Shown one piece after another: positions 1 to 37,107 of a DNA stretch of 37,107 bases. The stretch is from an uncultured Ignavibacteria bacterium (lineage in GTDB: Bacteria; Bacteroidota; Ignavibacteria; Kapaibacteriales; UBA2268). Numbering within the stretch: the stretch's first letter is position 1; each line of letters opens with the position of its first letter. A model generated the notes under the pieces. It saw only the letters and a program-made list of their open reading frames with translations, was not told the DNA's origin and ran no database searches. The stretch covers positions 1 through 37,107 of the forward strand of contig CAIOZA010000080.1 of NCBI GenBank assembly GCA_903862655.1. The letters run 5' to 3'. The translations under genes were made by a program, and so were the position numbers.

Positions 1-1
1 A

Positions 2-403
2 CCTACTCTGGATACTAATATCCTGATCTACGCTTTTGGCAAACAGGATGATGCCAGAAAGCAGGTTGCCATTCAAATTACTACAAAGTGTAACATCATA
101 AGTTTGCAGGTTGTTAACTAGACAATTTACGTGTTACGTCGCAAATTTAAGTTTCCGGATCATGAACTCGAAAAAGTGGTAGATTTTATAAAACAAAATT
201 TTGTCATCAGCGATCTGAATATAAGCACTTTGAATCAAACATTAAAAATCACTGAAAAATATGGGTTTTCATTTTGGGACAGCATGATGGTGGCCGCTGC
301 TCTTAACAATCATTGCTCAGTTTTATACTCCGAAGATTTACATCACAATCAATTTATCGAAGGAAGACTTCAGATCATCAATCCTTTTTCCGACTTGAAA
401 TAG
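2..403 (+). pseudogene. PIN-domain (VapC-like) toxin, interrupted by an in-frame TAG; 5' end outside window
   Basis: The frame starting at base 2 encodes a PIN-domain start (LDTNILIYAF, first acidic residue of the ribonuclease site). It reaches VVN, hits TAG at 119-121 and continues in the same frame as TIYVLRRKFKF through FWDSMMVAAAL and YSEDLHH to a proper stop at 401-403. Both halves belong to one PIN fold: the N-terminal DTN motif, then the central FWD and C-terminal SEDL/H regions. VapC-type PIN proteins are Mg-dependent RNases that cut tRNA or other RNAs and are paired with a small antitoxin, which here would lie left of the window. A single G-to-T change (GAG to TAG) would explain the stop, because homologues commonly have Glu after the xxN at this point. 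A GTG at 131 could start a shorter product lacking the first catalytic Asp. I call it a recent nonsense pseudogene; recoding or a sequencing error are alternatives. Confidence 0.8.
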
Positions 404-435
404 TCTTTGACTCTGGATAAAAATAGCAATCAATT

Positions 436-555
436 CTCACAATAACTCATTCCCAAATTTTCAAATTATCAAATTACCTCATTTTCAAATTATCAAATTA
501 TCGCATTAACAAATTACCGCATTAGCACATTACCGCACGAACAAATTAACCCCTT
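436..555 (+). repeat. Degenerate octamer array 1 (about 15 units), upstream of the gene at 568
   Basis: From 436 the sequence can be cut every 8 bases without a slip into units such as AACTCATT, TTCAAATT, ATCAAATT, ACCGCATT, AACAAATT and AGCACATT, consensus roughly [A/T]NC[A/G/C][A/C]ATT. It ends at 555, 12 nt before the ATG at 568. The units have almost no G on the gene strand. The same family recurs at 2352-2643 and 3240-3295. The register is seen directly; a role as an unstructured leader RNA is inference. Confidence 0.8.
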
Positions 556-567
556 AAAACTAAATTT

Positions 568-1299
568 ATGGCAACAACAAATCCACGTTCCTACAACTGC
601 AAAGACGAAGAACTAGCCGTGACCTGTAGTTTTGCAGTATTTAGCCTCAAGCGCGACCTGGCCGATTTTACGGCTTTCTCGCCGAAGTTCGATCAAGAGT
701 ATGTTACCGGTTTTGAAACTAAAATCGCTTCGGTTAACGAAATGATTATGCCCCAGTCCGAAACAATGGACCTTAAGAACATTACAGCCCGTTTGTATGC
801 TACTATGAACGGACTTATTGACCCTATTAACCGCTTGACCGGTTATTTGAAACTTGCACAACCTGTACTTAAAATTTCGGCTGCCGATTTCGGTTTGGCA
901 GCTTTGCGCAAAAGCATCACAGCCAAAAATGCCGAAGGCGCTATTGCCAACCTGCACATTGTAGGCAACAATTTAACCAAACATGCTGCCATATTGGAAA
1001 AACAGGGACTTAAAGCCGAACTTACCGCCAGGTTTACCGATGCAGCCACCTCTATTGCTGCCGAAAACCAGAAACAGTATGAGATTATGAGCAACCGCGC
1101 AACCATTGTGCAGAATAACCTTGGCTTGTTTAACAGCCTTTACGAACAATTAACTGAGGTGCTGCGTGTTGGGAAAATCCTTTACAAGGTTACCGATGCG
1201 GTTAAAACACAGGAATACAACTTCACTGCCATGAAAAAGAAGGTACGTGCTGCCGCCAAAAAGGCCGAAGCTACAATTCCTGATCCAGCTACTACCTAA
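568..1299 (+). CDS. Conserved helical protein of unknown function
   Basis: This 243-residue soluble protein has no signal peptide, no membrane segment and no Cys or His cluster that would suggest a catalytic site. Its composition (Ala, Leu, Lys, Glu, Asn rich, few Pro and Gly) and spacing suggest a mostly alpha-helical, possibly bundled or coiled protein; the C-terminus is a Lys/Ala-rich tail. The ATG at 568 follows an A-rich leader (CTTAAAACTAAATTT) directly after octamer array 1 and fits the start of the conserved-looking sequence. It appears monocistronic, since a strong hairpin terminator follows at 1337. Its base composition looks less AT-rich than the polysaccharide genes downstream. 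Proteins of this look occur in Bacteroidota as hypotheticals; I do not recognise a function. Confidence 0.8.
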   Translation: MATTNPRSYNCKDEELAVTCSFAVFSLKRDLADFTAFSPKFDQEYVTGFETKIASVNEMIMPQSETMDLKNITARLYATMNGLIDPINRLTGYLKLAQPVLKISAADFGLAALRKSITAKNAEGAIANLHIVGNNLTKHAAILEKQGLKAELTARFTDAATSIAAENQKQYEIMSNRATIVQNNLGLFNSLYEQLTEVLRVGKILYKVTDAVKTQEYNFTAMKKKVRAAAKKAEATIPDPATT

Positions 1300-1336
1300 G
1301 TTCTACCTTAACCTATCTGGTTTACCATTCCCAGGT

Positions 1337-1388
1337 AAAGCAACTGAAGGATATTCATCTATTATCCATGGTTCCTTCAGTTGCTTTT
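1337..1388 (+). terminator. Rho-independent terminator-like hairpin after the gene at 568
   Basis: A perfect 15-bp inverted repeat has arms 1337-1351 (AAAGCAACTGAAGGA) and 1373-1387 (TCCTTCAGTTGCTTT), a 21-nt loop and a short T-run at its 3' side. It ends 37 nt after the stop codon. The A-run on the left arm would also let it work in the opposite direction. Confidence 0.8.
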
Positions 1389-1469
1389 CATTCCATTAGT
1401 AGCTAAAAGTTCAACTCCTGAATAGTTTGCTCTAATCTTTCATGCTGTTGATATAGAATTTGACTGATT

Positions 1470-1733
1470 ATGACACAAAAAGATAAACTGATTGAGAAAA
1501 TTTTGTCGGGAACTTTGGATAAGAATATCGATTTTGATGATCTGACACGATTGCTGGATAGTCTTAGTTTTAGATGCAGGGTTAAAGGAGATCATCACAT
1601 TTATTACAAGGAAGGCATAGAAGAAATTATTAATATTCAACCATTTAGTAATAATAAAGCAAAGCCCTACCAGGTAAAACAAATCAGACTGCTAATTTTA
1701 AAGTACAAACTTAATTCGGACCAAAATGAATAA
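1470..1733 (+). CDS. hicA: HicA-type mRNA interferase toxin
   Basis: HicA toxins are small double-stranded-RNA-binding-fold RNases that cut mRNA and are neutralised by HicB. The 87-residue protein shows the family pattern: a helical N-terminus, then a strand with KGDHHIYY near residues 39-46 carrying the His of the active site (His42 or His43), followed by NIQP and a C-terminal helix beginning KPYQVKQIR. Length fits the family (about 60-90 residues). The gene overlaps hicB by 8 nt, the usual translationally coupled arrangement with the toxin first. No good promoter was found upstream; a TTTG at about 1427 and a TAGAATTTG at about 1456 are near matches only. Confidence 0.88.
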   Translation: MTQKDKLIEKILSGTLDKNIDFDDLTRLLDSLSFRCRVKGDHHIYYKEGIEEIINIQPFSNNKAKPYQVKQIRLLILKYKLNSDQNE

Positions 1734-1935
1734 ATATGAAATAATAGTATACTGGAGTCAGGAAGATCAACGGTTTATTGCCGAAGTGCCTGAATTGCCA
1801 GGTTGTATGGCGGATGGTCAAAATCAGGTTGAAGCCATTAACAATGTCAATATAATTATCAATGAATGGATTGAAACTGCGATTCTGACAAAGCGAAATA
1901 TCCCCATACCCAAAGGACGGCTTCTGTTTGCTTAG
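1726..1935 (+). CDS. hicB: HicB-type antitoxin, short form without an obvious DNA-binding domain
   Basis: HicB antitoxins bind HicA through a partially degraded RNase-H-like N-terminal domain. This 69-residue protein contains that domain: YEIIVYWSQEDQRFIAEVPELPG, read here as its start YEIIVYW and the diagnostic AEVPELPGC near residues 19-27, then the helix QVEAINNVNIIINEWIE. It stops after the proline-rich PIPKGR segment, so the C-terminal ribbon-helix-helix or HTH domain found in longer HicB proteins is absent. Autoregulation by this protein alone is therefore doubtful. The start codon lies inside the end of hicA, which argues for coupled translation. Confidence 0.87.
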   Translation: MNKYEIIVYWSQEDQRFIAEVPELPGCMADGQNQVEAINNVNIIINEWIETAILTKRNIPIPKGRLLFA

Positions 1936-2099
1936 ACTTCAAATATGCAATTATTTACCCTATACCTGAAAAACGAAGGTCGTTCCATTAATTTGATTTA
2001 GGCTGTTAGGCAATAGGCTGTTAGGGCTTTACCAAACCACATATTGCCTAATTTGAATCCAAAATATCACATAAATTAATAAAACCTGACAACTTAACT

Positions 2100-2351
2100 C
2101 ATAAGTCGGCATACTGAACACATAAATTGGCATACTGAACACATTAATTGACATACTAAACACATAAAATAATATACTGAACACATTAATTGACATACTA
2201 AACACATAAAATAATATACTGAACACATAAATTGGTATACTAAACACATAAATTGGTATACTGAACCTATTAGTTAAAATTCGGAACTCATAAATTGGCA
2301 TACTGAAAACATAAATTGGCATACTGAAAACGTAAATTGGTATTCTGAACA
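2100..2351. repeat. 21-bp tandem repeat, 12 in-register copies
   Basis: Twelve consecutive 21-base units fit exactly between 2100 and 2351, consensus CATAAATTGGCATACTGAAC plus A. Units 3-4 and 5-6 are an identical 42-bp duplication; unit 9 is the most diverged. Because 21 is a multiple of three, the minus strand stays open over 2029-2358 and would encode a heptapeptide repeat (like MPIYVFS); I regard that as a by-product of the repeat. The array ends exactly where the octamer array begins. Confidence 0.9.
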
Positions 2352-2643
2352 CTCTCAATAATTCATTTTCAAATTAACTCATTTTCAAATTAACTTATTA
2401 CCGCATTAACACATTATCGCATTAACCCATTAACCCATTTTCAAATTTCCTGATTACCTAATAGTCTAAAAGTCTAAAAAACTAATAGCCTAATTATCAC
2501 ATTAACCCATTTTCAAATTTTCAAATTACCGCATTTTCAAATTACCGCATTAACACATTATCGCATTAACACATTTCCACATCCTCAAATCTTCTAATCC
2601 TCAAATTAATTCATTCCCCCATCTAAATTACCAAATTTTCAAA
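2352..2643 (+). repeat. Degenerate octamer array 2 (about 34 in-register units plus a slipped tail)
   Basis: Starting at 2352, immediately after the 21-bp array, 34 consecutive octamers can be read without a slip to 2623 (AATTCATT, TTCAAATT, AACTCATT, ACCGCATT, AACACATT, ATCGCATT, AACCCATT and variants such as GTCTAAAA). After a 6-nt spacer two more units follow. Same family as arrays at 436 and 3240. It ends 11 nt before the ATG at 2655. With the 21-bp array it fills the 719-bp gap between hicB and the gene at 2655; nothing gene-like is seen there apart from these repeats. Confidence 0.85.
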
Positions 2644-2654
2644 TAAAAAAACCA

Positions 2655-3176
2655 ATGCCAACCGCCATTTTAAGAATATTCACCCCCCGCACCATCCTTG
2701 TAGATGTGGCTATACTAATTGCAATCTACTTTATCCCTGCCTTTTCCCATATAGCACCTTTTCCTCTCTATTTACTCGACCCGATGCGGATATTTATGTT
2801 GGCCGGCTTTGTACTTTCACGCCAAAATACAAATGCCTACCTGCTTGCGCTTACAATACCCCTTTTCTCCTCACTGGTAACCGGTCACCCTCCCTTTTTT
2901 AAAGCTATTTTAATCTCCATTGAACTTTCTGTTAATATTGCATTTTTTTTACAATTACTAAGTAATACTAAGTTGAATGTTCCTTTTGCTTTATTTTCAA
3001 GTATTATTGCAAGCAAACTTGTGTATTATGCTTTGAAATTTGGTTTTATTAGTCTCGGTCTTATTGAGGGTGATTTAATTACAACTAATTTGTTGATGCA
3101 ATTAGTTTCAGCAATCTTTATTACAATGATTTTTTCACTGATTTGGATTAAATTCAATAATCGATTATTAAAATAA
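2655..3176 (+). CDS. Small polytopic membrane protein, ECF S-component-like (inferred); paralogue of the gene at 23600
   Basis: The 173-residue protein is almost entirely hydrophobic, with about five to six membrane segments. Conserved loops include PFPLYLLDPMRI (about residues 36-47) and TGHPPFFKAILISIEL (about 76-91). A second gene at 23600 encodes a protein of 172 residues that is roughly 60% identical by eye across the central 65 residues, with the same DPMRI/EPMRI, TGHP, FFKA and SKL.YY motifs. Size and topology resemble the substrate-binding S subunits of ECF transporters, but no diagnostic motif fixes that. No ECF ATPase or T component is nearby. It precedes the polysaccharide genes and follows octamer array 2. 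Real gene: confident; function: weak. Confidence 0.75.
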   Translation: MPTAILRIFTPRTILVDVAILIAIYFIPAFSHIAPFPLYLLDPMRIFMLAGFVLSRQNTNAYLLALTIPLFSSLVTGHPPFFKAILISIELSVNIAFFLQLLSNTKLNVPFALFSSIIASKLVYYALKFGFISLGLIEGDLITTNLLMQLVSAIFITMIFSLIWIKFNNRLLK

Positions 3177-3239
3177 TACGAAGTCTTTCTTTAATAAAAT
3201 ATTTAAAATCAGACTACTTCAATCGACAAATTTTTAGAC

Positions 3240-3295
3240 TAATCATTTTTAAATTAACCAATTACCGCATTGACTAACTAACACATTAACCCATG
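3240..3295 (+). repeat. Degenerate octamer array 3, supplying the start codon of the MBOAT gene
   Basis: Seven in-register octamers can be read: TAATCATT, TTTAAATT, AACCAATT, ACCGCATT, GACTAACT, AACACATT and AACCCATG. The last unit provides the ATG at 3293, so the array is physically part of the gene's translation start. Confidence 0.7.
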
Positions 3296-4723
3296 CTCTT
3301 CAACTCTTTCCACTTCGTCTTTTTCTTCCTAGTGGTAACAACCCTCTACTTCCTCCTGCCGCACAGGTATAGGTGGATGCTATTATTGGGCAGCAGTTGT
3401 TATTTCTACATGGCATTTATCCCGGTATATATACTTATACTCGGGTTTACAATTGTTGTTGACTACTTCGCGGGTATCCTGCTCGAAACCGCCGAAGGCA
3501 AAAAACGGAAATACTGGCTAATCGCTAGTCTTATAGCTAATATTGGAGTACTGGCAGTATTCAAGTATTACAATTTCCTCAACGATAATTTATCAGGCCT
3601 GCTAAATTCAATAGGCTATCAGAACCATATCCCCCACCTGGGTATATTATTGCCAATAGGCTTGTCATTTCATACCTTCCAGGCCATGAGTTATACCATC
3701 GAGGTGTACCGGGGTCATCAAAAGGCCGAGCGTAATTTTGGCATATATTCCTTATATGTAATGTTTTACCCACAGTTAGTCGCAGGCCCAATAGAACGTC
3801 CGCAAAACCTCATTCACCAGTTCTACGAAAAGCATTATTTCGAATACGAGCGGGTTGTCGAAGGGCTAAAGCTTATGCTTTGGGGCCTCTTTATGAAACT
3901 TGTCATTGCCGACCGTCTTGCAATTTATGTAAATGCCGTTTACAACAATGCCGACCAGCACAGTGGTAAAACACTCGCATTGGCTACAGTCTTTTTCGCA
4001 TTTCAAATCTATTGCGACTTTGCCGGTTACTCAAATATTGCCATTGGAGCAGCAAAGGTTATGGGGTTTAAGTTAATGACCAACTTTAACCGCCCCTATT
4101 TCTCCCGCTCCATCTCCGAATTCTGGAAACGCTGGCACATTTCTTTATCAACCTGGTTTAAGGATTACTTGTATATTTCACTAGGTGGCAACCGTGTTTC
4201 TATTCCACGCTGGTATATAAATTTGTTCCTGGTATTTACAATTAGCGGGCTTTGGCATGGCGCTAATTGGACCTATATAATTTGGGGAGCCATTAATGGG
4301 TTTTATCTGGTTTTTGCTATTGTTACCGAAAAATGGCGCAAAAAATTCAATCATCTCATATTATTGGATCGCTTACCTAAACTACATAATGCGCTACAAA
4401 TACTCGTTACATTTGTTTTGGCGTGCTTTGCTTGGGTATTCTTTAGGGCAAATACCACAGTTGATGCATTTTTTATTGCAAAACAAATTGCACTTTTTAG
4501 TGGCTCACTTTACATAGGTGATTTACAACAATTTACTTATTGCATATTAAGCATTTTATTTTTACTTTTTATTGAAAGAAACTGGGAACATCAACACCAG
4601 CGGATACTCCCGTTTCAATCAAACCATTGGTTTAAAAACCAGTTGGCTTATGCAATGCTAATTTTTCTTATCCTTGCTGTAGGTGTCTTTGATGGAGGCC
4701 AGTTTATCTATTTTCAATTTTAA
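3293..4723 (+). CDS. MBOAT-family O-acyltransferase (AlgI/DltB-like)
   Basis: MBOAT proteins of the AlgI type pass acyl groups across the inner membrane so that a periplasmic partner can O-acylate a polysaccharide. The 476-residue protein has the full family length with about ten or more membrane segments. It carries the family landmarks: PIGLSFHTFQ (about 121-130), AGPIERP (164-170), YCDFAGYSNIAIG (240-252), FWKRWHISLSTWFKDYLY (277-294; His282) and SGLWHGANW (318-326) with the expected catalytic His322, the same number as in Pseudomonas AlgI. The next gene, 11 nt downstream, is an SGNH-like protein, the usual partner. Likely role: O-acetylation of the exopolysaccharide or capsule made by the rest of the locus. 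Confidence 0.93.
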   Translation: MLFNSFHFVFFFLVVTTLYFLLPHRYRWMLLLGSSCYFYMAFIPVYILILGFTIVVDYFAGILLETAEGKKRKYWLIASLIANIGVLAVFKYYNFLNDNLSGLLNSIGYQNHIPHLGILLPIGLSFHTFQAMSYTIEVYRGHQKAERNFGIYSLYVMFYPQLVAGPIERPQNLIHQFYEKHYFEYERVVEGLKLMLWGLFMKLVIADRLAIYVNAVYNNADQHSGKTLALATVFFAFQIYCDFAGYSNIAIGAAKVMGFKLMTNFNRPYFSRSISEFWKRWHISLSTWFKDYLYISLGGNRVSIPRWYINLFLVFTISGLWHGANWTYIIWGAINGFYLVFAIVTEKWRKKFNHLILLDRLPKLHNALQILVTFVLACFAWVFFRANTTVDAFFIAKQIALFSGSLYIGDLQQFTYCILSILFLLFIERNWEHQHQRILPFQSNHWFKNQLAYAMLIFLILAVGVFDGGQFIYFQF

Positions 4724-4734
4724 CCTTATCAATT

Positions 4735-5700
4735 ATGAATAATTTAAATATCAGTACAGTTCGGGGCTTAAAAATCTTATCCTTTTTCTTTATTATAATT
4801 TTCGTAGATCAGTTCACTGGAAGATTACTTTCCTATCTGTACTTCAATCAGAAAGCAGGTCAGGATAAAATTATTAATTATGGTTTTGCTGAATGCAAAG
4901 CCGATGTTCTTATACTAGGTAGTTCACGCGCTCAGCATCATTACGACACTCAAATACTTTCTCACCACCTGCAAATGTCATGCTACAACCTTGGTATAAA
5001 TGGACAAAGTATTCTAATGCCATACGCACAAATCAAAATAATATTGAATAGGTATTCCCCAAAAATAATCCTGTTCGAATTAGACCCTAATCGGGTATAT
5101 TTTAATCAATCTGACTACGACAAACTTTCTATCCTTTTGCCTTATTATAATAAATATCCTGAAATTAGGCCAATTATTCAGCTAAAAAGTTCTTACGAAC
5201 AAGTAAAATTACTTTCATCAATATATCCATTCAATTCATCCATTATGAATATACTTCGGTTTAATACCAATATTGATATAAATCGAAAATGGGACATCAA
5301 TGGCTATGTTCCTATTAAAAATCAAACACTGAACACTAGCATGCTGAAAATATACAAAGCACCAGATAATCAGACTGAGATTGATACCAACATGTTAAAT
5401 TCATTAAAGGATATTATACATATTTGTAACAGGAAACGTGTTGCACTTTTTTTTGTTTGTTCTCCAGTTTTTCATTCAAATCGAGAAAAAAAATCAGATT
5501 ATTCACATTCTTCAAAAAGAACAATAGAGCTTTTAAAACAGGAAAATGCTAATTTTCTTGATTTTTCTAACGATACTTCATTTATAAATAATGCAGTTTT
5601 TTTTAGTGATAAAGAACATTTAAATAGTAAAGGCGCCGACCGATTCTCAAACATACTTGGTGAATATTTAAAAAACTTGAGCAAGGAAAGTTACAATTAA
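4735..5700 (+). CDS. SGNH/GDSL-like membrane-anchored acyltransferase partner
   Basis: The 321-residue protein has one N-terminal membrane segment (about 13-28), giving a periplasmic body. An SGNH-like nucleophile block, ILGSSRAQHH, lies near residues 60-69 (Ser63 or Ser64). A terminal block SDKEHLNSKGADRF near 291-304 offers the Asp292/His295 pair of an Asp-x-x-His triad. A central Gly-Asn-like position is suggested by CYNLGINGQS. This arrangement matches AlgX/AlgJ or DltD-type proteins that complete O-acylation with an MBOAT. The gene follows the MBOAT by 11 nt. The family assignment is confident at superfamily level; the polymer acted on is not known. Confidence 0.8.
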   Translation: MNNLNISTVRGLKILSFFFIIIFVDQFTGRLLSYLYFNQKAGQDKIINYGFAECKADVLILGSSRAQHHYDTQILSHHLQMSCYNLGINGQSILMPYAQIKIILNRYSPKIILFELDPNRVYFNQSDYDKLSILLPYYNKYPEIRPIIQLKSSYEQVKLLSSIYPFNSSIMNILRFNTNIDINRKWDINGYVPIKNQTLNTSMLKIYKAPDNQTEIDTNMLNSLKDIIHICNRKRVALFFVCSPVFHSNREKKSDYSHSSKRTIELLKQENANFLDFSNDTSFINNAVFFSDKEHLNSKGADRFSNILGEYLKNLSKESYN

Positions 5701-5708
5701 TATATTTG
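5677..5708 (+). promoter_or_regulatory. Candidate Bacteroidota-type promoter for the 5748 operon
   Basis: TTG at 5677-5679, a 21-nt spacer and TATATTTG at 5701-5708 match the Bacteroidota pattern TTG-N19-21-TAnnTTTG. It lies across the end of the SGNH gene and would start transcription about 30 nt before the ATG at 5748. Seen by pattern only. Confidence 0.45.
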
Positions 5709-5747
5709 AAACTTTTTGTTAATCTCTATAATTCAAGAAAATAAATT

Positions 5748-6128
5748 ATGCTTATGAAGGGCTACCAATATATTTTAGGGACTATTTCGTTTACTGTTTA
5801 CGGTCAGATAGTTCTAAAATGGCGATTATCTAGCCTAAATTTTAAACTTTCTGAAAATGAAGAACTATTAAAAAAAGTTTTTTCTTTATTGCAAATTATA
5901 TTTGATCCTTATATTTTATCAGGATTTATTTCCGCTTTTATTGCTTCCTTGTTTTGGATGGCTGCCATGTCAAAATTCGAAATAACCCAGGCTTATCCCT
6001 TCATGAGTATTGCACCAACAATGGTTTTTTTATTGGGGGTTTTATTTTTAAATGAAACTTTTACTTTTGGGAAACTGTTTGGACTCTTACTAATTATTTT
6101 AGGAACCATAGTAACTGTCAAATTTTGA
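5748..6128 (+). CDS. DMT/EamA-type four-helix membrane protein (ArnE-like flippase subunit candidate)
   Basis: This 126-residue protein has about four membrane segments and is the size of a small multidrug resistance or ArnE/ArnF protein, half of a normal EamA transporter. The C-terminal half carries the family look: AYPFMSIAPTMVFLLGVLFL (about 85-104), NETFTFGKLFGLLLIILG (105-122), including the conserved Glu106. Its stop overlaps the next start by 4 nt, and the next-but-one gene is an ArnC/GtrB-type GT2. This suggests a role in flipping a lipid-linked monosaccharide. ATG at 5754 is an alternative start. Confidence 0.8.
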   Translation: MLMKGYQYILGTISFTVYGQIVLKWRLSSLNFKLSENEELLKKVFSLLQIIFDPYILSGFISAFIASLFWMAAMSKFEITQAYPFMSIAPTMVFLLGVLFLNETFTFGKLFGLLLIILGTIVTVKF

Positions 6129-7249
6129 AGAAAAAAATCGCTATTCTAGGTGCAAGTTATTTGCAATTACCCCTTTACCTTAAAGCTAAGGAAATGGGAG
6201 TTGAGACAATCGGTTTTGCATGGGCAGAAGGTGCTATTGCGAGGGATCAATGTGATAGGTTCTATCCTATTTCAACTCTTGAAAAGGATAAAATCTTTAA
6301 GGTTTGTAAGCAGGAGAAAATTGATGGAATCGTAACTATTGCATCTGATATTTCCGTGCCCACAGTAAGCTATGTGGCTAGAAACATGGGACTTATCGGA
6401 AATTCCATTAATTCAGCAATATTATGTACCAATAAATTCAAAATGAGGCAAGCTTTTGAAAAAAATGGCTTGAAATGTCCTCATTTTTTTAAGGTTGTAA
6501 AAAATGATGACCCCAAAATAAAACGGCAAACACTTTCATTTCCACTGATTGTAAAACCTGTTGACCGATCAGGTAGCAAAGGAGTTAATAAGGTATTTAA
6601 CTTTGAAAAATTAATATCAGCAATTGGAACCTCTCTTAGTGAATCAATTTGTAAACAAGCGATCATTGAAGAATTTATCGAAGGAATTGAAGTGAGTGTT
6701 GAAGTGATTTCATTTAAAGGTAAGCATTATATATTAACTATTACTGATAAAATCACTTCCGGTAATCCTCATTATGTCGAACTCGAACATCACCAACCTT
6801 CTCTATTATCAAATGAAATACAAAATGATATAGCTAATGAGACGATAAAATCGCTTGATGCCTTGAGTATTAAATATGGAGCTTCTCATGCTGAATTTAT
6901 AATTTCTAAAAAAGGCATCTACATAACAGAAGTAGGAGCTCGAATGGGAGGTGATTTTATAGGTTCTGACCTAGTTTACCTATCTACAGGTTACGATTTC
7001 TTAAAAGGTGTGATTGAAGTAGCGTTAAATAGATTTGAATATCCTGTTAAGCAATGGGTTAAACATTCAGGAGTGTTTTTTTATTCCATTGAATCACCAG
7101 AGATTGGTGAAATAATAAAGAAAAACAAATTCGAGAATGTTAAAATTAAAAGTGAGATTACCCGTGAGTATCTGCAACCTCTTTTACAAAGTGCTGATCG
7201 AGCAGGATATTTTCTTTATCAATCGGACTCAAAACTAATTCTCAAATAA
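6125..7249 (+). CDS. ATP-grasp carboxylate-amine ligase-like protein
   Basis: ATP-grasp enzymes activate a carboxylate as acyl phosphate and join it to an amine or other nucleophile. The 374-residue protein has an N-terminal pre-ATP-grasp Rossmann part (KKKIAILGASYLQLPL), a nucleotide-binding block PLIVKPVDRSGSKGV (about 139-153), the EEFIEGIEVSVE block (about 180-191) and the metal-binding end ITEVGARMGGDF (about 263-274, Glu and Arg/Met present). It resembles PurK/carbamoyl-phosphate-like members rather than RimK. Translation seems to begin at TTG 6125, sharing TTGA with the previous stop; the encoded KKKIAILGAS fits a true N-terminus. It overlaps the GT2 gene by 1 nt. Its place between a flippase-like protein and a sugar aminotransferase block suggests it may acylate an amino sugar (inference). 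Confidence 0.85.
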   Translation: MKKKIAILGASYLQLPLYLKAKEMGVETIGFAWAEGAIARDQCDRFYPISTLEKDKIFKVCKQEKIDGIVTIASDISVPTVSYVARNMGLIGNSINSAILCTNKFKMRQAFEKNGLKCPHFFKVVKNDDPKIKRQTLSFPLIVKPVDRSGSKGVNKVFNFEKLISAIGTSLSESICKQAIIEEFIEGIEVSVEVISFKGKHYILTITDKITSGNPHYVELEHHQPSLLSNEIQNDIANETIKSLDALSIKYGASHAEFIISKKGIYITEVGARMGGDFIGSDLVYLSTGYDFLKGVIEVALNRFEYPVKQWVKHSGVFFYSIESPEIGEIIKKNKFENVKIKSEITREYLQPLLQSADRAGYFLYQSDSKLILK

Positions 7250-8175
7250 TGTTTCTATCTATAATTATACCTGTGTATAACGGTGAAGGTACCCTCAACC
7301 AGCTATTTCACCAAATCAAAGTATTTTGTGAACTAAAACATTATTCTTTTGAAGTAGTCCTTGTTTGGGATTGTGGTCCAGATAAATCTCTAGAAGTCAT
7401 CATTTCTCTTAAGAACAAATTTCCTACATTGATAAAAGCAATTAAATTGTCGCGAAACTTTGGTCAACATAATGCCATAATCTGTGGATTTGAAATTGCA
7501 AAAGGTGATTATATTATCACTATGGATGAGGATTTACAGCATCTGCCTGATGATATTGAATTTCTAATTCAAAAGCAAAAGGAAGGCGATTTTGATGTTG
7601 TATATGGTAACTATGAGAAACGGAAACACTCAGGATTCAGAAATATAACATCTCTTCTTTTAAAAAGATTTATTAAAATCGGTATTCCGGAACTTCATCA
7701 GGATTATTCAGCATTTAGAATCCTAAAATCCAGTACCGCAAAGTCAACAATTGAAATGCGAAATTCTTACACATTTTTGGATGGATACATTTCATGGATT
7801 ACAACAAACACTAGCTCATGTATTGTTTCACATCATGAACGTGCCGCTGGCTCAAGTTCTTATTCCATTAAAAAATTGATTGCTCATTCTATTAATATAT
7901 TTGTCACATTTTCCGACTTACCAATCAAAATTGTTACTTGGTCGTCCATAGGTTTCTTCCTTTTTACTTTCGGGTACTCAGCATGGGTATTACTTCAAAA
8001 ACTAATTTATAATAATCTTGTTCCCGGTTTTGCTAGCATGATAATTTTATTGAGTTTTGGAATAGGGTCTATACTATTGGCATTGGGTATTCTTGGCCAA
8101 TATTTGCATCGCATTAATTTAAAAACGACCAAAAGGCCAAATTTTGTTTGTAGTGAGATATTCAATGAAATTTGA
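7249..8175 (+). CDS. ArnC/GtrB-type GT2 glycosyltransferase (polyprenyl-phosphate sugar synthase)
   Basis: This family moves a sugar from a nucleotide donor to undecaprenyl phosphate at the inner face of the inner membrane. The 308-residue protein has the GT-A start SIIIPVYNGEGT (4-15), the ArnC-like block LSRNFGQHNAIICGFE (67-82) and TMDEDLQHLP (91-100) with the DxD metal site Asp93/Asp95. Two C-terminal membrane helices (about 222-245 and 258-285) are followed by GILGQYLHRI, typical of GtrB/ArnC. The usual DDGS is altered to WDCGPDKS (40-47). The start codon overlaps the previous stop (TAATG). Neighbouring flippase-like and GT-C-like genes fit a monosaccharide lipid carrier pathway. Confidence 0.88.
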   Translation: MFLSIIIPVYNGEGTLNQLFHQIKVFCELKHYSFEVVLVWDCGPDKSLEVIISLKNKFPTLIKAIKLSRNFGQHNAIICGFEIAKGDYIITMDEDLQHLPDDIEFLIQKQKEGDFDVVYGNYEKRKHSGFRNITSLLLKRFIKIGIPELHQDYSAFRILKSSTAKSTIEMRNSYTFLDGYISWITTNTSSCIVSHHERAAGSSSYSIKKLIAHSINIFVTFSDLPIKIVTWSSIGFFLFTFGYSAWVLLQKLIYNNLVPGFASMIILLSFGIGSILLALGILGQYLHRINLKTTKRPNFVCSEIFNEI

Positions 8176-8230
8176 ATTTCAATATTACTTTAGTAAATAA
8201 TTCTCGTTCAACTTTTTAACTTGTCATATT

Positions 8231-8866
8231 ATGAAAGCCGCGATTATTGGATTTGGTGTACTCGGTAAGCAAATCAAAAGCTTTTTATTGGAAAACACTT
8301 GTGGTGATCTTGAATTTACAATCTTCGATGATACTTATTCACTTCAAGAAAATATTTCTATTTTCCCTTTCTATTATTACTTGGATGCTAGCCAATTTGA
8401 TAATGAATTTTATATAGGTGTAGGTTATAAGCATTTGGAATTAAGAGCAAAAATAATAAGTGAACTAAAAGTAAATGGAAGAAAAGTGAAATCTTTAATT
8501 CACAAATCTTGTTATATAAGCCCATCAGCTAAAATCGGAGATGGTTGCATACTATTTCCTGGTGTTAATATAGATCAAAATGTCGTAATTAATGATGGCT
8601 GTGTTCTACATAATGGTGTTATTATTTCTCACGATACAATTATAGGAACTTCAACATATGTATCACCAGGAACAGTCATCAGTGGAGATGTAACTATTGG
8701 TAATTGTTGTTTTTTAGGAACAGGTAGCCTGGTTTCAAACTCTGTAAACATAGAAAGTAATGTCCAGTTAGGTATAGGTACAGTGGTAACAAAAAATCTA
8801 AATGCAGGTATAACAGTAATTGGAAATCCGGCGATTACTTTGTCAAAAAAACTAATTATAAAATAA
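8231..8866 (+). CDS. NeuD/PglD-type sugar N- or O-acyltransferase (left-handed beta helix)
   Basis: The 211-residue protein has an N-terminal Rossmann-like sugar-nucleotide subdomain (MKAAIIGFGVLGKQI) and a C-terminal left-handed beta helix of hexapeptide repeats from about residue 93, including ISPSAKIGDGCILFPG and VSPGTVISGDVTIGN. The end, VVTKNLNAGITVIGNPA (about 185-201), is the usual acyl-CoA-binding cap. This is the layout of PglD, NeuD and PerB, which acetylate UDP- or dTDP-amino sugars. It stops 7 nt before the aminotransferase gene. The two would act in sequence, with the aminotransferase making a 4-amino-4,6-dideoxy sugar that this enzyme acylates. Confidence 0.88.
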   Translation: MKAAIIGFGVLGKQIKSFLLENTCGDLEFTIFDDTYSLQENISIFPFYYYLDASQFDNEFYIGVGYKHLELRAKIISELKVNGRKVKSLIHKSCYISPSAKIGDGCILFPGVNIDQNVVINDGCVLHNGVIISHDTIIGTSTYVSPGTVISGDVTIGNCCFLGTGSLVSNSVNIESNVQLGIGTVVTKNLNAGITVIGNPAITLSKKLIIK

Positions 8867-8873
8867 CTTAGCA

Positions 8874-9998
8874 ATGATCAATTTCAACAAACCGTATATT
8901 ACAGGCAAGGAAGTACACTTTATATATGACGCAGTAGCTTCAGGCCACATTTCAGGTAACGGTAAGTATACCAAAATTTGTCAAAAGTATTTTGAAAACC
9001 AATGGCATTTTAAAAAAACACTACTTACAACTTCCTGTACTGATGCCTTAGAAATGTGTGCTATGCTACTCAATATTAAGGCTGGTGATGAGGTTATTAT
9101 GCCATCTTATACATTTGTCAGCACGGCACTTGCTTTTGTAAGACAAGGAGCCAAAATTGTGTTTGTTGACAGTCGTAATGACCACCCAGGAATGGACGAA
9201 AACAAGATTGAAGAACTAATTACTGCTAAGACAAAAGTAATTGTTACTGTTCATTATGCTGGGGTTGCTTGTGATATGGATAAAATTATGGATATTGCTA
9301 ACAAGCATGAACTGTTTGTTGTAGAGGATGCTGCCCAAGCAATTGATAGCTATTATACTGGGAAAGATGGCATCAAAAAGGCTCTGGGTTCGATAGGACA
9401 TCTAGCCGCGTTTTCATTTCACGAAACCAAGAATATCCAATGTGGTGAAGGCGGTTTACTGGCAATAAATGATGACCGCTTTATCAAACGTGCTGAAATA
9501 ATTTGGGAAAAAGGCACCAACCGTGCCGAATTTTTTAGGGGTGAGGTTAATAAATATGGCTGGGTCGATATTGGTAGTTCTTTCCTTCCGTCAGAAGTAG
9601 TTGCAGCTTTCCTTTGGGCACAAATTGAAAACATTGATATTATTCAGAAACGCAGATTAGAAATCTGGGACTGGTATAGTCAACATGTGGACAAACTTTT
9701 TGAAGATTTTAAATTTACAAAGCCTTCATTACCCATATATGCAACTAATAATGCGCACATGTATTATCTTGTTCTTTCTTCTTTTGAAGAAAGAACATTA
9801 TTCATCAAAACCCTGAAAGACAAGGGATTATTCCCTGTTTTTCATTATTTAAGTTTACATAAAAGTAAGTACTATAGCGATAAGCATGATGGTAGGCAGT
9901 TACCTAACAGCGACCACTTTGAAGAATGTTTGGTAAGAATGCCATTCTATTATGAGTTGGAGGAAAATGAAATATTAAAAGCTTTAAGTAACCAGTAA
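8874..9998 (+). CDS. rffA: DegT/DnrJ/EryC1/StrS aminotransferase, WecE/RffA subgroup
   Basis: WecE/RffA is a PLP enzyme that converts dTDP-4-keto-6-deoxy-glucose to dTDP-4-amino-4,6-dideoxygalactose with glutamate as amino donor. The 374-residue protein has normal length. Visible landmarks are TSCTDALEM (53-61), PSYTFVSTALAF (77-88), VEDAAQAIDSYY (150-161) and SFHETKNIQCGEGG (181-194) with the Schiff-base lysine Lys186. The later stretch KGTNRAEFFRGEVNKYGW, followed by DIGSS and AAFLWAQ, is the part most like WecE and sets it apart from ArnB or PglE. The genes for the dTDP-keto sugar (rmlA, rmlB) are not in the window. Other 4-keto-6-deoxy sugars are possible substrates. Confidence 0.85.
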   Translation: MINFNKPYITGKEVHFIYDAVASGHISGNGKYTKICQKYFENQWHFKKTLLTTSCTDALEMCAMLLNIKAGDEVIMPSYTFVSTALAFVRQGAKIVFVDSRNDHPGMDENKIEELITAKTKVIVTVHYAGVACDMDKIMDIANKHELFVVEDAAQAIDSYYTGKDGIKKALGSIGHLAAFSFHETKNIQCGEGGLLAINDDRFIKRAEIIWEKGTNRAEFFRGEVNKYGWVDIGSSFLPSEVVAAFLWAQIENIDIIQKRRLEIWDWYSQHVDKLFEDFKFTKPSLPIYATNNAHMYYLVLSSFEERTLFIKTLKDKGLFPVFHYLSLHKSKYYSDKHDGRQLPNSDHFEECLVRMPFYYELEENEILKALSNQ

Positions 9999-10224
9999 TT
10001 GTAGAAATCAAGGTAATTTTGTTGAATTAATGTGTGTATGTACTAATACAAGTTAAGCTAAATAAAAATACTAAAATTACTTGGTAAATTAAATTTGCTA
10101 TAGAAACTTAAATCAATAATTTCTTTAAAACCCTGAAATTACTAATAACTAATAAGTGTGCAAGATTACATTAATTTATCCACAAATATTCAATTAACGG
10201 AAAGTCGAAAACAAATTGATATAA

Positions 10225-11739
10225 ATGAATATCGTTATTAATAAGGTAGCGTTTGCTTCGAAAGAGAAATATTTATTTTTCTTTATCGTAATATTGTTTT
10301 GGGTAACCTTTCTCCTAAATCTTTTTTGTGGTGAATTAACAAACATATACAACGGTTGTGGTTTTGATGGTGGAATGTTTTATGCACCTATTGTAAAGAA
10401 TTTTTGGGGTATTGCAGGATCAAATGGATTTGATTCATATTCCTTTGGTAAAATTTTACCTCAATTTTTAATTGCGAGTTTTGCATATATTTCTAATGTC
10501 CCAGTAAATGATCAAATTATTATCCTAGGTTACAAAATCATCCATTTCATAGCAATAGCAATATCCTGGATTTACGTATTGAAATATTGTAAAGAAAAAC
10601 AAATGGGGTTTAATAGTAAATCATTATTGATCATTCTGCTGTTTATAAACTATCCAATTCTCAAACTAGTAGGTTTTGTTCCTGTTTCACCTGACGCCAC
10701 CGTGTATGCCATGAGTATTATTATAGCATATTATTATCTTACAACCAATATTAAGGGTTTATTTTTCACAACATTGGTCGGTATGTTCTTAATACCTGGT
10801 TTACTAATCTTCTATTTGCCTTTATTTATTTTTAAAACCACTGCCATTCATGTTGATACTCTAAAGAGGAATAAATTAATACATTATGGATCAGTTTTGG
10901 GATATTCTCTTATAGGGTTAGGAATAACATTTATAACATTTTCATTTTTATATCATTGGGATATATATTATGATGAAAAATTCTTCAGTGCTTTGTATTC
11001 AGGAAGAGAAGAAGCAACCTTATTTACTTTTTTTCCCCTGTCTCTTATCATAGCAGGATGTTATGTATATTTTGCACTATATGGTTTTTGTTATTACTAT
11101 AAATTTTATGGCATTGTTGCATCAATCCAATTAAATGGGATAGCCTCGTGGATCATACTATTTTCAATTTATTATATTTTAACTTTGTCATTCGTTGATT
11201 CAACTTTACCCCAACGGGCAAGTTACAGTGTTGTTTTCATAAAATTATTTACTAGTTCACTACAATTTCCAGCTCATTTTATTTTAGCTAAAATATTCTA
11301 CTTTGGCCCTGTTGCAGTTTTTATAATATTTTTATGGAGACAATTAACCTCGTCAATTATTGAAAAAGGTTTTGGATTGATATTATACACTGTAGTTTTT
11401 CTAGCTTTTAACTTATTAAGTGAATCAAGGGGATTTCTTCAGCTCTTGCCAATTTACATTTTTCTCTTAATACAAAACTTGAAAAATCTAAAAATCAAAC
11501 AGATACTTATTGCATTTGCAATTTCTGCTATTTTGTCGAGATTTTGGTTTCATATTGGATACCTTCAAGGTGAATTGTATGGTGATTCAATGCAGCGTTT
11601 CCAGATTGGAAATGGATTCTTTAACTCAATCAAAAGCTATTGCATATCATCTACCTCTGCTTTGATAACTATTGTAATAATCTATTTTGCATTTATAAAT
11701 AATAGGGTTAAAACAATTCCAAAATCCGGCCAAAACTAA
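10225..11739 (+). CDS. Large polytopic membrane protein, possible GT-C glycosyltransferase
   Basis: The 504-residue protein has about twelve hydrophobic segments. After the first segment a short extracytoplasmic loop carries GCGFDGGMFYAPIVKNF (about 44-60). An acidic residue in the first periplasmic loop (here Asp48) is a feature of GT-C enzymes that use polyprenyl-phosphate sugars. The rest holds no motif I can name. It stands 226 nt after the aminotransferase and directly before the flippase. It could be the transferase using the lipid-linked sugar from the 7249 gene, or a Wzy-like polymerase. The gene is certain; the function is an inference. Confidence 0.75.
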   Translation: MNIVINKVAFASKEKYLFFFIVILFWVTFLLNLFCGELTNIYNGCGFDGGMFYAPIVKNFWGIAGSNGFDSYSFGKILPQFLIASFAYISNVPVNDQIIILGYKIIHFIAIAISWIYVLKYCKEKQMGFNSKSLLIILLFINYPILKLVGFVPVSPDATVYAMSIIIAYYYLTTNIKGLFFTTLVGMFLIPGLLIFYLPLFIFKTTAIHVDTLKRNKLIHYGSVLGYSLIGLGITFITFSFLYHWDIYYDEKFFSALYSGREEATLFTFFPLSLIIAGCYVYFALYGFCYYYKFYGIVASIQLNGIASWIILFSIYYILTLSFVDSTLPQRASYSVVFIKLFTSSLQFPAHFILAKIFYFGPVAVFIIFLWRQLTSSIIEKGFGLILYTVVFLAFNLLSESRGFLQLLPIYIFLLIQNLKNLKIKQILIAFAISAILSRFWFHIGYLQGELYGDSMQRFQIGNGFFNSIKSYCISSTSALITIVIIYFAFINNRVKTIPKSGQN

Positions 11740-11793
11740 AATAGCTTAAAATCCTAACTATATTGTTTGAAGTATTCTTAAGTATTATCATAA

Positions 11794-13323
11794 GTGAAAG
11801 ATAGCAACAAAATCGCTTTTAACACAGGCATTACCTATGCCAGAATGATTATAACGGTATTAATTTCGTTATACACATCACGCATTGTATTGTTTGCATT
11901 AGGGGTTAGCGATTTTGGGATATTCAATATAGTGGCGGGTGCAGTATCATTATTTTCTTTTATTAATGGATCAATGACTGTATCAACGCAGCGGTTCTTA
12001 TCATTTGAAATTGGAAGAAAAGATGAAGTATCCGTAAATAAAATATTTAATGCCAGTATTATAGTACATGCAATTATCGCCCTGCTTATTTTAGTTTTAG
12101 CTGAAACAGCCGGATTATGGTTTTTTACTCATTATTTAAATATCCCTGGCGATAGAAAAGAAGCTGCAATGTTGATTTATCAGTTCGCGACAGCATCATT
12201 TATGTTAAATATTTTAAATGTTCCATTTCAGGCTTTTTTAAATGCAAAAGAAAATCTATTAGCAATTGCGGTTATAAATATTATTGAAACTATTTTTCGG
12301 TTAGTTGCTGCATTGCTACTTACCTCTACCTTGTTCGATAAACTTGAATTCTTTGGTTTTACTACACTTCTTATCTCTATTTTATCGTTAGCTTTATACA
12401 TTATTGTTTGCTTTAAGAAATATCAGGAGTTAAAAGTTTCAATTGAAAAAGATATTAAACTATATAAAGAATTAACAAGTTTTGCAGGATGGAACTTATT
12501 TGGGGCCATAGCTGGAGTTGGCAAGAGCCAGGGTAGTGCTGTTTTATTGAATATATATTTTGGGCCAATATTAAATGCTGCTTATGCGATAGCAAACCAG
12601 GTGAACGGTCAATTATCTTTTTTTTCACAAAGTATCTTTCGGGCCAGCAACCCTCAAATAATTAAAAACTATGGCGAAGGGAATAATGAAAAAATGTTGC
12701 GATTAATATTCCAGGCGTCAAAATTTGCATTCTTAGTGCTTTTCCTTATTACCTTACCAATAATGTTGCGAATGGAGTATGTTTTACAAATATGGTTAAA
12801 AAACGTGCCTGCTTTTGCTCCGCTATTTTGTCAGCTTATTTTAATTGATTCACTGATTGACCTTATCTCATACCCATTAATGACTGCCGCCCAATCAACT
12901 GGCAGAATCAAATATTATCAAATGGCCATGGGGTCTTTTATTCTGCTTAATTTCCCCCTTTCCTATTTGCTTTTCCACTTTGGATTCCCGGCCTACTCAA
13001 TAATCGTTTGCAATATTTCAATCACATTCACCGCCTTATGGTTTCGTTTATTATTTTTAAAAAAAATGATCAATTTCCCAATTGGTTTATGGCTTAAAGC
13101 ATGTTTTTCTAAAATTTTAATCCTTGCATTGGTTGTATCTGGCTGTTGCATTATAGCAAACAAATTAATCGGCTATGGTTTTTTCAACTTCATTATGTTA
13201 AGTACTTTCTCAGCAATTATTTCATTCATTACATTTTATATATTGCTCGATAAAAATGAAAAAGAATACTTTAAAAAGTTGTTTGCCAAACTATATATAT
13301 TGATGCCAATACGGAAAAATTAA
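11794..13323 (+). CDS. Wzx-type polysaccharide flippase (MOP/MATE superfamily)
   Basis: Wzx proteins flip undecaprenyl-diphosphate-linked repeat units to the periplasm. The 509-residue protein has 12-14 membrane segments and begins with the family pattern NTGITYARMIITVLISLYTS then RIVLFALGVSDFGIFNIVAG. A central GWNLFGAIAGVGKSQGSAVL (about 230-249) is the start of the second half. Translation likely starts at GTG 11794 (VKDSNKIAF), with no better ATG upstream. It lies between the GT-C candidate and the polymerase, the normal neighbourhood. Confidence 0.9.
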   Translation: MKDSNKIAFNTGITYARMIITVLISLYTSRIVLFALGVSDFGIFNIVAGAVSLFSFINGSMTVSTQRFLSFEIGRKDEVSVNKIFNASIIVHAIIALLILVLAETAGLWFFTHYLNIPGDRKEAAMLIYQFATASFMLNILNVPFQAFLNAKENLLAIAVINIIETIFRLVAALLLTSTLFDKLEFFGFTTLLISILSLALYIIVCFKKYQELKVSIEKDIKLYKELTSFAGWNLFGAIAGVGKSQGSAVLLNIYFGPILNAAYAIANQVNGQLSFFSQSIFRASNPQIIKNYGEGNNEKMLRLIFQASKFAFLVLFLITLPIMLRMEYVLQIWLKNVPAFAPLFCQLILIDSLIDLISYPLMTAAQSTGRIKYYQMAMGSFILLNFPLSYLLFHFGFPAYSIIVCNISITFTALWFRLLFLKKMINFPIGLWLKACFSKILILALVVSGCCIIANKLIGYGFFNFIMLSTFSAIISFITFYILLDKNEKEYFKKLFAKLYILMPIRKN

Positions 13324-13329
13324 ACAAGC

Positions 13330-13380
13330 AATGTCATCAGATAGTTATCCAGATAGATGATAATTCATGACATTTTATTT
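13330..13380 (+). terminator. Possible terminator after the flippase gene
   Basis: An 8-bp inverted repeat has arms at 13330-13337 (AATGTCAT) and 13367-13374 (ATGACATT), followed by TTATTTTT, and sits 7 nt after the flippase stop. The loop is long (29 nt), so the call is tentative. Confidence 0.4.
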
Positions 13381-13921
13381 TTGTGACCACGCAAAATAAA
13401 ATATAAACAAAAATGATTGTACTAAATCAAAAGCTCTCTCACACAATAATATGTCATTTTACAACTAGAATATTACCATTTCAAGCAACCCTATCCTATT
13501 TACCTCCTTATTCAAATCCGTTAAATAAAGTTTAATAAAACAACAAATTACCACTCACCGTCATATTTAACCTAATGCGTGAGGATTCCAATAAATTGAA
13601 GCTGTAAATAAATTTGGGTCTCTCATCATGTCCAGCAGCTTTACTGTGAATATTAATAATCAGCAACTTGATAAAATTTGCCAATTTCTACATTTCTTTG
13701 AAAATCAAATCGTTAAACATTTCATTGGAGATTATCGAATACCGCATTAAAATAATCCAGATTTAAAAACATTGATATTCGGAATTCTTGTTCACCAAAA
13801 TTTTTATAAATCTCTTTACCTACTGTTTTTTTTGAAAAACTTACAGAACTTTTTTAATAAAAATAAACTGTTACACCCAAGATTTATTTCACAAAAGACA
13901 CCTAATTAATAAACCATCAAA
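13381..13921. other. Long AT-rich intergenic region with one doubtful small ORF
   Basis: This 540-bp stretch has no recognisable gene, repeat or promoter. The only ORF of note is 13628-13750 on the + strand (ATG, 40 codons, starting MSSSFTVNINNQQLDKI), which has no family I know and no leader typical of this window; it may be a gene remnant. The gap is the longest in the polysaccharide locus and probably marks a join between two modules, with the promoter of the polymerase gene somewhere in it. Confidence 0.4.
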
Positions 13922-15115
13922 ATGCATAAAACTTTTATTCTAATTTCAAAAATAACTCTTTTTTTAGTATTCACACTTTTTTGTCTGCCAATACTAATAT
14001 CGGAAAAGAATATATTATTAAGCAAACTTGCAGCTTTTCGAATATATTTCACAATACTCTTCGAAATTAGCGCAATAATATTTCTATTAAAATACCCTAT
14101 TGTACACCAATATAAGGTATTCCCCATAAACCTATATGTATTCCTGATAATGATATCCATATTAATGTCAATGTTTTTCAGTTCGGAAGACTTAATATTA
14201 ATCCCAGCAGTTCTATTTTGGGGTCTTGCTTACTTAGTTTTTCAACGTTTTACGTATTACAATCCTTCAGTTATTTTTTCGTTATTAAAATATTTTTATA
14301 TTTTATGCATCACTCTTGTTATATTAGTCTTAATCACTGTTCTATCTGGAGTTACCGTTTCTACAAAAGATTTTACAGCAAACAATTTGGTCTATTTACC
14401 ATACTTTGCGTTTCCATGGGCATTGTGCAGTAATAATCCAAAATCAAGACGGTTTATTGTCCTTTTCATGAGCATCGTAGTTTATTTAACTTTAAAAAGG
14501 ACTGTCTTCGTTGGTTTTATTTTATCAGTTTTCGTTTATTACATTGTTGACAGAATTGTAACCCAAAGAGGTTTAAATTTGAAAATTATTTTTTCTATTG
14601 TATTATTAGCAATATTTACATATTTTTCATTCACCATTTTAGACTCAAAATTTGGAAATATTTTTACACAACGTATGGAAGGAATTTCAGAGGATAAGGG
14701 GAGTGGTAGGTTCGATATATATGATGAAGTAATATTGTACCAGGCAAAATCATCTACATTTGAATGGTTAGTTGGGCATGGGCATAATTCTGTAGCAAAA
14801 TTCACAACTGACAAAGTTTCGGCACATAATGATTGGCTTGAAATCCTATATGACTATGGATTAATTTCTGTTTTCTTTTATGTTATTATTAACTTTTACA
14901 TTTTGAAGTATCTGTTCAGATTAATTAGAGGCAGATCAAAGTTTGCTGCCCCATTTGCATTATCGTATGTTATTTTCTTTGTAACATCAATTTCTAGTAA
15001 TGTCATTATCTATCCTTCTCATTTTATCTTGATTACATCATTTTGGGGTGCGGTAATTGGCACAACATTTCGAGAACCATTAAGAGGAGTCAAAACTCCT
15101 CAACATATTAACTAG
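13922..15115 (+). CDS. O-antigen polymerase/ligase-type membrane protein (Wzy-like)
   Basis: The 397-residue protein has about ten membrane segments and one large periplasmic loop (about residues 240-305). The loop contains QRMEGISEDKGSGRFDIY and, at its end, LVGHGHNSVAKF and SAHNDWLEILYDYGLIS (about 295-311), the GxG...HNxWLExLxxxG pattern of the Wzy_C/O-antigen ligase superfamily. As it is beside Wzx and the glycosyltransferases it is most likely the repeat-unit polymerase. Family members can also be ligases, and sequence alone does not decide. Confidence 0.85.
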   Translation: MHKTFILISKITLFLVFTLFCLPILISEKNILLSKLAAFRIYFTILFEISAIIFLLKYPIVHQYKVFPINLYVFLIMISILMSMFFSSEDLILIPAVLFWGLAYLVFQRFTYYNPSVIFSLLKYFYILCITLVILVLITVLSGVTVSTKDFTANNLVYLPYFAFPWALCSNNPKSRRFIVLFMSIVVYLTLKRTVFVGFILSVFVYYIVDRIVTQRGLNLKIIFSIVLLAIFTYFSFTILDSKFGNIFTQRMEGISEDKGSGRFDIYDEVILYQAKSSTFEWLVGHGHNSVAKFTTDKVSAHNDWLEILYDYGLISVFFYVIINFYILKYLFRLIRGRSKFAAPFALSYVIFFVTSISSNVIIYPSHFILITSFWGAVIGTTFREPLRGVKTPQHIN

Positions 15116-15130
15116 CCAATTAGGGTCTGC

Positions 15131-15159
15131 ACATAAAAGAAAGTTTTATTCTTTTATGT
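15131..15159. terminator. Hairpin after the Wzy-like gene
   Basis: A perfect 11-bp inverted repeat (ACATAAAAGAA, 7-nt loop, TTCTTTTATGT) starts 16 nt after the stop at 15115. It is AT-rich and flanked by a T-rich stretch. Placement fits a terminator, perhaps bidirectional; the low G+C stem makes it weak. Confidence 0.5.
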
Positions 15160-15365
15160 TATTTATTAGACGATTGCCAATCACCCCCCCCTGAAAACAA
15201 ATCAGAAATTGTAATTCGTAAAATTTTTGTCTTAACTAAGTCTAAAAACAAGATCCAATTATTTTGATTTATTCATTAAGTCTTAAAATTTTTATCAAAT
15301 CAATTCATTCTTATTTTGTATTATGCTGGTAAATTGAACAATTTGTTTACTTTTTACAAGAAACC

Positions 15366-16058
15366 ATGAAAAATCTCATCTTATATTTTAAAGAACTTTT
15401 AAGACCCATCAGATTATTATCAATAATAAGACATTACAAATTGAGCCATTTGCACAAAGGAAAAGGATGCTTATTTGGTATGGCTACTTCAATTACTAAT
15501 TCAGAAATTGGTACTAACGTTTTTGTTTCAGGGGGACAAATAATATCTTCAAAGATAGGCAGAAGAACATACTTTAATTCCAATATTTACGCACTAAATT
15601 GTGTTATTGGAAATTACTGCAGCATAGGCCCTGATGTTACCATTGGTTTTTCTCCGCACCCGATAGATTTCGTATCTACTCATCCGGCTTTCTATTCTAA
15701 CAATAAATCATTTAAAACTTTTGCAGACAAAATGTATTTTGATGAAGCTGTGAAGTTAACTACAATTGGAAATGATGTTTGGATTGGCGGTAAAGCTACC
15801 ATTTTACCAGGGGTCACAATCTCCGATGGAGCTATTATTGCATACGGATCTTTAGTTACGAAAGATGTGCCGCCTTACGCTATAGTTGGCGGTGTTCCAG
15901 CCAAAACAATTAAATATCGGTTTAGCGAAAATATCATCAATGATTTACTCAGAATTAAATGGTGGGAAATGAATGATGAATTTATTCAAGTTCATTACAA
16001 ACTTTTTTTGGATCCTCAAGCTTTTATCGGCTTTTTCAAAAACAACAAAAAATTCTGA
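15366..16058 (+). CDS. CatB-related (XAT) hexapeptide-repeat O-acetyltransferase
   Basis: Enzymes of this class move acetyl from acetyl-CoA to a sugar hydroxyl in the cytoplasm. The 230-residue protein has hexapeptide repeats over about residues 38-105 (IGTNVFVSGGQIISSKIG, then VIGNYCSIGPDVTIG). An external loop contains FSPHPIDFVSTHPAFYS with the catalytic His near 100-103. A second coil block follows, TTIGNDVWIGGKATILPGV, and the cap AIVGGVPAKTIKYRF (about 175-189). It is flanked by 250 bp upstream and followed at 84 bp by a glycosyltransferase. It probably decorates the repeat unit; the target is unknown. Confidence 0.88.
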   Translation: MKNLILYFKELLRPIRLLSIIRHYKLSHLHKGKGCLFGMATSITNSEIGTNVFVSGGQIISSKIGRRTYFNSNIYALNCVIGNYCSIGPDVTIGFSPHPIDFVSTHPAFYSNNKSFKTFADKMYFDEAVKLTTIGNDVWIGGKATILPGVTISDGAIIAYGSLVTKDVPPYAIVGGVPAKTIKYRFSENIINDLLRIKWWEMNDEFIQVHYKLFLDPQAFIGFFKNNKKF

Positions 16059-16142
16059 TAAATCAGACCCGAAGAAACCACCATCTTCTGAACTCATCCA
16101 CAATCAAAACCTCTGATTAAGCAATAACTAATAATTTAGTTT

Positions 16143-17306
16143 ATGGATAAGATAGGAATTGTGATAATTGCATATAATAGGATTAAAAGTCTAAATCGTC
16201 TTTTAATTTCTTTAAATAACGTGGTTTATCATGGCGATGAGGTGGACTTAATCATAAGCATTGATTGTAGTGGTAATGAAGAAGTATTTAATGAAGCTTT
16301 TCGCTTTGAATGGCTTTTTGGGGAAAAGAAAATAATAAGGCATGAAAAACGTCTTGGTTTAAAAAAGCATGTACTCTCTTGCGGCAAATTTACAGATCAT
16401 TACAAAGGTATTTGTATTTTAGAAGATGATATTTTTGTATCTCCCGCATTCTATACTTTTACAAAACAAGCAATAGACTATTATATTTACGATGATAATG
16501 TCGCGGGAATTTCACTCTATACACATTTATTCAATTATTGTATTGATAGGCCATTTCAGGCAGTAGAAGATGGAAATGATGTGTTTTTTATGCAGCAGGC
16601 GCAATCTTGGGGTCAAATATGGACAAAAAAAAAATGGGATAACTTTCTGAATTGGATTTCAGTAAATGAAAGTATCAGTTTTAAATCTAATGATTTTCCT
16701 GATTCAATTGCAAACTGGCCAGATAGCTCTTGGCTGAAGTTTCATAATAAGTACATTGTTGATAATAATTTATTTTTTGTTTACCCTAGGGTTTCATTGA
16801 CAAGCAATTTTAGTGACATCGGCACCCATAATTCATTATCTTCTAATACCTACCAGGTTCCTCTTCAACTTGATACAAGCAAAGAATTTTCTTTTCTAGC
16901 TTTTGACGATTCCAAAGCCGTGTATAATATTTTTTTTGAGAATATAACTCTTAAAAAATCTTTAGGTACTTCTGAAAAAGAAACAACTATTGATTTATAC
17001 AATAATCACAAAAAGCCAAAAAGATTCTGGCTAACAACAAATCAAAATAAACATTTCCGTATTTTAAAATCGTATGCATTAACGATGAGGCCGCACGATT
17101 TGAATGTAATTTTTAATATTCCCGGCAACGATGTTTTTTTATACGATACAAGTGAAAGAGCAGAAAATCAATTTCAAAAGAATAATTTACTTAAAATGTA
17201 TTTGTACGATACTCGAATTGCCTTAAGTTATAAGCATATCAAATTGGTCATAGTTTTTTTTCTGACAAGAATTTTACAGAAAATCCAAGGGTTAGTTAAT
17301 TCCTAA
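16143..17306 (+). CDS. GT-A fold glycosyltransferase (GNT-I/GT2-like)
   Basis: The 387-residue soluble protein starts with a nucleotide-sugar-binding strand GIVIIAYNRIKSLNRLL (5-21). It continues with LIISIDCSG (36-44) and has the acidic metal site CILEDDIFVSPAFYTF (91-106), Glu94-Asp95-Asp96. A later segment AQSWGQIWTKKKWDNF (about 154-169) is typical of this small group, in which the body resembles eukaryotic GNT-I-like enzymes. The C-terminal part is not recognisable. It is probably one of the enzymes that build the repeat unit; donor and acceptor are unknown. Confidence 0.82.
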   Translation: MDKIGIVIIAYNRIKSLNRLLISLNNVVYHGDEVDLIISIDCSGNEEVFNEAFRFEWLFGEKKIIRHEKRLGLKKHVLSCGKFTDHYKGICILEDDIFVSPAFYTFTKQAIDYYIYDDNVAGISLYTHLFNYCIDRPFQAVEDGNDVFFMQQAQSWGQIWTKKKWDNFLNWISVNESISFKSNDFPDSIANWPDSSWLKFHNKYIVDNNLFFVYPRVSLTSNFSDIGTHNSLSSNTYQVPLQLDTSKEFSFLAFDDSKAVYNIFFENITLKKSLGTSEKETTIDLYNNHKKPKRFWLTTNQNKHFRILKSYALTMRPHDLNVIFNIPGNDVFLYDTSERAENQFQKNNLLKMYLYDTRIALSYKHIKLVIVFFLTRILQKIQGLVNS

Positions 17307-17473
17307 AGTTTATTTTTTAGGGCATTTCAATAGATATTTAAATAAGTTGTTAAAAAAATAAAAGTCTATTTTTATAAAGATTTGTAGGTCGAATAGAAAA
17401 TTTAATTTTTATCAGAATTTGGCTTAGCATTAAACAAATCAAATCTTTAGAAAAAGTAAAAAACCTGAATATT

Positions 17474-19372
17474 ATGTGTGGAATAGCTGGGATTATTAGT
17501 AAAAACAAATTTAATTTTCAATCCGAAATTGTTTCAATGTGCGATATAATTGCTCACAGAGGGCCTGACGGTTTTGGTTATTATTATAGCGACTTATTTG
17601 TTTTTGGTCATCGCCGCCTTTCAATAATTGATCTGTCCGAAAAAGGCAAACAGCCTATGAAATTTCAGGATAAATATGTAATAACATTTAACGGCGAGAT
17701 ATATAATTATTTGGAATTAAAAAAAGAGTTGATAGGTTTAGGATATACATTTACTTCCGATACTGATACCGAAGTAGTGCTAGCTGCATTTGATAAATGG
17801 GGAGTAGATTGTTTAAACCGGTTCAACGGCATGTTTGCTTTTGCCCTACATGATAATGTTAAAAATCGAATATTTTGTGCCCGGGATAGATTTGGAGTGA
17901 AACCTTTATATTATACACAAATTGGCGAAAAATTTGCATTTGCTTCCGAAATAAAACAATTTACAGTTCTCCCAGGCTGGAAGGCTATTGCAAACAAAGC
18001 TAGATTATTCGACTTTTTTACTTCAGGAGGTCTGCACGATCATACAAATGAGACACTTTTCGAACAGGTATTTCAATTAAGAGGCGGCGAAAATCTCATA
18101 TTTAATCTTACTGATTTTACATTTAATATTTCGAGATGGTATAATTTTCCAACTGGAGCTAAAGATTTGAATATTAATTTTAAAAAAGCTAAATCAACAT
18201 TTAAAAATTTATTTGAAGATACCGTTCGGTTAAGACTTCGGTCCGATGTAAAAGTAGGCTCTTGCCTTTCAGGTGGTCTGGATAGCACATCTATTGTTTG
18301 TGTAATGAACAATCTTTTGAAACAGGAGGACAAAACAGATATACAGGAAACTGTATCTTCTTGTTTTGACGACATCTTGGTTGATGAACGTGAGTTTATC
18401 AATGAAGTAATTGATAGGACAAATGTGGTTTCCCATAAAGTTTTTCCGTCCTTCGAAAACCTGTTCCCTCAATTAGATAAGATTATCTGGCACCAGGATG
18501 AGCCTTTTGGCTCAACATCCGTTTATTCTCAATGGTGTGTTTACGAAGAAGCAAGTAAAAATGGAATGACTGTAATGTTGGATGGTCAGGGTGCTGACGA
18601 ATATTTGGCTGGTTATTCAAACTTCCACCAAATGCACTTTCGCGAATTGTTTTTTAAAGGCAAGTTTCTAAAATTAAATAAAAGTTTAAAAAATTACCGA
18701 AGAAAATATAACAGATACTATACTAATCCATACAAACTTTTTATAAACGAATTCCTGCAACGCTTTTTCCCGCAAGGCCTTATTATAAGATTAAGAAATT
18801 TATTTGCATCGGCTAACCATGAGCCGGCCAATTTAAAGAGCTGGATAAAACATGATGCCTTTAACGCAAACGAAAAAAAAGGATTAAAATATGAATTCCC
18901 TGCTTCAATTAAAGGTATGTCAAAAAGCCAATTATTCTTCACAAGTTTACCAAAACTTCTTCACCATCAGGATCGGGATTCTATGGCTCATTCGGTGGAA
19001 TCACGTGCACCATTCGTTGATTATCGTTTAGTCGAATTCGTCTATGCTTTACCAAGTCAGTATAAAGTAAACAATGCTGTTACCAAATATATATTAAGAG
19101 AATCATTAAAAGAGGTTATCCCATCAAAAATAGGCAATAGATTTGATAAACTTGGGTTCGCTACCCCGCAGGGTAGATGGTTTAAAGAAAATGAAGCATA
19201 TATAAGGACAGAATTAGAAAACGCATGTGAAATATTGCATCAATACGTTAATAAAGAACAAGTTATGGCAATGTTTAGTAAATCTGCAAAAAAAGAAAGC
19301 GACAATATGTCAATTTTTTGGAATATTATTTGCGTTTCACATTGGACGCAAGTATTTAGTGTTAAACTTTAG
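17474..19372 (+). CDS. asnB: Asparagine synthetase B-type glutamine amidotransferase
   Basis: AsnB joins an N-terminal glutaminase to a synthetase that activates a carboxylate with ATP and adds ammonia. The 632-residue protein begins MCGIAGII with the nucleophile Cys2. It carries HRGPDGFG (28-35), FNGEIYNY (72-79) and the PP-loop SGGLDSTS (266-273), then LDGQGADEYLAGY and the ESRAPFVDYRLVEF block near the C-terminus. The layout is full length. Within polysaccharide loci such proteins may amidate a uronic acid (as proposed for WbpS-like enzymes) instead of making asparagine; the position between a GT and a pyruvyltransferase favours this, but it is inference. It has its own 167-bp upstream gap. 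Confidence 0.92.
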   Translation: MCGIAGIISKNKFNFQSEIVSMCDIIAHRGPDGFGYYYSDLFVFGHRRLSIIDLSEKGKQPMKFQDKYVITFNGEIYNYLELKKELIGLGYTFTSDTDTEVVLAAFDKWGVDCLNRFNGMFAFALHDNVKNRIFCARDRFGVKPLYYTQIGEKFAFASEIKQFTVLPGWKAIANKARLFDFFTSGGLHDHTNETLFEQVFQLRGGENLIFNLTDFTFNISRWYNFPTGAKDLNINFKKAKSTFKNLFEDTVRLRLRSDVKVGSCLSGGLDSTSIVCVMNNLLKQEDKTDIQETVSSCFDDILVDEREFINEVIDRTNVVSHKVFPSFENLFPQLDKIIWHQDEPFGSTSVYSQWCVYEEASKNGMTVMLDGQGADEYLAGYSNFHQMHFRELFFKGKFLKLNKSLKNYRRKYNRYYTNPYKLFINEFLQRFFPQGLIIRLRNLFASANHEPANLKSWIKHDAFNANEKKGLKYEFPASIKGMSKSQLFFTSLPKLLHHQDRDSMAHSVESRAPFVDYRLVEFVYALPSQYKVNNAVTKYILRESLKEVIPSKIGNRFDKLGFATPQGRWFKENEAYIRTELENACEILHQYVNKEQVMAMFSKSAKKESDNMSIFWNIICVSHWTQVFSVKL

Positions 19373-19383
19373 CCTTGCGAATT

Positions 19384-20565
19384 ATGAAAAACTCAAAAAA
19401 AATTGCTATTATAGCTTATCATAAGAGTTATAATTATGGAGCATTTATACAATGTTATTCACTTGCAAATAAATTAAAACATGATTTCCCTGACCACTCT
19501 GTCGAGGTAATAGACTATATGAGTTTATCTGCTCATAAAATTTATAAGAATCAAATAAAGTCACTTTCAAGTTGGATTCATCAACCTCTTGCTCAAATAA
19601 AATTAATAAAAAGAAATCATATTTTTGATATCTCCCAAAAACACTTGCCACTCTCATCTTTTAGCCTAACTTCTGACTCCTACGATACTTTATTTGCTAG
19701 AATAAGGAACACATACGATATTATCATAACAGGTAGTGATATGGTCTGGAACTGGAATGTCAGGGGGTTTCCGAATGCATATTTTCTAAACTCCAATCTT
19801 GGGGCAAAAAAAATGAGTTATGCAGCCTCTTCTTATGGTCAGGACTATACTCAGGTATCGACTGTACAAAGTTTATATCTTAAAGAAGCATGGAGCGATT
19901 TTGTTTATTTAGGGGTTCGGGATAAAGCTACTGAAGAATTTGTTAAATCTGTGAACAATAATCTAAGACCCGTTCACAATTGCGATCCTGCTTTCTTGCT
20001 TGATTTGAAATCTCTTCCGGTAAATATGGATTTATTAAGAAATAAATTGGTCAAAGCCGGAGTTAATTTCAACAAACCACTCATTGGGATAATGGGCAAT
20101 AATATTTTAGGAGAAAATATCAAAAGACTTTTCAGTGAAAAGTTTCAAATTATAGCGGTTTATGAGCCTAATAAATCTGCCGATATTTTTTTAAACGACC
20201 TCAATCCGTTTGAATGGGCAAGGGTATTTTCATTTTTCACTATTACTTTTACCCACTTTTTTCATGGCACATTATTGTCCTTATTAAACTCAACCCCTAC
20301 AATTATTGTTGAAGGATCGAGCAATTATGCAAAGAAATTTGACACAAAAATAAAAGATGTACTGCAAAGGCTTGACTTAATGGATTTGTATTTTGAAAAA
20401 GAAGACTTGGATTTAAAAGGCTGGAGTAGTATAGAGCAGGCCGCCCATAACATAATAAAGAATTTCCCAATTGATAAAATCAGATCTGCAATGGAAAATG
20501 AGGCGAAGTCCTATGATGATTTTAAAAACGCTTTAAGGAATCAACTTGAAATGGGTTATCTCTAG
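19384..20565 (+). CDS. Polysaccharide pyruvyl transferase family protein
   Basis: Members (PF04230) transfer pyruvate from PEP to sugars as a ketal, or act as related sugar enzymes. From the ATG at 19384 the protein has 393 residues. It starts KKIAIIAYHKSYNYGAFIQC, where the NYGA motif is the family's N-terminal hallmark. It then has DIIITGSDMVWNW (about 110-122), YAASSYGQ, GVRDKATEEFV and a C-terminal FTHFFHGTLLSLLNSTP (about 290-306) with the conserved HGT. A TTG at 19375 is in frame, but ATG 19384, 11 nt after asnB, looks better. It probably forms an operon with asnB. Confidence 0.87.
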   Translation: MKNSKKIAIIAYHKSYNYGAFIQCYSLANKLKHDFPDHSVEVIDYMSLSAHKIYKNQIKSLSSWIHQPLAQIKLIKRNHIFDISQKHLPLSSFSLTSDSYDTLFARIRNTYDIIITGSDMVWNWNVRGFPNAYFLNSNLGAKKMSYAASSYGQDYTQVSTVQSLYLKEAWSDFVYLGVRDKATEEFVKSVNNNLRPVHNCDPAFLLDLKSLPVNMDLLRNKLVKAGVNFNKPLIGIMGNNILGENIKRLFSEKFQIIAVYEPNKSADIFLNDLNPFEWARVFSFFTITFTHFFHGTLLSLLNSTPTIIVEGSSNYAKKFDTKIKDVLQRLDLMDLYFEKEDLDLKGWSSIEQAAHNIIKNFPIDKIRSAMENEAKSYDDFKNALRNQLEMGYL

Positions 20566-20997
20566 AAAAATCAATCGCAAGGTTTTATACATATGCTTAA
20601 TCTCATTCTGATTTGGTGTGCATTCTTCATCTTGCTGCCTAAATTCCGCTTGAATAACTTACTTTGCAAGTTTACTCTTTTCAATAATAAATATTCGAAC
20701 TAGATGGACAATATATTTTTTGCGATTACATTTTTTTTATAGAGCAAGCAAAAAAAACAATAAAAAACATACCAGATTCACAAACTACACATATTGTTTA
20801 TTCAATAAGTTATATTCAAGTAAGTGGACGGTTAAGGCTGCTTTAAAAAAAACACAATAATTTTTTCTTGCTACATACAAGGTAAACATAGTAGCAAATG
20901 TTGTAAATTCTGTTGTAAGATGAAATTTATACAAGTAAGCGTCAATTTTATATTATAACTAATCTAAGTATGAGCTTGAACATTTTTTAAATGAATA
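20566..20997. other. AT-rich intergenic region, no gene recognised
   Basis: These 432 bases separate the pyruvyltransferase from the second glycosyltransferase block. The only ORF of note is 20593-20703 on the + strand (ATG, 36 codons, starting MLNLILIWCAFFILL), hydrophobic and without a known family; I doubt it. No terminator hairpin, tandem repeat or clear promoter was found. The gap may hold the promoter for the 20998 operon. Confidence 0.4.
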
Positions 20998-22218
20998 ATG
21001 AAAATATTAGTAATACTTTCTTTTAATCCATATTTCCAATCCTCCGCTTCTGCCAACCGCTGGCTCACACTTATTGAAGGGTTGAGCAGTCTTGGGGTCA
21101 AAGTAGAACTTCTTATCTATGGAGGATTTAATTCTGTAGAGGAAGCTGCAATCAACAGAATATCAGAATATAGGGAAAGGGTTACCTGTAAATATATAGA
21201 ACCAAAGCTCATTCAAGGTTATTGGAAACGTCGCTATAACACATATATTGGTGATCATTTACGTGAGGGTCGCTTAGTGAAATTGATTATAGAGGAAATA
21301 GAAAATAAGGGAGAAATCGTGTGGACTGATCCTAGTTTGTTTGGTTATAAATTAGCCATTCAACTTAAAAAATCCCAGCCAAATCTGCGGCTTTTCCTTG
21401 AGTTAAGTGAATTCCCTGATATCCATAAATATAACAAAGGCAATTTCCTTCAACGCTTTCAAGCCAATAAAAGTCAGAAGTTTTTTGAAGAAAAGGCCTT
21501 TCATGTTTATGACGGTTTAGCATTAATGACTAAAACCTTATTTCAACATTATCAATCCTTCGCAATGCCTCATCCTAAATTTCTTCATTTGCCGATGACT
21601 GTCAACTTGGAGCGATTTACAGATGGCAAAACACTTGTTGAGGGGTTTCAACAGCCCTATATTGCTTTTGTTGGCGTTATGAATGATGCTAAAGATGGGG
21701 TAAGTATTCTTATAAAGGCATTTGCTAAAATTACAAAGGAGTATCCGGCATTAAAACTTTACCTGGTTGGTGCATGGAATTATGATACTCCAATTCATCA
21801 GCAACTTATTAAAGAATACAAATTAGAAGATAAAGTATTTTGGATGGGTGAGTTCTCAAGTGACCAGATTCCTTCTATACTTAAAAATGCCAGTTTATTG
21901 GTTCTTCCCAGGCCCCCCTCGAAACAAGCGCAAGGCGGCTTTCCTACAAAGCTCGGAGAATACCTTGCAACAAGCAACCCGATATGTGCCACGAACGTTG
22001 GTGAAATACCAGATTATCTGATTGATGGGGAATCCGTTTATTTTGCAGAACCTGGTTCAATTGTTTCTTTTGCAAACGCAATGCACAGAGCTTTAAGCAA
22101 TCCTACTGTAGCTAAAAAAGTTGGTGCTAATGGGAAAATAGTGGCAGATAAAAGTTTCAATAAAGATATCCAGGCAAAGATATTGTATGATTTTTTGCGC
22201 GAAAATCTTCAATCTTAA
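20998..22218 (+). CDS. GT4-family glycosyltransferase (group 1)
   Basis: The 406-residue protein has two Rossmann-like domains of a GT-B enzyme. The N-terminal one begins KILVILSFNPYFQSSASANR with the loop that faces the acceptor. The C-terminal one starts near residue 220 (YIAFVGVMNDAKDGVSILIKA), includes LYLVGAWN, and ends in the donor-binding block GGFPTKLGEYLATSNPICAT (about 321-340) and GEIPDYLIDGE. The usual Glu-x7-Glu is altered (KLGEYLATS), retaining one Glu. It is an inverting/retaining GT4 by fold only; sugar specificity cannot be read. The gene follows a 432-bp gap and is 81 bp from the next gene. Confidence 0.88.
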   Translation: MKILVILSFNPYFQSSASANRWLTLIEGLSSLGVKVELLIYGGFNSVEEAAINRISEYRERVTCKYIEPKLIQGYWKRRYNTYIGDHLREGRLVKLIIEEIENKGEIVWTDPSLFGYKLAIQLKKSQPNLRLFLELSEFPDIHKYNKGNFLQRFQANKSQKFFEEKAFHVYDGLALMTKTLFQHYQSFAMPHPKFLHLPMTVNLERFTDGKTLVEGFQQPYIAFVGVMNDAKDGVSILIKAFAKITKEYPALKLYLVGAWNYDTPIHQQLIKEYKLEDKVFWMGEFSSDQIPSILKNASLLVLPRPPSKQAQGGFPTKLGEYLATSNPICATNVGEIPDYLIDGESVYFAEPGSIVSFANAMHRALSNPTVAKKVGANGKIVADKSFNKDIQAKILYDFLRENLQS

Positions 22219-22299
22219 GGCAAAACACTGAAGGACAAATAAATCATTTACATTAGCATTCTACTTTTATCTGCCTTTTTTCCTTTTCACTTTTCAAAA

Positions 22300-23424
22300 A
22301 TGGGTTTTAAACAAAACATATCTCGTCATTTGATTAACATACCTGGCTGGCGTACCAATCGCAAAATTATGGTGATTGAAAGCGATGATTGGGGAAGTAT
22401 CCGAATGCCTTCAAAAGCAGTATATGAAAGTTTAATCCACCAAGGAATCCAGGTTGATAAATTATCTTATAACCGATATGATTCTTTAGCTTGTGAAGAT
22501 GATTTAACATCTCTTTTTGAGGTATTGTACTTGGTAAAAGATAAAAACGGAAATCCTGCAGTAATAACCGCCAATACAATTGTTGCAAATCCTGATTTTG
22601 TTAAAATTAAAGATTCTGGGTTTAATCATTATTTTTATGAACCTTTTACTGAAACACTGAAACGTTATCCGAAACACGAGAAATCGTTTGAATTGTGGCA
22701 ACAGGGAATTAAATCTGGCATATTTAAACCTCAGTTTCATGGACGCGAACATTTAAATGTTGCCCGATGGATGCAGGCTTTACGTCTGAATACTGGCAAT
22801 GCCCGTCTTGCATTCGCCAATCAAATGTTTGACCTAAGTACCAGTCTTAAAATCTCTGATGATTCTTTTATGGATTCGCTTAATTTTGAAAACATAAATG
22901 AATTTGATTCCCAAAAGCAATCCCTTATTGAAGGATTGCAACTTTTCGAACAATTGTTCGGGTACAAATCACTGACTTTTATTGCCCCGTGTTATACCTG
23001 GAGTAATGTGTTGAATAAAACATTAAAAGACTGTAATGTAAATGCTTTTCAAGGTGGAAGGTATCAATTTGAGCCTTTAATTGGAGATGAACACAAATTT
23101 AAAAAACATTTTCATTATATCGGCCAGCAAAATGACTTGGGTCAGGTATATTTATCTCGCAATGTTGAATTTGAACCTTCTCAAAAAAAAGACTTTGATT
23201 GGATCAGTCAGGTAATTTCACAAATGGAGGTAGCGTTTCGTTGGCATAAGCCTGCAATAATTCAAGCACATCGTGTTAACTTTATTGGTTCAGTTGATAA
23301 GGCAAACCGGGATCGGAATCTACCTATGTTTGCTGAACTACTAAAGAAAATATTGAATAAATGGCCTGATATCGAGTTTATGAGTAGCAATCAACTAGCA
23401 ACTACTATTATAAATAATCTTTGA
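22300..23424 (+). CDS. Divergent NodB/CE4-like polysaccharide (de)acetylase, copy 1
   Basis: The 374-residue protein carries what looks like a NodB-type metal centre: MVIESDDWGS (24-33) with the Asp29-Asp30 pair and PQFHGREHLNV (144-154) with His147-x3-His151. Later motifs are FIAPCYTWS (about 227-235), equivalent to the CE4 RxPY region, and IIQAHRVNFIGS (about 325-336) as the terminal His motif. No signal peptide or membrane anchor is seen, so it would work in the cytoplasm, as does ArnD-like deacetylation of lipid-linked sugars. A related protein of similar length is encoded at 29998. Family known as polysaccharide (de)acetylase in Bacteroidota; direction of reaction not determined. Confidence 0.78.
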   Translation: MGFKQNISRHLINIPGWRTNRKIMVIESDDWGSIRMPSKAVYESLIHQGIQVDKLSYNRYDSLACEDDLTSLFEVLYLVKDKNGNPAVITANTIVANPDFVKIKDSGFNHYFYEPFTETLKRYPKHEKSFELWQQGIKSGIFKPQFHGREHLNVARWMQALRLNTGNARLAFANQMFDLSTSLKISDDSFMDSLNFENINEFDSQKQSLIEGLQLFEQLFGYKSLTFIAPCYTWSNVLNKTLKDCNVNAFQGGRYQFEPLIGDEHKFKKHFHYIGQQNDLGQVYLSRNVEFEPSQKKDFDWISQVISQMEVAFRWHKPAIIQAHRVNFIGSVDKANRDRNLPMFAELLKKILNKWPDIEFMSSNQLATTIINNL

Positions 23425-23599
23425 TTACTGATATAGTAGAATCTGCACTTTTCTATTTCTGCAAACTTAAAAAAAACACCCGTAAATAAATATAGAACAA
23501 AGACGGTTTGTCAGCTTTCTTTAGTTTAATCTTTACCCCACTCATATCGGATTACAAGTTAAAAACCTATATGTCATTTCAAGTTTAACGTTATACTGT

Positions 23600-24118
23600 A
23601 TGATAACACTCATAAAAACCAATTACCGTCACATTTATATTGATATGTGCATTTTCCTGTCACTTTTCCTATTGCCATCAATTGGACACATGTTTCCATT
23701 TCCGATTTACCTGATTGAGCCAATGCGTATAGCTGTTTTTACTGGATATCTATTATCAAAAAATGCATATAATGCAGCTCTTTTAGCCATTACCATTCCT
23801 ATATTTTCCTTTTTAACGACAGGCCACCCTTTGTTTTTTAAAGCGACCTTAATTTCAATTGAATTATTGACAAATATTCTTTTCTTTATTTTCCTATACC
23901 AAAAACTTAGAATAGGAGCATTTTTGGCTTTGGTGGCTTCCGTGGTTGTAAGTAAGTTAATATATTATGGTATTAAGTTTCTATTTCTCAGCTTAGGTCT
24001 ATTAAGTGGATCATTGGTTTCAACAGGGCTTTATGAGCAAATAATTACATTGGTAATACTATCTGTAGTTTTTGGAATTTTGTACAGCAGATTTTTTAAA
24101 TCAGAAAAGAATGGATGA
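23600..24118 (+). CDS. Small polytopic membrane protein, ECF S-component-like (inferred); paralogue of the gene at 2655
   Basis: The 172-residue protein is hydrophobic throughout, with about six membrane segments. Shared motifs with the 2655 protein are PFPIYLIEPMRI (about 34-45), LLAITIPIFSFL.TGHP, FFKATLISIELL (about 77-88) and SKLIYYGIKF. The C-terminus is charged (KSEKNG). The stop overlaps the DUF362 gene by 8 nt (ATGGATGA), so the two are translationally coupled and probably work together. A substrate-capture or membrane-scaffold role is inferred from size and topology; no ECF module is present in the window. Confidence 0.77.
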   Translation: MITLIKTNYRHIYIDMCIFLSLFLLPSIGHMFPFPIYLIEPMRIAVFTGYLLSKNAYNAALLAITIPIFSFLTTGHPLFFKATLISIELLTNILFFIFLYQKLRIGAFLALVASVVVSKLIYYGIKFLFLSLGLLSGSLVSTGLYEQIITLVILSVVFGILYSRFFKSEKNG

Positions 24119-25442
24119 TAAACATTACTTTGTAAATCTTAAATCTGTCTTTTGTGATGCGGATGATCGTACCATTGAGCATTTAAGTAGTTGCTATGAT
24201 AATATAGTTTTATTAAAATCAATTATAAATGAGGTCACCGAAGCTTTCCTTACAATGGGTCTAATAGAGGGCAAACGCATCTTGTTAAAACCTAATTGGG
24301 TATTGCACAATCGCAAGGAAAATGACGAAATCTGCATGAGAACTCATGATAATTTGCTTTTGGCTTTTTTGGAAGTGATATTGTTGAAAAAACCATCTAG
24401 TATCCTGATTGGTGATGCCCCGGTTCAAGGGTGCAGGTGGGATGAAATTATACGAAGTAATTTCAAAGATAGGATTAACGAGCTATCAAAAATTCATCAA
24501 ATCCCTATAAAAATTAAAGACTTTAGAAGGGTTACCTTTGATCCACATTCCAATAACCTTACTACAGAAAGGAATCCCCTTTCTGATTATGTTATATTTG
24601 ATTTAAAAGAAGATAGCATTTTGGAACCAATTAGTAAACCAGGAAAGAATATATTCCGAGTAACTGATTACGACCCTGACCGCCTGGCAGAATCTCATGG
24701 GCCTGGAATGCATAAATACTGCATCACAAAAGAAATATTTGAGAATGATGTTATAATTACAATACCAAAAGTTAAAACACATCAAAAAACTGGGATTACA
24801 AATGCACTCAAAATTCTGGTCGGTATAAATGGAGATAAAGACTATTTACCTCATCACCGTAAAGGAGGATCAAACAATGGTGGTGATTGCTACCCCGGCG
24901 GTAATCTTTTATTGAAAATTTCCGAATCTATTCTGGATGAAGCAAATCGCAACCGAGGTACAATCATTTATAAACCTCTTATTTATCTTTCCCTTTTTTT
25001 TTGGAAACTATCCAAACCAAGTCCTAAACATAATTTGGCTGCCGCATGGCATGGAAATGATACAACATGGCGAATGACACTTGATTTGAATAAAATTGCA
25101 GAATACGGTAATAGTGATGGTACAATATCAAAAATTCCCCGGAGGGTTCTTTTCTCATTTTGTGATGGAATAATTGGAGGGCAGGGAGACGGACCCTTAA
25201 ATGCTGACCCTTTGGCTCTTGGTATCATTTGTTTTTCAAATATTTCAAGCTATACCGATGCAGTCATGACAAAAATAATGGGTTTTAATCTTGATAAAAT
25301 CCCCTTGGTGAAAAATGCAATCCAATTAGACAGTAAAAAAAAAGTGAGTATATTTTTTAATCGTAAAATTGTTAATTTGGAAGAATTAGATAAAATTTCG
25401 ATTAAAACTATACCCCCACCTGGTTGGGTAGATAATTTATAA
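24111..25442 (+). CDS. DUF362 domain protein
   Basis: The 443-residue soluble protein has the DUF362 (PF04015) pattern. It includes KRILLKPNWVLHN (about 55-67), SILIGDAPVQGC (about 96-107), a long middle section ending DVIITIPKVKTHQKTGITNA (about 211-230) with the conserved KxKTH, and CDGIIGGQGDGPL (about 356-368). DUF362 proteins are often fused to ferredoxin domains and proposed to be iron-sulphur or metal enzymes; here the Cys residues are scattered and no CxxCxxC cluster exists. ATG 24111 was chosen over the in-frame TTG at 24072 because it gives an 8-nt overlap with the upstream gene rather than 47. The activity is unknown. Confidence 0.85.
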   Translation: MDDKHYFVNLKSVFCDADDRTIEHLSSCYDNIVLLKSIINEVTEAFLTMGLIEGKRILLKPNWVLHNRKENDEICMRTHDNLLLAFLEVILLKKPSSILIGDAPVQGCRWDEIIRSNFKDRINELSKIHQIPIKIKDFRRVTFDPHSNNLTTERNPLSDYVIFDLKEDSILEPISKPGKNIFRVTDYDPDRLAESHGPGMHKYCITKEIFENDVIITIPKVKTHQKTGITNALKILVGINGDKDYLPHHRKGGSNNGGDCYPGGNLLLKISESILDEANRNRGTIIYKPLIYLSLFFWKLSKPSPKHNLAAAWHGNDTTWRMTLDLNKIAEYGNSDGTISKIPRRVLFSFCDGIIGGQGDGPLNADPLALGIICFSNISSYTDAVMTKIMGFNLDKIPLVKNAIQLDSKKKVSIFFNRKIVNLEELDKISIKTIPPPGWVDNL

Positions 25443-25454
25443 TAGAAAAAGTAT

Positions 25455-26477
25455 ATGATAGCCATCCATAAAAGCGATTCAGGCTTTCACCCTAGATGGG
25501 TAGCCTATTGCGAAAAAAGCAACATCCCATTTAAAATGGTGGATTGCCTCTCTACTGATTTAATAAATCAACTTTCAGATTGTGATGCACTTATGTGGCA
25601 CCATTCACAAAACAATCCTTCACACCTTATCATCGCAAAACAAATTCTGTTTGCTGTTCAACAAGCCGGTTTAGTAGTTTTTCCTGATTTTAATACTGCT
25701 TGGCATTTTGACGATAAGGTCGGACAAAAATACTTACTCGAAGCCTTAAAAATACCATTGGTTAAATCCCATGTGTTTTATAATAAAACAGATGCATTGC
25801 AATGGATAAAGCAAACCACCTTTCCCAAGGTCTTTAAGCTTAGGGGTGGAGCAGGTTCAGCTAATGTTAAGTTAGTTCACAATACTTCTCAGGCAATGAG
25901 AATTGTCACAAAAGCCTACGGTAGAGGATTCAGCAATTACGACGCCTGGAGCAATTTAAAGGAAATATGGCGCAAATGGAGACTTGGTAAAACCAATGGA
26001 TCCAATCTTTTAAAAGCCACAATCCGTATAGTATATAAACCTGCTTATTCCCGTATAGCTGGCAAGGAAATTGGTTATGTTTACTTCCAAGATTTTATTA
26101 CCAACAACGACCACGATATTCGTGTAATTGTTATTGGGGATAAGGCTTTTGCCATAAAACGCATGGTCCGTAAAAATGATTTCCGCGCCTCAGGAAGTGG
26201 TAATATCAAATATGAGAAGTCAAATTTTAGTGATGAAGTAATCCGTATGGGGTTTGATATTCACAACAAACTAAAGGGGCAATGTACTGCAATGGATTTT
26301 GTTTTTGAAAAAGGTGTACCTGAAGTGGTCGAAATTAGTTTTGGTTTTGTTAAAGAGGTCTATGACCCATGCTCAGGCTATTGGGATAAAGATCTTATTT
26401 GGTATGAGGGGAAATTTGAACCTTACGGGTGGATGGTGGAATTGGTACAAAAGCAAATCCAGACAAAAAATGCGTAA
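25455..26477 (+). CDS. RimK-type ATP-grasp ligase
   Basis: RimK-like ATP-grasp enzymes form amide bonds with an amino acid or amine. The 340-residue protein has an N-terminal alpha/beta part (IAIHKSDSGFHPRWVAYCEK). It then has FPKVFKLRGGAGSANVKLV (about 120-138) as the nucleotide-binding strand-loop, YVYFQDFITNNDHDIRVIVI (about 201-220) with the conserved DIR, and AIKRMVRKNDFRAS (about 227-240). The terminal metal block is MDFVFEKGVPEVVEISFGF. It follows DUF362 by 12 nt and overlaps the next GT4 gene by 8 nt. The role is probably attachment of an amino-acid-like group to the polysaccharide or its precursor; the substrate is unknown. Confidence 0.87.
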   Translation: MIAIHKSDSGFHPRWVAYCEKSNIPFKMVDCLSTDLINQLSDCDALMWHHSQNNPSHLIIAKQILFAVQQAGLVVFPDFNTAWHFDDKVGQKYLLEALKIPLVKSHVFYNKTDALQWIKQTTFPKVFKLRGGAGSANVKLVHNTSQAMRIVTKAYGRGFSNYDAWSNLKEIWRKWRLGKTNGSNLLKATIRIVYKPAYSRIAGKEIGYVYFQDFITNNDHDIRVIVIGDKAFAIKRMVRKNDFRASGSGNIKYEKSNFSDEVIRMGFDIHNKLKGQCTAMDFVFEKGVPEVVEISFGFVKEVYDPCSGYWDKDLIWYEGKFEPYGWMVELVQKQIQTKNA

Positions 26478-27537
26478 GACAATTTGCTTTGTTGGTGGCG
26501 GTCTTAAGGGCGGTGGCCAGGAAAGGGCTTTAACAAGTTTAGCTAACTACGCTGCTGCGCATGATTATGACGTTATAATTTTGAACCTTTTTAAGACCGA
26601 CATATTTTTCGAACTGCATCCTGAAATAAAATTAATTTGGCCTAAAATAGAAAGAGAAAAATTAAACAGATTTGTTTACGCACTTTCACTTATTCCATTT
26701 ATTCGCAAAGAAATCAAAAAACATAAACCTGATGTGGTTATTTGTTTTGGAGAATGGTTTAATGCTTACACTATACTGTCAACTCGATTTTTAGGTATAA
26801 AAGTTTTTGTTTCCAACCGTATGGGACCAATGTTAAAGTTAGGCTTCCTGCTCGACACTGCTAATAAATTGTTATACAGGTATGCTGATGGCGTTATTGC
26901 ACAAACCAACACAGCAAAGGACATTATTTCTATAAAGGGGCCCAATAAGAATATAAGAGTTATTCCTAACGCAGTTATTCCTATTGAAGCTAATCAATTT
27001 TCAAAGAAAAATCAAATAGTCACTGTTGGTCGTTTATCAAAAGCAAAAAACCATATATTACTTGTTCGTTCCTTTGCCAAACTAAATAATTCTTTATGGA
27101 CCTTGCATATTATTGGAGATGGTGAAGAACGGTACAACCTTGAATGTGAAGTACGTAAGCTAGGAATAGAAAAAAAAGTTATATTCTATGGCCAGCAGAA
27201 AGAATTTGGTTCAATACTTTCCGAATCCGAAATATTTGTTCTTTCTTCAGTTTTTGAAGGCTTCCCTAATGCATTGGTAGAGGCTATGTCAGTTCCATTG
27301 GCTTGCATCAGTACTAATTGCATTGCAGGGCCATCTGATATTATTCAAGATGGTGTAAATGGCATATTGGTTAAGCCAAATGATATTGATGAAATGACAG
27401 AAGCAATAAACCGGTTGGTACAGGATCAAAAACTTCGGAACGAACTATCTGATGAAGCCTATAAAGTGAGAGAAAAGTACCATTTTGATACGGTCGCCAA
27501 ACAATACTTGGCTTTTATTCAACCTGAAAGTCAGTAA
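26470..27537 (+). CDS. GT4-family glycosyltransferase
   Basis: Translation from ATG 26470 gives 355 residues starting RKTICFVGGGLKGGGQERAL, the typical GT4 N-terminal Gly-rich loop. The much earlier ATG in the same frame (26299) lies inside the ATP-grasp gene and is not credible. The C-terminal domain holds VTVGRLSKAKNHILLVRSFA (about 181-200), LHIIGDGEER, and the donor site SSVFEGFPNALVEAMSVPLA with Glu-x7-Glu (EGFPNALVE), followed by CIAGPSDIIQDGVNG. This is the pattern of retaining GT4 enzymes that use UDP-GlcNAc/GalNAc or similar; the exact donor is not readable. Confidence 0.9.
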   Translation: MRKTICFVGGGLKGGGQERALTSLANYAAAHDYDVIILNLFKTDIFFELHPEIKLIWPKIEREKLNRFVYALSLIPFIRKEIKKHKPDVVICFGEWFNAYTILSTRFLGIKVFVSNRMGPMLKLGFLLDTANKLLYRYADGVIAQTNTAKDIISIKGPNKNIRVIPNAVIPIEANQFSKKNQIVTVGRLSKAKNHILLVRSFAKLNNSLWTLHIIGDGEERYNLECEVRKLGIEKKVIFYGQQKEFGSILSESEIFVLSSVFEGFPNALVEAMSVPLACISTNCIAGPSDIIQDGVNGILVKPNDIDEMTEAINRLVQDQKLRNELSDEAYKVREKYHFDTVAKQYLAFIQPESQ

Positions 27538-27546
27538 TTTTGTAAA

Positions 27547-28758
27547 ATGAAGATAATACAAATAAATTCAACAATCAACGCTGGTAGTACCGGAAAAATA
27601 GCTGAAGGTATAGGAGACAGAACAATTCAGTATGGAGGGATAAGTTATATTGCTTATGGTCGTTCAGCCAACCCAAGTAGTTCTCATCCTATAAAAATTG
27701 GCAATATATGGGATAAAGCATACCATTTGATAAATGCCAGGATTTTTGACACTACAGGCTTCCATTCAAAAACAGCAACTAAAAGACTTATAAATCAAAT
27801 TAAGTCAATCAATCCTGACATTATTCATCTTCACAATATTCATGGCTATTATCTGAATATTGCATTTTTGTTTAGTTTCCTTAAAGATTGGGGTAAGCCA
27901 GTAATATGGACTTTACACGATTGTTGGGCTTTTACTGGTCATTGTTGTCATTACCAACGAGCAAACTGTATTAAATGGAAAACAGGATGCCATCATTGCC
28001 CTCTAACAAGACTATATCCTCAATCAATCTTATTTGATAATTCTAGATCAAACTTCAAAAGAAAAAAGGAAATCTTCAATCTACCTGAGAATATCAGGTT
28101 AGTAACAGTTTCAAAATGGCTTGAAAGCCAGGTGGAAGAATCATTTCTGAAAAGCAAGAAAATTCAAACCATATACAACGGCGTAAACTTATCAGTTTTT
28201 AAACCATTAGATCAAACAAGCTTAAAAGAAAAAAATGGCTTCGCAGGAAAAAAAATAATCCTTGGTGTTGCAAACGTTTGGTCAGAGGGGAAAGGGCTTA
28301 AAGCATTTCTTGATTTAAGCAAACTGCTGTCCATTGATCAGGTTATAATTCTTATTGGCTTAAGTAAAAAACAAATACAAGGCCTACCTAAAGGCATTGT
28401 GGGTATTTCTCGTACCAATAATGTTTCACAGTTAGCTGAATATTATAACATGGCTGATGTATTTGTAAATCCTTCCATAGCTGAAACATTTGGCATGGTT
28501 ACAGCCGAAGCAATGGCCTGCGGTACTCCTTCTGTGGTTTATAACTCTACAGCCATGCCCGAACTGATAGAGGATGGCGTCGGTTTTATAGTTCCAACAA
28601 ACGACATTAAGGGTCTAAACAACAGTATTAACAAAATCTTGGTTTTAGGGAAGGAGCAATTTATATCTAGTTGCAGAAGTCGTGCAATATCGCTCTTTGA
28701 TATGGAAAAACAGTTTGAACAATACATTACGCTTTACAAATCATTGCTTATTAAATAA
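27547..28758 (+). CDS. GT4-family glycosyltransferase, WcaC-like with Cys/His cluster
   Basis: The 403-residue protein starts KIIQINSTINAGSTGKIAEG. It has the family signature PDIIHLHNIHGYYLN (about 90-104) and WTLHDCWAFTGHCCHY (121-136), then a Cys/His cluster: Cys126, Cys133, Cys134, Cys141, Cys148, His149, His150 and Cys151. This cluster is shared by WcaC-like colanic acid glycosyltransferases and may bind metal. The C-terminal domain has VNPSIAETFGMVTAEAMACG (Glu-x7-Glu) and GVGFIVP. It is 9 nt after the previous GT4 and 37 nt before the next. Confidence 0.9.
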   Translation: MKIIQINSTINAGSTGKIAEGIGDRTIQYGGISYIAYGRSANPSSSHPIKIGNIWDKAYHLINARIFDTTGFHSKTATKRLINQIKSINPDIIHLHNIHGYYLNIAFLFSFLKDWGKPVIWTLHDCWAFTGHCCHYQRANCIKWKTGCHHCPLTRLYPQSILFDNSRSNFKRKKEIFNLPENIRLVTVSKWLESQVEESFLKSKKIQTIYNGVNLSVFKPLDQTSLKEKNGFAGKKIILGVANVWSEGKGLKAFLDLSKLLSIDQVIILIGLSKKQIQGLPKGIVGISRTNNVSQLAEYYNMADVFVNPSIAETFGMVTAEAMACGTPSVVYNSTAMPELIEDGVGFIVPTNDIKGLNNSINKILVLGKEQFISSCRSRAISLFDMEKQFEQYITLYKSLLIK

Positions 28759-28795
28759 ATCTATAATTTTTCTGAATTTTTAATCAACTTCAATT

Positions 28796-29986
28796 ATGCG
28801 TATTCTTTTCCTTATGTTTGTGTTTCCTGATATGAATAAAAGTTTCAATATGTATACTGCCCTAGTAGAAGAATTCTCTAAAAATAACCATGAGGTCATT
28901 GTTGTTGCTCCCGCCTTTGAGAATCAAAAAACCGGGCTAAAGAAAGAAAAAAACCTAGAAATTCTGCGGGTTAAAACATTGCCTATTAAAAATGTCCCCA
29001 ACTATATTAAAGGGATTTCAAATCTTCTTTTACCAGCGCAATTCTACAAAGCTATTAATAAATTCTATTCTGGAATGAAATTTGATCTGATAATTACACC
29101 CACTCCTCCAATCACCCTTGTAGATTTAGCAGCAAAAATTAAAAAGAAACAAGGTTCGAAGCTATATTTATTTTTAAGGGATATTTTTCCTCAAAATGCA
29201 GTCGACCTTGGTATTTTGACCAAAGGTAGTATAATCTATACTTTTTTTAGGAAAAAAGAAAAAAAACTCTATAAATTGGCTGACAGTATCGGATGTATGT
29301 CGCAAGGGAATATTGAGTATATACTTATGAATAATCCATTTATTGATAGGGAAAAACTACATATTGCTCATAATCTTCAGTTTAAAAATGATAATTTTCA
29401 GATAAGATCAAATCAAATAAAACAGAAATATAATCTGGAAAACAAATTTGTAGCTGTGTTTGGTGGCAACATGGGCAAATCGCAACAACTTGAAAATATT
29501 TTAGCACTTGCAAAAGCATGTGAAAAATACAAAGATGTTGTATTCCTATTATTAGGTGAGGGGTTGCAAAAATTACAAATTGAAAAAGATATCAAATCCA
29601 AAGGGATTAAAAATATTATTCTTACGGATACTATTCCCAAGTCAGAATATCAGGAACTAATAAGTGCTTGCCATATTGGATTGATAAGTTTGCATGAATG
29701 CTTTACAATACCTAATATCCCAAGTAAAACTCTTGACTATTTTAATTTGGGAATCCCAGTACTGGCTTCCATCGACAAGGCAACCGATTATAACAAATAT
29801 TTGGATGAAGCAAAGGCTGGCCTTTGGTCATATGCTGGTGATCTTGAAGAATTCAAGAATAATTTCGAAACGTTATATTTCAACCCAGCTTTAAGAAATG
29901 AAATGGGGAAAAATGGTCGAATTTTCTTTGAAAAATTTCTTACTCCGGATAAAGCATACCAGACAATTGTAGACCACCTAAATTAA
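28796..29986 (+). CDS. GT4-family glycosyltransferase, WbuB-like
   Basis: The 396-residue protein begins RILFLMFVFPDMNKSFNMYT and includes PTPPITLVDLAAKIKKKQGS (about 102-121). It carries LFLRDIFPQNAVDLGIL (about 125-141), which is the recognisable feature of WbuB-type enzymes (transferases of N-acetyl-amino-deoxy-hexoses such as L-FucNAc in E. coli and others). The donor half has VFGGNMGKSQQLENIL and the end block PSKTLDYFNLGIPVLAS. Sugar specificity is inferred only from the subgroup. The gene ends 11 nt before the second (de)acetylase. Confidence 0.88.
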   Translation: MRILFLMFVFPDMNKSFNMYTALVEEFSKNNHEVIVVAPAFENQKTGLKKEKNLEILRVKTLPIKNVPNYIKGISNLLLPAQFYKAINKFYSGMKFDLIITPTPPITLVDLAAKIKKKQGSKLYLFLRDIFPQNAVDLGILTKGSIIYTFFRKKEKKLYKLADSIGCMSQGNIEYILMNNPFIDREKLHIAHNLQFKNDNFQIRSNQIKQKYNLENKFVAVFGGNMGKSQQLENILALAKACEKYKDVVFLLLGEGLQKLQIEKDIKSKGIKNIILTDTIPKSEYQELISACHIGLISLHECFTIPNIPSKTLDYFNLGIPVLASIDKATDYNKYLDEAKAGLWSYAGDLEEFKNNFETLYFNPALRNEMGKNGRIFFEKFLTPDKAYQTIVDHLN

Positions 29987-29997
29987 GTTTTAATTAC

Positions 29998-31116
29998 ATG
30001 TTGCAATATTATAAAAATATTCTTGCTCGTCATGTTAAGAACAGTATAGGCTGGTCGACTGGTCGTAAAATTATTGTTTTCACAGTTGATGACTATGGAT
30101 CAGTCCGAATGGCCTCGAAAACAGCCCGTGAAAATCTGAGAAAACAAGGATTAAAAATTGATTCCAGTAAATTTGATATGTATGATGGATTGGAGGATGC
30201 CGAAGATTTGATTCAGCTATATGAAACACTTTCATCAGTAAAGGATAAAAATAGTAATCCCGCGATTTTTACAGCTATGTCGTTACCTGCTAATCCTGAT
30301 TTTGCAAAAATGAGGAATACAGGTTACATTGAATACAATTATGAATTAATAACAGACACTTGGCAAAAGTTGCCTGGTTACGAAAGAATGAAATCTATTT
30401 GGGAGGAAGGAATAAATAAAAAATTAATCTATCCACAATTTCATGGTAGGGAGCATCTCAATGTAAAAGTTCTATTGGATCTTCTACAAAAAAAAGACAA
30501 AGAAGTATTAGCCTGTTTCGACAATCACTCCTTTGGAGCTATTTCAGCTAAACCATATCCATCGATAAATTATGTTGCAGCATTTGAGTTCGACAAATAC
30601 GAAGAAAATGAAGCACTGAAAGAAATTGCATTTGATGGATTAAATGCTTTTGAAAAAGTATTTGGTTATCGCGCAAAGCATTTTGCAGCTCCGGGAGCAC
30701 GTGAACATAGATGCTTAGCAGAAACCCTGTACAAAGGAGGTATTAGGTTTATTGATTCTGATATGATAAAGAAGGAACATCAGGGTAACATGAAATATGA
30801 AAACTCTTACAATTTTACAGGTAAAAAAAACGAATTCCAACAGGTATTGTTAGTCCGGAACTGTGTATTCGAGCCAAATCCTTTTGATAATCTTGATTGG
30901 GTTGGCTACTGTTTAAAACAGATCGAGATTGCATTTAAATGGAATAAGCCAGCAAATATAAGCACCCACAGGGTAAACTTTGCGGGTCATATAGAGCCAT
31001 CTCATCGTAAAAAAGGTCTTTCTTTGCTAAGGAGTCTGTTGAAGGAAATTGTAAAACGATGGCCTGATGTAGAATTTATGACTTCATTAGAGTTAGGTGA
31101 GCTAATTGACTCTTGA
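29998..31116 (+). CDS. Divergent NodB/CE4-like polysaccharide (de)acetylase, copy 2
   Basis: The 372-residue protein aligns along its length with the 22300 product. It has IVFTVDDYGSVRMASK (26-41) with Asp31-Asp32, YPQFHGREHLNV (145-156) with His149-x3-His153, HFAAPGAREHRC (about 228-239) at the RxPY-like site, and NISTHRVNFAGHI near the C-terminus. WPDVEFMTSLELGELI matches the other copy's WPDIEFMSSNQLATTI. There is no signal peptide. The two proteins differ most in the middle, so they probably act on different sugars. It seems to end the GT4 operon; a hairpin follows at 31218. Confidence 0.78.
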   Translation: MLQYYKNILARHVKNSIGWSTGRKIIVFTVDDYGSVRMASKTARENLRKQGLKIDSSKFDMYDGLEDAEDLIQLYETLSSVKDKNSNPAIFTAMSLPANPDFAKMRNTGYIEYNYELITDTWQKLPGYERMKSIWEEGINKKLIYPQFHGREHLNVKVLLDLLQKKDKEVLACFDNHSFGAISAKPYPSINYVAAFEFDKYEENEALKEIAFDGLNAFEKVFGYRAKHFAAPGAREHRCLAETLYKGGIRFIDSDMIKKEHQGNMKYENSYNFTGKKNEFQQVLLVRNCVFEPNPFDNLDWVGYCLKQIEIAFKWNKPANISTHRVNFAGHIEPSHRKKGLSLLRSLLKEIVKRWPDVEFMTSLELGELIDS

Positions 31117-31217
31117 TCAGTACTTAAGTTTATTAAATATCTGTTTACAGAAAATGTATGTATCCGTTATGACTCTTTAAAGAACTTTTTATTAGGTTTT
31201 TTAAGTATCTAATCATT

Positions 31218-31251
31218 GCCCCCTGAAGAAACTTTATTGAAATTCTGGGGC
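31218..31251 (+). terminator. Hairpin in the gap after the second (de)acetylase gene
   Basis: GCCCCCTGAA pairs with TTCTGGGGC (one bulged base) across a 15-nt A/T-rich loop, about 100 nt after the stop at 31116. It is the only G+C-rich hairpin in the area. There is no T-run after it, so it could be a processing or pausing site instead. Confidence 0.4.
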
Positions 31252-31311
31252 GTATTAATAAAGTCCTAAGTTTAACCTTTCAAACAGTAAAAATTAATCC
31301 CACAAATCAAT

Positions 31312-32343
31312 ATGGATAAACTACTATATTTTGGCTATGTAATCCTGACCTCCTTCAAACATAGAACAAAATTAATTTCCTTTAGCTTGTTTTTTAGTCG
31401 AAAATATGACCGCAGCAGGTTGTATTTTTTATTTGTGCCTTATCTTTACTATTTTAAATTTAATATGCATCCTTTAGACTATTTCTACTTTAATGTGTTC
31501 AAGAATGAAAAATTCAATCCTAATGATTACGCTAATACTATGTTCATGTATCGTTTTCATAAAAAATTAAATGATAAAAAGTACACAAAATATTTTTTCA
31601 ACAAAATGCTTTTCCATCAGAAATTTAAGGAATACATGGGGCATGGGTATATCAATTTAAAAAAGACAAACATTAATGAATTGAGAAAATGGATAATTGA
31701 TAAAAAACCAGATTCGTTGATAATAAAAAAAATAAACAGTGTTGGTGGTTTTGGCGTCAAGAGAGTTCGTATAAAGCTAAAGGATAACGACGTTTTCATA
31801 GACAATCAAACAATTAATGATAAGTTTCAATTTTTGCAAAAATTTGATCTCATTGAAGAGTTTGTTGTGCAGCACGAACTGATAAACAAAATTAATCCTA
31901 GCTGTTTGAATACAGTTCGTGTTGCGACCGTATTAGATAAAGATAATACTGTGAATATCTTAGGTGCAGTAATTAGGTTCGGTGTTAACAACGACGTTGA
32001 TAATTTTCATTCTGGTGGTATTGCCGTTAATATTAATGTTTTGAACGGTTGTCTTGAAGGAGATGGATTTAGGCTTGCACCATCAGAACCTGAGTTTTAC
32101 CCATTTCATCCAACAACAAATATTAAATTTGACGGCTATCAACTTCCTCATTGGCCGATATTAATTAATACTATAAAAAAAGCCTGTTATGTAATTCCAC
32201 AAGCACGTACAATTGGATGGGACATTGCAATTACTCCTAATGGAGTTAGCCTTATCGAAGGCAATCATGATTGGGATAAAATAATTATAGAAAAAGCTCT
32301 GAAACGGGGTATTAGAAAAGAACTCGAAAAGTATATACAATAA
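31312..32343 (+). CDS. Sugar-transfer associated ATP-grasp protein
   Basis: The 343-residue protein resembles the ATP-grasp family found with sugar transferases (PF14397). It has a helical basic N-terminus, then IIKKINSVGGFGVKRVRI (about 136-153) as a nucleotide-binding strand and loop, FDLIEEFVVQHELINKINP (about 178-196), and SCLNTVRVATVLDK (about 197-210). The later blocks are FHSGGIAVNINVLNGCL (about 235-251), ARTIGWDIAITPNGVSLIEG (about 301-320) and NHDWD at the end. This pattern, with NTVR and EGN, identifies the family. It is 5 nt from the GNAT gene, so both are likely co-translated. A ligase that adds an amino-acid-like group is possible; nothing fixes the substrate. Confidence 0.85.
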   Translation: MDKLLYFGYVILTSFKHRTKLISFSLFFSRKYDRSRLYFLFVPYLYYFKFNMHPLDYFYFNVFKNEKFNPNDYANTMFMYRFHKKLNDKKYTKYFFNKMLFHQKFKEYMGHGYINLKKTNINELRKWIIDKKPDSLIIKKINSVGGFGVKRVRIKLKDNDVFIDNQTINDKFQFLQKFDLIEEFVVQHELINKINPSCLNTVRVATVLDKDNTVNILGAVIRFGVNNDVDNFHSGGIAVNINVLNGCLEGDGFRLAPSEPEFYPFHPTTNIKFDGYQLPHWPILINTIKKACYVIPQARTIGWDIAITPNGVSLIEGNHDWDKIIIEKALKRGIRKELEKYIQ

Positions 32344-32348
32344 ACAAT

Positions 32349-32945
32349 ATGATAGTGCGCATCTTACTATACATTAAACATCACCTTTCTTTTTTTTGGC
32401 AGCTAATTGAATTGATTAATGCATATCTCTTCAACCTTCTCTATGGCCGCAGATTTAAAGAAGTTATTCCTATAGTAATAAATGAGTCTAGCTTATCAGG
32501 TTTTTCCTTCCGGCAATTGGCTGTACAAGAAATACCTGCTTTACATGCATTAATATACAAACAAGTTTCAGGCCGTCTTGATTACTTTAAGCCACATGGC
32601 TTCGATATTAAGTCATTACAGAAGACTTTCAAGAACCCTTCCTTTTTAATGATGGGAGTATTTGATGGCCCACATTTGGTGGGTTATTTTTTTTTACGCT
32701 GTTTTTGGAATCGCAAATGCTTTGTCGGCCGCCTTATAGACCAGCCTTATGAGGGCAAGGGAATAGGCAGGGTAATGAATAGTATAATGTATAACATCGG
32801 TTGGCGATCCGGTTTCCGTGTATTGTCAACCATCTCTAAAAACAACCATCTTGTAATGAAGTCGCATGCCAATAACCCACTAATGGTCATCTTGAAGGAA
32901 TTGGATAATGATTTTTTGTTTGTGGAATTTGTGGAGAAGAAATAA
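32349..32945 (+). CDS. GNAT-fold N-acetyltransferase-like protein
   Basis: The 198-residue protein has a hydrophobic, basic N-terminus (LYIKHHLSFFWQLIELI) that could bind membrane. A GNAT-like domain starts at about residue 50 (FSFRQLAVQEIPALHALI). The acetyl-CoA loop is recognisable as RLIDQPYEGKGIGRVMNSI (about 127-145), matching the Q/R-x-x-G-x-G/A motif. The end is LLPLMV-free and ordinary: NNHLVMKSHANNPLMVILKE. It is the last gene of the polysaccharide locus, 5 nt after the ATP-grasp gene. Likely an N-acyltransferase for an amino sugar or amino acid substituent. Confidence 0.78.
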   Translation: MIVRILLYIKHHLSFFWQLIELINAYLFNLLYGRRFKEVIPIVINESSLSGFSFRQLAVQEIPALHALIYKQVSGRLDYFKPHGFDIKSLQKTFKNPSFLMMGVFDGPHLVGYFFLRCFWNRKCFVGRLIDQPYEGKGIGRVMNSIMYNIGWRSGFRVLSTISKNNHLVMKSHANNPLMVILKELDNDFLFVEFVEKK

Positions 32946-33365
32946 AGAATAATGGTTCCAAAACAACGCTACACGAAAATCGCATCATCATTCAATTAGG
33001 ACCCAAATACAATGACGAAGAATATATGAAAAACAAAAGTAAAATGAAACAGCATAAAAAGCTTTCAATATTCAACCGCAATTGGATGCCGGCATTTCAA
33101 CCGGCATTCGTGCTTTCAAACAACAAAGGTTTCTGCCAAAAAACCGAAAAAATCACATAGCTCAATCAAACAAACACTGTCAAACTTTCCCTTTACACAA
33201 AAAAAACAGTTTCAACATACCACCCTATCCAACCCCTGCATAGCTAAAACCAATAGCTAAAACTAATAATAAAACTTAAAAAAACCATAAAATACGGTAT
33301 TTATGGTCCAAATTTCAACCATACATCCCCACCCCCTCCCCACTCACTTCTCCCAACTCAAAACG
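32946..33365 (+). other. Gap after the locus with a doubtful 44-codon ORF
   Basis: Between the GNAT stop and the first heptamer array no known gene is seen. An ORF at 33026-33160 (ATG, 44 codons, starting MKNKSKMKQHKKLSIF) is open in its frame back into the GNAT gene. It may be a gene remnant. A small inverted repeat (ATGCCGG at 33086, CCGGCAT at 33101) sits inside it. From about 33300 the base composition turns C/A-rich and G-poor ahead of the array. Confidence 0.35.
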
Positions 33366-33638
33366 CACCAATCACCAGTCACTAATCACTAATCACCAAT
33401 CACCAGCCACCAATCACCAGTCACCAATCACCAATCACCAATCACCAATCACCAATCACCAATCACCAATCACCACCCACCAATCACCACCCACCAATCA
33501 CCAATCACCAACCACCAATCACCAGTCACCAATCACCAGTCACCAATCACCAGTCACCAATCACCAGTCACCAATCACCAGTCACCAATCACTAATCACC
33601 AATCACCAGTCACCAATCACTAATCACCAGTCACCAAT
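33366..33638 (+). repeat. Heptamer array A: 39 in-register units
   Basis: Thirty-nine consecutive 7-base units, mostly CACCAAT and CACCAGT with some CACTAAT and CACCACC, run from 33366 to 33638 without an insertion or deletion. Much of it alternates CACCAAT/CACCAGT as a 14-bp higher-order unit. It ends 14 nt before the ATG of the first four-helix-bundle gene, joined by CACCCCCTCAAAAG. Spacers are absent, so it is not a CRISPR array. Confidence 0.95.
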
Positions 33639-33652
33639 CACCCCCTCAAAAG

Positions 33653-34012
33653 ATGGTCAAAACACATAAAGACCTGGAAGTTTGGAAACTATCCATCGAC
33701 TTTGTCACTGAAATCTACCGAATTACAGAAGGATTTCCAAAGTCAGAACTATATGGACTAACATCTCAAATACGTAGGGCTGCAATTTCCATACCATCTA
33801 ACATAGCTGAAGGTGCAACGAGAAACTACAAGACTGAGTTTAAGCAATTTTTATTCATTTCTCTTTCAAGTGCTGCCGAAGTAGAAACCCAACTAATAAT
33901 CTCAGGTAAACTAAACTATCTCGAACCAAAAAAACTAGAGGACTTATTACAAATTCTAAATTCAATCTCACGCATGCTTCAGGGCCTAATAAAATCAATC
34001 AGTACCAAGTAA
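33653..34012 (+). CDS. Four-helix-bundle protein (S23/IVP/Avd-like), copy 1
   Basis: The 119-residue protein belongs to the four-helix-bundle family named after the protein encoded in 23S rRNA intervening sequences and related to Avd of diversity-generating retroelements. Hallmarks are THKDLEVWKLSIDFVTEIY (4-22), FPKSELYGLTSQIRRAAISI (28-47), SNIAEGATRN (49-58), FKQFLFISLSSAAEVETQL (63-81) and the final helix. It is highly basic and all-helical. There is no rRNA or reverse transcriptase here, so its host context is neither of the two known ones. It lies between two heptamer arrays and 6 residues of 119 differ from copy 2. Confidence 0.92.
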   Translation: MVKTHKDLEVWKLSIDFVTEIYRITEGFPKSELYGLTSQIRRAAISIPSNIAEGATRNYKTEFKQFLFISLSSAAEVETQLIISGKLNYLEPKKLEDLLQILNSISRMLQGLIKSISTK

Positions 34013-34015
34013 AGC

Positions 34016-34463
34016 CACCAATCACCAGTCATCAATCACTTATCAACAGCCACCAATCACTAATCACCAATCACTAATCACCAGTCACCAATCACCAATC
34101 ACCAATCACTAATCACTAATCACCAATCACCAGTCACCAATCACCAATCACTAATCACCAGTCACCACCCACCAGTCACCAGTCACGAGTCACAAATCAC
34201 CAGTCACCACCCACCAATCACCACCCACCAACCACCAATCACCAGTAACTAATCAACAGTCACCAATCACCAGTCACCAATCACCAATCACTAATCACCA
34301 GTCACCAGTCACCAGTCACCAGTCACCAATCACCAGTCACCAGTCACCACTCACCAGTCACCACTCACCAATCACCACTCACCACCCACCAATCACCAGT
34401 CACCACTCACCAATCACCAGTCACCACCCACCAATCACCAATCACCAATCACCAGTCACTAAT
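34016..34463 (+). repeat. Heptamer array B: 64 in-register units
   Basis: From 3 nt after the stop of copy 1, exactly 64 heptamers can be read to 34463 without any indel (CACCAAT, CACCAGT, CACTAAT, CACCACC, CACCACT and single-base variants). CACCCCTCAAAAA then leads into the ATG of copy 2, nearly the same junction as in array A. The 463-bp gap between the two genes contains nothing else. Confidence 0.95.
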
Positions 34464-34476
34464 CACCCCTCAAAAA

Positions 34477-34836
34477 ATGGTTAAAACACATAAAGACCTG
34501 GATGTTTGGAAACAATCCATTGACTTTGTCACTGAAATCTACCAAATTACAGACGGATTTCCCAAGTCAGAACTATATGGACTAACATCTCAAATACGTA
34601 GGGCAGCAATTTCTATACCATCCAACATAGCTGAAGGTGCAACGAGAAACCACAAAACTGAGTTTAAGCAATTTTTATTTATTTCTCTTTCAAGTGCTGC
34701 CGAGTTAGAAACCCAACTAATAATCTCAGGTAAACTAAACTATCTTGAACCAAAAAAACTAGAGGACTTATTACAAATTCTAAATTCAATCTCACGCATG
34801 CTTCAGGGCCTAATAAAATCAATCAGTACCAAGTAA
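34477..34836 (+). CDS. Four-helix-bundle protein (S23/IVP/Avd-like), copy 2
   Basis: A second 119-residue member, 113 of 119 residues identical to copy 1 (differences at 9, 13, 23, 26, 59 and 77). The conserved motifs SNIAEGATRN and FKQFLFISLSSAAE are intact, and no frameshift or stop is present, so both copies appear to be kept. The two genes start 824 nt apart and share the leader junction CTCAAAA. The high identity shows a recent duplication or gene conversion. The family's function is not settled; Avd-like members form pentamers that bind nucleic acid. Confidence 0.92.
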   Translation: MVKTHKDLDVWKQSIDFVTEIYQITDGFPKSELYGLTSQIRRAAISIPSNIAEGATRNHKTEFKQFLFISLSSAAELETQLIISGKLNYLEPKKLEDLLQILNSISRMLQGLIKSISTK

Positions 34837-34853
34837 AATCAATAACTACCAGT

Positions 34854-35301
34854 CACCAGTCACCAGTCACCAATCACCAATCACCACTCACCAATCACCA
34901 ACCACCAACCACCAGTCACCAATCACCACTCACCAATCACCCGTCACTAATCACCAGTCACCAATCACCAATCACCAGCCACCAATCACCAATCACCAAT
35001 CACTAATCACCAATCAGCAGTCACCAATCACCAATCACCAATCACCAATCACCAATAACCAGTCACCAATCACTAATCACCAGTCACCAATCACCAACCA
35101 CCAGTCACCAATCACCAACCACCAGTCACCAATCACCAATCACCAGTCACCAATCACCAATCACCAGTCACCATTCACCAGTCACCAGTCACAAATCACC
35201 AACCACCAGTCACCAATAACCAGTCACCAATCACCAGTCACCAATCACCAGTCACCAGTCACCAATCACCACTCACCAATCACCACTCACCAATCACCAC
35301 T
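34854..35301 (+). repeat. Heptamer array C: 64 in-register units
   Basis: Sixty-four heptamers (448 nt, the same length as array B) are read from 34854 to 35301 without an indel; a degenerate unit TACCAGT precedes them at 34847. CACCAAT and CACCAGT dominate, with CACCAAC and CACCACT more frequent than in array A. It fills nearly all of the gap between copy 2 and the DUF6922 gene. Confidence 0.95.
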
Positions 35302-35357
35302 CAAATAACTTCAAGGCAAATTGGCTTTTTTTGTACCTTTACATAAAAACCATACAA

Positions 35358-35657
35358 ATGGATTCTTCACTTGCTCAATTAAATAAGGCATATTTCTGGG
35401 ATGTTGATTTCAATAAACTTGATAAGTCTAAATCCATGAGACTGATAATTGAAAGGGTAATAAATCTTGGCAATTTAAGTGATCTAAAGCTTATCAGAAA
35501 AATATACACCGAAGAAGAAATCAGAAAAACTATATGCAATCTTAATTATCTGGACAGAAAAACCCTCCATTTTGCTTCTTTGTTTTTTAACATACCAAAA
35601 ACCAGTTTCAAATGCTACACAAAGAAACAATCAGTCCCCATACCTTGGAATTATTAA
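35358..35657 (+). CDS. DUF6922-like antitoxin candidate
   Basis: From ATG 35358 the protein has 99 residues with the pattern YFWDVDFNKLDKSKSMRLI then IERVINLGNLSDLKLI, a YTEEEIRKTI helix and LDRKTLHFASLFFNIP, as in small proteins found beside AbiEii-type nucleotidyltransferases in Bacteroidota. An in-frame TTG at 35331 gives a longer version; ATG is preferred because the sequence before it (TACCTTTAC in an AT-rich run) looks like a promoter or leader. It overlaps the next gene by 46 nt, which supports a coupled toxin-antitoxin pair. The family number is from memory and should be taken as probable. Confidence 0.75.
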   Translation: MDSSLAQLNKAYFWDVDFNKLDKSKSMRLIIERVINLGNLSDLKLIRKIYTEEEIRKTICNLNYLDRKTLHFASLFFNIPKTSFKCYTKKQSVPIPWNY

Positions 35658-36241
35658 TCAGGATACAACAAAAAAAGTACCTGAACGGATTCCACCTTGT
35701 TGGAGGCACTGCATTGGCTTTACATTTTGGTCATCGTCTATCTGTTGACTTGGATTTCTTTTCCGATTTTAGTTTCGATACAGCATATTTACTCGAAAAC
35801 TTATCATCCGATTTTGACTTTAAATTGTATTTCTCAGCAAACAACACCTTAAAAGGAAGTATCGAGGGTGTTAAGATTGATATACTGGCACACAGATACC
35901 CTTATGTATGTTCACCTTTGGTAATTGAAAATATATCCATAGTATCTATTGAGGATATAATTGCGATGAAATTAAATGCAATTTCAATAAGTGGCCAACG
36001 AATTAAGGATTTCATTGACATTTATTATCTCCTCAAATCTTATACAATTGATGATATGCTTCAGTTTTATAAAACGAAATATGCAACATTCAACGAAGTT
36101 AATGTTCTGAAAAGCCTAACCTGGTTCGAAGATATTGACCATACTGACATGCCAGTACTACTTGAAAATCCAAAATTAAAATGGGCAGAAGTATCGAGAA
36201 AAATCAGGCAGCATACTCAAAAGTATCTGCGAAAAACCTAA
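35612..36241 (+). CDS. AbiEii/AbiGii-type nucleotidyltransferase toxin
   Basis: The 209-residue protein carries the MNT-like core FHLVGGTALALHFGHRLSVD followed by LDFF (27-50): the GG motif (Gly31-Gly32) and the metal-binding DxD (Asp46, Asp48). It then has a central IEGVKIDILAHRYPYV and SIEDIIAMKLNAIS block, and a C-terminal KDFIDIYYLLKSY helix with the conserved DxxDxYxL pattern. AbiEii-type toxins add nucleotides to tRNA or other targets and are used in phage defence and plasmid stability. The antitoxin-like gene starts upstream and overlaps by 46 nt. It reads as complete and probably active. Confidence 0.88.
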   Translation: MLHKETISPHTLELLIRIQQKKYLNGFHLVGGTALALHFGHRLSVDLDFFSDFSFDTAYLLENLSSDFDFKLYFSANNTLKGSIEGVKIDILAHRYPYVCSPLVIENISIVSIEDIIAMKLNAISISGQRIKDFIDIYYLLKSYTIDDMLQFYKTKYATFNEVNVLKSLTWFEDIDHTDMPVLLENPKLKWAEVSRKIRQHTQKYLRKT

Positions 36242-36285
36242 GATAGTCTAAGTGGCAATATTTAAGAGTTGAACCACACCAATAA

Positions 36286-36404
36286 CTATTCACTCTTCTC
36301 TATTCACTGTTCACTGTTCACTCTTCACTCTTAACTACTCACCAGTCACCAATCACCAATCACTAATCACCAATCACCAATCACTAATCACCAAACACCA
36401 ATGA
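36286..36404 (+). repeat. Heptamer array D: 17 units changing sequence class in register
   Basis: The units run CTATTCA, CTCTTCT, CTATTCA, CTGTTCA, CTGTTCA, CTCTTCA, CTCTTAA, CTACTCA and then, without losing phase, CCAGTCA, CCAATCA, CTAATCA and similar. The last unit is CCAATGA, whose ATG at 36401 is the start of the next gene. The array shows that the CTNTTCA and CCARTCA classes are one family. Confidence 0.9.
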
Positions 36405-36730
36405 CCTCAGGCAGAAACTCCAGCGGAAAATTCACCAAAGGTCACCCCGGCTTCAAACCCAAAGGCGCAGTCTCCCGCAAAAAACAAAAGCAGGATCAAC
36501 TCCTTAATCAGGTGTTTGGATATTTCGAGAATAATATAGAAGAAACCCTCAAAGCCCTCAAGCCAAACCAATTGATGAAGTTCTACATCAACCTCAACCA
36601 ACTTGTAACACCAAAGCTCAAAAGGATCCCCTACGTTCCAAAACCACCAATAGAAACTGAAGAAGAATCAGAAACCGAAGATGTAGAGGAAACAGACCAA
36701 ATGGAAACATCAAAAGAAAAAGACGAATAA
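36401..36730 (+). CDS. Small hypothetical protein, basic N-terminus and acidic tail
   Basis: The 109-residue protein begins TSGRNSSGKFTKGHPGFKPK followed by GAVSRKK, a Gly/Lys-rich motif seen at the start of some phage- or plasmid-borne proteins (DUF5681-like, terminase-small-subunit-like), then a helical middle QDQLLNQVFGYFENNIEETL and an acidic tail (about residues 85-109, many Glu, Thr and Ser). The ATG is supplied by the end of array D. No partner or operon is visible. Real gene likely; function unknown. Confidence 0.7.
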   Translation: MTSGRNSSGKFTKGHPGFKPKGAVSRKKQKQDQLLNQVFGYFENNIEETLKALKPNQLMKFYINLNQLVTPKLKRIPYVPKPPIETEEESETEDVEETDQMETSKEKDE

Positions 36731-36745
36731 GAATCATTCGAGTTC

Positions 36746-36857
36746 AACTCATAACTCACTTCTCCATACTCCCAACTCCTTACCCACCACTCCTTACCCC
36801 CTACTCCATATTCACTATTCACTATTCACTATTCACAATTCACTTCTCACTGCTCAT
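36746..36857 (+). repeat. Heptamer array E: 16 in-register units
   Basis: Sixteen heptamers are read from 36746 to 36857: AACTCAT, AACTCAC, TTCTCCA, TACTCCC, AACTCCT, TACCCAC, CACTCCT, TACCCCC, TACTCCA, four TATTCAC, AATTCAC, TTCTCAC and TGCTCAT. No indel. The class is closest to the first half of array D. Unlike the others it lies before a promoter (36877), so it is not in the leader of the gene at 36926. Confidence 0.85.
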
Positions 36858-36876
36858 AAAAATTACATCTTACTTT

Positions 36877-36908
36877 TTTGCATCATACTATATTGTAAGT
36901 TATCTTTG
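36877..36908 (+). promoter_or_regulatory. Bacteroidota-type promoter for the gene at 36926
   Basis: TTTG at 36877-36880, a 20-nt spacer and TATCTTTG at 36901-36908 match the Bacteroidota consensus TTTG/TAnnTTTG with its normal spacing. The predicted start of transcription would be about 10-15 nt before the ATG at 36926. It is the best promoter in the window. Confidence 0.7.
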
Positions 36909-36925
36909 TATCAAATAAATCAGTC

Positions 36926-37107
36926 ATGAACCATAAAACTCCTTTTGTCTTCGGTCGCATCACATCCTTCTATGTTGTAAAACAAGCGGATGGAGATTTA
37001 TTTTTTTTATCTTTGTATGGTAAATCCGAAGAGGAAGTGAGCTCTGCTGGAGAGCAACTCACCAGCAATAAGGTTTATGACGGTGAAAACACCAGAAAAG
37101 GCCTTTC
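36926..37107 (+). CDS. Unidentified protein, N-terminal part only
   Basis: An open frame begins at ATG 36926, 17 nt after a good promoter -7 box, and runs off the end of the window. The 60 residues visible begin NHKTPFVFGRITSFYVVKQ and continue with DGDLFFLSLYGKSEEEVSSA. The start PFVFGRI recalls the beginning of Bacteroidota archaeal-type AAA ATPases, but no Walker motif is in view and the following residues do not fit, so I give no function. Confidence 0.55.
   Translation, partial: MNHKTPFVFGRITSFYVVKQADGDLFFLSLYGKSEEEVSSAGEQLTSNKVYDGENTRKGL

Follow-up and report, generated by a model that had tools for sequence, protein, structure and literature searches.

A duplicated S23 gene among heptamer arrays in an Ignavibacteria genome: a candidate derived copy of a single-gene mobile element

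Organization of the S23 genes and heptamer arrays

The window (the whole stretch of DNA that was analyzed, 37,107 nt) carries near its right end two S23 genes interspersed with long arrays of tandem heptamers; all of the features of this region lie on the plus strand. Copy 1 (positions 33653–34012) and copy 2 (34477–34836) each encode a four-helix-bundle protein of 119 aa and are identical at 344 of 360 nt, which bears out the original prediction of duplicated genes of this type between the arrays. Both proteins match the family profiles PF05635 (136 bits for copy 1, 136–137 bits for the pair; cut-off 33.8) and TIGR02436 (132 bits; cut-off 24) over their full length. The 16 base differences between the copies comprise 10 synonymous and 6 non-synonymous changes (dN/dS = 0.17; Fisher p 0.0006), and the S23 protein has therefore been under purifying selection since the duplication.

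Array A (33366–33645) consists of 40 heptamers, partly alternating between CACCAAT and CACCAGT. Array B (34016–34470; 65 heptamers) starts 3 nt past the stop codon of copy 1, and array C (34847–35301; 65 heptamers) has the same orientation as A and B. Arrays A and B stop at most 8 nt before the S23 start codons. Two shorter repeats, absent from the original prediction, flank genes downstream of array C: array D (36339–36406; about nine heptamers of the CACCAAT word, preceded from position 36285 by TTCACTN heptamers) and a patch of TATTCAC heptamers (36762–36851) that follows a 109-aa ORF lacking a Pfam match. Between arrays C and D lies a toxin-antitoxin type gene pair (DUF6922 and AbiEii; 35331–36241), which is regarded as a neighbour, with no claim that it belongs to the element.

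The strict 7-nt phase described in the original prediction is preserved throughout arrays A, B and C, with no phase break and 0% indels in the corresponding Tandem Repeats Finder calls (33366–33642, 34016–34467 and 34848–35303); the unit counts, previously 39, 64 and 64, each rise by one when the arrays are cut in register and edge units are counted. The CAC triplet occupies phase 0 and appears in phase 3 only in the units CACCACC and CACCACT. Base changes relative to CACCAAT number 23 of 280 in A, 56 of 455 in B and 42 of 455 in C, and only 1, 6 and 5 of them, respectively, fall outside the mostly variable positions 4 (C/T), 6 (A/G/C) and 7 (T/C). Adjacent units are identical at a frequency of 0.19–0.22 across the three arrays, and units two apart at 0.58 (A), 0.22 (B) and 0.30 (C). 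The longest runs of units common to different arrays comprise 4–5 units, no more than in shuffled arrays, and the origin of the arrays by copying of a unit order was accordingly rejected. All of the window arrays point the same way, so that C-rich repeats flank the genes to the left and right, the inverted G-rich arm described below being absent, and array A as RNA is predicted to be unstructured (z +0.87).

Several known systems were considered for this locus. The Avd protein of diversity-generating retroelements resembles PF05635 (excerpts of PMC10053308), and Avd/bAvd proteins belong to the same four-helix-bundle superfamily as S23. However, the window protein scored below the cut-offs of the Avd and bAvd profiles (34.4 of 80 and 35 of 40 bits), and no reverse transcriptase was detected on the window contig (C80), the two RVT_1 matches of the genome being located on contigs C77 and C96. 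A retroelement of this type was therefore rejected. In REP/BIME systems, short intergenic repeats of the hairpin type spread together with the RAYT transposase gene to which they are linked. Such a system was also rejected, since C80 contains no Y1 transposase gene (PF01797; 14 matches elsewhere in the genome); moreover, the repeats here are tandem heptamers and S23 is not a transposase. Rfam searches detected no rRNA in window positions 32000–37107, nor in the 20 loci scanned among the best 80 of 587 S23 loci (see below); the locus, outside rRNA genes and devoid of complementary termini, thus differs from a 23S rRNA intervening sequence. Phage carriage was rejected as well, because the window S23 protein had no match in the phage collection. 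Solved relatives of S23 (2gsc and 2rld) were each deposited with five chains, and this fold is not known to have a catalytic activity.

Heptamer arrays and inverted arms at other S23 loci

The genome that contains the window has seven S23 matches, including the two described above. Period-7 runs are present near L004 (ATTACGA) and near the L005/L006 pair (TTCGAAY and CCTGTCC type); L003 has flanks that by eye resemble inverted heptamers, without a called array, and no period-7 run was found near L007. Among 60 genomes (this one included), S23 matches were identified in 31, and 14 of the 30 loci examined in this set have a period-7 run within 1.5 kb on either side.

A broader sample was formed by the best 80 of 587 S23 loci obtained in a profile scan of genome contigs. 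This sample is not random and is biased toward close S23 relatives; it spans Bacteroidota, Planctomycetota, Clostridia, Desulfuromonadales, other Proteobacteria, Chloroflexota, Patescibacteria, Acidobacteria and one archaeal bin, from genomes that are mostly metagenome-assembled or lack a species name. A period-7 array lies within 300 nt of the gene at 23 of the best 80 of 587 loci, compared with 33 of 660 control ORFs (ORFs of 270 nt or more, called mechanically in the same loci; p 6e-10) and 9 of 164 short ORFs (p 1e-6), in agreement with the enrichment of heptamer arrays near S23 genes that had been anticipated. In the same best 80 of 587, the 77.5 kb closest to the genes (up to 500 nt away) contained 36 arrays, and the 939 kb more than 1.5 kb away contained 40. 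Autocorrelation analysis of the S23 flanks gave peaks at lag 7 (z 6.9), lag 14 (z 5.7) and lag 21 (z 7.5), whereas control ORFs showed chiefly the coding multiples of three (lag-7 excess 4 per thousand versus 56 for S23). At a low threshold, a flank array was detected at 76 of 118 S23 loci, with a period of 7 in 63 cases, 8 in 9 and 9 in 2. On a poorly resolved S23 tree, used to ask whether the period follows descent, ten period-8/9 loci would require seven changes. Strict register, emphasized in the original prediction, is not general and was dropped as a hallmark: the S23 flanks examined contained 37 period-7 arrays measuring 49 nt or more, scored with a lower indel cost than the window arrays, and 16 of these had 0% indels while 21 had some.

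The repeated word differs among the S23 loci of one genome, and both arms of a given locus carry the same word. Similarity of words correlates with similarity of the S23 proteins within genomes (r 0.59 in G014 and r 0.53 in G035; 11 loci each) and only weakly across the named loci of the best 80 of 587 (r 0.10, p 0.025).

Inverted arms were sought by aligning the 220 nt upstream of each gene with the reverse complement of the 220 nt downstream, with flanks taken from different loci as the baseline. Full flanks were available for 73 of the 80 named loci (best 80 of 587), for which the 99th percentile of mismatched pairs corresponds to a score of 16. This value was reached at 46 of the 73 loci, and a score of at least 20 at 30 of them (0.4% of mismatched pairs). 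Among the control ORFs, 22 of 660 scored at least 16 and 6 of 660 at least 20 (30/73 versus 6/660, p 2e-27). Arms in direct orientation were found at 9–11 of the 73 loci, depending on the cut-off; the expectation that arrays follow the orientation of the gene on both sides does not hold as a rule, and the direct arrangement is a minority form (L069, score 85; L303, score 69; L083, L088, L104 and L137). The archaeal locus L146 has arms with a score of 18. Neither arms nor arrays were detected at 22 of the 73 named loci from the best 80 of 587, which counts against the reading of S23 loci as mobile elements. A set of relatives (40 stretches, reduced to 38 by leaving out L162 and L186; 37 with full flanks) included 22 of 37 loci with arms scoring at least 20, compared with 5% of mismatched pairs, and 10 of 37 above the 99th percentile (28.9); the mismatched scores are high in this set because some words recur between loci. 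Of 17 further S23 loci, 9 scored at least 20 (mismatched 3.5%).

On the coding strand, a G-rich upstream and a C-rich downstream arm were observed at 65 of 115 S23 loci and the reverse arrangement at 1 of 115; the same skew test applied to control ORFs gave 159 and 127 of 660.

The window S23 protein also matches 42 plasmid records, of which 13, from cyanobacterial plasmids, were read (L297 and L298 represent one site in two species). A period-7 array is present within 300 nt at 11 of these 13 loci at the low threshold and at 7 of 13 at the main threshold, and arms scoring at least 20 at 6 of 13, mismatched pairs also being high in this set (11% at least 16). At L300, L303, L308 and L296, the cyanobacterial S23 genes are each inserted between two other genes: cas6 and cas4 in two species, cas10/cmr2 and a Cmr3-family gene in a third, and genes for ribonucleotide reductase subunits in a fourth. 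The L296 element, from Nostoc edaphicum, has strong arms. If such S23 genes are mobile elements, their occurrence inside operons would be a warning against reading them as pathway partners.

A second cargo, occupied and empty sites, and gene-less repeats

Two of the best-scoring control ORFs encode GxxExxY proteins (TIGR04256), which we take to be PD-(D/E)XK-like. The 42 GxxExxY loci analyzed in the relatives (27 of 30 loci and 15 of 20 stretches, with duplicates and fragments left out, drawn from L187–L216 and L255–L271) have repeats with a period of 9 nt, with words such as ACACGGATT and ACACAGAGTT. Inverted arms scoring at least 20 are present at 26 of the 42 (mismatched 2.1%), and direct arms at this score at 8 of the first 27. 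The lag-9 signal is pronounced (z 7.3). Lag 9 is a multiple of three, as coding sequence would give, yet lag 6 shows no excess and lags 12 and 15 only a slight one, and the coding-type background at lag 9 is lower: per thousand, the lag-9 excess is 54 for GxxExxY, 13 for ParE and 11 for control ORFs (flanks of 160 and 200 nt). In five genomes containing both cargos, 38 S23 loci show lag 7 (z 7.4) with no lag-9 excess, and 14 GxxExxY loci show lag 9 (z 3.6) with no lag-7 excess. A period set by host replication would be expected to be the same for both cargos, and slippage of the host polymerase was therefore rejected as the sole cause of the 7-nt period. ParE toxin loci from the relatives' set (26 of 30; 260-nt flanks, compared with 220 nt in the S23 sets) had arms scoring at least 20 in 0 of 26 cases and at least 16 in 3 of 26, and no period-7 array. 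The arms of GxxExxY loci have the same strong strand polarity as those of S23 loci, G-rich upstream and C-rich downstream on the coding strand (15 to 2 of 42). Heptamer or octamer arrays were also seen next to HigB and HTH genes, a DUF1828 gene and a ParE gene (L277:2407–3066, L280:160–943 and L008); toxin-antitoxin genes may use the same sites as the arrays.

Comparison of related loci suggests that the gene and its arms move as a unit, which favours the repeat-and-protein element of the original prediction. In genome G035, the genes at L179 and L180 are identical at 353 of 381 positions and lie at different sites in unrelated sequence. Their homology extends from 53 nt before the gene to 60 nt after it, with nothing beyond, and the long array of L179 is mostly outside this common core. 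These limits suggest that a core of about 0.5 kb is what moves and that the arrays may grow later. The L170 element of G035 fills the space from the stop codon of the preceding gene to the leader of the following one; the equivalent site of G020, a sister species, lacks the gene along with its arms and has 66 nt of unrelated sequence instead of a bare junction. At three further sites, the flanks are 116–385 nt apart in G020 versus about 750 nt in G035, with no S23 match at these G020 positions and no clean alignment of the edges. That clean edges were obtained at one of the four sites tried between G020 and G035, that the one clean site (L170) has other sequence in G020 in place of a bare junction, that no target-site duplication could be defined, that the element encodes no transposase and its S23 fold is not known to be catalytic, that mismatched arm pairs also score high in the relatives' set and that period-7 arrays occur near 33 of 660 other ORFs all count against the mobile element reading.

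An S23 element occupies the same place between tRNA-Ser and tRNA-Leu genes in three genomes, each time with a different word. Own arms scored 46, 28 and 70 and crossed arms 22–36; the own pair was clearly ahead in L159 and L166, whereas in L163 it was not. At the orthologous loci L176 and L184, own arms scored 29 and 19, and crossed arms 12 and 10.

The S23 protein closest to that of the window among the best 80 of 587 (72% identity, same word type) is encoded at L067, where two S23 genes with heptamer flanks are located between capsule genes. At this locus, heptamer stretches (L067:2411–2480, 4115–4172 and 4334–4444) also run in frame through parts of the genes for capsule synthesis, where three units (21 nt) encode the peptide HQSPITN. 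The UDP-GlcNAc 2-epimerase gene contains two stretches (16 and about 35 residues) that are missing from solved homologues. The Cap5F-like gene has a stretch in which both arm types can be recognized by eye, with a gap of just 5 residues relative to solved homologues, and its status as an insertion is less clear. At other loci, five inverted heptamer pairs were found less than 80 nt apart.

Five units of the CACCAAT word were matched in 11 of 395 genomes of the phylum sample (the present genome included). The reverse test, starting from the repeat, largely went against the original prediction: among the matches listed, comprising 15 distinct CACCAAT-word arrays outside the genome of origin (7 of them with less than 500 nt on one side), an S23 gene was found within 500 nt of 1 of 15 and was missing at the other 14. 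Gene-less heptamer forms of the kind described above fit this scarcity.

Interpretation of the locus and its alternatives

We consider it somewhat more probable than its negation (probability about 0.55) that the window contains a derived, tandemly duplicated copy of a single-gene mobile element of about 0.5 kb, whose arms can grow into long arrays. The window has period-7 arrays adjoining both S23 genes, well within 300 nt. Since it has no inverted G-rich/C-rich arms and array A is unstructured, its membership of this group rests on the gene family, the arrays and the relatives. In its usual form, such an element would consist of one S23 gene (four-helix-bundle, Avd-like) between two reverse-complementary arms of about 50 nt, often tandem heptamers, G-rich upstream and C-rich downstream on the coding strand. 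It would insert between genes, also within operons and right after a stop codon, and its arms would then lengthen unit by unit, presumably by slippage, into long arrays. In the simplest history, the window copy would have lost its inverted arm, its C-rich arms would have grown, and the gene-plus-array unit would have been duplicated, probably when one array recombined unequally with another. No trace of a common origin is retained in the order of the units; therefore, either the arrays turned over after the duplication, or the duplication came about in a different way. Because the period is specific to the cargo and S23 resembles Avd, the S23 protein is a plausible reader of the arms: it may recognize them as single strands or DNA hairpins, contacting each heptamer once, and may recruit a host enzyme that moves the element.

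A more general proposal is offered as tentative, and we would sooner bet against it than for it. It posits a widespread bacterial class of single-gene mobile elements of about 0.5 kb (with the one armed archaeal S23 locus, L146), in which a non-enzymatic binding protein would determine the fixed unit length of the tandem repeats in its own DNA arms (7 nt for S23, 9 nt for GxxExxY) and would also read these repeats. The protein would coat the arms when single-stranded and pass them on to the replication machinery or a transposase of the host. Hairpins that lack a gene and heptamer arrays that stand alone, the classic cyanobacterial arrays perhaps among them, would be non-autonomous offspring that can lie in frame inside genes.

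The arms might act in RNA instead. The rRNA intervening sequences of Coxiella and Leptospira, which have been called selfish, encode the S23 protein; their S23 ORF lies between complementary terminal arms that form a stem cut by RNase III (excerpts of PMC4990558). By analogy, arms paired in the transcript would be cut and the S23 mRNA would leave the operon RNA, making the insertion harmless, while heptamers would keep the stem pairable in any register. The elements in the transcribed tRNA-Ser/tRNA-Leu interval and the long stem that folds round the gene at L166 (z −3.94, 20 shuffles) are in line with this explanation. Yet an arm maintained by RNA pairing should tolerate G-U over A-C, and G-U mismatches are not in excess: 146 versus 154 in the arms of 81 S23 elements (sign test p 0.34), 1120 versus 1077 under neutral scoring of both kinds (p 0.21), and 56 versus 50 in GxxExxY arms. 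Therefore, the arms stay complementary through pairing as DNA or because one arm is copied from the other; these are favoured over RNA pairing, which, despite the good fold of L166, was rejected as the main force on the arms. Moreover, the window arrays are unable to pair with one another, and overall we regard the RNA explanation as unlikely. A neutral origin seems to us a shade less probable again. Under it, slippage of the polymerase at hot spots between genes would give rise to the arrays, and recombination between arrays would bring small accessory genes, S23 included, to these places, the protein having nothing to do with the repeat. Heptamer repeats are common in bacteria and such slippage has been proposed as their origin (excerpts of PMC4679880), most of the listed CACCAAT-word arrays lack S23, and toxin-antitoxin genes also adjoin arrays (the pair at 35331–36241 in the window; L277). 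Against this stand the dependence of the period on the cargo within the same genomes, arms that are inverted and matched locus by locus, the end of the L179/L180 homology within the arms, and the finding that adjacent units in the window are no more alike than distant ones.

Finally, the heptamers could be operators or leader-RNA sites for the S23 protein, through which it would control its own or neighbouring genes, with array length tuning the binding. Purifying selection on the S23 gene, arrays ending so close to the start codons and the correlation of word with protein similarity would all suit such a role. However, the word differs in both arms between the orthologous loci L176 and L184, and at the L170 site gene and arms are absent together, so that a regulatory array appears improbable, and the least probable of the explanations considered.

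Returning to the mobile element reading, its relation to known repeats can be outlined as follows. The S23 gene between complementary arms is shared with the 23S rRNA intervening sequences, but the elements described here are intergenic or lie in a tRNA operon, have locus-specific heptamer arms and reach arrays of up to 65 units. The cyanobacterial STRR sequences are tandem heptamers, and, like the TAACTGA repeats of Beggiatoaceae, resemble the present arrays in being intergenic; S23 elements differ from both in their locus-specific words and in the paired inverted arms round a gene. The TAACTGA heptamers are tandem and intergenic, with relatives whose intergenic regions lack the repeats, and heptamer length differences between two Cyanothece strains are mostly in 7-nt steps (excerpts of PMC4679880). 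A text search of PMC4679880 found neither “four helix” nor “S23”, and none of the matches listed from the open-licence literature was a paper joining S23 genes with heptamer arrays. Rickettsia palindromic elements are hairpin elements located in frame within genes. The in-frame repeat stretches in the L067 capsule genes are similar in this respect, but S23 elements have tandem-repeat arms and gene-bearing versions. If correct, the proposed elements would provide a single origin for puzzling intergenic heptamer arrays in bacteria, and a setting for the common small S23 family, which has no known function.

Repeats of other types are present near the left end of the window. Imperfect 8-nt repeat arrays (CAAATTAT and ATTAACGC; positions 432–548 and 2359–2575) bracket a 243-aa ORF and a HicA-like toxin gene (1470–1733). 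Positions 2092–2352 consist of a 21-nt tandem repeat in 12 copies, the minus strand of which is open as a 109-aa ORF encoding a 7-residue repeat of the MPIYVFS type.
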